Assembly: GCA_020247085.1 (NCBI GenBank)
Contig: JADCJJ010000270.1
Coordinates: 1 to 40,657 of the forward strand
DNA length: 40,657 bases
Direction: 5' to 3'
DNA from: Myxococcaceae bacterium
GTDB taxonomy: Bacteria; Myxococcota; Myxococcia; Myxococcales; Myxococcaceae
The position numbers were made by a program, and so were the translations under genes. Positions within the stretch are counted from its first letter, which is position 1, and each line of letters begins with the position of its first letter. The notes under the pieces were generated by a model. The model was given only the letters and a program-made list of their open reading frames with translations. It made no database searches and had not been told where the DNA came from. Of the stretch, positions 1 through 40,657 are shown piece after piece.

Positions 1-2
1 AA

Positions 3-704
3 GGCCGCTTCTTCGAGACGAGCTGGGACTACGACTCGGGCTACTTCTGGTACGAGCGCATCAGCTCGGTCGGCAGCTTCAACGACAAGGTGAGCGCCAT
101 CTCGCTCCTCGTCGACCCCGAGACGTTCTTCCTCGGCAAGGACGTCGCGGCCGACTCGCGCCAGTACGCCATCAGCTACTGGAACCTCTTCCCCCGGCAG
201 ATGCTCGACCTCTTCGGCGCGGCGATGACCGACCGCTTCGACCGCATCGGCCCCATCTTCGACGGCGCCAAGCTCGTGCGGCGCCCCATCTCGGGCACCA
301 TCACCGTGCCGCCCATGGGCCAGGCCCCCGTCGACCCGAAGCTCGGCTTCACCCTGCAGCTGTGGCTCACGGTGCTGGGCAACGCGCTGCTGCCCGCCTC
401 GTACGACCAGACGTTCTCCAACTCGTCGCGCCTGTGGCTCGCCGGCAACGGCCAGGCCATCACCACGACGCTGCCCACGGTGACGTTCGAGGACCCGCTC
501 AGCGGCAAGACGTTCGTCGCCGTCAGCTACAAGCAGGGCATTCTCGAGACCGGCATCGCGGCCCGAATGGTATCTCGCGCCAACGAGCTGAAGGCCCGCC
601 TCGACCCGATGGACCCGTCGCGGGCCGAGGCCCTCAAGCAGTACGTCGAGCTGCTCGACGCGCAGCGGGCCGTCTCCGAGGCGTTCGGCGGCGGGGTGTA
701 CTGA
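3..704 (+). CDS. C-terminal part of an unrecognised large protein (5' end outside window)
   Basis: The reading frame is open from the first complete codon, so this is the last 233 residues of a longer protein; the GTG at 90 is an internal codon, not a convincing start. The visible part is soluble-looking, rich in aromatic residues near its start (Trp/Tyr/Phe around a GYFWYERI stretch) and ends in a charged helical segment. The pattern vaguely recalls the C-terminal region of large myxobacterial secreted metalloprotease-like proteins, but no HExxH or other catalytic motif lies in this part, so no function is assigned. It is convergent with the universal stress protein gene, 51 bp away. Confidence 0.75.
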   Translation, partial: GRFFETSWDYDSGYFWYERISSVGSFNDKVSAISLLVDPETFFLGKDVAADSRQYAISYWNLFPRQMLDLFGAAMTDRFDRIGPIFDGAKLVRRPISGTITVPPMGQAPVDPKLGFTLQLWLTVLGNALLPASYDQTFSNSSRLWLAGNGQAITTTLPTVTFEDPLSGKTFVAVSYKQGILETGIAARMVSRANELKARLDPMDPSRAEALKQYVELLDAQRAVSEAFGGGVY

Positions 705-755
705 CGGCGGGCGTCGGGCCGGGCGCGCCGCGGCGCCCCTCGCGGCACGTGACGG

Positions 756-1622
756 CTACGGCCGCACCACCAGCACGTCGCTCGTCGCGTTCGCCAGCAC
801 CCACTCGGCCACCGAGCCGACGAGGAAGCGGGCGACGGAGCCGCGGCCATGTGAGCCGAGCACCAGCAGGTCGGCGTCGAGCGCCTGCGCCTGCTCCACC
901 AGCAGCGTGCGCGCGTCTCCGCTCTTCACCACCGCGTCGAAGTGAACGCCGGGCAGCCGCTTCAGCAGCGCCGTCAGCGCCCGCTCGCCGTCCTTCTCGA
1001 ACTGCTTGCGCAGCGCGATGCGCTGGTCGGCGGACACCGAGACGAAGTCCTCGTACGGAATGGGAGTGGCGTGGGCCACCGTCACGCGCTTCGTCGCCGG
1101 CGCGAGCACCCGCAGCCCCTGGCGCGCCACCGTCAGCGCCGCGTGCGTGGGGTCGAGCGCGAACAGCGGCCGCACGTAGGGGCCGGTCGGCTTGCGCTGC
1201 GCCAACAGCACCGGGTGCTCGGTCTGCCGCACCACCTTCGTCACCGTCGAGCCGAGGAAGAGGTCGACCACGCCGCGGCGCCCGTGCCGGCCGATGCAGA
1301 TGACGTCGGCCTCGACGGCGTTCGCCCGCTTCATGACGTGGTGCGCCGCCGCCCCCTCGACGACGTCGCCGACGAACTGCGCCGGCGCCACGCCCCGCTC
1401 GACGGCCAGCGCCCGCACCTGCGCCAGGTGCTTCTCGAGGCTGCGCTCGGCGTCGGCGATGGCGTCGGCGCGCAGGCGTCCCGGAATGCCCGCTGGCAGC
1501 ACGTGCAAGAGCGTCACCTTCGCCCTCGGCGCCAGCGGCAGGTGCAGCGCTCGCTCCAGCGCCACCTGGGCGCCCGGCGAGAAGTCGGTCGGGACGAGGA
1601 CGGACGAGAGCAGCTTCGCCAT
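756..1622 (-). CDS. Tandem-domain universal stress protein (UspA family)
   Basis: The protein has 288 residues, twice the length of a single Usp domain. It contains two alpha/beta Usp folds, about residues 4-142 and 148-288. Each ends with the ATP-binding signature G-2x-G-9x-G(S/T): Gly111, Gly114, Gly124-Ser125 in the first and Gly256, Gly259, Gly269-Ser270 in the second. Both halves therefore look able to bind nucleotide. Usp proteins of this kind are cytoplasmic stress or starvation-survival factors; the precise role here is unknown. It is a single gene, divergent from the MopE-like lipoprotein genes. ATG start at 1622. Confidence 0.93.
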   Translation of the reverse strand: MAKLLSSVLVPTDFSPGAQVALERALHLPLAPRAKVTLLHVLPAGIPGRLRADAIADAERSLEKHLAQVRALAVERGVAPAQFVGDVVEGAAAHHVMKRANAVEADVICIGRHGRRGVVDLFLGSTVTKVVRQTEHPVLLAQRKPTGPYVRPLFALDPTHAALTVARQGLRVLAPATKRVTVAHATPIPYEDFVSVSADQRIALRKQFEKDGERALTALLKRLPGVHFDAVVKSGDARTLLVEQAQALDADLLVLGSHGRGSVARFLVGSVAEWVLANATSDVLVVRP

Positions 1623-1704
1623 GGCACGGGGTCTCCGGCTGCGGGAACGGTGGCACTCTGCCCGCTTCGGCGCGCCCGGTCGTCAGAGAAAAATGCGAGG
1701 GGCT

Positions 1705-1725
1705 CCTGCTTTCCGTGAAGGCAGG
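1705..1725. other. Perfect-looking small hairpin between divergent genes
   Basis: A 9-bp stem with one T-G wobble and a 3-nt loop (CCTGCTTTC / GAAGGCAGG) lies in the 203-bp gap between the stress protein gene and the MopE-like gene. It could be an operator or an mRNA leader structure. Read on the minus strand, a T5 run follows 11 nt after the stem, which is too distant for a convincing terminator. Confidence 0.35.
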
Positions 1726-1733
1726 TCGTCGGC

Positions 1734-1762
1734 TTGGACACCCGGGGGGTGGGCATTATGGT
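1734..1762 (+). promoter_or_regulatory. Possible sigma-70-type promoter for the MopE-like gene pair
   Basis: A TTGGAC box at 1734-1739 and a TATGGT box at 1757-1762 are separated by 17 bp. The -10 box matches consensus at 4 of 6 positions and the -35 box only in its TTG. The predicted transcript would start about 55-60 nt before the ATG at 1826. Judged by eye only. Confidence 0.35.
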
Positions 1763-1825
1763 GCCCTGGTTCAGACTTCCGGCGTGGCCGCGCGCCGAAG
1801 CCATGTCTTCAGGCCACCTCAGCTC

Positions 1826-4800
1826 ATGCCGTCGCGCCCCTGGCTCCCTCTGCTCGTCGCCGCCGTCGTCGCCGTCGTCGCCTCGGCGTGTCTTCAGCCC
1901 GTCCGTGAGCCCGACTGCCTGCTCGACGGGACGTGTGAGTGCAAGCGCCAGGGCGACTGCCCCGCCGGCCGAGATTGCATCGGCGGCTTCTGCCGCGCCC
2001 TCCCCGACGCGGGGCTGCCGGGCTCGCTCGGCTGGCCGTGCGCCATCGACGCCGACTGCCGCTTCGGGCCGTGCCTGGCCAGGGGCCCCGGAAACGGGCG
2101 CGTGTGCTCGGCGGCCTGCGGCCTCGACGGCGGCTTCGGCTGCGAGCGCGGCTGGGAGTGCAAGCAGTCGCTCACGCCGGCCGGCTTCATCTGTGTGCCG
2201 CCGTACAAGGCCCTCTGCAACCCGTGCGCGAAGGACGAGGACTGCAACGCGGCCGGAGACCGCTGCCTCGACCTCGGCGGCGAGCGCGTCTGCGGCCAGG
2301 ACTGCTCCACGGCCCCCTGCCGGCCCGGGTACTCGTGCCGCGCCGTCGCCCTCGACGCGGGCCTCGCGCGCCAGTGCGTACCCGACACCGGCACGTGCCG
2401 GTGCGGCCCCAACAGCGTCGGCCAGACGCGCGCCTGTTCGACGTCGGCCTCGCTCGGCCGGTGCTTCGGCGTCGAGACGTGCCGCGATGATGGCGCCTTC
2501 TCGGCCTGCGACGCGCCTGTCGCCTCGCCCGAGGTGTGCAACGGCGTCGACGACGACTGCAACGGCCTGACGGACTCGGCCGACCCGGGCCTCGACACCT
2601 CGGGCGTCGCCGGCTTCCCCGACTGCCGCAAGGGCGTCAGCTGCACCGGCAAATGGAGCTGCGGGCCCCTCGGCGCCGACGCCGGCTTCGCCTTCGTCTG
2701 CAGCGCGCCAGACCCGGTCGAGGAGCGCTGCAACGGCGTCGACGACGACTGTGACGGCACCGCCGACGACGGCCTCGTCGACGCCACCGGGCGCTACTCG
2801 AGCCCGCGCGCGTGCGGCGGCTGCAACACCGACTGCGAGGTGGTGCTCGAGGGCCTCGACGTCGACGGTGGGCCCGGCGCCGCGGCCTGCGACGACCGCG
2901 CCGTCCAGCTCACCTGCGTGCCCCGTCGCTGCGCGAAGGGCTTCACCCTCTTCCCCTCCGCCGGCGACCCGGCGCGCTGCGAGCGCGTCACCGACACGCA
3001 GTGCGCCCCGTGCACCTCGACGCCCGACTGCCGCTTCCCGGGCGATGTCTGCGCCGCCGTGGGGAACGACCAGGGCCGCGCCTGCCTGCAGTCGTGCGCG
3101 CCCTCGAGCCCGCGTGCGGGCTGCACCGGCCGGGTGGGTGCCCGTGACTGCTGCCCCTCGGGGAGCACCTGCCAGGCCCAGGCCGGGGCCCTCGTCTGCG
3201 TCCCCTCGACCGGCTCCTGCGAGTGCGCCAGCTCGCGCGCCGGCTTCACGCGCAGCTGCTTCCTCTCGGCGGCCATGGCCACCTGCGTCGGGCGGCAGAC
3301 GTGCGAGGCGAGCGGCGCGTACTCGGCCTGCGACACCTCGATGACGACGGTGGAGCTGTGCGACGGCGCCGACAACGACTGCGACGGCCTCGTCGACGAC
3401 GGCTTCGTCAACACCCGCGACGCCGGCACCTATGACGCCGACGAGCACTGCGGGAACTGCCAGACGAACTGCCGCGCCCGGTGGAGCCCGACGATTCAGC
3501 ACGCCATCGGCGGGTGCCGGCAGGGCGCCGACGCGGGCGTCGGCTGCGCCATCGTCGCGTGCACCACCGAGCCGCTGTTCGGTGCCTCGGGCCACACCAC
3601 CTTCGTCGGCGGCGGGGCGGCGCTGTGCCGGGTCGACGCCGACTGCCCCGCGGGCTCGGTCTGCGACGCGACGCAGCGGGTGTGCGTCAGGCCGTGCAGC
3701 GCCGGGTGCCTGCCTGGCACCGTGTGCGTGGGCGGTGTGTGCGCCAGGTCCTGCGCCACCACGGCCGACTGCAGCGTCCCCGTGGCCGGGTGTGTCTCGG
3801 ACGCGGTCTGCGGGGCCGGGAGCGTCTGCTGCAACGGCTCCTGCGTCTCAGGCACTTGCGCGCCGGTGACGTGCCAGGCCGTCGACGGCGGGGCGCGCGT
3901 CTGCGCGGCCACGGCGCAGTTCAACGACGTCGACCTCGAGGAGACGAACGGCTGTGAGTGCCCGCGTGTGCCTGGCGTCGTCGACGAGCCTGACGTCTCG
4001 ACGACGTACCCGGCGGCGGGCCTGCCGTACGTCGACCGCGACTGCGACGGCGTCGACGGCGTCGAGGCGCAGAGCGTCTTCGTCTGGGCACAGAGCCCGC
4101 GGAGCCTCGGCACCCGGGCGAGCCCGTTCCGCACCATCCGCGAGGGCCTCGCGGCCGCGGCGGCGTCGGCGACGCGCAAGGCGGTGCTGGTGGCCCAGGG
4201 CTCGTACGTCGAGCAGGTGGTACTCGAGGCCGGGGTGTCGCTGCACGGCGGCTACTCGAGCGACTTCCGCCGCCGCGACGTCGTCACCTTCCCCACCCTC
4301 ATCGAGGCGCCCGAGCCCGACTTCGCGAGCCCCACGTACCGCCGCGGCACCGTCAACGCCGAGTACGCCGGCAGCGCCACCGTCACCGGCTTCACCATTC
4401 GCGGGTACGACGTCACCTCGCGGGCCCCGTCGGGGCAGAGCGGCTTCAACAGCTACGCGGTGTACGCCGCCGTGAGCGGCGCGCTGCTGCTGCAGAACAA
4501 CCACCTCGTGGGCGGGCGCGGCGGAGACGCCTCACCCGGGCTGCCCGGCCTCGCCGGCGCCAACGGGGGCAACGGGGCCGACGGCCTTCAGGCGCGCGAG
4601 TGCAACACCCCCACCTGCGCGGGAGAGCGCCAGGCTGGCGGGAGCGGCGGGCAGAACGGCTCGTGCCCCGGGCCGACGAGCGGCACCCCGGGCGGGGCTG
4701 CCGACCCGGCCGTCAACCCGCAGCAGTACCAGGGCGGCGTCGGCGGCAACGGCCAGGGCGGCAGCAACGCGCAGTACGACAACTCCTTCGGCATGCAGTT

Positions 4801-5554
4801 CACCCTGTGCAAGTACGACTGCGTGGTGCCGCCCAACGGCCTCAACGGCGGGCCGGCGACGAACGGCGCCGACGGCATCACCGGCCAGGCCGGGCAGGGC
4901 TGCACGGGCGGCCCGGGGTCCATCGTCGGCCGCGACTGGAGCGGCGGCGCCGGGACGCCGGGCGCCGGCGGCAATCCCGGCCGTGGCGGCGGTGGCGGCG
5001 GTGCCGGCGGCTGCGTCACCAATGGCAACGCGGCCACGTGCACGGTGGGCCGGCGCGTGGGCGACCTGGGCGCCACCGGGGGCGGCGGCGGCGCGGGCGG
5101 CTGCGGCGGTGGCGCGGGCCAGGCCGGCGCGAGTGGCGGCGGCTCGTTCGGTGTCTTCGTCGCGCAGGGCTCGGTGCGCCTCGTGGGCAACCTCGTCGAC
5201 CTCGGCTTCGGCGGCAGCGGTGGCCCTGGCGGCAACGGCGGATACGGGGGCCGCGGCGGGCAGGGCGGGCGGGGTGGTACACAGAACTCGGTGGCCTGGT
5301 GCGCGGGGCAGGGCGGCCTCGGTGGCCGCGGCGGCAACGGCGGCGCCGGCAGCGGCGGTGGTGGCGGCTGCGGCGGCTCGGTCTACGGCATCGCCGGCCG
5401 CAACGTGGCGGCGGCGGTGGGCACCAACACCTTCGCGCCGGCGCCCGTCAACGCGGCCGGCGCGCCGGGGCAGGGCGGCTCCTCGCCCTCCGGCGCCGCG
5501 TTCCGCGGGCTCGACGGCCAGCCCGGTCTCGTGCGTCAGGTGGCGGGCTTCTGA
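1826..5554 (+). CDS. Large lipoprotein with MopE-type Asp/Cys motifs and Gly-rich C-terminal region (copy 1)
   Basis: The protein has 1242 residues. The ATG at 1826 was chosen over the upstream GTG/ATG frame because it gives a clean lipoprotein signal (hydrophobic stretch ending ASAC, Cys22). The next ~730 residues are Cys-rich and carry three MopE-type putative metal-binding motifs, CNGVDDDC or variants, at about residues 238, 302 and 512, plus a shortened DRDCDGVDGV near 738. Residues ~751-895 have the DUF1565/right-handed beta-helix signature (SPFRTI...GLAAA, then VLVAQGSY and LHGGYS). Residues ~895-1235 are Gly-Gly-Asn/Ala repeats reminiscent of PE_PGRS or collagen-like surface domains. 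Probably an outer-surface lipoprotein; metal binding is inferred from the MopE family, not shown. It overlaps the next gene by 1 nt (TGATG). Confidence 0.9.
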   Translation: MPSRPWLPLLVAAVVAVVASACLQPVREPDCLLDGTCECKRQGDCPAGRDCIGGFCRALPDAGLPGSLGWPCAIDADCRFGPCLARGPGNGRVCSAACGLDGGFGCERGWECKQSLTPAGFICVPPYKALCNPCAKDEDCNAAGDRCLDLGGERVCGQDCSTAPCRPGYSCRAVALDAGLARQCVPDTGTCRCGPNSVGQTRACSTSASLGRCFGVETCRDDGAFSACDAPVASPEVCNGVDDDCNGLTDSADPGLDTSGVAGFPDCRKGVSCTGKWSCGPLGADAGFAFVCSAPDPVEERCNGVDDDCDGTADDGLVDATGRYSSPRACGGCNTDCEVVLEGLDVDGGPGAAACDDRAVQLTCVPRRCAKGFTLFPSAGDPARCERVTDTQCAPCTSTPDCRFPGDVCAAVGNDQGRACLQSCAPSSPRAGCTGRVGARDCCPSGSTCQAQAGALVCVPSTGSCECASSRAGFTRSCFLSAAMATCVGRQTCEASGAYSACDTSMTTVELCDGADNDCDGLVDDGFVNTRDAGTYDADEHCGNCQTNCRARWSPTIQHAIGGCRQGADAGVGCAIVACTTEPLFGASGHTTFVGGGAALCRVDADCPAGSVCDATQRVCVRPCSAGCLPGTVCVGGVCARSCATTADCSVPVAGCVSDAVCGAGSVCCNGSCVSGTCAPVTCQAVDGGARVCAATAQFNDVDLEETNGCECPRVPGVVDEPDVSTTYPAAGLPYVDRDCDGVDGVEAQSVFVWAQSPRSLGTRASPFRTIREGLAAAAASATRKAVLVAQGSYVEQVVLEAGVSLHGGYSSDFRRRDVVTFPTLIEAPEPDFASPTYRRGTVNAEYAGSATVTGFTIRGYDVTSRAPSGQSGFNSYAVYAAVSGALLLQNNHLVGGRGGDASPGLPGLAGANGGNGADGLQARECNTPTCAGERQAGGSGGQNGSCPGPTSGTPGGAADPAVNPQQYQGGVGGNGQGGSNAQYDNSFGMQFTLCKYDCVVPPNGLNGGPATNGADGITGQAGQGCTGGPGSIVGRDWSGGAGTPGAGGNPGRGGGGGGAGGCVTNGNAATCTVGRRVGDLGATGGGGGAGGCGGGAGQAGASGGGSFGVFVAQGSVRLVGNLVDLGFGGSGGPGGNGGYGGRGGQGGRGGTQNSVAWCAGQGGLGGRGGNGGAGSGGGGGCGGSVYGIAGRNVAAAVGTNTFAPAPVNAAGAPGQGGSSPSGAAFRGLDGQPGLVRQVAGF

Positions 5555-8500
5555 TGCGCGCGCCCCTCACGGCCCTCTGCCTCGTCGCGCTCGCCGGCTG
5601 CGGGCGCACCGTCTCGTACCCGCGCGTCGACCCCTGCGTCTTCGACACCGACTGCCCCGACGGCCTGCGCTGCGTCAACCAGGTGTGCCGGGTGCTCGAC
5701 GAGTCCGACGGCGGGGCGCTGCGCGGCGGCAAGCGCTTCGGCGAGCGTTGCGACGGTGGCGCCGAGTGCGAGTCGGCCTTCTGTCTCGGCGGCCCCCAGG
5801 GCGCCTTCTGCACCGAGGCGTGCGCGGCCGACGGCGGCTGCGCGGTGGGCTACGCCTGTAAGCGCGTGCCGGACCCGGAGCGGCCCGACGCCGGGCGCGA
5901 CACCGCCCTCTGCGCGCTGCCCCAGCCGCTGCTGTGTCAGGGGTGCTCGCGTGACCTCGACTGCGGCGCCACCGGCGGCGACCGCTGCCTCGCGCTCGAC
6001 GGCGGACGCTTCTGCGGCCGCGACTGCACGTTCTCGGGCTGCCCCGCGCTCTACCGCTGCGAGCTCAAGCCCGACGGCGCGCGGCAGTGCGTGCCAGACG
6101 GACGCACCTGCGACTGCACGGCGCAGACGGTCGGCCTGGCGAAGGGCTGCCGCGGGCCGACGAACGCCTTCGGCCGCTGCGAGGGCAACCAGGTGTGCCA
6201 GCCCGACGGTGGCTTCACGCTCTGCGACGCCCCGCCGGCCCTCGAAGAGACGTGCAACGGCGTCGACGACGACTGCAATGGCCGCGTCGACGACTTCACG
6301 CCGCCCGAGTGCACCCGCGCGCTGGGCGGGCGCATCTGCCGCGGGGCGCAGGTGTGCCTGGCCACCGCCGGGCTCGTCTGTACCGCCCAGGCGCCCGAGG
6401 TCGAGGCCTGCAACGGCCGCGACGACGACTGCAACGGCGTGGTGGACGACGGCTTCGTCGACGCCCAGGGACGCTACCCACAGCTGGCGCACTGCGGCCG
6501 CTGCGCCAACGACTGCGCGAACATTCCCAACGCTACCCAGACGCGGTGTGACGAGGTCCAGGGGCGCTTCCGTTGCCGGGTGCTGGCCTGCGCGCCGGGC
6601 TTCTTCCCGTCAGCCGACGGCACCTTCTGTCAGGAGCTGCCCGACACCCTCTGTCGCGCCTGCACCGTCGACGCCGACTGCGTGGGGCCCCTCGCCCGGT
6701 GCCTGCTGCTCGACGGCCAGCGCGTCTGTGGGCGCGACTGCGGCCCGGCCTCGGCCTACGGCCCCGCCTGCCCGGCCGGCTACACGTGCCAGGCGGCCAC
6801 CCAGCAGTGCGTGCCGTCGACGAGCACCTGCACCTGCACGCCGCGCACGCTGAACGCCACGCGCTCGTGCAGCCTCATGGCCCCGACGAGCGGCCAGACG
6901 TGCCGGGGCTTCGAGACGTGTCGCGCGCCGGGCCCCTCATGGAGCGCCTGTGACGTCGAGTCGTTCAACCCTGAGATTTGCGACGGCCGCGACAACGACT
7001 GCGACGGGCAGGTCGACGAGGGCTTCCGCAACCAGGCGACGGGCCGCTACGAGGCGCTCGCGCACTGCGGGTTCTGCAACAACGACTGCTCGAAGCTCTG
7101 GTCGCCGGCGCTGCAGAAGACGAATGGCGTGTGCGACACCAGCCTCGCGCTCCCGCGCTGCGTGATGGGCCCGTGCCTCACCGAGACCGTCGGGGGCGTG
7201 ACGTTCGAGTTCGTCGACGTCAACCGCGAGCCGGCCGACGGCTGCGAGTGCCGACGCGTGCAAGGCAACCTCGCGACCGACCTGCCGGATCGCGCCCCCG
7301 GCGTGGGCGGCGCGGCGAGCTGGGTGGACGAGAACTGCGACGGCATCGACGGCGTGCAGGGCGACGCCATCTTCGTCTCGGCGACGGGCCCGGCGGTGGG
7401 CAACGGCTCCCGCACGGCGCCCTTCCGCTCGATCGCCCAGGGCCTGGCGGCGCTGGGGCCCTCGGGCAGGCGCTACGTGCTGGTGGCCCAGGGCCTGTAC
7501 CGCGAGAACGTGCGCCTCTCCGACGGGCAGCAGCTCTTCGGTGGCTACTCGACCGACTTCTTCAAGCGAGACCCGCTCCTGCACACCACCTTCATCGCCG
7601 GCGTGCAGCCGACGGCGCAGGCCTTCGCCGCGGTGCACATCGAGAGCGCGGGCCTCGGCGCCGTCGAGACGGTGGTGGCGGGCTTCACCCTCGTGGGGTG
7701 GGACGCGCCCCCCGCGGGCGTGGACGCTCCGGGCGAGGCCAGCGTCACGGTGTACCTCTTCGACACCGGGCCTCGCGTCGTCCTGTCGAGCAACGACGTG
7801 CTGGCCGGCCGCGGAGGGCAGGGCGGGAGCGGGCGCACCGGCGACCAGGGCTTCGGCCGGCAAACGTCCCCCGCGCTCAACGGCGGGCGCGGCGTCGACA
7901 GCGAGCACTTCCCCGCCGGCGACTGCACACCCTCGGCGCATCGCACCGGGGCGCCCGGCGGCCTCAACCCGCTGTGCCCCGGCGGCAACGCGCCGCGTGG
8001 TGGGAGCTCAGTGTGCCCCGTGTACACGATGGGCACGAACCTGGGCGTGCAGCAGGAATACGCCGGGCCGGCGCTGGGCAGCCGCAACGGGCGCGGTGGG
8101 TTCGACCGGACCTTCTCGATGCTGTCGCGCCCGTCGTGCAGCCAGGTGCAGGAGAGCGGCTACCCGAGCGCGATTCAGGGCAATGACGGGCAGGATGGCC
8201 TGCAGGGCCCCGACGGCGCGGGCGGCGTGGGCGGCGCCGGCGCCAGCGCCCCAGCCCGCTTCGGCAGCATCGTCACGAGGCGGTGGGTGCCCTCGCCCGT
8301 GGGGGCGGGCGCCGGGAGCGTCGGCGTCGTCGGCCAGCCCGGCGGCGGCGGCGGCGCCGGCGCGGGGGTGGTGAAGTTCACCGGCGGCGGGTGCCAGGCG
8401 TGGGAGATTGGCGCGAGCGGAGGAGGCGGTGGGGCGGGCGCCTGCGGCGGACAGGGCGGGGCGCCCGGCGCGCCCGGCGGTGCCTCCATCGCCGTCCTCG

Positions 8501-8976
8501 TCGGCTCCAGCGGCCCGGCGGTGCGCCCGACGCTGCAGGGGAACCGGCTTCAGCGGGGCCTCGGCGGCACCGGCGGCAACGGGGGCTTCGGCGGCGCCGG
8601 GGGCCTCGGCGGCGTCGGCGGCGTCGGCGGCCAGCCTGACCGCTGGAGCAGCAGCACCGGTGGGAAAGGCGGCGAAGGCGGGAATGGCGGCCCCGGCGGC
8701 GGTGGTGGTGGTGGTGCCGGCGGGCCCTCGTTCGGGGTGCTGGGCGTCGACGTCGACGTCGCCACGCTCGCGGCCGTCAACACGTTCCTCGTCAGCGCCA
8801 CCATCGACACCGGCGGCCCCGGCGGCGTCGGCGGCTCTTCGCCCGGGCCCGTGTCGTCGACGGGCGGCGGCGGCGTGCGGGGGGCGTCCGCCGACGTCGT
8901 GGTGCTTCGCCGCTGCGCGGTCGGCTGCGGGCCCGGGGCGACATGCGACGCCAACGGCGTCTGCGTGCCGAACTGA
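5554..8976 (+). CDS. Large lipoprotein with MopE-type Asp/Cys motifs and Gly-rich C-terminal region (copy 2)
   Basis: This 1140-residue paralogue of the preceding gene has the same domain order. It starts with a lipoprotein signal ending LAGC (Cys16) and a Cys-rich region. MopE-type motifs lie near residues 234 (CNGVDDDC), 286 (CNGRDDDC) and 476 (CDGRDNDC), with DENCDGIDGV near 594. A beta-helix/DUF1565 segment at ~605-745 has the same APFRSI, VLVAQGLY and FGGYSTDF landmarks. A Gly-rich segment spans about 750-1100, and a final CxxGCGPGATC knot-like tail ends the protein. The ATG overlaps the upstream TGA, so translation is probably coupled and the two products may be made in equal amounts. 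Confidence 0.9.
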   Translation: MRAPLTALCLVALAGCGRTVSYPRVDPCVFDTDCPDGLRCVNQVCRVLDESDGGALRGGKRFGERCDGGAECESAFCLGGPQGAFCTEACAADGGCAVGYACKRVPDPERPDAGRDTALCALPQPLLCQGCSRDLDCGATGGDRCLALDGGRFCGRDCTFSGCPALYRCELKPDGARQCVPDGRTCDCTAQTVGLAKGCRGPTNAFGRCEGNQVCQPDGGFTLCDAPPALEETCNGVDDDCNGRVDDFTPPECTRALGGRICRGAQVCLATAGLVCTAQAPEVEACNGRDDDCNGVVDDGFVDAQGRYPQLAHCGRCANDCANIPNATQTRCDEVQGRFRCRVLACAPGFFPSADGTFCQELPDTLCRACTVDADCVGPLARCLLLDGQRVCGRDCGPASAYGPACPAGYTCQAATQQCVPSTSTCTCTPRTLNATRSCSLMAPTSGQTCRGFETCRAPGPSWSACDVESFNPEICDGRDNDCDGQVDEGFRNQATGRYEALAHCGFCNNDCSKLWSPALQKTNGVCDTSLALPRCVMGPCLTETVGGVTFEFVDVNREPADGCECRRVQGNLATDLPDRAPGVGGAASWVDENCDGIDGVQGDAIFVSATGPAVGNGSRTAPFRSIAQGLAALGPSGRRYVLVAQGLYRENVRLSDGQQLFGGYSTDFFKRDPLLHTTFIAGVQPTAQAFAAVHIESAGLGAVETVVAGFTLVGWDAPPAGVDAPGEASVTVYLFDTGPRVVLSSNDVLAGRGGQGGSGRTGDQGFGRQTSPALNGGRGVDSEHFPAGDCTPSAHRTGAPGGLNPLCPGGNAPRGGSSVCPVYTMGTNLGVQQEYAGPALGSRNGRGGFDRTFSMLSRPSCSQVQESGYPSAIQGNDGQDGLQGPDGAGGVGGAGASAPARFGSIVTRRWVPSPVGAGAGSVGVVGQPGGGGGAGAGVVKFTGGGCQAWEIGASGGGGGAGACGGQGGAPGAPGGASIAVLVGSSGPAVRPTLQGNRLQRGLGGTGGNGGFGGAGGLGGVGGVGGQPDRWSSSTGGKGGEGGNGGPGGGGGGGAGGPSFGVLGVDVDVATLAAVNTFLVSATIDTGGPGGVGGSSPGPVSSTGGGGVRGASADVVVLRRCAVGCGPGATCDANGVCVPN

Positions 8977-9049
8977 CGCCCGCCGCGAGCGCGCCGGGTG
9001 ACGGGGCGCGCGGGCGCCGACGAGGTGCCGGCGCTGGGGGGCAGCCACC

Positions 9050-9231
9050 GGGAGCCTGGCTGCAGCCCATCGCGGCGGCGCCGGGCGAGGCGGCACGCGG
9101 TGAACGGGCGACGTGCTGGCGCGGCGCGGTGTGGGCCACGGGGAGCGTGGCTGCAGCCCACCGCGGCAGCGCCGGGCGAGGCGACGCGCGGGGAACGGAC
9201 GACGGGCCGGCGCGGCGCGGTGTGGGCCGCC
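9050..9231. repeat. Two-copy 91-bp direct repeat in the gap after the MopE-like genes
   Basis: Copies at 9050-9140 and 9141-9231 align without gaps at an offset of exactly 91 bp, with about ten mismatches. Both contain TGGCTGCAGCCCA, GCGCCGGGCGAGGC and GGCGCGGCGCGGTGTGGGCC. A weaker, partial third copy may lie just upstream (from about 9016). The whole 8977-9338 gap is otherwise without a credible gene; the short open frames across it are by-products of high GC. Confidence 0.8.
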
Positions 9232-9338
9232 GCCTGGAGTTTCGGGGGCCGCCGGGGCGCCGAGTGCTGCGGACCCGGCCCGTTCCCGAGTCGCGCCGTC
9301 GCCGCTCACCCTCCGGGCTGGCGATGCTCCGAGGGCCC

Positions 9339-9878
9339 TCAGCTCCAGCGCAGGGCGAAGGTCGCGCCGCCGGCGTCGTGGGCGAGGAATTGCACCGAGA
9401 CGTCGCGGCCGCCTGCCACCTCGACGCTGCGGTGAAGCAGGCCGCGGTAGAAGCGCTCGGACGACACCCGGCTGCACCAGAGGTGGTGCTCGCCCGCGGC
9501 CGTCACGGTGAGCTTCGTCTCGGTGTAGTTATTTGCTGAGCGCAGGTTGCGGGCCATGCGCTCGAGCATGCGCCGGGGCCCGATGATGCGCATCGCGGCC
9601 AGAATCGCCTTGCCCACCAGCGTCTCGCCGTAGCTGTCCACCATCTGCCGCCCCATCGCCTCGTGGCGTGAGTCGGCGGGCGCGCCGGGCAGCAGCAGCT
9701 GCGAGCCGAGGTCCATCGCCTTCACCCACTGCTCGTACGGGTACGCCGGCATCAGCTGCGGGGCATCGTAGTCGACGCCGAGGGCCTTGAAGCGCTGCCT
9801 GGCGGCGGCATCGAGCCTGGGCCCCAAAGCACGCCCCAGCGCCTCGAAGGTCGAGCTGAACACCAAGGCCTCACCCAT
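9339..9878 (-). CDS. DUF2378 (TIGR02265) family myxobacterial protein
   Basis: The protein has 179 residues, the usual length. It shows the family landmarks: an MGEALVFSSTFEALGRALG start, a Gly-Val-Asp-Tyr-Asp segment followed by AYPYEQW, a GETLVGKA segment, and the hallmark GPRRMLERMARNLRSANNYT. It ends with a beta-rich part closing on FALRWS. TIGR02265 proteins occur in large paralogous sets in Myxococcus and relatives; their function is unknown. A GTG directly before the ATG (9881) is an equally possible start. Soluble, no signal peptide. Confidence 0.92.
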   Translation of the reverse strand: MGEALVFSSTFEALGRALGPRLDAAARQRFKALGVDYDAPQLMPAYPYEQWVKAMDLGSQLLLPGAPADSRHEAMGRQMVDSYGETLVGKAILAAMRIIGPRRMLERMARNLRSANNYTETKLTVTAAGEHHLWCSRVSSERFYRGLLHRSVEVAGGRDVSVQFLAHDAGGATFALRWS

Positions 9879-10077
9879 CACCGAGCTTGCACATAGCGGG
9901 CGCGGGGCGCCTTGTCGCCTGCGCTGAGGGCCCGGCGCCCGCCGGCTGGGGGGGCTTCGTCACGCCCGGCGATGCTCGCGTCCGTCCCGGGTGGACGCCG
10001 CGGCAAGAGATGGCGGGGCGGCGCCGGCGAGCAGGTCGGCCCCGAGCCGCCGTGCGCGGCCGCCGTGGGCCCGCTCG

Positions 10078-11529
10078 TCAGTCGACGGTCCGCAGCACCA
10101 GCGCGGCCTCCCGCGCCGTGACGGGCGCGTCGCCGCCGCGGAAGTAGGCCGGGTCGACGGGCTGGCCGTCGAGCTCGAGCTGGTAGTGCAGGTGCGGGCC
10201 GGTGCTGCGGCCGGTGTTGCCCGACTCCGAGAGCGGCTCGGCGGCGTTGACGTGCTGGCCGGTCATCACCAGCAGCTTGGAGTTGTGCAGGTAGGCGGTG
10301 GTGACGCCGTGGCCGTGGTCCACGATGACGAAGCGGCCGTTGACGGCGTCGTCTCCGGTGCGCACCACCGTGCCGGCGCCGGCCGAGTGAATGACGGTTC
10401 CCTCGGGCACCGGCAGGTCGACGCCGGTGTGCATGCGGGGCACCTTGAGGGTGGGGTGGTGCCTGGGCCCGAAGGGCGACGACACGCGGGTGCCCGGCGG
10501 GAGCGGCCAGCCCAGGCCGAAGGCCGTGGCGTAGGTGAGGGTCATCGCCGCGGGCGCCAGCGCCTCGCGGGCGCTGCCCGGGAGCGCGCGCCCCAGCGCC
10601 TCGAGCGTCGCGTTGGGCCCGGCGCGCTGCACCGCCGCCCTCGCCCGCGAGAGCCCGGCGAACAACGTGAGCGCCACCGCCTCGTCGCTGCCGACCTCGC
10701 GGCGCAGCGCCTCGACGAGCCGCGAGAGGTGCGCCGGCGTCGAGAGCGGCAGCTGGAGCGAGGCCGCCAGCCGGGTGGCCTCGTCACGCAGCGGCGGCGG
10801 CTGGCTGGTCCAGGCGACCCACGCGCCGCGCGAGAGCGAGGAGCCCTCGGTCGGGGCGGCCACGCGCGCCGAGACGGGCCAGGGGCGCCACTCGCTGGTG
10901 TCGGCGTCGGAGTCGGCCTGGGTGCGGAAGGCTGCCCACTCGCGCTCGTCGGCGCCCGTCAGCGGGTCCCCGGGGGCACGCCCCCGCGGCGGCGGCGGCG
11001 GCGCGCGCACCTGCCGCAGGTCGCTCGCCTGCCGGCGCCGGGCCGAGCGCCAGGCCTCGACGTCGGGGCCGCCGCGCCGCTCGAGCTCGGCCAGCCACTC
11101 GCCCTCGGGCACCAGCGCGCCCTGCTCGACGGTGAAGGCGAGCGCCCGGCAGTCGCCCTCGACGGCGCGCAGCTCGGTGAGGGTGAGGTCGATGATGGCG
11201 TTCTTCTCGAGCGCCGAGGGCACGCTGAGCCGCTCGTTCGCCCAGCGCACGTCGTAGACGAGCTCACCGTTGCCCACGATGAAGGTGCGCGGCTCGGCGG
11301 GCCGGCTGGCCACGTGCAGCCGCGCTTGCCCGAGGAGCGTCGCCGTCGTGTTGACGCGCACGCGAAGGTACTCGCCCCAGCGGCTGCCCAGGGCAGCGCG
11401 GCGGATACCCACCGGGCCGCAGCGCTCGTCGCCCGTGTGCCGCGTCGAGGGGCCCGCCGAGGGCACCAGGCGCGTCGTGTGGCCGCAGGCCGTCAGGAGC
11501 AGCACTCCCAGGGTGCACGCGCGCTGCAC
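10078..11529 (-). CDS. M23 (LytM-type) metallopeptidase, predicted lipoprotein
   Basis: The protein has 483 residues and a GTG start giving a short lipoprotein signal ending LLTAC (Cys15). Residues ~20-330 are a family-specific N-terminal region with a Pro-rich linker near 176-190. Residues ~345-470 form the M23 domain: GPRHHP, zinc ligands His367 and Asp371 (HTGVD), His415, and the HLH at 446-448. All catalytic and metal residues expected of an active endopeptidase are present. It should cleave peptidoglycan cross-bridges in the periplasm or, if an EnvC-like activator, act on the wall through a partner; the intact residues favour a true enzyme. It is divergent from the next gene, with an 82-bp gap. 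Confidence 0.93.
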   Translation of the reverse strand: MQRACTLGVLLLTACGHTTRLVPSAGPSTRHTGDERCGPVGIRRAALGSRWGEYLRVRVNTTATLLGQARLHVASRPAEPRTFIVGNGELVYDVRWANERLSVPSALEKNAIIDLTLTELRAVEGDCRALAFTVEQGALVPEGEWLAELERRGGPDVEAWRSARRRQASDLRQVRAPPPPPRGRAPGDPLTGADEREWAAFRTQADSDADTSEWRPWPVSARVAAPTEGSSLSRGAWVAWTSQPPPLRDEATRLAASLQLPLSTPAHLSRLVEALRREVGSDEAVALTLFAGLSRARAAVQRAGPNATLEALGRALPGSAREALAPAAMTLTYATAFGLGWPLPPGTRVSSPFGPRHHPTLKVPRMHTGVDLPVPEGTVIHSAGAGTVVRTGDDAVNGRFVIVDHGHGVTTAYLHNSKLLVMTGQHVNAAEPLSESGNTGRSTGPHLHYQLELDGQPVDPAYFRGGDAPVTAREAALVLRTVD

Positions 11530-11611
11530 GGCCCTTCGACGGGGGTGAGGGCCGTCGATTCACCCCGCGAAGGAGAGTGAATTCGCTCCCGGCCGTCGCG
11601 GTCGAGCCGGC

Positions 11612-12790
11612 ATGACGACGCTGCGGGTGGTGCTGGTGATGCTGCTCTGTGGTTGCGCGGGCCCGATGGATGGGCCGCCAGTCAGGCCGCCCGACCCGCT
11701 CGCCGAGTGCCTGAGGTCATGTGGTGGGTGCTGTGACACCCGGGGGCTGTGTCGCGCGGGCAGCTCGGTGAGCGCCTGCGGCACCGTCGGCACGGTGTGC
11801 GCCGTGTGCCCGGGCGACGAGGGGTGCTGGCTCAACCAGTGCCGCGCGCGCCCCGCCACGCCGCCGGCGCCGGCGCGGACGCCGATGGCGGGCGACCTGA
11901 CGTTCCGCTGGCGCTTCTCAGGCCAGGGCTGCGCGGTGGTGCGAGAGGTGTCGTCGGTCACCGTCGACGTCCCGGGGCTGGCGCTGCCGGGCGGCGGCGT
12001 CTTCCCGTGTGCCTCGGGTGCGGCTGAAGGCGTGACGGTCACGGCGGTGCCTCCCGGCCTCTACCACTTCACCGTGCGCGGGCGCTCCGCCGAAGGGGCC
12101 GCGCTGTACGAGGCCCGGGGCCTCGTCACGGTGGACGGGCCGGTGATGAAGCGCGTCGAGCTCGAGCCGGTCGCTGGCGCCACCGGGCGCGCGCTGGTGT
12201 CGTGGCGGCTGCCGCCGGCGAGCGGCGCGGGGGCGCCCTGCGAGGCGATGGGGGCGACGCACGTGGCGGTGGCGGTCTCGGGCCGGGTGACACCCCTCGT
12301 CGCGCGGTGTGACGCAGGGAGCGTCGAGCTCGCCGCGCTGCCCGCAGGGCAGGTGCGCCTCACACTGACGGCCCTCGACGGGCAGGGCGTCGCGCTGGCG
12401 TCGGGGCAGGAGTCCGTCGCGGTGCTGGCGGGCGCCACGGTGGCGACCGAGCTGTCGCTGACGTGGCGGGTGGGCGCCCTCTGGCTGCGCTGGGCGCTGG
12501 TGGACACGGGGGTGGGCCTCTCGTGCGGGCAGGCGGGCGCGGCCGAGGTGTTCCTGAACCTGCGCGGCCCCGACGGGGCGTTCGTCTTCCCGGGCGCGGG
12601 CGTGGCGGCGCCGTGCGAGGCGGGCGCCGCGGTGCTGTCGCGGCTGCCGGCAGGCCGGTATGAGGTCTTCGCGCAGGCCGTGGGCGCGTTCGGCGCCCTG
12701 TTCCGCTCTGGCGCGACGGCGGTGCAGGTGACGCCGGGCGGTGAGCCCCCTGGGGTGGGGCCGGCGCCGCTGGTGGTGCTGGCGCGGTGA
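11612..12790 (+). CDS. Lipoprotein with a Cys-rich N-terminal module and three related beta-type repeats
   Basis: This 392-residue protein has a lipobox LCGC (Cys15). Residues ~33-80 form a Cys module with the pattern CxxCxGCCDxxGxCRAGS, then SACG and paired CxxC spacing; the same module starts the protein encoded at 38437-39762. The rest contains three related ~95-residue units beginning near 96, 195 and 290. Each starts with (S/T/R)(F/W)RW or WRL/WAL, carries two Cys, and contains a PPGLYHFTV / LPAGQVRLTL / LPAGRYEVFA segment. The units look like beta-sandwich (carboxypeptidase-regulatory-like) repeats. Function unknown, probably at the outer membrane. It ends 2 bp from the convergent next gene. 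Confidence 0.85.
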   Translation: MTTLRVVLVMLLCGCAGPMDGPPVRPPDPLAECLRSCGGCCDTRGLCRAGSSVSACGTVGTVCAVCPGDEGCWLNQCRARPATPPAPARTPMAGDLTFRWRFSGQGCAVVREVSSVTVDVPGLALPGGGVFPCASGAAEGVTVTAVPPGLYHFTVRGRSAEGAALYEARGLVTVDGPVMKRVELEPVAGATGRALVSWRLPPASGAGAPCEAMGATHVAVAVSGRVTPLVARCDAGSVELAALPAGQVRLTLTALDGQGVALASGQESVAVLAGATVATELSLTWRVGALWLRWALVDTGVGLSCGQAGAAEVFLNLRGPDGAFVFPGAGVAAPCEAGAAVLSRLPAGRYEVFAQAVGAFGALFRSGATAVQVTPGGEPPGVGPAPLVVLAR

Positions 12791-12792
12791 CG

Positions 12793-13440
12793 TCAGTCGT
12801 CGCGCGGCTCGTCGGTCCACTCCCAGAACAGGCTCCACCATCGGGTGACGTCGCGCGCGCGCAGCCAGCGCCCGGGAGCCCGGAAGCGCTCGTCGACGGA
12901 GTACGAGGGGCACGGGCCCACGCGCCACGCCGGGTGGGCCGGGAGGCGGGCCGCGCGCGGCAGCTCGAGCGCCTCGACGCGCCCCTCGACGATGGCGTCG
13001 CTCACGCAGTGGAGCAGCACGTTCGCCTCCTCGGGGTGCAAGAGGTCGCTCGAGAGGTCGAGCGGCACGTCGGCCAGGCGCTCCTCGCCGCGCGACACCG
13101 ACAGCACCCGGTGCCGGTAGCGCACCGTCCACGCGGTGCCCTCGATGGCGCCCTCGAACTGGACCGGGTGCGAGCCGCCACCTCGCCAGCCGAAGGCCAG
13201 CAGTCGCGCGTCGGGGTCGTCGGGCAGGCGCGCGAAGCCGTTCGTCAGGGCCAGCACCAGGAGCCGCTCGGCGCAGTCTCGCCAGCCCTCCCGCCTCGCG
13301 GCGATGGCCTCTTCGAGGGCCAGCTGCTCTCCGGCCGGGTCACCGCGCTCGACGAGCAGCTCGCCGAGGAGCCTTCGCAGCGCCGCGTCGCCCGGTCGGT
13401 CCGCCAGCGCCCGCCGCACCTCGCGCTCCAGCTCCGTCAT
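12793..13440 (-). CDS. TIGR02996-like domain protein
   Basis: The protein has 215 residues; the ATG at 13440 was chosen because residues upstream in the same frame are low-complexity and have no start context. Residues ~5-45 (RALADRPGDAALRRLLG then LVERGDPAGEQLAL) resemble the TIGR02996 repeat-companion domain, whose core is LxERGDPxGE. This domain sits at the N-terminus of many myxobacterial and planctomycete proteins of unknown function. The remaining ~165 residues are a Trp/Arg-rich soluble domain that I do not recognise. No signal peptide. Confidence 0.8.
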   Translation of the reverse strand: MTELEREVRRALADRPGDAALRRLLGELLVERGDPAGEQLALEEAIAARREGWRDCAERLLVLALTNGFARLPDDPDARLLAFGWRGGGSHPVQFEGAIEGTAWTVRYRHRVLSVSRGEERLADVPLDLSSDLLHPEEANVLLHCVSDAIVEGRVEALELPRAARLPAHPAWRVGPCPSYSVDERFRAPGRWLRARDVTRWWSLFWEWTDEPRDD

Positions 13441-13498
13441 GGGGGGCAGATAGCGGCCGGCGCGGCGCCTCGCAGGGGGCCCAGGCGCAGCGGCGCCG

Positions 13499-14362
13499 TC
13501 ACCGCTCGTCGATGAGGTTGTCCATCGTCCGGCCCCGGCGGGTGATGACGGCGGTGACGCCCTGCTGCGCGTTGGCCGCCTTGCGCACCACCCGGGCGAG
13601 GGCGCCAATCTCACGAATCCACTCGTTGGCGCGCGAGCCGAGGCCCGAGAACGAGACGGCGAGGAGCGGCGGCTCGCTCGTTCGCCCGAGCCAGAAGTCG
13701 AGCACGTCGTGCTTCTCGGGCGCCGAGATGGGGCGCAGGCGCCTCGACTCGCGGTCGAGCAGGCCGCTCAGCGCCGACGGCATGCGCGCCGCCCACTCGC
13801 CGACGGCGGTCTTCGGTCGCCACGCCCAGTCCGCGCGGGCCACACCGGCCTTCAGGTCGTACACACCGGCGCCCTCGACGGTGAGCACCTGGTCTGGCGG
13901 GAAGTTCGGCACCGGGTCCCACGTGCCGGTGAGGAGCGTCGACAGCCCGAGCTTCAGGCGCGGCGCGCTCCAGAAGCCGCGGCGGAACTGGTCGGCCTGC
14001 TCGTCGTCGGCGTAGGGGTACTGCGGGTCTTCGAGCATCAGGGCGAGGTGGAACGTCTCGGTCCAGGGGCCCGCGTACCCCATGTACTGGTTGGCGATGA
14101 TCCACCCGTCGCTGTCGGGGAGCCACTCGAAGAACAAGAGCCGGTACACCGCCTCGCTCCAGCGGTGGTCGGTGAGGCCGAAGAAGCTGCCGTCGACGGC
14201 GTGCTCGAGCAGCATCTCGAGCAGCACGCGCGTCGCCTCGTCGTTGAGGTGCTTCAGCAGGAACTCGAGGCCAGGCGTGGCGTCGACGACGCCCAGCTCG
14301 AAGGCGGGGAAGACGACCTTCTTCAGGAACGAGTCGTTGACGGGTCGAAGGACGACGTCCAT
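13499..14362 (-). CDS. Conserved-looking protein of unknown function, 287 aa
   Basis: It has good codon bias and a clear ATG start, with no signal peptide or membrane segment. The N-terminal 110 residues are acidic and aromatic-rich (FFGLTDHRWSEAVYRLLFFEW, shortened here to landmarks FFGLTDHRW and LLFFEWLPD). The C-terminus has a conserved-looking HDVLDFWLGR block and a basic tail with TAVITRRGR. I cannot assign a family. It lies 58 bp before the TIGR02996-like gene on the same strand and may be co-transcribed with it. Confidence 0.75.
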   Translation of the reverse strand: MDVVLRPVNDSFLKKVVFPAFELGVVDATPGLEFLLKHLNDEATRVLLEMLLEHAVDGSFFGLTDHRWSEAVYRLLFFEWLPDSDGWIIANQYMGYAGPWTETFHLALMLEDPQYPYADDEQADQFRRGFWSAPRLKLGLSTLLTGTWDPVPNFPPDQVLTVEGAGVYDLKAGVARADWAWRPKTAVGEWAARMPSALSGLLDRESRRLRPISAPEKHDVLDFWLGRTSEPPLLAVSFSGLGSRANEWIREIGALARVVRKAANAQQGVTAVITRRGRTMDNLIDER

Positions 14363-14427
14363 ACGGTTCGCGCGACTCTATTCGGGCCCGCCCGTTGCGT
14401 CATGGGGCCGTGCAGGGGGCGCCGCCG

Positions 14428-14889
14428 TCAGGCGCGGGCGTCTTCGTTGAGCAGCAGGGCATGCACCGCCGGCGCGTCGGAGGCCGCGAGGATGCCATCT
14501 TTCAGCACGTCGGAGCGGAAGATGCGCGAGAGCCGCGAGAGCGCCTTGAGGTGCAGCCCCGCCGAGTTCTCGGGCGCCACCAGCGCGAAGAAGAACTGGC
14601 TCTTCTGGCCGTCGCGCGCGTCGAAGTCGACGCCCTCGCGCGAGACGCCGAAGCAGGCGATGAGCGTCGGCAGCTCGGCCAGCCGCCCATGGGGAATGGC
14701 CACGCCCTTCTCCATGCCCGTCGACCCGAGCTTCTCGCGCTCTTCGAGGACGTGGAGGAACCGGGCCTCGGGTACCTGTGGCCACGCGCGGCTGAGGGCG
14801 CTGGCCAGCTCGCGGAGGACGTCGCTCTTCGAGGTCGCACCGAGGGCCGGCGTCACGGCTTCGACCTTGAGGAACTCCGCGATGCGCAT
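14428..14889 (-). CDS. ptsN: PTS IIA component, nitrogen-regulatory type (PtsN/EIIA-Ntr)
   Basis: The protein has 153 residues, the full length of a single IIA domain. The phosphorylatable His67 sits in the signature GVAIPHGRL, followed by the typical FGVSREGVDFDARDG and FFFALVAPEN segments. In the PTS-Ntr pathway, phosphate passes from PtsP to NPr to this protein, which controls potassium, nitrogen and stress functions rather than sugar uptake. Its place downstream of rpoN and hpf is the classical rpoN-cluster order. It is 106 bp downstream of hpf, so probably part of the same transcript. Confidence 0.95.
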   Translation of the reverse strand: MRIAEFLKVEAVTPALGATSKSDVLRELASALSRAWPQVPEARFLHVLEEREKLGSTGMEKGVAIPHGRLAELPTLIACFGVSREGVDFDARDGQKSQFFFALVAPENSAGLHLKALSRLSRIFRSDVLKDGILAASDAPAVHALLLNEDARA

Positions 14890-14995
14890 CGCCCCGGCAG
14901 ATAGCCGAGGCGCACGGTGGCTCGCAACCCGCGCGTCGAGGGCCCTGCGCGGCGCCGCCGGGCCCGGGCCGAGAGGGGCCCCGGGGTGACGACGG

Positions 14996-15583
14996 TCAGC
15001 CGACCAGCGACTTGCGCTCCACGCCCGACGCCTCGATGAGGCCGAAGGTGTGGTCCTTGCGGCGGTAGACGACGTTCATCTCCATCGTCGTGCTGTTGGT
15101 GAAGACGTAGAAGTCGTTGTTGATGAGGTCCATGTGCATGATGGCCTCTTCGATGGACATCGGCTGTGCGAGGAACTCGTTCTTGCGGATGATGCGGGGG
15201 CCCTGCTCGGCGGCCTCTTCGGCGTGCTCGATCACCTGGTGGCGCCAGCGCATCTGCTCGACGAGGTCGTGCCGGTGGTGCACGCGGTCGCGCCCGTGCT
15301 TCTCCTTGAGCTTCTCCTTGTACTTCTTGAGCTGACGCTCGATCTTGTCCATCGCCAGGTCGATGGACGCGTACATGTCCTGGCTGCGCTCCTTGCCGCG
15401 CAGCATGTACGGACCCGAGTGAATGGTGATGTCGGCCTGGTGGTGGTGCTTCTCGACCGACAGCACGACGTGCGCCTCTGAGGCCCGGTCGAGGTACTTG
15501 TTCACCCGCTCCACCTTCTCCTGCGCGTACGCCTTGAGCGAATCGATGGGGTCGACGTGCCGGAAGGTGATGTTCATCTGCAT
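14996..15583 (-). CDS. hpf: Ribosome hibernation promoting factor, long form
   Basis: The protein has 195 residues. The ATG at 15583 is preceded by AGGAGG at ideal spacing; a longer frame to 15661 lacks such a site and adds a non-family N-terminus. Residues 1-~105 are the S30AE fold (ITFRHVDPIDSLKAYAQEKV, then KYLDRA and the basic helix). Residues ~140-195 are the C-terminal dimerisation domain of long HPF, with KNEFLAQPMSIEEAI and a FYVFTNSTT ... VVYRRKDHTFGLIE core. Long HPF makes 100S ribosome dimers in stationary phase. It lies between rpoN and ptsN, 148 bp after rpoN. Confidence 0.95.
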   Translation of the reverse strand: MQMNITFRHVDPIDSLKAYAQEKVERVNKYLDRASEAHVVLSVEKHHHQADITIHSGPYMLRGKERSQDMYASIDLAMDKIERQLKKYKEKLKEKHGRDRVHHRHDLVEQMRWRHQVIEHAEEAAEQGPRIIRKNEFLAQPMSIEEAIMHMDLINNDFYVFTNSTTMEMNVVYRRKDHTFGLIEASGVERKSLVG

Positions 15584-15731
15584 GGGGGCGTGCCTCCTGT
15601 GGTGAGGGGCCAGGCGCTGGAGTTGGTTCGACGGCCCGGCGTCTCGTGAGCGTGACTCCATGTCACGACGGCGTCAAACGCAATGTGGGGGCGCCTCATT
15701 TCCGTCGCGCGGGACGTCGCGGCGGCGCGCG

Positions 15732-17240
<1,509 letters not shown>

Positions 17241-17539
17241 GCGTCAGTCCCCCTCCTCGACAAAAGGTGTGCCAAGGCTACGGGAGGTGGGAGGAGGGCA
17301 CAATCAACATCCTCAACAGCATGAAATAACGAGTCTTCATGTCGAGGCGCGGTGCTTGCTGTCGTGGGCATTCAGTGCTGTGCCGACGCCGGTGCGTGAC
17401 GGGCGGCGGGCGGCGGCGCGCTCCCGGCGCCTGGGTCGCTGGCTGCCCGGGCGCCAGCGCGCACCGAGGGCCAGGCGCTGGCCTGGCTTCTGCAGGGGTG
17501 CCCAGCGCGCCGGTGGTGGGGCCGGCGACGCGGGGGCGG
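17241..17539. other. Gap between lptB and rpoN, with an inverted repeat
   Basis: This 299-bp gap holds no credible gene. It contains an inverted repeat at 17471-17486 (CCAGGC-GCTG-GCCTGG) that could end or stabilise the lptB transcript. A lower-GC patch at about 17300-17345 is the most likely place for an rpoN promoter, but no convincing -10/-35 pair was found. The 14-mer GGGCCAGGCGCTGG at 17468-17481 recurs upstream of hpf at 15607-15620. Confidence 0.45.
17259..17274 (-). promoter_or_regulatory. Sigma-54-like -24/-12 element directly before rpoN
   Basis: On the minus strand the sequence reads TGGCACACCTTTTGTC. The -24 half is a perfect TGGCAC, and the -12 half has TTG at the right spacing but T instead of C after the G. 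If used, transcription would begin about 8 nt before the first rpoN ATG and would exclude the ribosome-binding site. It is therefore either a weak autoregulatory binding site or chance. Confidence 0.3.
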
Positions 17540-18274
17540 TCAGCCGAGGGTGAAGTTCTGGCCGAGGTACACGGCCCGGGCGCGCTCGCTGGTGGCGATG
17601 GCCTCGGGTGAGCCCTCTTCGAGAATCTGCCCGCTGGCGATGATGTACGCGCGGTCGCAGATGCGCAGGGTGTCGCGCACGTTGTGATCGGTGATGAGCA
17701 CGCCGAGGCCGCGGGTCTTGAGGCGGGCGATTTCCTTCTGCAGCTCCCCGACGTTGATGGGGTCGACGCCGGCGAAGGGCTCGTCGAAGAGAATGAAGCG
17801 CGGGTTGGGGAGCAGGCAGCGGGCGATCTCGGCGCGGCGGCGCTCTCCGCCCGACAGCGTCTCGCCGAGGCTGCCGATGACGTGTGACAGGCTGAACTCG
17901 GCGATGACCGCGGCGGCGCGCGCCTCGCGGTCGGCGCGCGACAGGCCCGGCTGCAGCTCGAGCGCCGCGAGCATGTTCTCGCGCACGGTGAGCTTGCGGA
18001 AGATCGAGGCCTCTTGCGGCAGGTAGCCCAGGCCGGCCCGGGCCCGCTGGTGCATCGGCAGCCCCGCCAGCGAGCGCCCGGCCAGCGTCACGTCGCCCTG
18101 GTCGGGCTGCACCAGGCCCACCACCATGTTGAACGACGTCGTCTTGCCGGCGCCGTTGGGGCCGAGCAGGCCGACGACCTCGCCCGGGCCCACCGACAGG
18201 CTCACGCCGTTCACCACCCGGCGCTTTCCGTAGGTCTTCATCAGGCCCTGGGCCGTCAGCCGCTCGTCCGACAC
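17540..18274 (-). CDS. lptB: Lipopolysaccharide export ATPase LptB
   Basis: This 244-residue ABC ATPase shows Walker A GPNGAGKTT, Q-loop YLPQEASIFRKLTV, signature LSGGERRR, Walker B RFILFDEPFAGVDP and the H-loop ITDHNVRDT. The YLPQEASIF and EPFAGVDP wording is diagnostic of LptB rather than other ABC ATPases. With LptF/LptG (not in this window) it powers extraction of lipopolysaccharide from the inner membrane. The GTG at 18274 was chosen because it aligns with known LptB starts; a TTG at 18316 would add 14 non-family residues. Upstream of rpoN, as in proteobacteria. Confidence 0.95.
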   Translation of the reverse strand: MSDERLTAQGLMKTYGKRRVVNGVSLSVGPGEVVGLLGPNGAGKTTSFNMVVGLVQPDQGDVTLAGRSLAGLPMHQRARAGLGYLPQEASIFRKLTVRENMLAALELQPGLSRADREARAAAVIAEFSLSHVIGSLGETLSGGERRRAEIARCLLPNPRFILFDEPFAGVDPINVGELQKEIARLKTRGLGVLITDHNVRDTLRICDRAYIIASGQILEEGSPEAIATSERARAVYLGQNFTLG

Positions 18275-18396
18275 GCCGCGAGAAGGTGCCCCACCGGGAG
18301 CGCCGCGTCGAGGCAAAGGTGGGCGCTCGACCGGTGCGGGGGCCGTTGGGACGCGGCCCGCCGCGTCGGGCAGCCCCTGGGCGAGGAGGGGCGGCG

Positions 18397-18912
18397 TCAG
18401 AAGCGCGCGAGCTCGACCAGCGGCGGCAGCGCCTCACGCCCCGCGCCGCGCAGCGTGCGCAGCTGCTCCTCGAGCACCTCTCGCCGCTCGAGCAGGCGCT
18501 GGCGCTCCGCGTCGGCGGTGGCCACGGTCGTCACCCCGGTGGCGACGCCGACTACCAGCAGGACGAGACCGACGGCGGCCACGACGATCAACTCCACCGG
18601 CATGGCCGCCCACGACAGCAGGAGGATGCCGATGCCCCCGACGGCGAGCGCCACCCCGCCGGCGATGGTGAGCCCCACCGAGTACGACGGCCAGAAGCGC
18701 GAGGGCAGTTTGATCAGCCGCGCCGAGATGTCGTCGATCTCTGCTCGCACCGCCGAGGTGGCGTCGGCTGGGTCCGGCGGCAGCGGCGGTGGTGGGGGCA
18801 GGTCAGCCTGCGTCAGCAGCGTCGCGGCGCGAGCGGGGCTCGACGCCAGTGAGACGCGAGGCGCTTCGGGAGGCATCACCGCGAACGCGAGGTTCACCAG
18901 GAGCGTCAGCAT
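18397..18912 (-). CDS. Small membrane protein with Pro-rich N-terminus and coiled-coil tail
   Basis: This 171-residue protein has a probable signal peptide (LLVNLAFAV), a Pro-rich stretch near 38-46 (LPPPPPLPP), and an amphipathic segment IDDISARLIKLPSRFWPSYS. Two closely spaced transmembrane helices follow (about 80-100 and 106-126), then a charged helix likely to form a coiled coil. I do not recognise the family. It lies between lptB and another membrane protein gene on the same strand, so a link to envelope biogenesis is plausible but only positional. Confidence 0.75.
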   Translation of the reverse strand: MLTLLVNLAFAVMPPEAPRVSLASSPARAATLLTQADLPPPPPLPPDPADATSAVRAEIDDISARLIKLPSRFWPSYSVGLTIAGGVALAVGGIGILLLSWAAMPVELIVVAAVGLVLLVVGVATGVTTVATADAERQRLLERREVLEEQLRTLRGAGREALPPLVELARF

Positions 18913-19122
18913 GGCGAGCGGCTCTTGTCTCGTACCGCGGTCCTGGTCAAGCCGCTCCGGCCCGCCCCGCTCGTCGCGCCGGGAGGGGAGGCGACAGACC
19001 TCGTCGGAGGGGCCTCGGAGCGACGTGGGGCCGAGGGGGGCCGCGCGACGCGGTGGGCGGGGCCGGGCCTCGAAGGCCGGTGGCCGCCAGGTGACGCCGG
19101 CGCGAGCCCGCGGCCGGGCATC

Positions 19123-19887
19123 TCAGCGGGGCGGTCCGGGGGGCTTCGGCGGCGGCCTGGCAGCGGGGGCCCTCGCCGCGGGCGATGCGCTGCCCCTCGG
19201 CTTCGCGCCGCCGGGCGCCTTCGGGCTCGTGGCAGGTGAGCTGGGCGCCTGGTCGAGCAGGCGCCAGGCGTGGCCGCGCGTGAGCCACAGCAGGCTCACC
19301 AGCGGCCCGCCGGCGAGGGCCGCCGCCACCTCGCCCGCGAAGACGTGGAAGAGGCTCGCCCCCATCACCACCACGAGCCACACCGCCAGGGACACCGCGG
19401 CGAACAACAGCTGCGACACCGCCCAGCTCGCCCCGTGCTGCGCGAGGCGCCGGCCCGCCGGCTGCGCGCTGCCGAGCAGCAACAGCTCGAGCCCGGGCAG
19501 GCACACCAGCGCCAGCACGAAGAGGCCCGCCAGCGCGCCCCCGTACGCGAGCGTGAGGAACGCGATGGTGCCGAACAGCAGGGGCAGGCCCAGCGTCGCG
19601 AGGCGCTTCGCCCGCGCCGAGAGGTCGGCCTCGACGTCGGCCGAAGAGACGGCCCCCTCGAGCAGCACGCGCTTCCAGACGTACAGCGCGGTCGACCACA
19701 GCAGGGCCTTGAGCGGCGCCGCCAGCACCAGCCCGACCCCTCGCAGCGGCGCGAGCAGCCAGTCCGCCAGCGTGCCGAGGCCCAGCGCGAGCGTCGGGAC
19801 GACGACGACCCACGGGCTCTTGCGCAGGGTGGCCAGCGCGGCCAGGGCGGCGCGGCGGTAGAGCGGCAGGGGCAAGAGGTCGGCCAT
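19123..19887 (-). CDS. Polytopic membrane protein of unknown function
   Basis: This 254-residue protein starts at the ATG at 19887 (MADLLPLPLYRRA); an upstream GTG-initiated extension is low-quality. It has about six hydrophobic helices between residues 18 and 205, arranged in pairs, and a Pro/Ala-rich disordered cytoplasmic-looking tail (~212-254). The overall shape resembles DUF4013 or EI24-type membrane proteins, but I see no diagnostic motif. It is divergent from the glycosyltransferase (73-bp gap), and lies between the two parts of the lpt cluster. Confidence 0.75.
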   Translation of the reverse strand: MADLLPLPLYRRAALAALATLRKSPWVVVVPTLALGLGTLADWLLAPLRGVGLVLAAPLKALLWSTALYVWKRVLLEGAVSSADVEADLSARAKRLATLGLPLLFGTIAFLTLAYGGALAGLFVLALVCLPGLELLLLGSAQPAGRRLAQHGASWAVSQLLFAAVSLAVWLVVVMGASLFHVFAGEVAAALAGGPLVSLLWLTRGHAWRLLDQAPSSPATSPKAPGGAKPRGSASPAARAPAARPPPKPPGPPR

Positions 19888-19960
19888 GGCGGCGCCCGTC
19901 GGCGGCGCCCTCGCTAACACGACTTGCATTCGTCCGTGAGGCTGGCATCAGCCCCGCTCC

Positions 19961-21652
19961 GTGACGCGCACCACCTGGGCCGTGCTCCTGACGCTGGTCA
20001 TCGCGCCTGCCGGGCTCGGGCTGACGAACGAGATTCAAGAGGTCGACCCCGCCCAGTACGCCGACGTCGCGCGGCGCATGGTCGAGAGCGGTGACTGGCT
20101 GCACCTGCGCGACGGGAACGGTCCGTTCTACAACAAGCCACCGCTGACGATGTGGCTCCAGGCCGCCGGCATGCTCGTCTTCGGCGTCGGCGAGCTGGCG
20201 GTGCGCCTGCCGGGGCTGCTCTTCGCGGTCCTCACGATGGTGAGCGTCTTCTTCATCGGGCGTGAGCTGGGCGATGAGCGACGGGGGCTCGCGGCGGCGG
20301 CGCTGACGGGCGGGGCGCTGTCGATGCACCTCATGGTGCTCGACCCGAAGGTCGACGCCGCGCTGACCGCGACGACGACGCTGGCCATCGCGCTCATGCT
20401 GGTGGGCCGGCGGCGCCCGTGGCTGCGGCTCGCCGCGTGGGCCGTGGCCGGGCTGGCGGTGCTGTCGAAGGGCCCGCTGGGGCTCGGCATTCCGGTGCTG
20501 GCGCTCCTGCCCGAGGTGCTGCGCGCGTCGTGGCTGCCGGGCCCCTCGACGCTCGCGCGCCGGCTCTGGAGCGTCTGGCCCTTCGGCGCCCTGCTCACCG
20601 CGCTCGTCGCCGCCCCCTTCTATGCGGCGATGCACCAGACGACTGGCGCCGGGGGGCTCAAGTACCTCTTGTGGGACCAGGGCTTCGGGCGGCTGTGGGG
20701 CGCGAGCGGCTACCTCGACGACACCACGCCGCTCTTCTTCATGCACACCGCGCTCTGGGCGTTCCTGCCCTTCACGCCGCTGCTGCTGGTGTCGCTGGCG
20801 CGGCGGCTCGGGGCGCTGGTGACGAGCCGCGCGCTGCCGGGGAGCGTGCCCCGCGTCGCTCTCTGGTGGCTCCTGCTCGTCTTCGGCGTCATCTCGGTGT
20901 CGACGTACAAGCTGCCGCAGTACCTCTACCCACTGACGCCGCCGGCGGCGCTGCTCGCGGCCGAGGAGCTGGAGCGCCTCGACGACGTGCTGGCCTCACG
21001 GTGGCGCTGGTGCTTCGCCGGGCTGTCGCTGGTCGGCGTCGGCTTCGTGTTCGTGGTGTTCGTCTGGAGCTTCCCGGCCTCGGCCGGGACGGTCGCCGGC
21101 TGGGGCGCGCTGGTGGCCCTGGTGGCGGCGGCGCTGCTGACGTGGGCCCGGCGGCTCCCGCCGGCCGACGGGCTGGTGGCGTCGGCGGCGCTGAGCCTGG
21201 TCGGCGTGACGGCCTTCGTCGCCGGCTACCTGCAGCCGCGCCTGCTCGAGTTCCAGCCGTCGAGGGAGCTCGGCCAGCTGGTGCGCGCGCTCGAGCCGGA
21301 CACGGCGGTGCTGCCCATCACGTTCCACGAGAGCCCGTTCTCGGCCATGTTCTACGCCCGGCGCGACGTGCCGTACGTCGCGCCGAACGACGTGGCGGGC
21401 GTCATCACGCCGGGCACGAGCCGGCTGCTGCTGGTGGGGCCCGAGGCCGGGCTCGAGCAGCTCCACGAGCTCGGCCTGGGCACGCTCGAGCTCGCCTCGC
21501 TGCCGACGTACCCGACGAGCCGGCCGAGCGGCCGCTTCCTCGCCGCCGCGACGCGCGCCTCGGCGGTGGGGCCGATGCGGCTGGTGCGGGTGTGGCGGGC
21601 CGATGCGCCCCCGCCTACGGCTTCGCCCCCGGCTTTTGACGCACCTCGATGA
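19961..21652 (+). CDS. ArnT/PMT-like membrane glycosyltransferase (GT39/GT83 type)
   Basis: The protein has 563 residues, a GTG start and about 12 hydrophobic segments. The first periplasmic loop has the family signature: an acidic VDPAQYADVARRM segment with candidate catalytic Asp29, then FYNKPPLTMW (Lys59-Pro-Pro). STYKLPQYLYPLTPPAALL later in the chain is also typical of ArnT-like enzymes. These enzymes move a sugar from undecaprenyl/dolichyl phosphate onto lipid A or proteins on the periplasmic side. Its position inside an otherwise minus-strand lpt cluster makes lipid A or LPS a reasonable substrate. Its 3' end overlaps the end of lptA by 38 bp. Confidence 0.85.
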   Translation: MTRTTWAVLLTLVIAPAGLGLTNEIQEVDPAQYADVARRMVESGDWLHLRDGNGPFYNKPPLTMWLQAAGMLVFGVGELAVRLPGLLFAVLTMVSVFFIGRELGDERRGLAAAALTGGALSMHLMVLDPKVDAALTATTTLAIALMLVGRRRPWLRLAAWAVAGLAVLSKGPLGLGIPVLALLPEVLRASWLPGPSTLARRLWSVWPFGALLTALVAAPFYAAMHQTTGAGGLKYLLWDQGFGRLWGASGYLDDTTPLFFMHTALWAFLPFTPLLLVSLARRLGALVTSRALPGSVPRVALWWLLLVFGVISVSTYKLPQYLYPLTPPAALLAAEELERLDDVLASRWRWCFAGLSLVGVGFVFVVFVWSFPASAGTVAGWGALVALVAAALLTWARRLPPADGLVASAALSLVGVTAFVAGYLQPRLLEFQPSRELGQLVRALEPDTAVLPITFHESPFSAMFYARRDVPYVAPNDVAGVITPGTSRLLLVGPEAGLEQLHELGLGTLELASLPTYPTSRPSGRFLAAATRASAVGPMRLVRVWRADAPPPTASPPAFDAPR

Positions 21653-22475
21653 CGGTGGTGGCGTTCTCGACCTCGATGAAGTCCGAGCCCGAGAAGAACG
21701 TCACCTTCGAGCCCTTCATGCGGCTGGTGCCTTGGCGGGCCTGCGGCTGCCCCGTCACCACCAGGACGCCGGTCTGCACGTCGTAGTCGCCGCGCTGCCC
21801 GGCGGCCCAGCGGTCCTTCTCGGTGGCCTCGACCCCGCCGCGAGCCTCGACGTGCGTGATGGTGCCGCCCTCGTCGTACAGCGCCGTCAGGCGCGGCGTG
21901 GTGATGGTCGTCTCGCCGCGGCGGGCGACGACATGCCCGGTCCAGTCGGCGCGGCTGCGCTGCTCGTCGAGCACGAGGCGGTCGGCGTCGATGACGATGC
22001 GCTGGGGCCCTTCGGCGGCGCCGCCGTCGCGCGCCGGGGCGCGGGCGTCGTCTACCTTCGTGCGGGCCTTGTCGACGACGACGCGGTCGGTCCCGGTGAC
22101 GATGGTGACCAGCTCGCCCTGCACCTCGCGCTTGCCTTGGCGCGCCTCGGGTCTACCCCGCACCACCAGCGTGCCGGTGAGGTTGTCGTAGTCGGCCTCG
22201 TCGCCGCGCGCCCAGCGGTCGCCGTCGACGGCCTCGACGTGACCCCGCGCGAGGATACGGCGCACCTCGCGGTCGGCGCCGTACTCGACGGTGATGACGT
22301 CGCAGGTGAGGGTGGTGGTGTCGCGCACGGCCTTCGCGCGGCCCGTGTAGACGGCGCGCTGCTCCCGGTTCAGCACCTCGAGCCGCGCGGCGCTCACCTG
22401 CACGGGGCGCGAGAGCAGCACGCCGGCGTCGGGGCTGGCGGCGAGCGCGAGCGGCAGCAGCAGGAGCGTCGTCAC
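21615..22475 (-). CDS. lptA: LptA-like periplasmic LPS-transport protein with duplicated OstA domain
   Basis: The protein has 286 residues, about twice the ~180 of ordinary LptA. The GTG start gives a signal peptide (MTTLLLLPLALAA). It contains two OstA/LptA beta-jellyroll units, about 27-137 and 158-281. Corresponding blocks are DRWARGDEADYDNLTGTLVV/RGRPEARQG and DRWAAGQRGDYDVQTGVLVV/TGQPQARQG. LptA forms the periplasmic bridge carrying LPS from LptC to LptD. A fused dimer would mimic the head-to-tail LptA oligomer. It is downstream of lptC on the same strand (82-bp gap). Confidence 0.88.
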   Translation of the reverse strand: MTTLLLLPLALAASPDAGVLLSRPVQVSAARLEVLNREQRAVYTGRAKAVRDTTTLTCDVITVEYGADREVRRILARGHVEAVDGDRWARGDEADYDNLTGTLVVRGRPEARQGKREVQGELVTIVTGTDRVVVDKARTKVDDARAPARDGGAAEGPQRIVIDADRLVLDEQRSRADWTGHVVARRGETTITTPRLTALYDEGGTITHVEARGGVEATEKDRWAAGQRGDYDVQTGVLVVTGQPQARQGTSRMKGSKVTFFSGSDFIEVENATTVIEVRQKPGAKP

Positions 22476-22557
22476 GGGGTGCGCTTGTAGCCGAAGACGG
22501 CCGCCGGTTCGTCGCCGTCGCGACCGACCGGGCCGCTCGCGGCGCCCAACGCCCAGG

Positions 22558-23088
22558 TCACGGGGCGGCGCTGGTGTCGGCCTTCGTGGTGGTCTCGGGC
22601 TCGGCGAAGGTGACGCGCTCGTCGGCGAAGTCAGCGACGAAGCCGGTGGCGGTCTGGGTGAAGCGGGGGTGCTCGATGCGCACCCCCGCGTCGGAGAAGG
22701 CGCCGCCGCCGGTGCCCAGCGCGCCGTCGAACGTCGCCGTCGGGGTGTCGCCGACGGTGCCGTCGACGCCGAGGAGCCGCACGCCGCCGCTCCCGGTCAC
22801 CACCTGCGCCCGCCCGTTGCCGGCGGCCGTCGCGGCCAGCACCCGCACCCCGCTCGAGGTGAGGCGAACGCTCGCGTCAGCGGCGGTGAAGTCGTTGGTC
22901 GCCCGCGTCAGCTCGACGACGGGCGCGGTGGCCTCGAGCCGCAGCGCGCTGCCGTGGTACTGCCGCACGGTGACGTCTCGCACCGTCACGTCGGCCCTCG
23001 GCGCCGCGACGCCGGTGCCCTCGGGCGGCGCCACGAGCGACGAGCACCCGACGACGAGGCTCGCCAGCGGCGCCCAGCGATGGGTCAG
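22558..23088 (-). CDS. lptC: LptC-like lipoprotein, probable CTG start
   Basis: Translation from CTG at 23088 gives a 176-residue lipoprotein with lipobox LVVGC (Cys15) and a beta-rich domain. VRDVTVRQYHGSALRLEA and a GGAFSDAGVRIEHPRF / ATGFVADF pair are consistent with the LptC/OstA-like fold. No ATG, GTG or TTG exists in frame that would keep the signal peptide. The CTG overlaps the TGA of the upstream sigma-factor gene as CTGA, mirroring the ATGA/GTGA couplings elsewhere here. LptC docks LPS from LptB2FG onto LptA; unusually it looks lipid-anchored rather than held by an N-terminal helix. Family assignment rests partly on position. Confidence 0.7.
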   Translation of the reverse strand: MTHRWAPLASLVVGCSSLVAPPEGTGVAAPRADVTVRDVTVRQYHGSALRLEATAPVVELTRATNDFTAADASVRLTSSGVRVLAATAAGNGRAQVVTGSGGVRLLGVDGTVGDTPTATFDGALGTGGGAFSDAGVRIEHPRFTQTATGFVADFADERVTFAEPETTTKADTSAAP

Positions 23089-23579
23089 AGGCCCGCCTCG
23101 GCGGCCACGTGCAGCTGCATCGCCATGCGGTTGAACTCGGCCAGCCGGTACAGCACCGTGCGCCGCGAGCAGCCCAGCGTCTCGGCCACCTTCGCCTGCT
23201 CCATGCCCCGCGCGTGGTACAGCACCGCCGGCACCTTGAGCGCCTCGGGCGCGCGCTCGAGCACCTTCTCGGCGAAGTCGCGGTTGAGCAGGCCCTCTTC
23301 GAACTCGTCGTCCACCTCCACCGGCAGGTGCTCCACCGGCAGCGGCCGCCGCTTCGCGTCCCGCAGGCAGTTGAGGCAGTGGTTCGTCACGATGCGATGG
23401 ATCCACAGCGGAATCACCTGTTCGTCGGGCGCCGTCCCGAGGTGCTTGAGCAACTTGACGAAGATATCCTGCGTCGCGTCTTCGGCCGCGACCGGGTCGC
23501 GCAGCAGCCGACGGCAGCGCGCATAGATGACCGGGCCAAACTTCGCGTACAGCGCTTCGATGGTGGAGTCCGGTGCCAT
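23085..23579 (-). CDS. ECF-type RNA polymerase sigma factor
   Basis: This 164-residue protein has region 2 at about 8-75 (RCRRLLRDPVAAEDATQDIF, then PLWIHRIVTNHCLNCLRD) and region 4 at ~105-155 with helix-turn-helix MEQAKVAETLGCSRRTVLYR. The ATG at 23579 is preceded by AGGGACAGGC. No anti-sigma gene follows; instead its stop overlaps the start of lptC. The sigma factor therefore probably shares a transcript with LPS-export genes and may control envelope functions. Confidence 0.92.
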   Translation of the reverse strand: MAPDSTIEALYAKFGPVIYARCRRLLRDPVAAEDATQDIFVKLLKHLGTAPDEQVIPLWIHRIVTNHCLNCLRDAKRRPLPVEHLPVEVDDEFEEGLLNRDFAEKVLERAPEALKVPAVLYHARGMEQAKVAETLGCSRRTVLYRLAEFNRMAMQLHVAAEAGL

Positions 23580-23817
23580 GCCTGTCCCTGTGGGTGCTGC
23601 GGCGTGCGTCTTTGACGTACATGTTCGCACATTTGCGCTCGAATGTTGCGTCAGGTGTCACGGGGCGTGTGTTGGCCAAAAAGCCTCGTAAAAACAGGTG
23701 ACTGAAACGCTCTCAAGAGCAATCGACGAGAAGTCACGGACGGAAAAATGCTGTCGAAAATGTCTCCTGGAGCCTCGCCCAGCTCGCCAGAGCGAGGGCC
23801 AAGAGCACTTAAGAGTC

Positions 23818-23828
23818 TTATTGAATAA
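23818..23828. promoter_or_regulatory. Palindrome TTATT-G-AATAA, candidate operator of the NAD-salvage operon
   Basis: A perfect 5-1-5 palindrome of A/T only, 9 bp upstream of the proposed -35 box, is very unlikely by composition in a ~70% GC genome. It may bind a repressor or activator; the protein is unknown. Confidence 0.4.
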
Positions 23829-23837
23829 CAAAAAGTC

Positions 23838-23866
23838 TTGACGACCCTATTTGAGCTGCATACCCT
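23838..23866 (+). promoter_or_regulatory. Predicted promoter of the pncB operon
   Basis: TTGACG (5 of 6 to consensus) at 23838-23843 and TACCCT (3 of 6) at 23861-23866 are separated by 17 bp. The predicted start would leave a leader of about 12 nt containing the GAGGTGG ribosome-binding site before the ATG at 23885. Confidence 0.5.
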
Positions 23867-23884
23867 TTCGATGCGAGGTGGCTG

Positions 23885-25327
23885 ATGGGTGCCGGGCTGC
23901 TGATGACGGACGCGTACAAGTGCTCGATGGCCGAGGCGGGCTGGCCGCTGCGGGAAGAGACCTTCTCGAGCACGCACCGCCGGGGTGGGCTGCAGGTGGT
24001 GCCGTTCGACCTCGAGGCCGAGCTGCGGGCGCTGCTGCCGAGGGCCGACGCCGGCGACTGGGCCTTCCTCGCGGCGAGCGGGTACGAGCTGGGGGCGGGC
24101 GTCAAAGCAGCGGTGGCCCTGGCGGGCGAGGTGCGGGTGCGGGCGCTGCCGCGCTTCTCGGTCTTCAACGAGCGCGAGCCCCTCTTCACCGTCACCGGGC
24201 CCTCGGCGGTGGTGTCGTGGCTCGAGCCGCTGGTGCTGACGTGGAGCTACCGCATCCAGGTGGCGACGGTGGCAGTGCTGCGGCCCGACGAGCTGCCGGC
24301 GGCGGTCGCGACGGTGACGTGCGAGCGGCAGCGGCAGCTGGTGCTCGAGACGCTCGACGCGGTGGGCGTGCCCGCGCCGCCCATCACCGTCGATGCGTCA
24401 GGCTACGTCGAGCGGGTGGCGGCGCAGGCGCGGGCGCTGGTCGAGGTGGTGGGCGCTCCCGAGCGGCTCTTCGAGGTCGGGCTGCGCGCGGCGAGCTGCG
24501 TGGAGCAGCACCTGCTCGCGCTCGAGGGCTGCCGGGCGGCGGGCCTCACCCGCACCTCGCACGTGTACGGCGCGAGGCGGCTGGGCCTGACGCCGGTGGG
24601 GACGATGGGGCACGAGCACGTGCAGCGGTACGGCGCCGACGAGGCCGCCTTCCGCGCGATGGTCGAGCGCCGGCCGGGGAGCGCCAGCTTCCTCCTCGAC
24701 ACCTTCGACACCGTGCGCTCAGGCATCCCCACGGCGTACCGGCTCATCGCGGAGCGGCCGGCGGCGCGCGACTCGATTCGCTTCGACTCCGGCGACAAGG
24801 AGGCCCAGTACCGCTTCGCCGTCGCCGAGGCGCGGGCCCGAGGGCTCTTTCCGGTGATGATTCTGGAGGACGGCTTCGACGTGTCCCAGACGCGCCGCTT
24901 CGAGCAGCTGCGGCGAGAGCTCGGTTGGGCTGCCGAGGCGCAGGTCTACGGGTACGGCGGCTTCCTGGTGGCGCAGACCGCCGGTACGCCCCTCACCCGT
25001 GACCGCGTCTCGGCCGTCTACAAGCTGACGCAGACGGGCGCGCGGCCGTGCATGAAGTTCGGCAACGAGGCCGGCGCAGGCAAGCAGAGCATTCCCGGAC
25101 AGCCGGTGGTGTGGCGGCGCGTCGACGGCGCGGCGGGGCCCTTCGGCGTCGTCGGCCAGCACGGCGAGCCCGTCGCCGCCGGCTACCGGCTGCTCACCGG
25201 CGCGGCGCCCCTCGCCGCCGTCGACGTCGCCTCGGCGCGCGCCGCCCGCCCCGAGGACCTGCGCCTGGTGCATTCGCCGGCCACCCAGGCGCTCGTCGAC
25301 CAGCTCACCCGCGAGGCCTTCGGGTGA
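23885..25327 (+). CDS. pncB: Nicotinate (nicotinamide) phosphoribosyltransferase
   Basis: The protein has 480 residues. Family landmarks in order: MTDAYKCSMAEAG with ETFSSTHRRGG near the N-terminus, LTWSYRI, SHVYGARRLGLTPVGTMGHE, SFLLDTFDTVRSGIPTAY, IRFDSGD, MILEDGFD, YGYGGFLV and YKLTQTGARPCMKFGNEAGAGKQSIPG (key residues only listed). This enzyme joins nicotinate to PRPP to make nicotinate mononucleotide, the entry of Preiss-Handler NAD salvage; the TMGHE/DTFDT form favours nicotinate over nicotinamide. The ATG at 23885 has a good ribosome-binding site. Its TGA overlaps the GTG of the PP2C gene (GTGA), so this metabolic gene is translationally coupled to a signalling gene. Confidence 0.92.
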   Translation: MGAGLLMTDAYKCSMAEAGWPLREETFSSTHRRGGLQVVPFDLEAELRALLPRADAGDWAFLAASGYELGAGVKAAVALAGEVRVRALPRFSVFNEREPLFTVTGPSAVVSWLEPLVLTWSYRIQVATVAVLRPDELPAAVATVTCERQRQLVLETLDAVGVPAPPITVDASGYVERVAAQARALVEVVGAPERLFEVGLRAASCVEQHLLALEGCRAAGLTRTSHVYGARRLGLTPVGTMGHEHVQRYGADEAAFRAMVERRPGSASFLLDTFDTVRSGIPTAYRLIAERPAARDSIRFDSGDKEAQYRFAVAEARARGLFPVMILEDGFDVSQTRRFEQLRRELGWAAEAQVYGYGGFLVAQTAGTPLTRDRVSAVYKLTQTGARPCMKFGNEAGAGKQSIPGQPVVWRRVDGAAGPFGVVGQHGEPVAAGYRLLTGAAPLAAVDVASARAARPEDLRLVHSPATQALVDQLTREAFG

Positions 25328-26034
25328 GCGCCGCCACCGTCACGCAGGCCCGCACCGCGACCGTCACCGGCCGCGAGCACGTGCGCCTGGGCCGCAACAA
25401 CCAGGACGGCGTCTTCGTCGCTAGCCGCGACGGTGCCTGCGTGGCGGTGGTGACCGACGGCTGCTCGAGCGAGCCCTTCTCCGAGGTGGGCGCCCGCCTC
25501 GGTGCGCGCGCGCTGGCGACGATGACGGCGACCCTGGGCCACGTGCCGCTGGCCGCGCTGCCAGCCGTCGCGTTCGACCACCTCTCGACGTGGCTGTCGG
25601 CGCTGGTGCGCTCGGTCGAGGCCGACGACGCGCGCGCCGTGCTCTCTGGCTACGGCCTGTTCACGGTGCTGTGCGTGGTGCAGCGAGGCCCCGAGGCCGT
25701 CGTCTTCGGCAGCGGCGACGGCGCCGTCTTCGTCGACGGCGCGCTGACCCGGCTCTCGTCGGGCGACGACAACGCGCCCGCCTACCCGGGCTACCGGCTG
25801 CTCGGCCGCGAGGTGCCGCCGGTGACGCACCACCTGGGGCCGGCGCGGCGGGTGGCGCTGTGCACCGACGGGCTCGACGGCTTCGTCGCGGCCGGCGGCG
25901 TGGGCCCGCTCTTCGACGACGCCCTGGTGTGGCGGAACCCGGCGCACCTGCAGCGGCAGCTCAACGTGCTCCACGCGCGCGAGCGCTTCGCCGACGACGC
26001 CACCCTGGCGCTCCTCGCCACCGAGGCCCAGTGA
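25324..26034 (+). CDS. PP2C-type serine/threonine protein phosphatase
   Basis: This 236-residue protein has a GTG start overlapping the previous stop. Metal-binding PP2C motifs are present: GRNNQDG (Asp28), VVTDGCSS (Asp45-Gly46), GSGDGAVF, CTDGLDG and FADDATLALL. All acidic ligands expected in an active Mg/Mn phosphatase are retained. It closely matches the short PP2C of TerY-P/YegK-type signalling triads, which work with the kinase and VWA genes found next. No signal peptide, so cytoplasmic. Confidence 0.93.
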   Translation: MSAATVTQARTATVTGREHVRLGRNNQDGVFVASRDGACVAVVTDGCSSEPFSEVGARLGARALATMTATLGHVPLAALPAVAFDHLSTWLSALVRSVEADDARAVLSGYGLFTVLCVVQRGPEAVVFGSGDGAVFVDGALTRLSSGDDNAPAYPGYRLLGREVPPVTHHLGPARRVALCTDGLDGFVAAGGVGPLFDDALVWRNPAHLQRQLNVLHARERFADDATLALLATEAQ

Positions 26035-27815
26035 TGGACGTCTACCTCTCTACCGGACTCGCCCGGCTCACCGACGCCGACGTCCTCGGTGAGGGGGGAG
26101 AGGCGCGCGTGTTCCGCTTTCAGGGCCGGGCGGTGAAGGTCTTCCACCCGGTGGCGGTCAGAGACGCCGCCGGCCAGGCAGCGCGCGCGACGAAGCTCGC
26201 GAAGCTGGCCCGCTTTCCGGCGCGCCTGCCACCGGCGGTGCTGGGCCCGCTCGAGCTCGCCCGCGGCGCGCGGGGTGACGTCGTCGGCTTCGTGATGCGC
26301 CTCGTCGAGGGAGAAGACGCCAGCCGGCTCTCGCAGCGGCGCGCCCGCGAGGGCCGGGTTCCCAACGACCGCGTCACCGCGCTCTTCTCCGCGCTGGCCC
26401 GCACCCTGGGCGGGCTCCACGCGCAGGGCGTCGTGGTGGGGGACCTCAACGACGGCAACGTGCTGGTGCCGGCCGACGGGGGCGCGCCCTGCCTCATCGA
26501 CGCCGACTCGATGCAGTTCGACGGGCTGCCCTGCGCCGTCGGCCACGAGCGCTTCCTCGACCCCCGGCTCTACGGCGTCGACCTGACGGCGGCGCCGCGC
26601 TTCGACGCCGGCTCCGACTGGTACGCCTTCGCGGTGATGCTCTTCTCGTCGTGGCTCTACGTGCACCCCTTCGGCGGCACGCACCCGCGCCTGGGCACGT
26701 TGCTCCGCCGCGCCGAGGCTGGCCACTCGGTGCTGCGCGACGACGTGGTGGCGCCGCGCGTCGCCGCGTCGTGGAGGACCCTGCCCGACGACGCGCTGCA
26801 CTGGTTCCGCGGCGTCTTCGAGGACGGGCAGCGCGCCCCGCCGCCGCTGACGCTGTGGCGCACCGCGTTCTCGGTCTGCGCATGCGGCGTCGAGCACGCC
26901 CGCCCGGCGTGCCCCACCTGTCAAGCGCTGGGGCCGCTCTCGACGCGGCCCGCGCTGCGCGTGAAGGGGCGGTGCACCGCGCGGGTGCTCCGGCAGACGA
27001 CGGGGCGCGTGGTGGCGGCGGCGATGCAGGGGGGCGTTCGCCTCGTCATCGAGCAGGACGGCGCCCTCCGTCGCGAGGACGGCGGCGTGGTGCTCGAGCG
27101 CCCGCTGGGACCCGGAGAGCGCGCCGTCATCGCCGGCGCCTCGACGTGGCTCGTTGACCGCCGCGGCGGCCTCACCCGCGTCGAGCATGGCCGCGCCGTC
27201 GAGCGGGCTCAGACGAGCGTGGCTCCGGGAGGGCCCCTGCTGGCCGCGTCCACCACCGCGACGTACCGCGCCGAGCACGAGTGGCTCGTCGACCAGGTGA
27301 CGGGGGCCCGCGTCGGCCAGGTGCTCGAGGGCCAGACGTGGGTGTGGACCGGCGAGCGCCTGGGCCTCGGCTTCTACCGGGCGGGCGGGGTGACGGTGGC
27401 GTTCCTGCTGCGCGCCGGCCGGCCTGGCCTCAAGCAGCTGCCCGACGTCGGCTGGACTGGCCGCGTCGTCTCGGCGCACGCCGCCTTCGACGCTGGCCAC
27501 GCGTTGCTCACCGTGACCACCGAGACGGGCGCGAGAGACGTGGTGCGGCGCTGGCTATTCTCCGATTCGGGGGCGCTCCTCGGCGCCTCGCCCGATGGCC
27601 CCCGCGGCCACGCGGCGCTGCTGGGAGGCCGCGTCGTCGTCGGCACCGACGCCGGGCTCGTGTCGCTGTCCAACTCGGCCGGGGTGCTCGCCGAGGGCAC
27701 GTGCTTCACCGACACCCAGCCCTTCGTGAGCGCGCAGGACGAGCTCCTGCCCCAGCCCGACGGCAGCCTCGTCGTCGTCGGCGCCAGAGACGTCGTCCAG
27801 CTGTCGCTGTCGTAG
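26034..27815 (+). CDS. YegI-like protein kinase fused to a zinc ribbon and predicted beta-propeller
   Basis: The protein has 593 residues. Residues ~12-270 are a divergent kinase: glycine loop GEGGEARVF, Lys35 (AVKVF), catalytic loop GDLNDGNVLV with Asp137 and Asn142, and IDADS in place of DFG (Asp156). The GDxNxxN and DxDS wording is that of kinases in TerY-P type triads rather than Hanks kinases. Cys282, Cys284, Cys293 and Cys296 (CACG ... CPTC) form a small zinc ribbon. Residues ~310-593 are repeated beta strands (WLVDRRGGL, WVWTGERLGL, VVVGTDAGLVSL) suggesting a propeller. Start overlaps the PP2C stop (TGATG). Probably phosphorylates a partner that the PP2C dephosphorylates. Confidence 0.9.
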   Translation: MDVYLSTGLARLTDADVLGEGGEARVFRFQGRAVKVFHPVAVRDAAGQAARATKLAKLARFPARLPPAVLGPLELARGARGDVVGFVMRLVEGEDASRLSQRRAREGRVPNDRVTALFSALARTLGGLHAQGVVVGDLNDGNVLVPADGGAPCLIDADSMQFDGLPCAVGHERFLDPRLYGVDLTAAPRFDAGSDWYAFAVMLFSSWLYVHPFGGTHPRLGTLLRRAEAGHSVLRDDVVAPRVAASWRTLPDDALHWFRGVFEDGQRAPPPLTLWRTAFSVCACGVEHARPACPTCQALGPLSTRPALRVKGRCTARVLRQTTGRVVAAAMQGGVRLVIEQDGALRREDGGVVLERPLGPGERAVIAGASTWLVDRRGGLTRVEHGRAVERAQTSVAPGGPLLAASTTATYRAEHEWLVDQVTGARVGQVLEGQTWVWTGERLGLGFYRAGGVTVAFLLRAGRPGLKQLPDVGWTGRVVSAHAAFDAGHALLTVTTETGARDVVRRWLFSDSGALLGASPDGPRGHAALLGGRVVVGTDAGLVSLSNSAGVLAEGTCFTDTQPFVSAQDELLPQPDGSLVVVGARDVVQLSLS

Positions 27816-27837
27816 TCCCACCCCACCGGAGGTGCCC

Positions 27838-28806
27838 ATGTTGCCGTTGCCAGACTTCTACGAGCCCAGGCAGGTGTCCCAGCTGTACCTCGAGCGCGCC
27901 GGGCTGGTGGCCGACGCCGGCGAGGCGTACGCGAAGCGGCACCGAGTCTCGCCTTCGGGTGCTGACCGCTTCCGCGTCGCGGCCTTCGGCATCGACGTGC
28001 AGGTGGGCTTCTGCACGCCCGGCGCGTCGCTCTTCGTGCCGGGGGCCGTCGAGGACACCACGCGCACCGTCGAGTGGCTGTACCGCAACCTCGACAAGGT
28101 GACGTCGCTGTTCTTCTCGCTCGACACGCACCGCATGTTCCAGATCTTCCACCCCGCCTGGTGGGTCGACGAGAAGGGCCAGCACCCGCCGCCGCTGACG
28201 CCCATCTTCCACGAAGAGGTGCGCGCCGGCCGGTGGACGGCGGTGGCCCACCCGCGCGAGTCGCTCGAGTACGTGAAGAAGCTCGAGGCCACCGGCAAGT
28301 ACGTGCTGACGGTGTGGCCGTACCACACGCTGCTCGGCGGCCTGTCGCACGCGCTGGTGCCCGCGATGATGGAGGCCTCGCTCTTCCACGCCGCGGCGCG
28401 CAAGCACCAGACGCACTTCGAGACGAAGGGCACGCACGCGATGACCGAGAACTACTCGGTGCTGTCGCCCGAGGTGACGGAGCTGTCGGGGCAGGTCGTG
28501 GGCGCCTTCAACACGCCCTTCTTCAAGATGCTGATGGAGCACGACCGTGTCTACGTCTTCGGCCAGGCCAAGAGCCACTGCGTGCGCTCGACGCTCAACG
28601 ACATTCAGGCCCACGTGCTGACGCAGGACCCGGCGCTGGCGACGAAGATCTGGATCCTCGAGGACGCGATGAGCCCGGTGCCCGCCCCGTCGCTCGACCC
28701 GCTGCCGGCGCACCTCGACTTCCCGCGCATCGCCGACGACGCGCTCGCCCAGTGGCGCAAGGCCGGCATGAAGGTGGTGAAGACGACCGACCCGGTCGTG
28801 CTCTGA
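27838..28806 (+). CDS. Nicotinamidase-like isochorismatase-fold hydrolase
   Basis: The protein has 322 residues; the ATG at 27838 follows GGAGG by 6 nt and is preferred to a GTG at 27832. The cysteine-hydrolase triad is visible: Asp53 (GIDVQVGF), Lys197 (ETKGTH) and Cys248 (GQAKSHCVRST). The metal ligands typical of true nicotinamidases are also present: Asp96 and His98 (SLDTHRMF), His105, and His163 in TVWPYH. This favours nicotinamide to nicotinate hydrolysis over isochorismate. It is ~100 residues longer than PncA, mostly at the ends, so substrate remains inferred. With the phosphoribosyltransferase upstream it would complete nicotinamide salvage. 22 bp after the kinase gene. Confidence 0.85.
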   Translation: MLPLPDFYEPRQVSQLYLERAGLVADAGEAYAKRHRVSPSGADRFRVAAFGIDVQVGFCTPGASLFVPGAVEDTTRTVEWLYRNLDKVTSLFFSLDTHRMFQIFHPAWWVDEKGQHPPPLTPIFHEEVRAGRWTAVAHPRESLEYVKKLEATGKYVLTVWPYHTLLGGLSHALVPAMMEASLFHAAARKHQTHFETKGTHAMTENYSVLSPEVTELSGQVVGAFNTPFFKMLMEHDRVYVFGQAKSHCVRSTLNDIQAHVLTQDPALATKIWILEDAMSPVPAPSLDPLPAHLDFPRIADDALAQWRKAGMKVVKTTDPVVL

Positions 28807-28950
28807 AGCCGGCGCGCCGCCGGTGTCCGGCCCCGCCGCCGTGACGCCGCGCGCGCCCCGTCCACCGGCCCCGGCGCGTGTCCGGCGGCCAGCCCCTGCA
28901 GCGCAGCCGTTCCCCAACAGCCGCGGCCCTGCGCCGCGAAGGGAAGCCCC

Positions 28951-29742
28951 ATGTCGAAGCGAGACGATGACGTGTCGAAGTCCCTCTCCAGCGCGGTGGT
29001 GAGCGGCGTCTTGTCACCGCAGACATCGAGCCTGGTGACGGGCCACCTCGGGCCCCTGGTGCTGGCCGGCGCCGCGGGCAAGGCGCTCGAAGACCTGACC
29101 GCGAGCGACGTGACGCTGGTGACGCTGCTGGTCGACGCCAGCGGCTCCATCGCCGACCGCGGGCTCGAGCAGGCCGTGCGCGAGGGCCAGAACGCGCTGC
29201 TCGACGCCTTCGCAGGGGCGAAGGAGAAGGACTCGGTGCTGCTGGCGCTGTGGACGTTCAACGACGAGCAGAAGGTGCTGCACGCGTACGTGCCTGTCGA
29301 CGAGGCGACCCGGCTCGACGCGCGCTCGTACCGGGGCCGCGGCGCGACGCGGCTGTACGACACCTGGTGTGACGCCCTCACCGCGAACGTGGCCTACGCG
29401 CAGCGCTTGCGAGATGGCGGTACGCCGACGCGCTCCATCGTGGTGGTGCTGACGGATGGAGAGGACGTCGGCTCGAAGCGCGGCAGCCGCGAGTGCGCCG
29501 CGCTGTCGAGAGACCTGCTCGCCAGCGAGCTCTTCACCCTGGCCTTCGTCGGCGTCGGCAAGGACGTCGACTTCGGGCTCATCGCCACGGCCATGGGCGT
29601 GCCGCCCGGCTGCGTCCACGTGCAGCGCGACGCCACCGCCGCGGGCCTGCGCCGCACCTTTCAGCTCGTCTCGCGGTCGGCCATTCGCGCCAGCCAGGGC
29701 CGCGTCGCGCCGGGCGTCAACGCCGGCTTCTTTGCGCCCTGA
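28951..29742 (+). CDS. VWA domain protein with intact MIDAS (TerY-like)
   Basis: This 263-residue protein is preceded by AAGGGA and a 144-bp gap. The VWA fold spans about 50-245. All three MIDAS elements are there: DASGS (Asp62), Thr133 in GRGATRLYD, and Asp169 in VLTDGED. It therefore should bind a divalent metal and a partner protein. TerY/YegL-type VWA proteins accompany a PP2C and a YegI-like kinase, exactly the genes found upstream. The N-terminal 45 residues are Ser-rich and could hold phosphorylation sites (inference). No signal peptide. Confidence 0.9.
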   Translation: MSKRDDDVSKSLSSAVVSGVLSPQTSSLVTGHLGPLVLAGAAGKALEDLTASDVTLVTLLVDASGSIADRGLEQAVREGQNALLDAFAGAKEKDSVLLALWTFNDEQKVLHAYVPVDEATRLDARSYRGRGATRLYDTWCDALTANVAYAQRLRDGGTPTRSIVVVLTDGEDVGSKRGSRECAALSRDLLASELFTLAFVGVGKDVDFGLIATAMGVPPGCVHVQRDATAAGLRRTFQLVSRSAIRASQGRVAPGVNAGFFAP

Positions 29743-29835
29743 GACCAGCCGTCGCAAGGGGCGAGCCGTGGCGTGCGGCGCCATGACGTCGCACGTCATG
29801 GACGGCGCTGTCGCGCCGGGAGAGCCTCGCCATGC

Positions 29836-30216
29836 ATGCGCCCTCTCACCTGGCTCTACGGACTCGACGTGGCCCTGCTCGCGACGCACCAGGCCGACGC
29901 GGCGTACTGGCGCGAGTGGGACGTCTTCGGCGTGCCCGGCGGCGTGTCCTTCTTCCTCGCGTTCAACCTGGCGGCGATGGCGCTGCTGCTCGCCGGCTTT
30001 GCGCTGGTGGCCGGCGCGCACCCCCGGGCCAGGGCGGCCGCGTACGCCTGCGCGGCGACCGGCCTCGTGACGTGTGCGATTCACGGGGTGTTCCTGCACC
30101 TCGACCGGCACGCGTTCTGGTCTGCGCCCTCGCTGTTCGTGCTCGGCGGCGTCGCGGCCTGCTCCGTGGCGCTCGCCGCCCAGGCCCGCGGGCGCCAGCC
30201 GCCATCCGTCGGTTGA
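29836..30216 (+). CDS. Small four-helix membrane protein
   Basis: The protein has 126 residues from the ATG at 29836, chosen because the longer frame adds a non-hydrophobic Arg-rich stretch. It has an N-terminal LYGLDVALLATHQADAAYWREW segment (landmark HQADAAYWREW), then three further hydrophobic helices. The His-x-x-Asp-Ala ... Glu-Trp pattern in a short membrane protein resembles DUF6713-like families, but I am not certain. It follows the VWA gene by 93 bp and could belong to the same operon. Confidence 0.65.
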   Translation: MRPLTWLYGLDVALLATHQADAAYWREWDVFGVPGGVSFFLAFNLAAMALLLAGFALVAGAHPRARAAAYACAATGLVTCAIHGVFLHLDRHAFWSAPSLFVLGGVAACSVALAAQARGRQPPSVG

Positions 30217-30334
30217 CCGACCGGCATCGGGAGCGCCTCCCATGACTTCACCGACGCGGACGGCCCGATGCCAACGAGCGACCGGATGTGGACGCCGGGG
30301 CTGATGACGGGCTCCTCGGGGTGGTGGGGGCCGG

Positions 30335-30580
30335 GTGGAAGGGCGCTTCGGCGACCAGGTCCGCGCGCTGCTCGAGGCGGCGCTCCAGGGGCGATGGTCG
30401 TCCAGCGCGGAGGGGGCGCCCGCGGACCTCGTGCTGCTGGTAGGCGTGTCGGGCCGCGTGGCCGCCCAGCACCGGCTGCGCGAGGCGAAGGCCTACGCCG
30501 CGGAGCGCGGGGTGTCGGTGGAGTGGTGGTGCTGCGCTGGCGGCGGGCGTGGGGCCTGGCCCCCCGCGGGCGCCGACTGA
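30335..30580 (+). CDS. Short hypothetical protein (81 aa)
   Basis: A GTG start at 30335 is the only start after an in-frame stop. Codon use is strongly of the genome's type (nearly all third positions G or C), which supports coding. The first ~65 residues form a plausible alpha/beta fold with LVLLVGVSGRV; the tail is low complexity. No family recognised. It could be a remnant of a larger gene. Confidence 0.5.
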   Translation: MEGRFGDQVRALLEAALQGRWSSSAEGAPADLVLLVGVSGRVAAQHRLREAKAYAAERGVSVEWWCCAGGGRGAWPPAGAD

Positions 30581-30596
30581 CCGACGGTTCGGGCTG

Positions 30597-30791
30597 TCAG
30601 GGGCAGCGTGCCCAGCGACAGGTTGAAGAGCGCGGCGCGTCGAGCCGCGAACGCTTCGCGTTCATCGTGAGCTCAACGCCGTCGCTGAGGGTGTCGCACA
30701 GGGCCATGTGGTGCAGGAAGGCGTGGTGAAGGCCGACCCACCATGCGCGCTCGGCTCGCAGACGAATGGAGACCCGAGGCCAGCGAATCAC
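30597..30791 (-). CDS. Possible short gene or 3' half of a broken gene
   Basis: It encodes a 64-residue frame starting at GTG 30791, which overlaps the TGA of the neighbouring minus-strand frame as GTGA. The sequence (RAERAWWVGLHHAFLHHMAL) looks like a real protein, not GC noise. Either two coupled small genes or one gene with a frameshift near 30790-30840 is possible. The 30581-31312 stretch contains nothing else I can support. Confidence 0.35.
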   Translation of the reverse strand: MIRWPRVSIRLRAERAWWVGLHHAFLHHMALCDTLSDGVELTMNAKRSRLDAPRSSTCRWARCP

Positions 30792-31093
30792 CTGGGCGAG
30801 GGCATCGACACGGGCTTCGAGCTCGTGCTGTCCGGCAACAGCTGGAGCCGCGAATGGCCGATGCCCTCGATGGTCGAATGGAGTTTCCGGAGCGCCTGCG
30901 CCTGGGGCGCGGGCACCCACCAGAGACAAATGAGGCGGCTGACGAGGCCGTCCTGCGTCTCGCGCACGGCGAGCGTCAAGGCCGTCTCGCCGGCGGGCGG
31001 CTCCGGCAGCCACTGAGGGGCTGGCGAGTGAAGTGCGGCAGGTGTCGGCGAAGGAGCCGCTGATGCACGCGCCGAGTTGAAGACACGCACCAT
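30788..31093 (-). CDS. Possible hypothetical protein (101 aa), perhaps the 5' half of a broken gene
   Basis: The frame from ATG 31093 contains a protein-like core with WLPEPPAGETALTL and VSRLICLWWVPAPQAQ and good codon bias, although the first 30 residues are low complexity and no ribosome-binding site is evident. Its end overlaps the next minus-strand frame. No family recognised. Confidence 0.35.
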   Translation of the reverse strand: MVRVFNSARASAAPSPTPAALHSPAPQWLPEPPAGETALTLAVRETQDGLVSRLICLWWVPAPQAQALRKLHSTIEGIGHSRLQLLPDSTSSKPVSMPSPR

Positions 31094-31312
31094 CGACGTG
31101 CGTCTTTTCGAGACCGGGCGTGCAGTGGGGCGCGGAACGAGGAGCTCGAGCGCACGCTGGCCGCGCGGATGAAGGCGAACGAGGGCCTCTCTCGCACCGG
31201 TGGCAATTTGTCCCCGCTCGGGCGCGCCAGACGACACTGACGGGTGCTGTCCAGCCTCCCCGCCAGCCAGAAGACTTGGGCGCTGTCCGTCCCTGCGGGA
31301 GGATGTGCGCCG

Positions 31313-31855
31313 ATGGCGGACGAGCGGACCCAACGCTTCAACGAGCTCTACCGCCGCTTCGCGCCCACCGTCTTCCGTCGCGCGGCCGCGCTGCTGGGCG
31401 GTGACGAGGCCGCCGCGCAGGACATCACGCAAGAGGTCTTCCTCGGTTACTTCAAGAACGAGGGCCGGCTGCGAGGTGAGGCGAGCCCCTTCACCGTGCT
31501 GTACCAGATGGCCACCTACCAGGCGGTCGACCGGCTGCGGTACCGGGCGCGGTGGCACGGCACGCTCAGGGCCCTGCCCGACGACGAGGCCGCGCTCGAC
31601 GAGGTGAGCCAGCTCCCCGCGGCGGAGTCGGCGAACGCCCGCGTCGACGCCATGCACGACCTGGCGCTGCTGACGAAGGGCGAAGACGAGCGGACACTCA
31701 CCTGCGCGGTGCTGTATTTCGTCGAGGGCTACACCACCGAAGAGGTGGCGCAGTCACTCGACCTCTCGCGCAAGACGGTGGGCCGGGCATTGGCGGCCTT
31801 CGCCGAGCGAGCCAACAAACGCGCCGAGCGCTTCACCGTGAAAGGCACCACATGA
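31313..31855 (+). CDS. ECF-type sigma factor heading a caspase operon
   Basis: The protein has 180 residues; the ATG at 31313 follows GGGAGGA by about 10 nt. Region 2 is residues ~8-75 (RFAPTVFRRAAALLGGDEAA, QDITQEVF, then YQMATYQAVDRLR) and region 4 is ~120-170 (YFVEGYTTEEVAQSLDLSRK). It is followed by a membrane anti-sigma-like gene with an ATGA overlap, the usual arrangement for an ECF sigma/anti-sigma pair. The operon continues with a caspase-like gene. Confidence 0.92.
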   Translation: MADERTQRFNELYRRFAPTVFRRAAALLGGDEAAAQDITQEVFLGYFKNEGRLRGEASPFTVLYQMATYQAVDRLRYRARWHGTLRALPDDEAALDEVSQLPAAESANARVDAMHDLALLTKGEDERTLTCAVLYFVEGYTTEEVAQSLDLSRKTVGRALAAFAERANKRAERFTVKGTT

Positions 31856-32586
31856 GCGCGGCCCGCCGCCCACCGCCCGACGCGCTGCTCGAGCGCTATC
31901 TGGCGAACGACCTCTCCCCCGAGGCCCGTGCAGCCATCGACGCCGCGCTGGACGAGTCACCCGAGGTGCGGGCACGCCTCGAGGCCTTGCGCGCCGACAG
32001 CGCAGCCTTTCTCGTCAAGCACCCGCCCGGCCCCGTCGCCGCTCGCCTCGAGCCGACGCGTCGACGGTGGTCGGTGTGGGTTCCTCTCGTGCTCGCCTCG
32101 ACCGCGGCGGCCGTGCTCGTCGTGCTGCGAGCACCTGACGAGGAAGAGTCGACGACGAAGGGCGCCATCACCATGACGGCGTATCGACAGACAGCCGACG
32201 GGGGCGCCGAGCCGCTCCTGGCCGGCGCGCGCGTGATGCCTGGAGACAAGGTGCGCTTCAGGGTGACGGCGCCCGACGGGTATGTCGCCATTCTCTCGCG
32301 AGACGGCGCCGGCACCGTGTCGACCTACTTCCCGTACGGTGGAGCGACGGCGGCGGCGTTCGACTCGAGGCAGCCGCTCCTCCCCATGGCCATCGCGCTC
32401 GACGAGGTCGAGGGGCGCGAGCTCGTCTGGGCCGTGCATGGGCAGGCGGCGTTCTCCTTGTCGCCGCTGGTGAAGCAGCTCGAGGCCGGGAAAGCGCCCT
32501 CGGGCCCCGGGCTCTCCGTCACCGCGCTCGGCTGGGAGAAGCCCGCCACACGCGCGCCCCGCGATGACCCGAGCGCGGCCGAGTGA
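31852..32586 (+). CDS. Membrane anti-sigma-like protein without zinc ligands, DUF4384-like outer domain
   Basis: The protein has 244 residues. Residues ~10-50 (LLERYLANDLSPEARAAIDA, then DESPEVRARLEALRAD) follow the anti-sigma domain layout, but the Cys pair of the usual CPECR is replaced by Ser/Pro-Glu-Val, so zinc cannot be bound in the normal way. One transmembrane helix lies at ~72-92. The exported part (~100-235), with RFRVTAPDGYVAILSRD and STYFPYGG, resembles DUF4384 domains often linked to caspase-like proteins. Probably holds the upstream sigma factor at the membrane until a signal arrives; that role is inferred from gene order and layout. Confidence 0.8.
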   Translation: MSAARRPPPDALLERYLANDLSPEARAAIDAALDESPEVRARLEALRADSAAFLVKHPPGPVAARLEPTRRRWSVWVPLVLASTAAAVLVVLRAPDEEESTTKGAITMTAYRQTADGGAEPLLAGARVMPGDKVRFRVTAPDGYVAILSRDGAGTVSTYFPYGGATAAAFDSRQPLLPMAIALDEVEGRELVWAVHGQAAFSLSPLVKQLEAGKAPSGPGLSVTALGWEKPATRAPRDDPSAAE

Positions 32587-33965
32587 GCCTGGCGCCAGCA
32601 CGCCGACGCCACACCCCCGCGGCGCCCCAGCCCCGCCTTCGCGAGGCGTTCGCCTGGTGCTACGGCAGCGCGGTGCAGCAGTGTCTCCCGCTCCTGCTGG
32701 TTCTCGTGTTCAGCGCCGGTGCGGCGAGGGCCGAGGAGCGCTTCGCCCTCGTCATCGGCGCCAACACCGGTTGGGAGCTCGACAAGCCCCTCAAGCACGC
32801 CCAGTCCGACGCCGAGCGCATGGCCTCGGTGCTCGTCGAACTCGGCCGCTTCAGGAAAGACCGCGTCACCGTGCTGCTCGACCCTGATACGAGCGTGGTG
32901 CGGGCGCGGCTCGACGCGCTCTCCATGCTCGCCGCGAAGGCGACGGGCCCAACGCTCGTCTTCGTCTACTACTCGGGCCACTCCGACAGCCGCACGTTGC
33001 ACCTGCGGGGAACGCCAGCGCTCGGACTCGAGGAGCTCTCGACGCGCTTGCGCGACGTCCAGGCCACCGTCCGCGTCGGCGTCATCGATGCGTGCCAGGC
33101 CGGCGCGATTCTGGGCACGAAGGGCGGCACCCCGGTGGCGGCGTTTGACGTGGAGGTGGTCGACGAGCTCACGGTGCGCGGTCTCGCCGTGCTGACGTCG
33201 AGCGGCGCCGACGAGCTGTCACAAGAGACGCGCGCGCTCCAGGGTTCCGTCTTCACGCACCACTTCGTCTCGGGCCTGCGCGGCGCGGCGGACACGGACC
33301 AGAACGGCCAGGTGACGCTCTCGGAGTCGTATCTCTATGCGCATGGACGCACCGAGGCGGACACCGCGGCGACGCTGGTGCCGCAGAAGCCGGCGTTCCG
33401 GTACGAGCTCAAGGGTGAAGGCGAGCTGGTGATGAGCTGGCCGGCCGAAGCGAGCGCGAAGCTGGTGCTGCCGAAGGGCCCCTCGTCGCGCGTGGTGGTG
33501 GTGGACGAGGCCGAGAAGCTGGTGGTGGCCGAGGGGCGCTCAGACGAGGCGCGCGAGGTGATGGTGGCGCTGGTGCCAGGCCGCTACGTGGTGAAGCAGG
33601 TGCTGCCCGAGACGCTCAACGTGGCCCCGGTGACGCTCGGCGCCGGCAGCCGGTTGAGCCTCGCTTCGCTCTCGTTCACCAGCACGCCCCGTCGCGGAGG
33701 CTTCGTGAAGGGCAGCGAGGTGGTGGGCGCGGTGGTCGAACACCCGCGGGGGGCCTTCTGGTTCGTCGCCAGCGCCGCGGTGGTGGCCGGCGTGGCGTGG
33801 GCGGTGACGGGTGGCATGACGTTGAGTTCGCGCAGCCAGTACGCGCAGCTCGGCCGGCCCTTCACCGTGGACGAGTCGCGCACGCTCAGTGGCTGGGCGC
33901 TTGCGTCTGACATCACCATGGGCCTCACCGCCGCCCTCGCGCTCGGAGCGGTCTTCACATGGTGA
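32583..33965 (+). CDS. Exported caspase-like (C14) protease with membrane-anchored C-terminus
   Basis: The protein has 460 residues from the GTG overlapping the previous stop (GTGA). An internal GTG at 32673 gives a cleaner signal peptide (QQCLPLLLVLVFSAGAARA) and may be the real start. The caspase-like p20 domain spans ~52-230 with ERFALVIGAN, catalytic His133 (YYSGHSDS) and Cys171 (IDACQAG). Residues 237-248 are a canonical EF-hand loop (DTDQNGQVTLSE), so calcium control is possible. Residues ~290-385 are beta-rich, and two hydrophobic helices end the protein. The catalytic dyad is intact, so it should be an active metacaspase-type peptidase facing the periplasm. Confidence 0.92.
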   Translation: MSLAPARRRHTPAAPQPRLREAFAWCYGSAVQQCLPLLLVLVFSAGAARAEERFALVIGANTGWELDKPLKHAQSDAERMASVLVELGRFRKDRVTVLLDPDTSVVRARLDALSMLAAKATGPTLVFVYYSGHSDSRTLHLRGTPALGLEELSTRLRDVQATVRVGVIDACQAGAILGTKGGTPVAAFDVEVVDELTVRGLAVLTSSGADELSQETRALQGSVFTHHFVSGLRGAADTDQNGQVTLSESYLYAHGRTEADTAATLVPQKPAFRYELKGEGELVMSWPAEASAKLVLPKGPSSRVVVVDEAEKLVVAEGRSDEAREVMVALVPGRYVVKQVLPETLNVAPVTLGAGSRLSLASLSFTSTPRRGGFVKGSEVVGAVVEHPRGAFWFVASAAVVAGVAWAVTGGMTLSSRSQYAQLGRPFTVDESRTLSGWALASDITMGLTAALALGAVFTW

Positions 33966-35146
33966 AGTGGCTTCTCCTTCTCGCGCTCGGCGCCTGCACG
34001 CTGTCGAACCCGTTCGGCGTCGAGTGCGTGTCCGACGTGAACTGCGGCTGTGCGAACTGCTGCATCGGCTACCGGTGCATTGCGGTGGGGAGCCAGGCGC
34101 TCGACGCAGGCCTGGCCATGGATGCGGGCACGCTCGTGTGGGAGGTCTCCACGCTCGCAGGCGGCACGCGTGGCACGAACGACGGCACCGGCGATGAGGC
34201 CCGATTCGATGCGCCCACGGCCCTCGCGCTCGACGAGACCGGCGTGCTGTTCGTGCTCGACTCGAACAACCACTGCATTCGCCGGGTCGACGCGCAGGGC
34301 GTGGTGACGACGGCGTTCCCCACGGTGTTTCCGTGCGGAGGCACCGGCCTCGACGCGCCTGGCGGCCTCGCGCTCGGCTCCGACGGCACGCTCTACGTGA
34401 GCGACACCGGGCGAAACTGCGTCCGCGCCATCACCGCCAGCGGAACGGCGAGCGTGCTCGCGGGCTCCTGCTCCCGTGACTCGAGCGGCTGCTTCGCGTC
34501 ACCCCCGCGCTTCGCGCAGCCAGCGGGCCTCGCGTGGTCGCCACCCTTCCTCTTCGTCACCGAGACGGCTGCGAACCGCGTGCGGTGGATTCGCCCCGAG
34601 ACTGGAGCGGTGGGGACGCTGGCAGGCCAGGGCTTCGGCACGACGGTGCTCGCCGACGGCGTGTGCTCGTTCAACGCCTCGTGCACGGGCTCCGCGGCGG
34701 GCGCCACCTTCAACGGCCCTGCAGGCGTCGCGGTCGGTGCTCCCGGCGTGCTCTTCGTCGCCGACGTGTACAACTGCGCGCTGCGCCGCCTCACCTGGGA
34801 GCCAGGCTGCACCGTGCAGACGGTGGGGCGCTCCAGCTGCCCGATGTTCACGTCGGAGGACACGAGCAGCCTCCTTCGCAACCCCTTCGCCGTCACCGCG
34901 GGCCTCGGGCCCCTCGCCGGGAGCGCCGTGGTGGCCGACACCGGCAACCACCGCATCGCCGCGGTGAGCGCGACCGGCCTCATCTCCGTGCTGGCCGGGA
35001 GTCGCCAGCGCGGCGCCGTCGACGGAGTTGGCGCAGAGGCGCAGTTCAGCGCACCAGCGGGCCTCGTGATGAGCGCCTCTGGCCGCATCTTCGTCGCCGA
35101 CACCTCGAACAACCGCATTCGGGTGCTGACGCCGGTGACGCGATGA
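33959..35146 (+). CDS. NHL-repeat lipoprotein (copy 1)
   Basis: This 395-residue protein overlaps the caspase gene by 7 nt. Lipobox ALGAC (Cys13) is followed by a Cys-rich head (VNCGCANCCIGYRC). Residues ~60-395 hold about six NHL-type beta-propeller blades, each with a (F/L)xxPxGLALxxxGxLYVxDTxNxxIRR pattern, for instance LDAPGGLALGSDGTLYVSDT and VFVADVYNCALRR-like blocks. NHL propellers bind proteins or glycans. Membrane-bound partner of the caspase operon by position; its ligand is unknown. Confidence 0.9.
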   Translation: MVKWLLLLALGACTLSNPFGVECVSDVNCGCANCCIGYRCIAVGSQALDAGLAMDAGTLVWEVSTLAGGTRGTNDGTGDEARFDAPTALALDETGVLFVLDSNNHCIRRVDAQGVVTTAFPTVFPCGGTGLDAPGGLALGSDGTLYVSDTGRNCVRAITASGTASVLAGSCSRDSSGCFASPPRFAQPAGLAWSPPFLFVTETAANRVRWIRPETGAVGTLAGQGFGTTVLADGVCSFNASCTGSAAGATFNGPAGVAVGAPGVLFVADVYNCALRRLTWEPGCTVQTVGRSSCPMFTSEDTSSLLRNPFAVTAGLGPLAGSAVVADTGNHRIAAVSATGLISVLAGSRQRGAVDGVGAEAQFSAPAGLVMSASGRIFVADTSNNRIRVLTPVTR

Positions 35147-36276
35147 GGGCGCTCTGTGTCGCGCTGTTGGTCGGCTGCGTGCCGATGGGTGGTTTCGACG
35201 CGGGACTGCCCGCCCTCGACGCGAGCGTGCCGCCCGATGCGGGCCCGTTCGACGCCGGAACGACGGGGTGGCGGCTACTCCCGTTCGCCGGGGCTGGCAC
35301 GGCGGGCAACGACGATGGGCCTGGCGCGCAGGCGCGCTTCGCCTCGCCCGCGGGCCTGGCGCTCGACGCCGACGGGTCTCTCTACGTCGCCGACACGGGG
35401 AACCGCGCCATCCGGCGCATCGACCCCCTGGGAAACGTCTCGACCGTCGTCTCCAGTGGGCTCGTCGACCCGACGGGCATCGCGGTCGGCCGCGGCGGCA
35501 CGCTGTTCATCTCGGACACGAGCGAGCAGTGCGTCTTCTTCGTCACGCCGCCGTCAGCGCCGCGCGTCTTCGCGGGCACCTGCGTCATGGGGCAGATGGG
35601 CTTCAGGCGCTGCTACGACTCCGGGCCGGGCACCTTCGGGTCGGGGGTCTTTGGTGGCCCCACCGGGCTGGTGGCCGACGTCGACGCAGGCGTGCTGTAC
35701 GTGGCCGACGCCATCTACGAGACGATTCGGGTCGCGCCCTTCGGCCGGCGCGAGCTGGCGACGCTCGCGGGCACGGACGGCGTGATGGGTGCGCGCGACG
35801 GAGCGTGTGGTCGCAACTTCTGCTGCGGCACCAGCGCCAACGTCATGGGCTGCACCGCGATGCAGGGTACGTCGTTTCGTCGGCCCGTCGACGTGGCGCT
35901 GGCCGATGACGGCTCGTTGCTGGTGGCCGACCGTGACAACTGCGCGGTGCGACGTCTGGCGGCGCCCGGCGCCGCTGCGACCTGCCGCAGCACGACGCTC
36001 TTCGGAGGCACCTGCACCTCGGGCGCGCCGCTCGAGTCCACGCTACGCAACCCGCTCGGCGTGGCCGCGGGCCGTGACGGCGTCGTCTTCGTGAGCGACA
36101 CCGGGAACCGGCGCGTCGTGAAGGTCGACCCCTCGAGGCCGGCGTTCGAGCGCCTCGAGGAGCTTCCCGGCCGCGGCGTGCTGGTGCCCCGCGGCCTCGT
36201 GGTGGACCCGGCGGGGCGGGTGTTCGTCGTCGACGCAGCGATGAACCGGGTGGTGGTGTTCGAACCGCCGCCGTGA
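35143..36276 (+). CDS. NHL-repeat lipoprotein (copy 2)
   Basis: This 377-residue paralogue of the preceding gene starts with an ATGA overlap. Lipobox LLVGC (Cys12) is followed by an Asp/Ala-rich linker, then a propeller of about six blades (GNDDGPGAQARFASPAGLAL, YVADTGNRAIRRID and similar, ending RVFVVDAAMNRVVVF). It also carries several Cys residues in inserted loops (CGRNFCCGTSANVMGC) not present in ordinary NHL proteins, perhaps disulfides. Last gene of the sigma/caspase operon. Confidence 0.9.
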   Translation: MRALCVALLVGCVPMGGFDAGLPALDASVPPDAGPFDAGTTGWRLLPFAGAGTAGNDDGPGAQARFASPAGLALDADGSLYVADTGNRAIRRIDPLGNVSTVVSSGLVDPTGIAVGRGGTLFISDTSEQCVFFVTPPSAPRVFAGTCVMGQMGFRRCYDSGPGTFGSGVFGGPTGLVADVDAGVLYVADAIYETIRVAPFGRRELATLAGTDGVMGARDGACGRNFCCGTSANVMGCTAMQGTSFRRPVDVALADDGSLLVADRDNCAVRRLAAPGAAATCRSTTLFGGTCTSGAPLESTLRNPLGVAAGRDGVVFVSDTGNRRVVKVDPSRPAFERLEELPGRGVLVPRGLVVDPAGRVFVVDAAMNRVVVFEPPP

Positions 36277-36286
36277 GCAACTCCGC

Positions 36287-36666
36287 TCAGCGCTTCTTCA
36301 TGCGCGCGCGAAGCCGCTCGCTGAACCCCGTCTCGTCCATTGAACCGGCGGCGACCGCCAACATCGTCAGCGTCGCAGCGGCCTGAGCGCAGACGAGGCA
36401 TACCCATCGTTGGCGAGGAAGAGGCCGACCGCGAGGAAGTCCATCCGCTTGTTGCCGGCGACGTTGGCGTGGTTCTTCGGGAGCCCAACACCGTACGAGG
36501 CGGCCAGCGCGGCGAGGTCGGGCGTCCCGCGCACGACCAGGCTCTGCGGTCTCGCGAGGGCCGAGTCGCACAGCCCCTCGTCACGCAGCCCTGCGCTTCC
36601 ACCGTGCTCGGCCAGACTCTCGGCGTGGAGCAGCAGCGCCGGTCGATTCACCCACCGCCCCGTCAG
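36287..36666 (-). pseudogene. Frameshifted Doc/Fic-type death-on-curing toxin gene
   Basis: The first frame (36666 down to 36367) reads RWVNRPALLLHAESLAEHGG, then GLRDEGLCDSALARPQ and SYGVGLPKNHANVAGNKR, the Doc layout. The Doc motif HPFxxGNKR is degenerate (HANVAGNKR: Phe to Asn and Asp/Asn to Ala, His kept). The C-terminal part continues only in another frame (QAAATLTMLAVAAGSMDE to RARMKKR, ending 36287), so a frameshift lies near 36375-36395. The start would be CTG at 36666 overlapping the antitoxin stop. Two independent defects suggest a dead toxin. Confidence 0.72.
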
Positions 36667-36801
36667 TTCGCCAGCTCGCAGAAGGTGTCGCATGAACTCG
36701 CGCCCCCGCTCCACCTCTTCGGCCACCTTCGGGTCGTAGGGCGTCAGAATGACCCCGCCGTCGGCCGCCTCACTGAGGAGCTGGAACCCGAGCAGTCGCA
36801 T
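36663..36801 (-). pseudogene. Remnant of the Doc-associated antitoxin gene
   Basis: The frame from ATG 36801 has SEAADGGVILTPYDPKVAEE and VERGREFMR, the C-terminal half of AbrB-type antitoxins paired with Doc. The expected end (ELAN-stop, TGA at 36665-36663) occurs in a different frame, so a small out-of-frame deletion lies near 36675-36690. The DNA-binding N-terminal half is missing or unrecognisable. In the present frame the remnant runs straight into the toxin. Confidence 0.6.
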
Positions 36802-37003
36802 GCCCTCACCGTGGCGGGCTCGAGCCAACCGGCACCCATGAGCGGCCGTGCTGACGCCTCGCGGCCCGGCCTCCTGATGGAGTTTCTCGATGCCGCTTCG
36901 TTGGACTGCCGCGCCAGGTCGTTGAGGTGACTGGGCGTTCTGGACGTCCGCGGCGCGTGAAAGGAAATGTCCCGCGTTTCTGGGGTCGTCCGACACACGC
37001 GCC

Positions 37004-38440
37004 ATGAAAGTCTGGCTCGTGGTGCTTCTGGCAGTGGGTGGGCTCGTCGGCTGCGGTTTCGGCCTGGACGCGCCTCGGTGTTCCTGTTCCGCCTCGACGT
37101 CGCAGGGGCCAAGACCGCTCGACTGTGGCACGTCAGTCTGCATCGGGAGCGACTCGTTCGCCTGCAGCCCCGGCGGGCAGCTCGCCATCTCGCTCAACGC
37201 GTGCGGCGGACCCTCGATGACCGGTCCGACCAGCACCTGCACCCGGCGGACGTGCGATGGGGCGTGTGGTGTGGTGGCTGATGGGTGTGGAGGAATGCTC
37301 CAGTGCGCGGGCTGCAACGCGGGAGAGCGCTGCGGCTCCACCAACCGGTGCGAGCCGCTCTGCGCGGGCGTCACGTGCGCGACCGGCCAGCGCTGTGCGC
37401 CATCCACCGGGGTGTGCATGGCCGACGCGTGCAGCCGGGCGAGCGCGGTGTGCGGCGTCGTCGACGGCCAGACGTGCGGCGTATGCCCGGGCGGCTCGGT
37501 GTGCTCGACGTCGAAGACGGCCTGCATCGAGACGGTGGCCGCGGTGCCCGTGCGGTCCGTCGACTCGACCGCGCTCGTCGGGACGACGCTGTACGTGACG
37601 GGCTTCGACTCGACCTCGGCGCAGGGGCGCGACCTCTACGCCGTCGACCTCACCACGAAGCAGGTGCAGCGCGTGGCATCGGGCACGGTGCTCTCGCCGG
37701 TTCGCGCGAGCGGCCAGACGGTCTTGTGGGCCGAGCTCAACGGGCTGAGGCGGCTCCAGGCCGGCAGCACCACGCCCGTCCCCATCACCGGCACCACCGG
37801 CCAGTGCACCGACCTCGTCGAGGCGGGCGGCTTCATCTACTGCTCCATCGGCGGAGACCCGCGCTTCGGCGTGTCGAGCTTCGGCCTACGCCGCATCCCC
37901 TCGGCGGGCGGGCCCTTCACCTGGACGAAGCAGTCCCTCAACCGCGCGCGGCTCGCGTTCGTCGCGCCGTTCATCTTCTACGTGGGCACCACCGACAACT
38001 TCGCGTCGTTCTCGCACCTCGGTGCGGTCGACACGACGGATGGCATGGACCAGGTCCTCGTGAGCGGTGGCTCGCTCCAGAGCAACTTCGTGCTGGCGAA
38101 CCGGCAAGGCTTCTTCTTCGTCGAGAGCGGCACGCCGTCGAAGCTGACGCAGGCGCCGTTCGACTCGCCGATGGAGCGCGTGCTGCTCGCCGGTGATTGG
38201 TTCGACCGCTCGTCGACGGTGCTCCAGGGGGACGACATCTATGCGGTGACGAAGGTGGGTCCGACACTCGGGCTGTGGCGGGTGCCGCTGTCAAACCCGG
38301 GCTCGCGCACGCTGACGCTGACCGCCGCGGACCTGCAGGCGACCGACCAGGAGCGGCCCGAGGCGATTCACCCGCAGAGCTCGGGCTGGCTGTTCGTCAC
38401 CGACTCCGTCGTGTACCGCACCGTGGGAGCCGTCCAGTGA
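37004..38440 (+). CDS. Cys-rich lipoprotein with propeller-like C-terminal domain
   Basis: This 478-residue protein has lipobox LVGC (Cys17). Residues ~25-180 are very Cys-rich with CxxGxTCATGQRC and CGVCPGGSVCS-type spacing. Residues ~185-478 have repeated strands with LYVTGFDS, LYAVDL, FIYCSIGGD, FIFYVGTTD and DIYAVTK, suggestive of a six- to seven-bladed propeller. First of three genes joined by overlaps (GTGA then ATGA). Ligand and role unknown; likely surface exposed. Confidence 0.85.
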   Translation: MKVWLVVLLAVGGLVGCGFGLDAPRCSCSASTSQGPRPLDCGTSVCIGSDSFACSPGGQLAISLNACGGPSMTGPTSTCTRRTCDGACGVVADGCGGMLQCAGCNAGERCGSTNRCEPLCAGVTCATGQRCAPSTGVCMADACSRASAVCGVVDGQTCGVCPGGSVCSTSKTACIETVAAVPVRSVDSTALVGTTLYVTGFDSTSAQGRDLYAVDLTTKQVQRVASGTVLSPVRASGQTVLWAELNGLRRLQAGSTTPVPITGTTGQCTDLVEAGGFIYCSIGGDPRFGVSSFGLRRIPSAGGPFTWTKQSLNRARLAFVAPFIFYVGTTDNFASFSHLGAVDTTDGMDQVLVSGGSLQSNFVLANRQGFFFVESGTPSKLTQAPFDSPMERVLLAGDWFDRSSTVLQGDDIYAVTKVGPTLGLWRVPLSNPGSRTLTLTAADLQATDQERPEAIHPQSSGWLFVTDSVVYRTVGAVQ

Positions 38441-39762
38441 AGACCTCCGTCCTGTCGTTCTTCGCCGTGGCTGCAGTGATGGCGTCGTGCGGCGTCGCGC
38501 GGGCGCCGATGATGTGTGACGTGCGCACCTGCGCCGGGTGTTGTGACGCGACGGGTACGTGCCGGGCGGGCAGTGAGACGTCGGCGTGTGGCTCGGGTGG
38601 GCTCGCGTGTTCGGCGTGCGGGAGCGGCCAGACATGTGAGCGCCAGGCGTGCCGGTTCAGCACTGGGGTTGGTGGCGGTGCGGCTGCGGGGCAGGCGGGC
38701 GGAGCGTCGGCCGGTGGGCAGGCCGGAGGCTCCATCGGTGGTGGCGCGGCGGGTGGTGCAGCGGCGGGTGGACAGGCCGGAGGCTCCGTCGGTGGCGGCG
38801 CCGGTGGCTCGAGCTGCGCCTGTGACACCTCTTCGACCTGTACCGGCTCGTGCCCGTGCGACGCCGACTGCACCCAGACGGTGCGCTGCACGCCCGCGCG
38901 AGTCGAAGCGCCGGTGCCGCTGGTGTCGCAGGGCCTCAACGCGGTCTCGGCGGTGAATGGCGTCGCCGCTGCCGTGGGAGATGGTCAGACGATTCTGCGC
39001 TTCGAGACCGGGGCGTGGACCCGCGTCACCGCGCCGACGGGCTCGCACCCCTACCACCTGCGTGACGTGCACCTCATCGACGCGCAGAACGGCTGGGCCA
39101 TCGGCGCGTGGGACGTCTCGGTGCAGGGCACGACGTACTCCTACGGCATGGGCCTCAGGCTCACGAACGGCACGTGGACGCTCTCGCAGAACTCGCTCGC
39201 GTGGGGCCTCAACGGGCTCGACCTCGTCGACGCCCAGAACGGTTGGGCGGTGGGCCGTTCGGGCCAGCTCGCGCGCATTCTGTCGGGCTCGTACACCCCG
39301 GGGGCGCCTGGCAACGGTACGACGCTCAACGCCGTCGACGTCACCGACATGAACACCGGCTGGGCCGTCGGCGAGAACGGCACCATTCGTCGGCTGCAGA
39401 ACGGAACCTGGACGACGATTCTCAGCCCCACCTCGTCGTCACTCACGGCGTTGGTGCTGTCCGACGCCAGCACTGGCTGGGCGGTGGGTGCGAACGGCAC
39501 GATTCTGCGCCTCGCCGCAGGAACATGGACGGTGGTGACCCCAGCGGTGACGAACGTGCGGCTCCACGCGGTGGGCCTTGCAGCCGATGGGAGCGCATGG
39601 GCCGTCGGCGAGCGCGGCGTGACGCTCAAGAACCCCGGCACCGGCTGGCAGCAGTGTGAGGCGGCCAACCCGACCGCGCCGACGCTGCGCGGTGTGTCCG
39701 TGAGCGCCTCGGAGCGCTGGGCCGTGGGCGACCTCGGTCATCGGCGGCAGCTCGCGCCATGA
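38437..39762 (+). CDS. Lipoprotein: Cys module, Gly/Ala-rich linker and YCF48-like propeller
   Basis: This 441-residue protein starts at GTG overlapping the previous stop. Lipobox MASC (Cys18) is followed by a Cys module (CAGCCDATGTCRAGS then SACG) nearly the same as that in the protein encoded at 11612-12790. Then comes a Gly/Ala/Ser linker of about 50 residues with repeated GGQAGGS(I/V)GGG. Residues ~165-441 have at least five blades with the hallmark NGWAVGxxGTI, resembling YCF48/BNR-type propellers. Probably a tethered surface receptor or scaffold; partner unknown. Confidence 0.88.
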   Translation: MKTSVLSFFAVAAVMASCGVARAPMMCDVRTCAGCCDATGTCRAGSETSACGSGGLACSACGSGQTCERQACRFSTGVGGGAAAGQAGGASAGGQAGGSIGGGAAGGAAAGGQAGGSVGGGAGGSSCACDTSSTCTGSCPCDADCTQTVRCTPARVEAPVPLVSQGLNAVSAVNGVAAAVGDGQTILRFETGAWTRVTAPTGSHPYHLRDVHLIDAQNGWAIGAWDVSVQGTTYSYGMGLRLTNGTWTLSQNSLAWGLNGLDLVDAQNGWAVGRSGQLARILSGSYTPGAPGNGTTLNAVDVTDMNTGWAVGENGTIRRLQNGTWTTILSPTSSSLTALVLSDASTGWAVGANGTILRLAAGTWTVVTPAVTNVRLHAVGLAADGSAWAVGERGVTLKNPGTGWQQCEAANPTAPTLRGVSVSASERWAVGDLGHRRQLAP

Positions 39763-40322
39763 GGGCCGCTCTCGTGGTGGCTGGTCTGCTCGCGACGGCT
39801 GGCTGTGAACGTGGCTGGCTCATCGTTCCCGAGCGGGCGCTCTCGCTCGACGCGGCCGCACTTCGTCAATCAGGCGTGACGGCCGCGGCGCTCCCCATCG
39901 CGGCTCCAGTGCTGGAGCTTCCGCAAGCGCCGGGAGACGCAGGCCAGGCTCGCGATGATGGCGCTGTCACCACCTTCGACGCGGCCTCGCTTCCCGACCC
40001 GGCGACGGGGCCTCCGTGCGAGCCAGGGGATGAACTGCCGATGACGGTGTCTGCTCGAAGCGACCATGGCTTTCGCGAGCAGTACCGCGCGGCGCTGGAG
40101 ACAGGGCGGCTCGCTGATGGAGCCACTCTGACGCTCCACTTCTGTGGAGACGTGAGGCCCATTGTCGCGCTCGGCTTCACATTGTTCTCGGTGGATCTCG
40201 AGCGGGGCTGGGCAGCGGGGGGCGCGAAATACCTCGCCGCCGAGCGGCTCGTTCAGCACCCGGGCGTGCGCTGGCTGGCCGTGGGTGAAGAGAACCAGAC
40301 CGTCGGCGACCTTCGTGACTGA
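39759..40322 (+). CDS. Small lipoprotein of unknown function
   Basis: This 187-residue protein starts at ATG overlapping the upstream TGA (ATGA). Lipobox TAGC (Cys16) precedes an Asp/Ala-rich spacer and a compact domain (~80-187) with two Cys (PPCEPGDE, LHFCGDV) that could pair. Family not recognised. Third gene of the coupled lipoprotein operon. Confidence 0.8.
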   Translation: MRAALVVAGLLATAGCERGWLIVPERALSLDAAALRQSGVTAAALPIAAPVLELPQAPGDAGQARDDGAVTTFDAASLPDPATGPPCEPGDELPMTVSARSDHGFREQYRAALETGRLADGATLTLHFCGDVRPIVALGFTLFSVDLERGWAAGGAKYLAAERLVQHPGVRWLAVGEENQTVGDLRD

Positions 40323-40411
40323 GCGCTGTCAGTTCTCACGACCGTGTCCGTCCGCCAGATTGCCGTCGGCTCGCACGCACATGACGAGGACGCGCGTGGC
40401 ATCTGGGCGTG

Positions 40412-40657
40412 ATGACGAACGAGAGGCAGCAGCGGAAGTCGGGGTGGAAGCAGTGGAGCGCCGAGGAGGCGCGCGAGGCCCTGAGGGGGTGGCGCGACAG
40501 CGGGATGTCGCTGAACGCGTTCGCTCGACAGGGCGGCCTGAGTCCGCGACGGCTTTCCTGGTGGCGGAAGCGCCTGGGCGAATGGGCACCGGCGAGGGAC
40601 GGAGCGAGCGAGCTTCGACTGGTGCCCGTCATCACGTCGGTGGCGACCGAGGAGATG
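40412..40657 (+). mobile_element. Start of an IS66-type element: OrfA/TnpA (cut by window edge)
   Basis: ATG at 40412 opens an 82-codon frame that runs off the window. It has a WSAEEAREALRGWRDSGMSL segment, then a helix-turn-helix FARQGGLSPRRLSWWRKRLG, the pattern of IS66 accessory protein TnpA/OrfA. TnpB and the TnpC transposase should follow outside the window. The left end of the element should lie in 40323-40411; I could not identify its inverted repeat. Confidence 0.8.

Follow-up and report, generated by a model that had tools for sequence, protein, structure and literature searches.

TerY-P-like triads of a kinase, a phosphatase and a von Willebrand factor A (VWA) protein are common, and their targets are poorly understood. 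Such a triad comprises a TerY-like VWA protein, a PP2C-type phosphatase and a YegI-like kinase with a zinc ribbon, as in yegI, pphC and yegL of E. coli (PMC11090510, PMC4978471), and triads have been linked to restriction and stress systems (PMC11090510). The stretch of Myxococcaceae DNA analysed here, 40,657 nucleotides in length and hereafter called the window, carries genes of this type interleaved with two that resemble NAD salvage enzymes, which raises the question of whether signalling and salvage belong to a single system. The operon, the conservation of its cassette, the co-variation of regulator and operator, and the fold and catalytic residues are demonstrated below at the level of sequence. 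The locus is reasonably likely to belong to the NrtR regulon as an operon for salvaging nicotinamide to NAD, equipped with its own phospho-signalling triad. No earlier description of this combination was found in the open-access literature searched, the coverage of which was incomplete, so that its novelty is unproven.

Organization of the operon

The coordinates confirm the five intact genes on a single strand that had been listed in an earlier, sequence-only reading of the window (Table 1). The translational coupling that it proposed for the first three is also seen in their junctions, which overlap by 4 bp between the phosphoribosyltransferase and the phosphatase (GTGA), and by 1 bp between the phosphatase and the kinase (TGATG). 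The hydrolase, referred to as HYD, has its best start at an ATG located 22 bp past the kinase stop codon, as previously stated, with an in-frame GTG at 27832, and the VWA gene begins 144 bp downstream of HYD.

Table 1. Genes of the operon and its predicted operator (window positions)
Feature	Positions	Strand	Remarks
Predicted NrtR operator, 21-bp palindrome AAAAAGTCTTGACGACCCTAT	23830-23850	.	overlaps TTGACG -35-like hexamer
Divergent nicotinate phosphoribosyltransferase (divergent NAPRT)	23885-25327	+	480 aa
PP2C-type protein phosphatase (PP2C)	25324-26034	+	GTG start
YegI-like Ser/Thr kinase (KIN)	26034-27815	+	C-terminal zinc ribbon and conserved C-terminal domain
Nicotinamidase-like cysteine hydrolase (HYD)	27838-28806	+	322 aa; fourth member of the cassette
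von Willebrand factor A protein (VWA)	28951-29742	+	intact MIDAS (DxSxS..T..D)

The two predicted salvage enzymes

HYD returned no matches in Pfam or NCBIfam, including PF00857, and its naming therefore required a structural test. A search of the PDB with its sequence profile yielded a single match, to a conotoxin, which was dismissed as chance. The AlphaFold (AF2) model of HYD (pLDDT 89.8) was compared to the PDB in a fold search, in which nicotinamidases took the nine best places, that of A. baumannii (E 1e-9) standing at one end of the series, yeast Pnc1 within it and M. tuberculosis PncA at the other end, all ahead of other cysteine hydrolases. Residues D53, D96, H98, H163, K197 and C248, which from knowledge of PncA and Pnc1 we take to form a D-K-C catalytic triad and a D/H/H metal site, are invariant across both HYD subfamilies. 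HYD thus displays both the fold and the complete residue set of a nicotinamidase, which bears out the name that the sequence-only reading had given it, beyond the reach of family models. NF008623, a nicotinamidase model, does pick up distant HYDs (E 1e-8). HYD differs from PncA and Pnc1, whose fold, catalytic triad and metal site it shares, in its length (322-342 aa, as opposed to about 200), in falling outside PF00857 and the NCBIfam cut-offs, and in being the operon partner of a kinase module. Judging from the modelled fold and the conserved residues, HYD is likely to have nicotinamidase activity.

The distribution of canonical PncA points in the same direction. PncA, present in 22 of the 137 genomes of the order, co-occurs with HYD in none of them; by a conservative count (95 HYD genomes are known), it is found in 0 of 87 HYD genomes and in 22 of the 50 others (Fisher 6e-12; this and the other Fisher values overstate significance, since taxa are not independent). 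One family member (G086) that carries neither HYD nor the divergent NAPRT has PncA and a canonical NAPRT, as would be expected if one set of enzymes had displaced the other. Neither a canonical NAPRT nor a canonical PncA was found in the genome to which the window belongs, and its single other isochorismatase-like protein shows, by eye, no D-x-H metal motif; HYD would fill the apparent gap left by the missing PncA in many myxobacteria. The same genome carries NadA, so salvage is not its only route to NAD.

The divergent NAPRT is recognized by TIGR01513 at E 2e-34 with 119 bits, against a cut-off of 297, and lies below every NCBIfam NAPRT cut-off, with no match in Pfam. Its profile identifies E. 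faecalis NAPRT in the PDB (E 1.7e-19), and the top Foldseek match of its AF2 model is the NAPRT 4mzy (E 3.5e-19). Full-length superposition onto 4mzy is poor (rmsd 21, low TM-score), which is probably due to domain placement in the model. The motifs GTMGHEH, LLDTxDT and R-DSGxK are invariant, and the protein hence displays a type II PRTase fold with its catalytic motifs, while missing the sequence cut-offs.

A TerY-P-like triad

The phosphatase is readily classified, with a match to PF13672 (E 2e-17, 63.7 bits versus a cut-off of 24), a profile match to E. coli PphC (E 2e-8) and invariant aspartates D28, D45, D132, D182, D224 and D225. The kinase remains below threshold in Pfam (19.9 versus 31.7 bits); hhalign aligns it with E. 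coli YegI (probability 98.8, E 1e-16) over a region that takes in the zinc ribbon, K35, D137, N142 and D156 being invariant and the CxC..CxxC pattern near-invariant. The VWA protein matches PF00092 (E 3e-6, 28.1 bits versus a cut-off of 23.8) and its MIDAS residues D62, S64, S66, T133 and D169 are invariant. Homology between this protein and YegL was considered, and found no support in profile comparison (probability 0.5).

The TerY-P-type triad recognized by the sequence-only reading thus holds for the ribbon-bearing YegI-like kinase and for the PP2C, while the third partner is identified solely as a MIDAS-VWA protein, its affinity to YegL being unsupported. In common with described triads, the operon joins a YegI-homologous ribbon kinase, a PphC-homologous PP2C and a MIDAS-VWA protein in a single transcriptional arrangement; it differs from them in that its VWA is without profile support to YegL, in that a hydrolase gene is a constant fourth member, placed between those for kinase and VWA, and in its NAD-salvage and NrtR context, which takes the place of tellurite or restriction genes. 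A scan of ten flanking window proteins found no Ter, restriction, DNA-processing or helicase genes. A Ter or restriction neighbourhood is an association of TerY-P triads and not a strict requirement.

Conservation of the cassette

The divergent NAPRT is present in 88 of 145 genomes of the order. A search of wider genomes for the five-gene order, which the sequence-only reading had proposed as a check, shows it to be conserved: 15 loci hold all five genes, and in 4 further genomes contig ends interrupt the series, so that it spans 19 genomes and 10 genera, all within the GTDB family of the window, and is not an arrangement by chance. The order of the five genes therefore stands, but their treatment as the unit has to be amended, since the invariant element is the four-gene cassette PP2C-KIN-HYD-VWA, which is broader in scope and which NAPRT has joined in the family of the window. 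The cassette recurs in several Myxococcota families, in Cyanobacteria, and in metagenome-assembled genomes (MAGs) labelled Acidobacteriota, Elusimicrobiota and Riflebacteria, some of whose phylum labels may be binning errors. Outside the order, it carries HYD1 in two Myxococcota families (L101-L104), and a divergent HYD in Polyangia, Cyanobacteria (L173, L183, L185, L196) and MAGs of other phyla.

Wherever all are seen, HYD sits between the kinase and VWA genes, except where a locus is reordered or truncated, L158 being one example. In L204 kinase and HYD look fused, but this reading was dismissed: the conserved sequence is lost at the kinase end, as it would be downstream of a frameshift, and an internal Met serves as a new start for HYD. 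Distance correlations over 53 loci are highest for the pairs HYD-VWA (0.92) and KIN-PP2C (0.92), which suggests that these sequences form two sub-modules, while part of the signal may reflect a shared split between cassette types.

Routine separation of salvage genes and triad in relatives would speak against a link between them, and at first sight this is what is found: about 70 family genomes, the majority of the other members, carry NAPRT-HYD in the absence of the triad. Nearly all of them, however, hold a second cassette, PP2C-KIN-HYD2-VWA, beside nrtR elsewhere in the genome, and complete genomes typically encode one kinase of this kind. Two genomes (G042 and G092) possess NAPRT-HYD-NrtR and zero triad kinases, so that salvage does not depend on the triad. 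In Cyanobacteria, many HYD genes are linked neither to a triad nor to an NAD gene.

Association with NAD genes and probable control by NrtR

NrtR proteins are Nudix-related regulators of NAD metabolism that respond to ADP-ribose (PMC6800001). In an all-genome scan, NrtR or an NAD-salvage gene was located within about 8 kb of 19 of the 24 full-length cassette loci. Linked NAD genes, verified on representatives with Pfam and NCBIfam, encode NrtR (PF21906 NrtR_WHD plus NUDIX), NadE, PRPP synthetase and PncA; also linked, and verified in the same way, are a DraG-like hydrolase, located inside two cyanobacterial cassettes, and NAPRTs of the TIGR01513 and PncB types, bringing the NAPRT families associated with cassettes to three in all. 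Representative arrangements are NAPRT-Prs-PncA-PP2C-KIN-HYD-VWA-NrtR (L102), cassette-NAPRT-NrtR (L139), and the divergent NAPRT followed by PP2C-KIN-HYD-VWA-NrtR (L046). The genome of the window encodes one NrtR, on a different contig (C420) and followed by an NMN-adenylyltransferase-like/methyltransferase protein, so that the case for linkage here is made by the operator and by relatives, in which NrtR either adjoins the operon or lies about 18-20 kb away (genera g1, g4 and g13).

The predicted operator scores 33.6 with the position weight matrix, the runner-up in the 40-kb window reaching 7.7, and it is unique in its own genome (7.36 Mb), where the 15-base core pattern gives a single match at <=1 mismatch. 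A 21-bp palindrome with the consensus AAAGAGTCTTGACGACTCTTT lies over the -35 position upstream of the divergent NAPRT in every five-gene locus covering that stretch. A strict sigma-70 scan upstream of the operon detected no promoter; the -35 and -10 elements were read by eye, and are clearer in relatives (TTGACG-17-TATAAC). Among 39 genomes, the palindrome and NrtR-B, a low-scoring NrtR subtype, are either both present or both absent (24/0/0/15, Fisher 4e-11, an optimistic p-value given that the genomes are related and the subtype was defined from the NrtR match list), and this correspondence includes a three-against-three split within one genus. For a sister palindrome, ATAGTGT-N7-ACACTAT, there are 51 matches, compared with one for a reversed control; almost all of the 51 precede nrtR, PP2C or HYD of divergent cassettes, and both palindromes share the frame AxAGxGTC-N5-GACxCTxT.

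The co-variation of operator and NrtR-B, together with the sister palindrome, makes control of the cassettes by NrtR the best-supported step of the scheme, and it is very likely, on these sequence grounds, that NrtR controls the operon and its relatives through the predicted operator. The tie between signalling genes and NAD salvage drawn in the sequence-only reading is hence strongly supported in the form of a regulon, through recurring NAD genes, NrtR and shared operator palindromes. As in described NrtR regulons (PMC6800001), an NrtR_WHD plus NUDIX regulator is paired with a palindromic operator over the promoter, the operator also precedes nrtR itself in divergent cassettes, and NAPRT, NadE and PRPP synthetase genes are included; unlike them, the present one extends to a cassette of kinase, phosphatase and VWA genes and to a divergent nicotinamidase.

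A proposed mechanism and its alternatives

These observations can be arranged into a scheme in which NAD-consuming reactions would release nicotinamide and ADP-ribose, the latter relieving NrtR from the palindrome. HYD would deamidate nicotinamide to nicotinate, which the divergent NAPRT would convert to nicotinate mononucleotide. The kinase and PP2C would act as an opposed pair, and VWA, which co-varies with HYD, could serve as the adaptor for phosphorylation of HYD, and possibly of the divergent NAPRT, thereby setting activity. Such phospho-control through VWA, suggested by gene order, co-variation and known family chemistry, is a tentative proposal, the chances of which we place slightly below even. 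Equally tentative, and marginally more doubtful than probable, is its generalization to a widespread module for NAD homeostasis, where a divergent nicotinamidase would be controlled through reversible phosphorylation by a YegI-type kinase with its PP2C and a VWA adaptor, and NrtR would govern transcription. If true, it would provide a TerY-P-like triad with a defined physiological target, represent a phospho-regulated bacterial nicotinamidase, and tie Ser/Thr phosphorylation to bacterial NAD supply; a nicotinamidase-like fourth gene within a known NAD regulon offers a concrete substrate and signal that can be tested cheaply.

The triad could instead be a general stress switch that is merely co-regulated by NrtR, with targets elsewhere, such as ADP-ribosylation or DNA-processing proteins, and with neither HYD nor the divergent NAPRT as substrates. 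The salvage genes kept without a triad in G042 and G092, the DraG-like hydrolase of the cyanobacterial cassettes and the ties of triads elsewhere to restriction and stress systems (PMC11090510) are compatible with such a switch; it is nonetheless unlikely, in view of the position of HYD between KIN and VWA, kept across phyla, of the parallel evolution of HYD and VWA, and of the ten flanking proteins, which include no Ter, restriction or helicase gene. A further reading, in which HYD is no nicotinamidase but an amidohydrolase related to one, with a different NAD-derived or repair metabolite as its substrate and the triad still in the NrtR regulon, is rather improbable. The absence of a family-level match and the roughly 100 extra residues of HYD could be read in this sense, and canonical PncA adjoins the cassette in L102 and L165, where HYD would be redundant or act on another amide; the nicotinamidases that constitute its nine best structural matches, the complete D-K-C and D/H/H sets, the fact that HYD and PncA never share a genome among the 137 of the order, and the adjacency of HYD to NAPRTs of different families argue against it.

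The sequence-only reading had also suggested that the genes restore NAD after an NAD-depleting attack. Kinases of the wider fold do occur in defence systems, and salvage could refill NAD; PADLOC, applied to the window, yielded weak kinase-fold matches (PD-T4-6, MkoA) and one PP2C match, with no described system architecture matched, and the analysis turned up no defence genes. The suggestion gained no support, and an anti-phage or anti-toxin module is very improbable, since conservation is family-wide, the regulator and operator are of an ordinary metabolic kind, and no NADase, nuclease or mobile genes were found beside the operon. That the neighbourhood arose by chance, or that a housekeeping pair received a passive insertion, might be argued from the NAPRT-HYD pairs that stand without insertion in most of the family; such an origin is scarcely credible and already contradicted by conservation, as the genes come together independently in many families, and also in MAGs from other phyla, in one and the same order and with the same operators.

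Among described systems, the one closest to the favoured NrtR-controlled salvage operon is the ARG-centric neighbourhood, in which an ADP-ribosylglycohydrolase and rhodanese-type phosphatases accompany a Nudix regulator and a vWA chaperone (PMC9503650). Described without kinase, PP2C or nicotinamidase, it has in common with the present operon a Nudix-HTH repressor, a vWA protein and ADP-ribose chemistry.

The protein encoded beside nrtR, the gene for the regulator of NAD metabolism, carries an NMN-adenylyltransferase-like domain (PRK01153, E 4e-12) and, in the same chain, a SAM-dependent methyltransferase domain, an unusual sort of joining for an NAD setting. In one genome (G008), PP2C and the YegI-like kinase (KIN) are bracketed by two paralogues of the nicotinamidase-like hydrolase (HYD) within a single NAD cluster, ordered NAPRT-Prs-NadE-NrtR-HYD-PP2C-KIN-HYD-VWA.

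HYD also occurs convergent with NadE and NAPRT, the PP2C-KIN-VWA triad being absent, in Thermoanaerobaculia/Acidobacteria MAGs (loci L168, L170, L172, L174, L180), and many solitary HYD genes, linked to neither triad nor NAD gene, are found in Nostocales and Oscillatoriales (L186-L203).

Coordinates of the features
Feature	Position	Strand	Remarks
NMN-adenylyltransferase-like + methyltransferase protein	L213:5350-6726	(-)	Own genome, contig C420; adjoins nrtR
NMN-adenylyltransferase-like + methyltransferase protein	L216:10528-11943		Adjoins nrtR
HYD paralogue	L106:6042-7067		G008
HYD paralogue	L106:10057-11082		G008
ADP-ribosylglycohydrolase (PF03747)	L185:5194-5964		Cyanobacterial cassette, between PP2C and kinase
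ADP-ribosylglycohydrolase (PF03747)	L196:4329-5138		Cyanobacterial cassette, between PP2C and kinase
ECF sigma factor, caspase-domain protein (PF00656), NHL-repeat protein, consecutive	window 31244-35146		

An apparent membrane/anti-sigma-like gene is interposed in the ECF sigma factor row.
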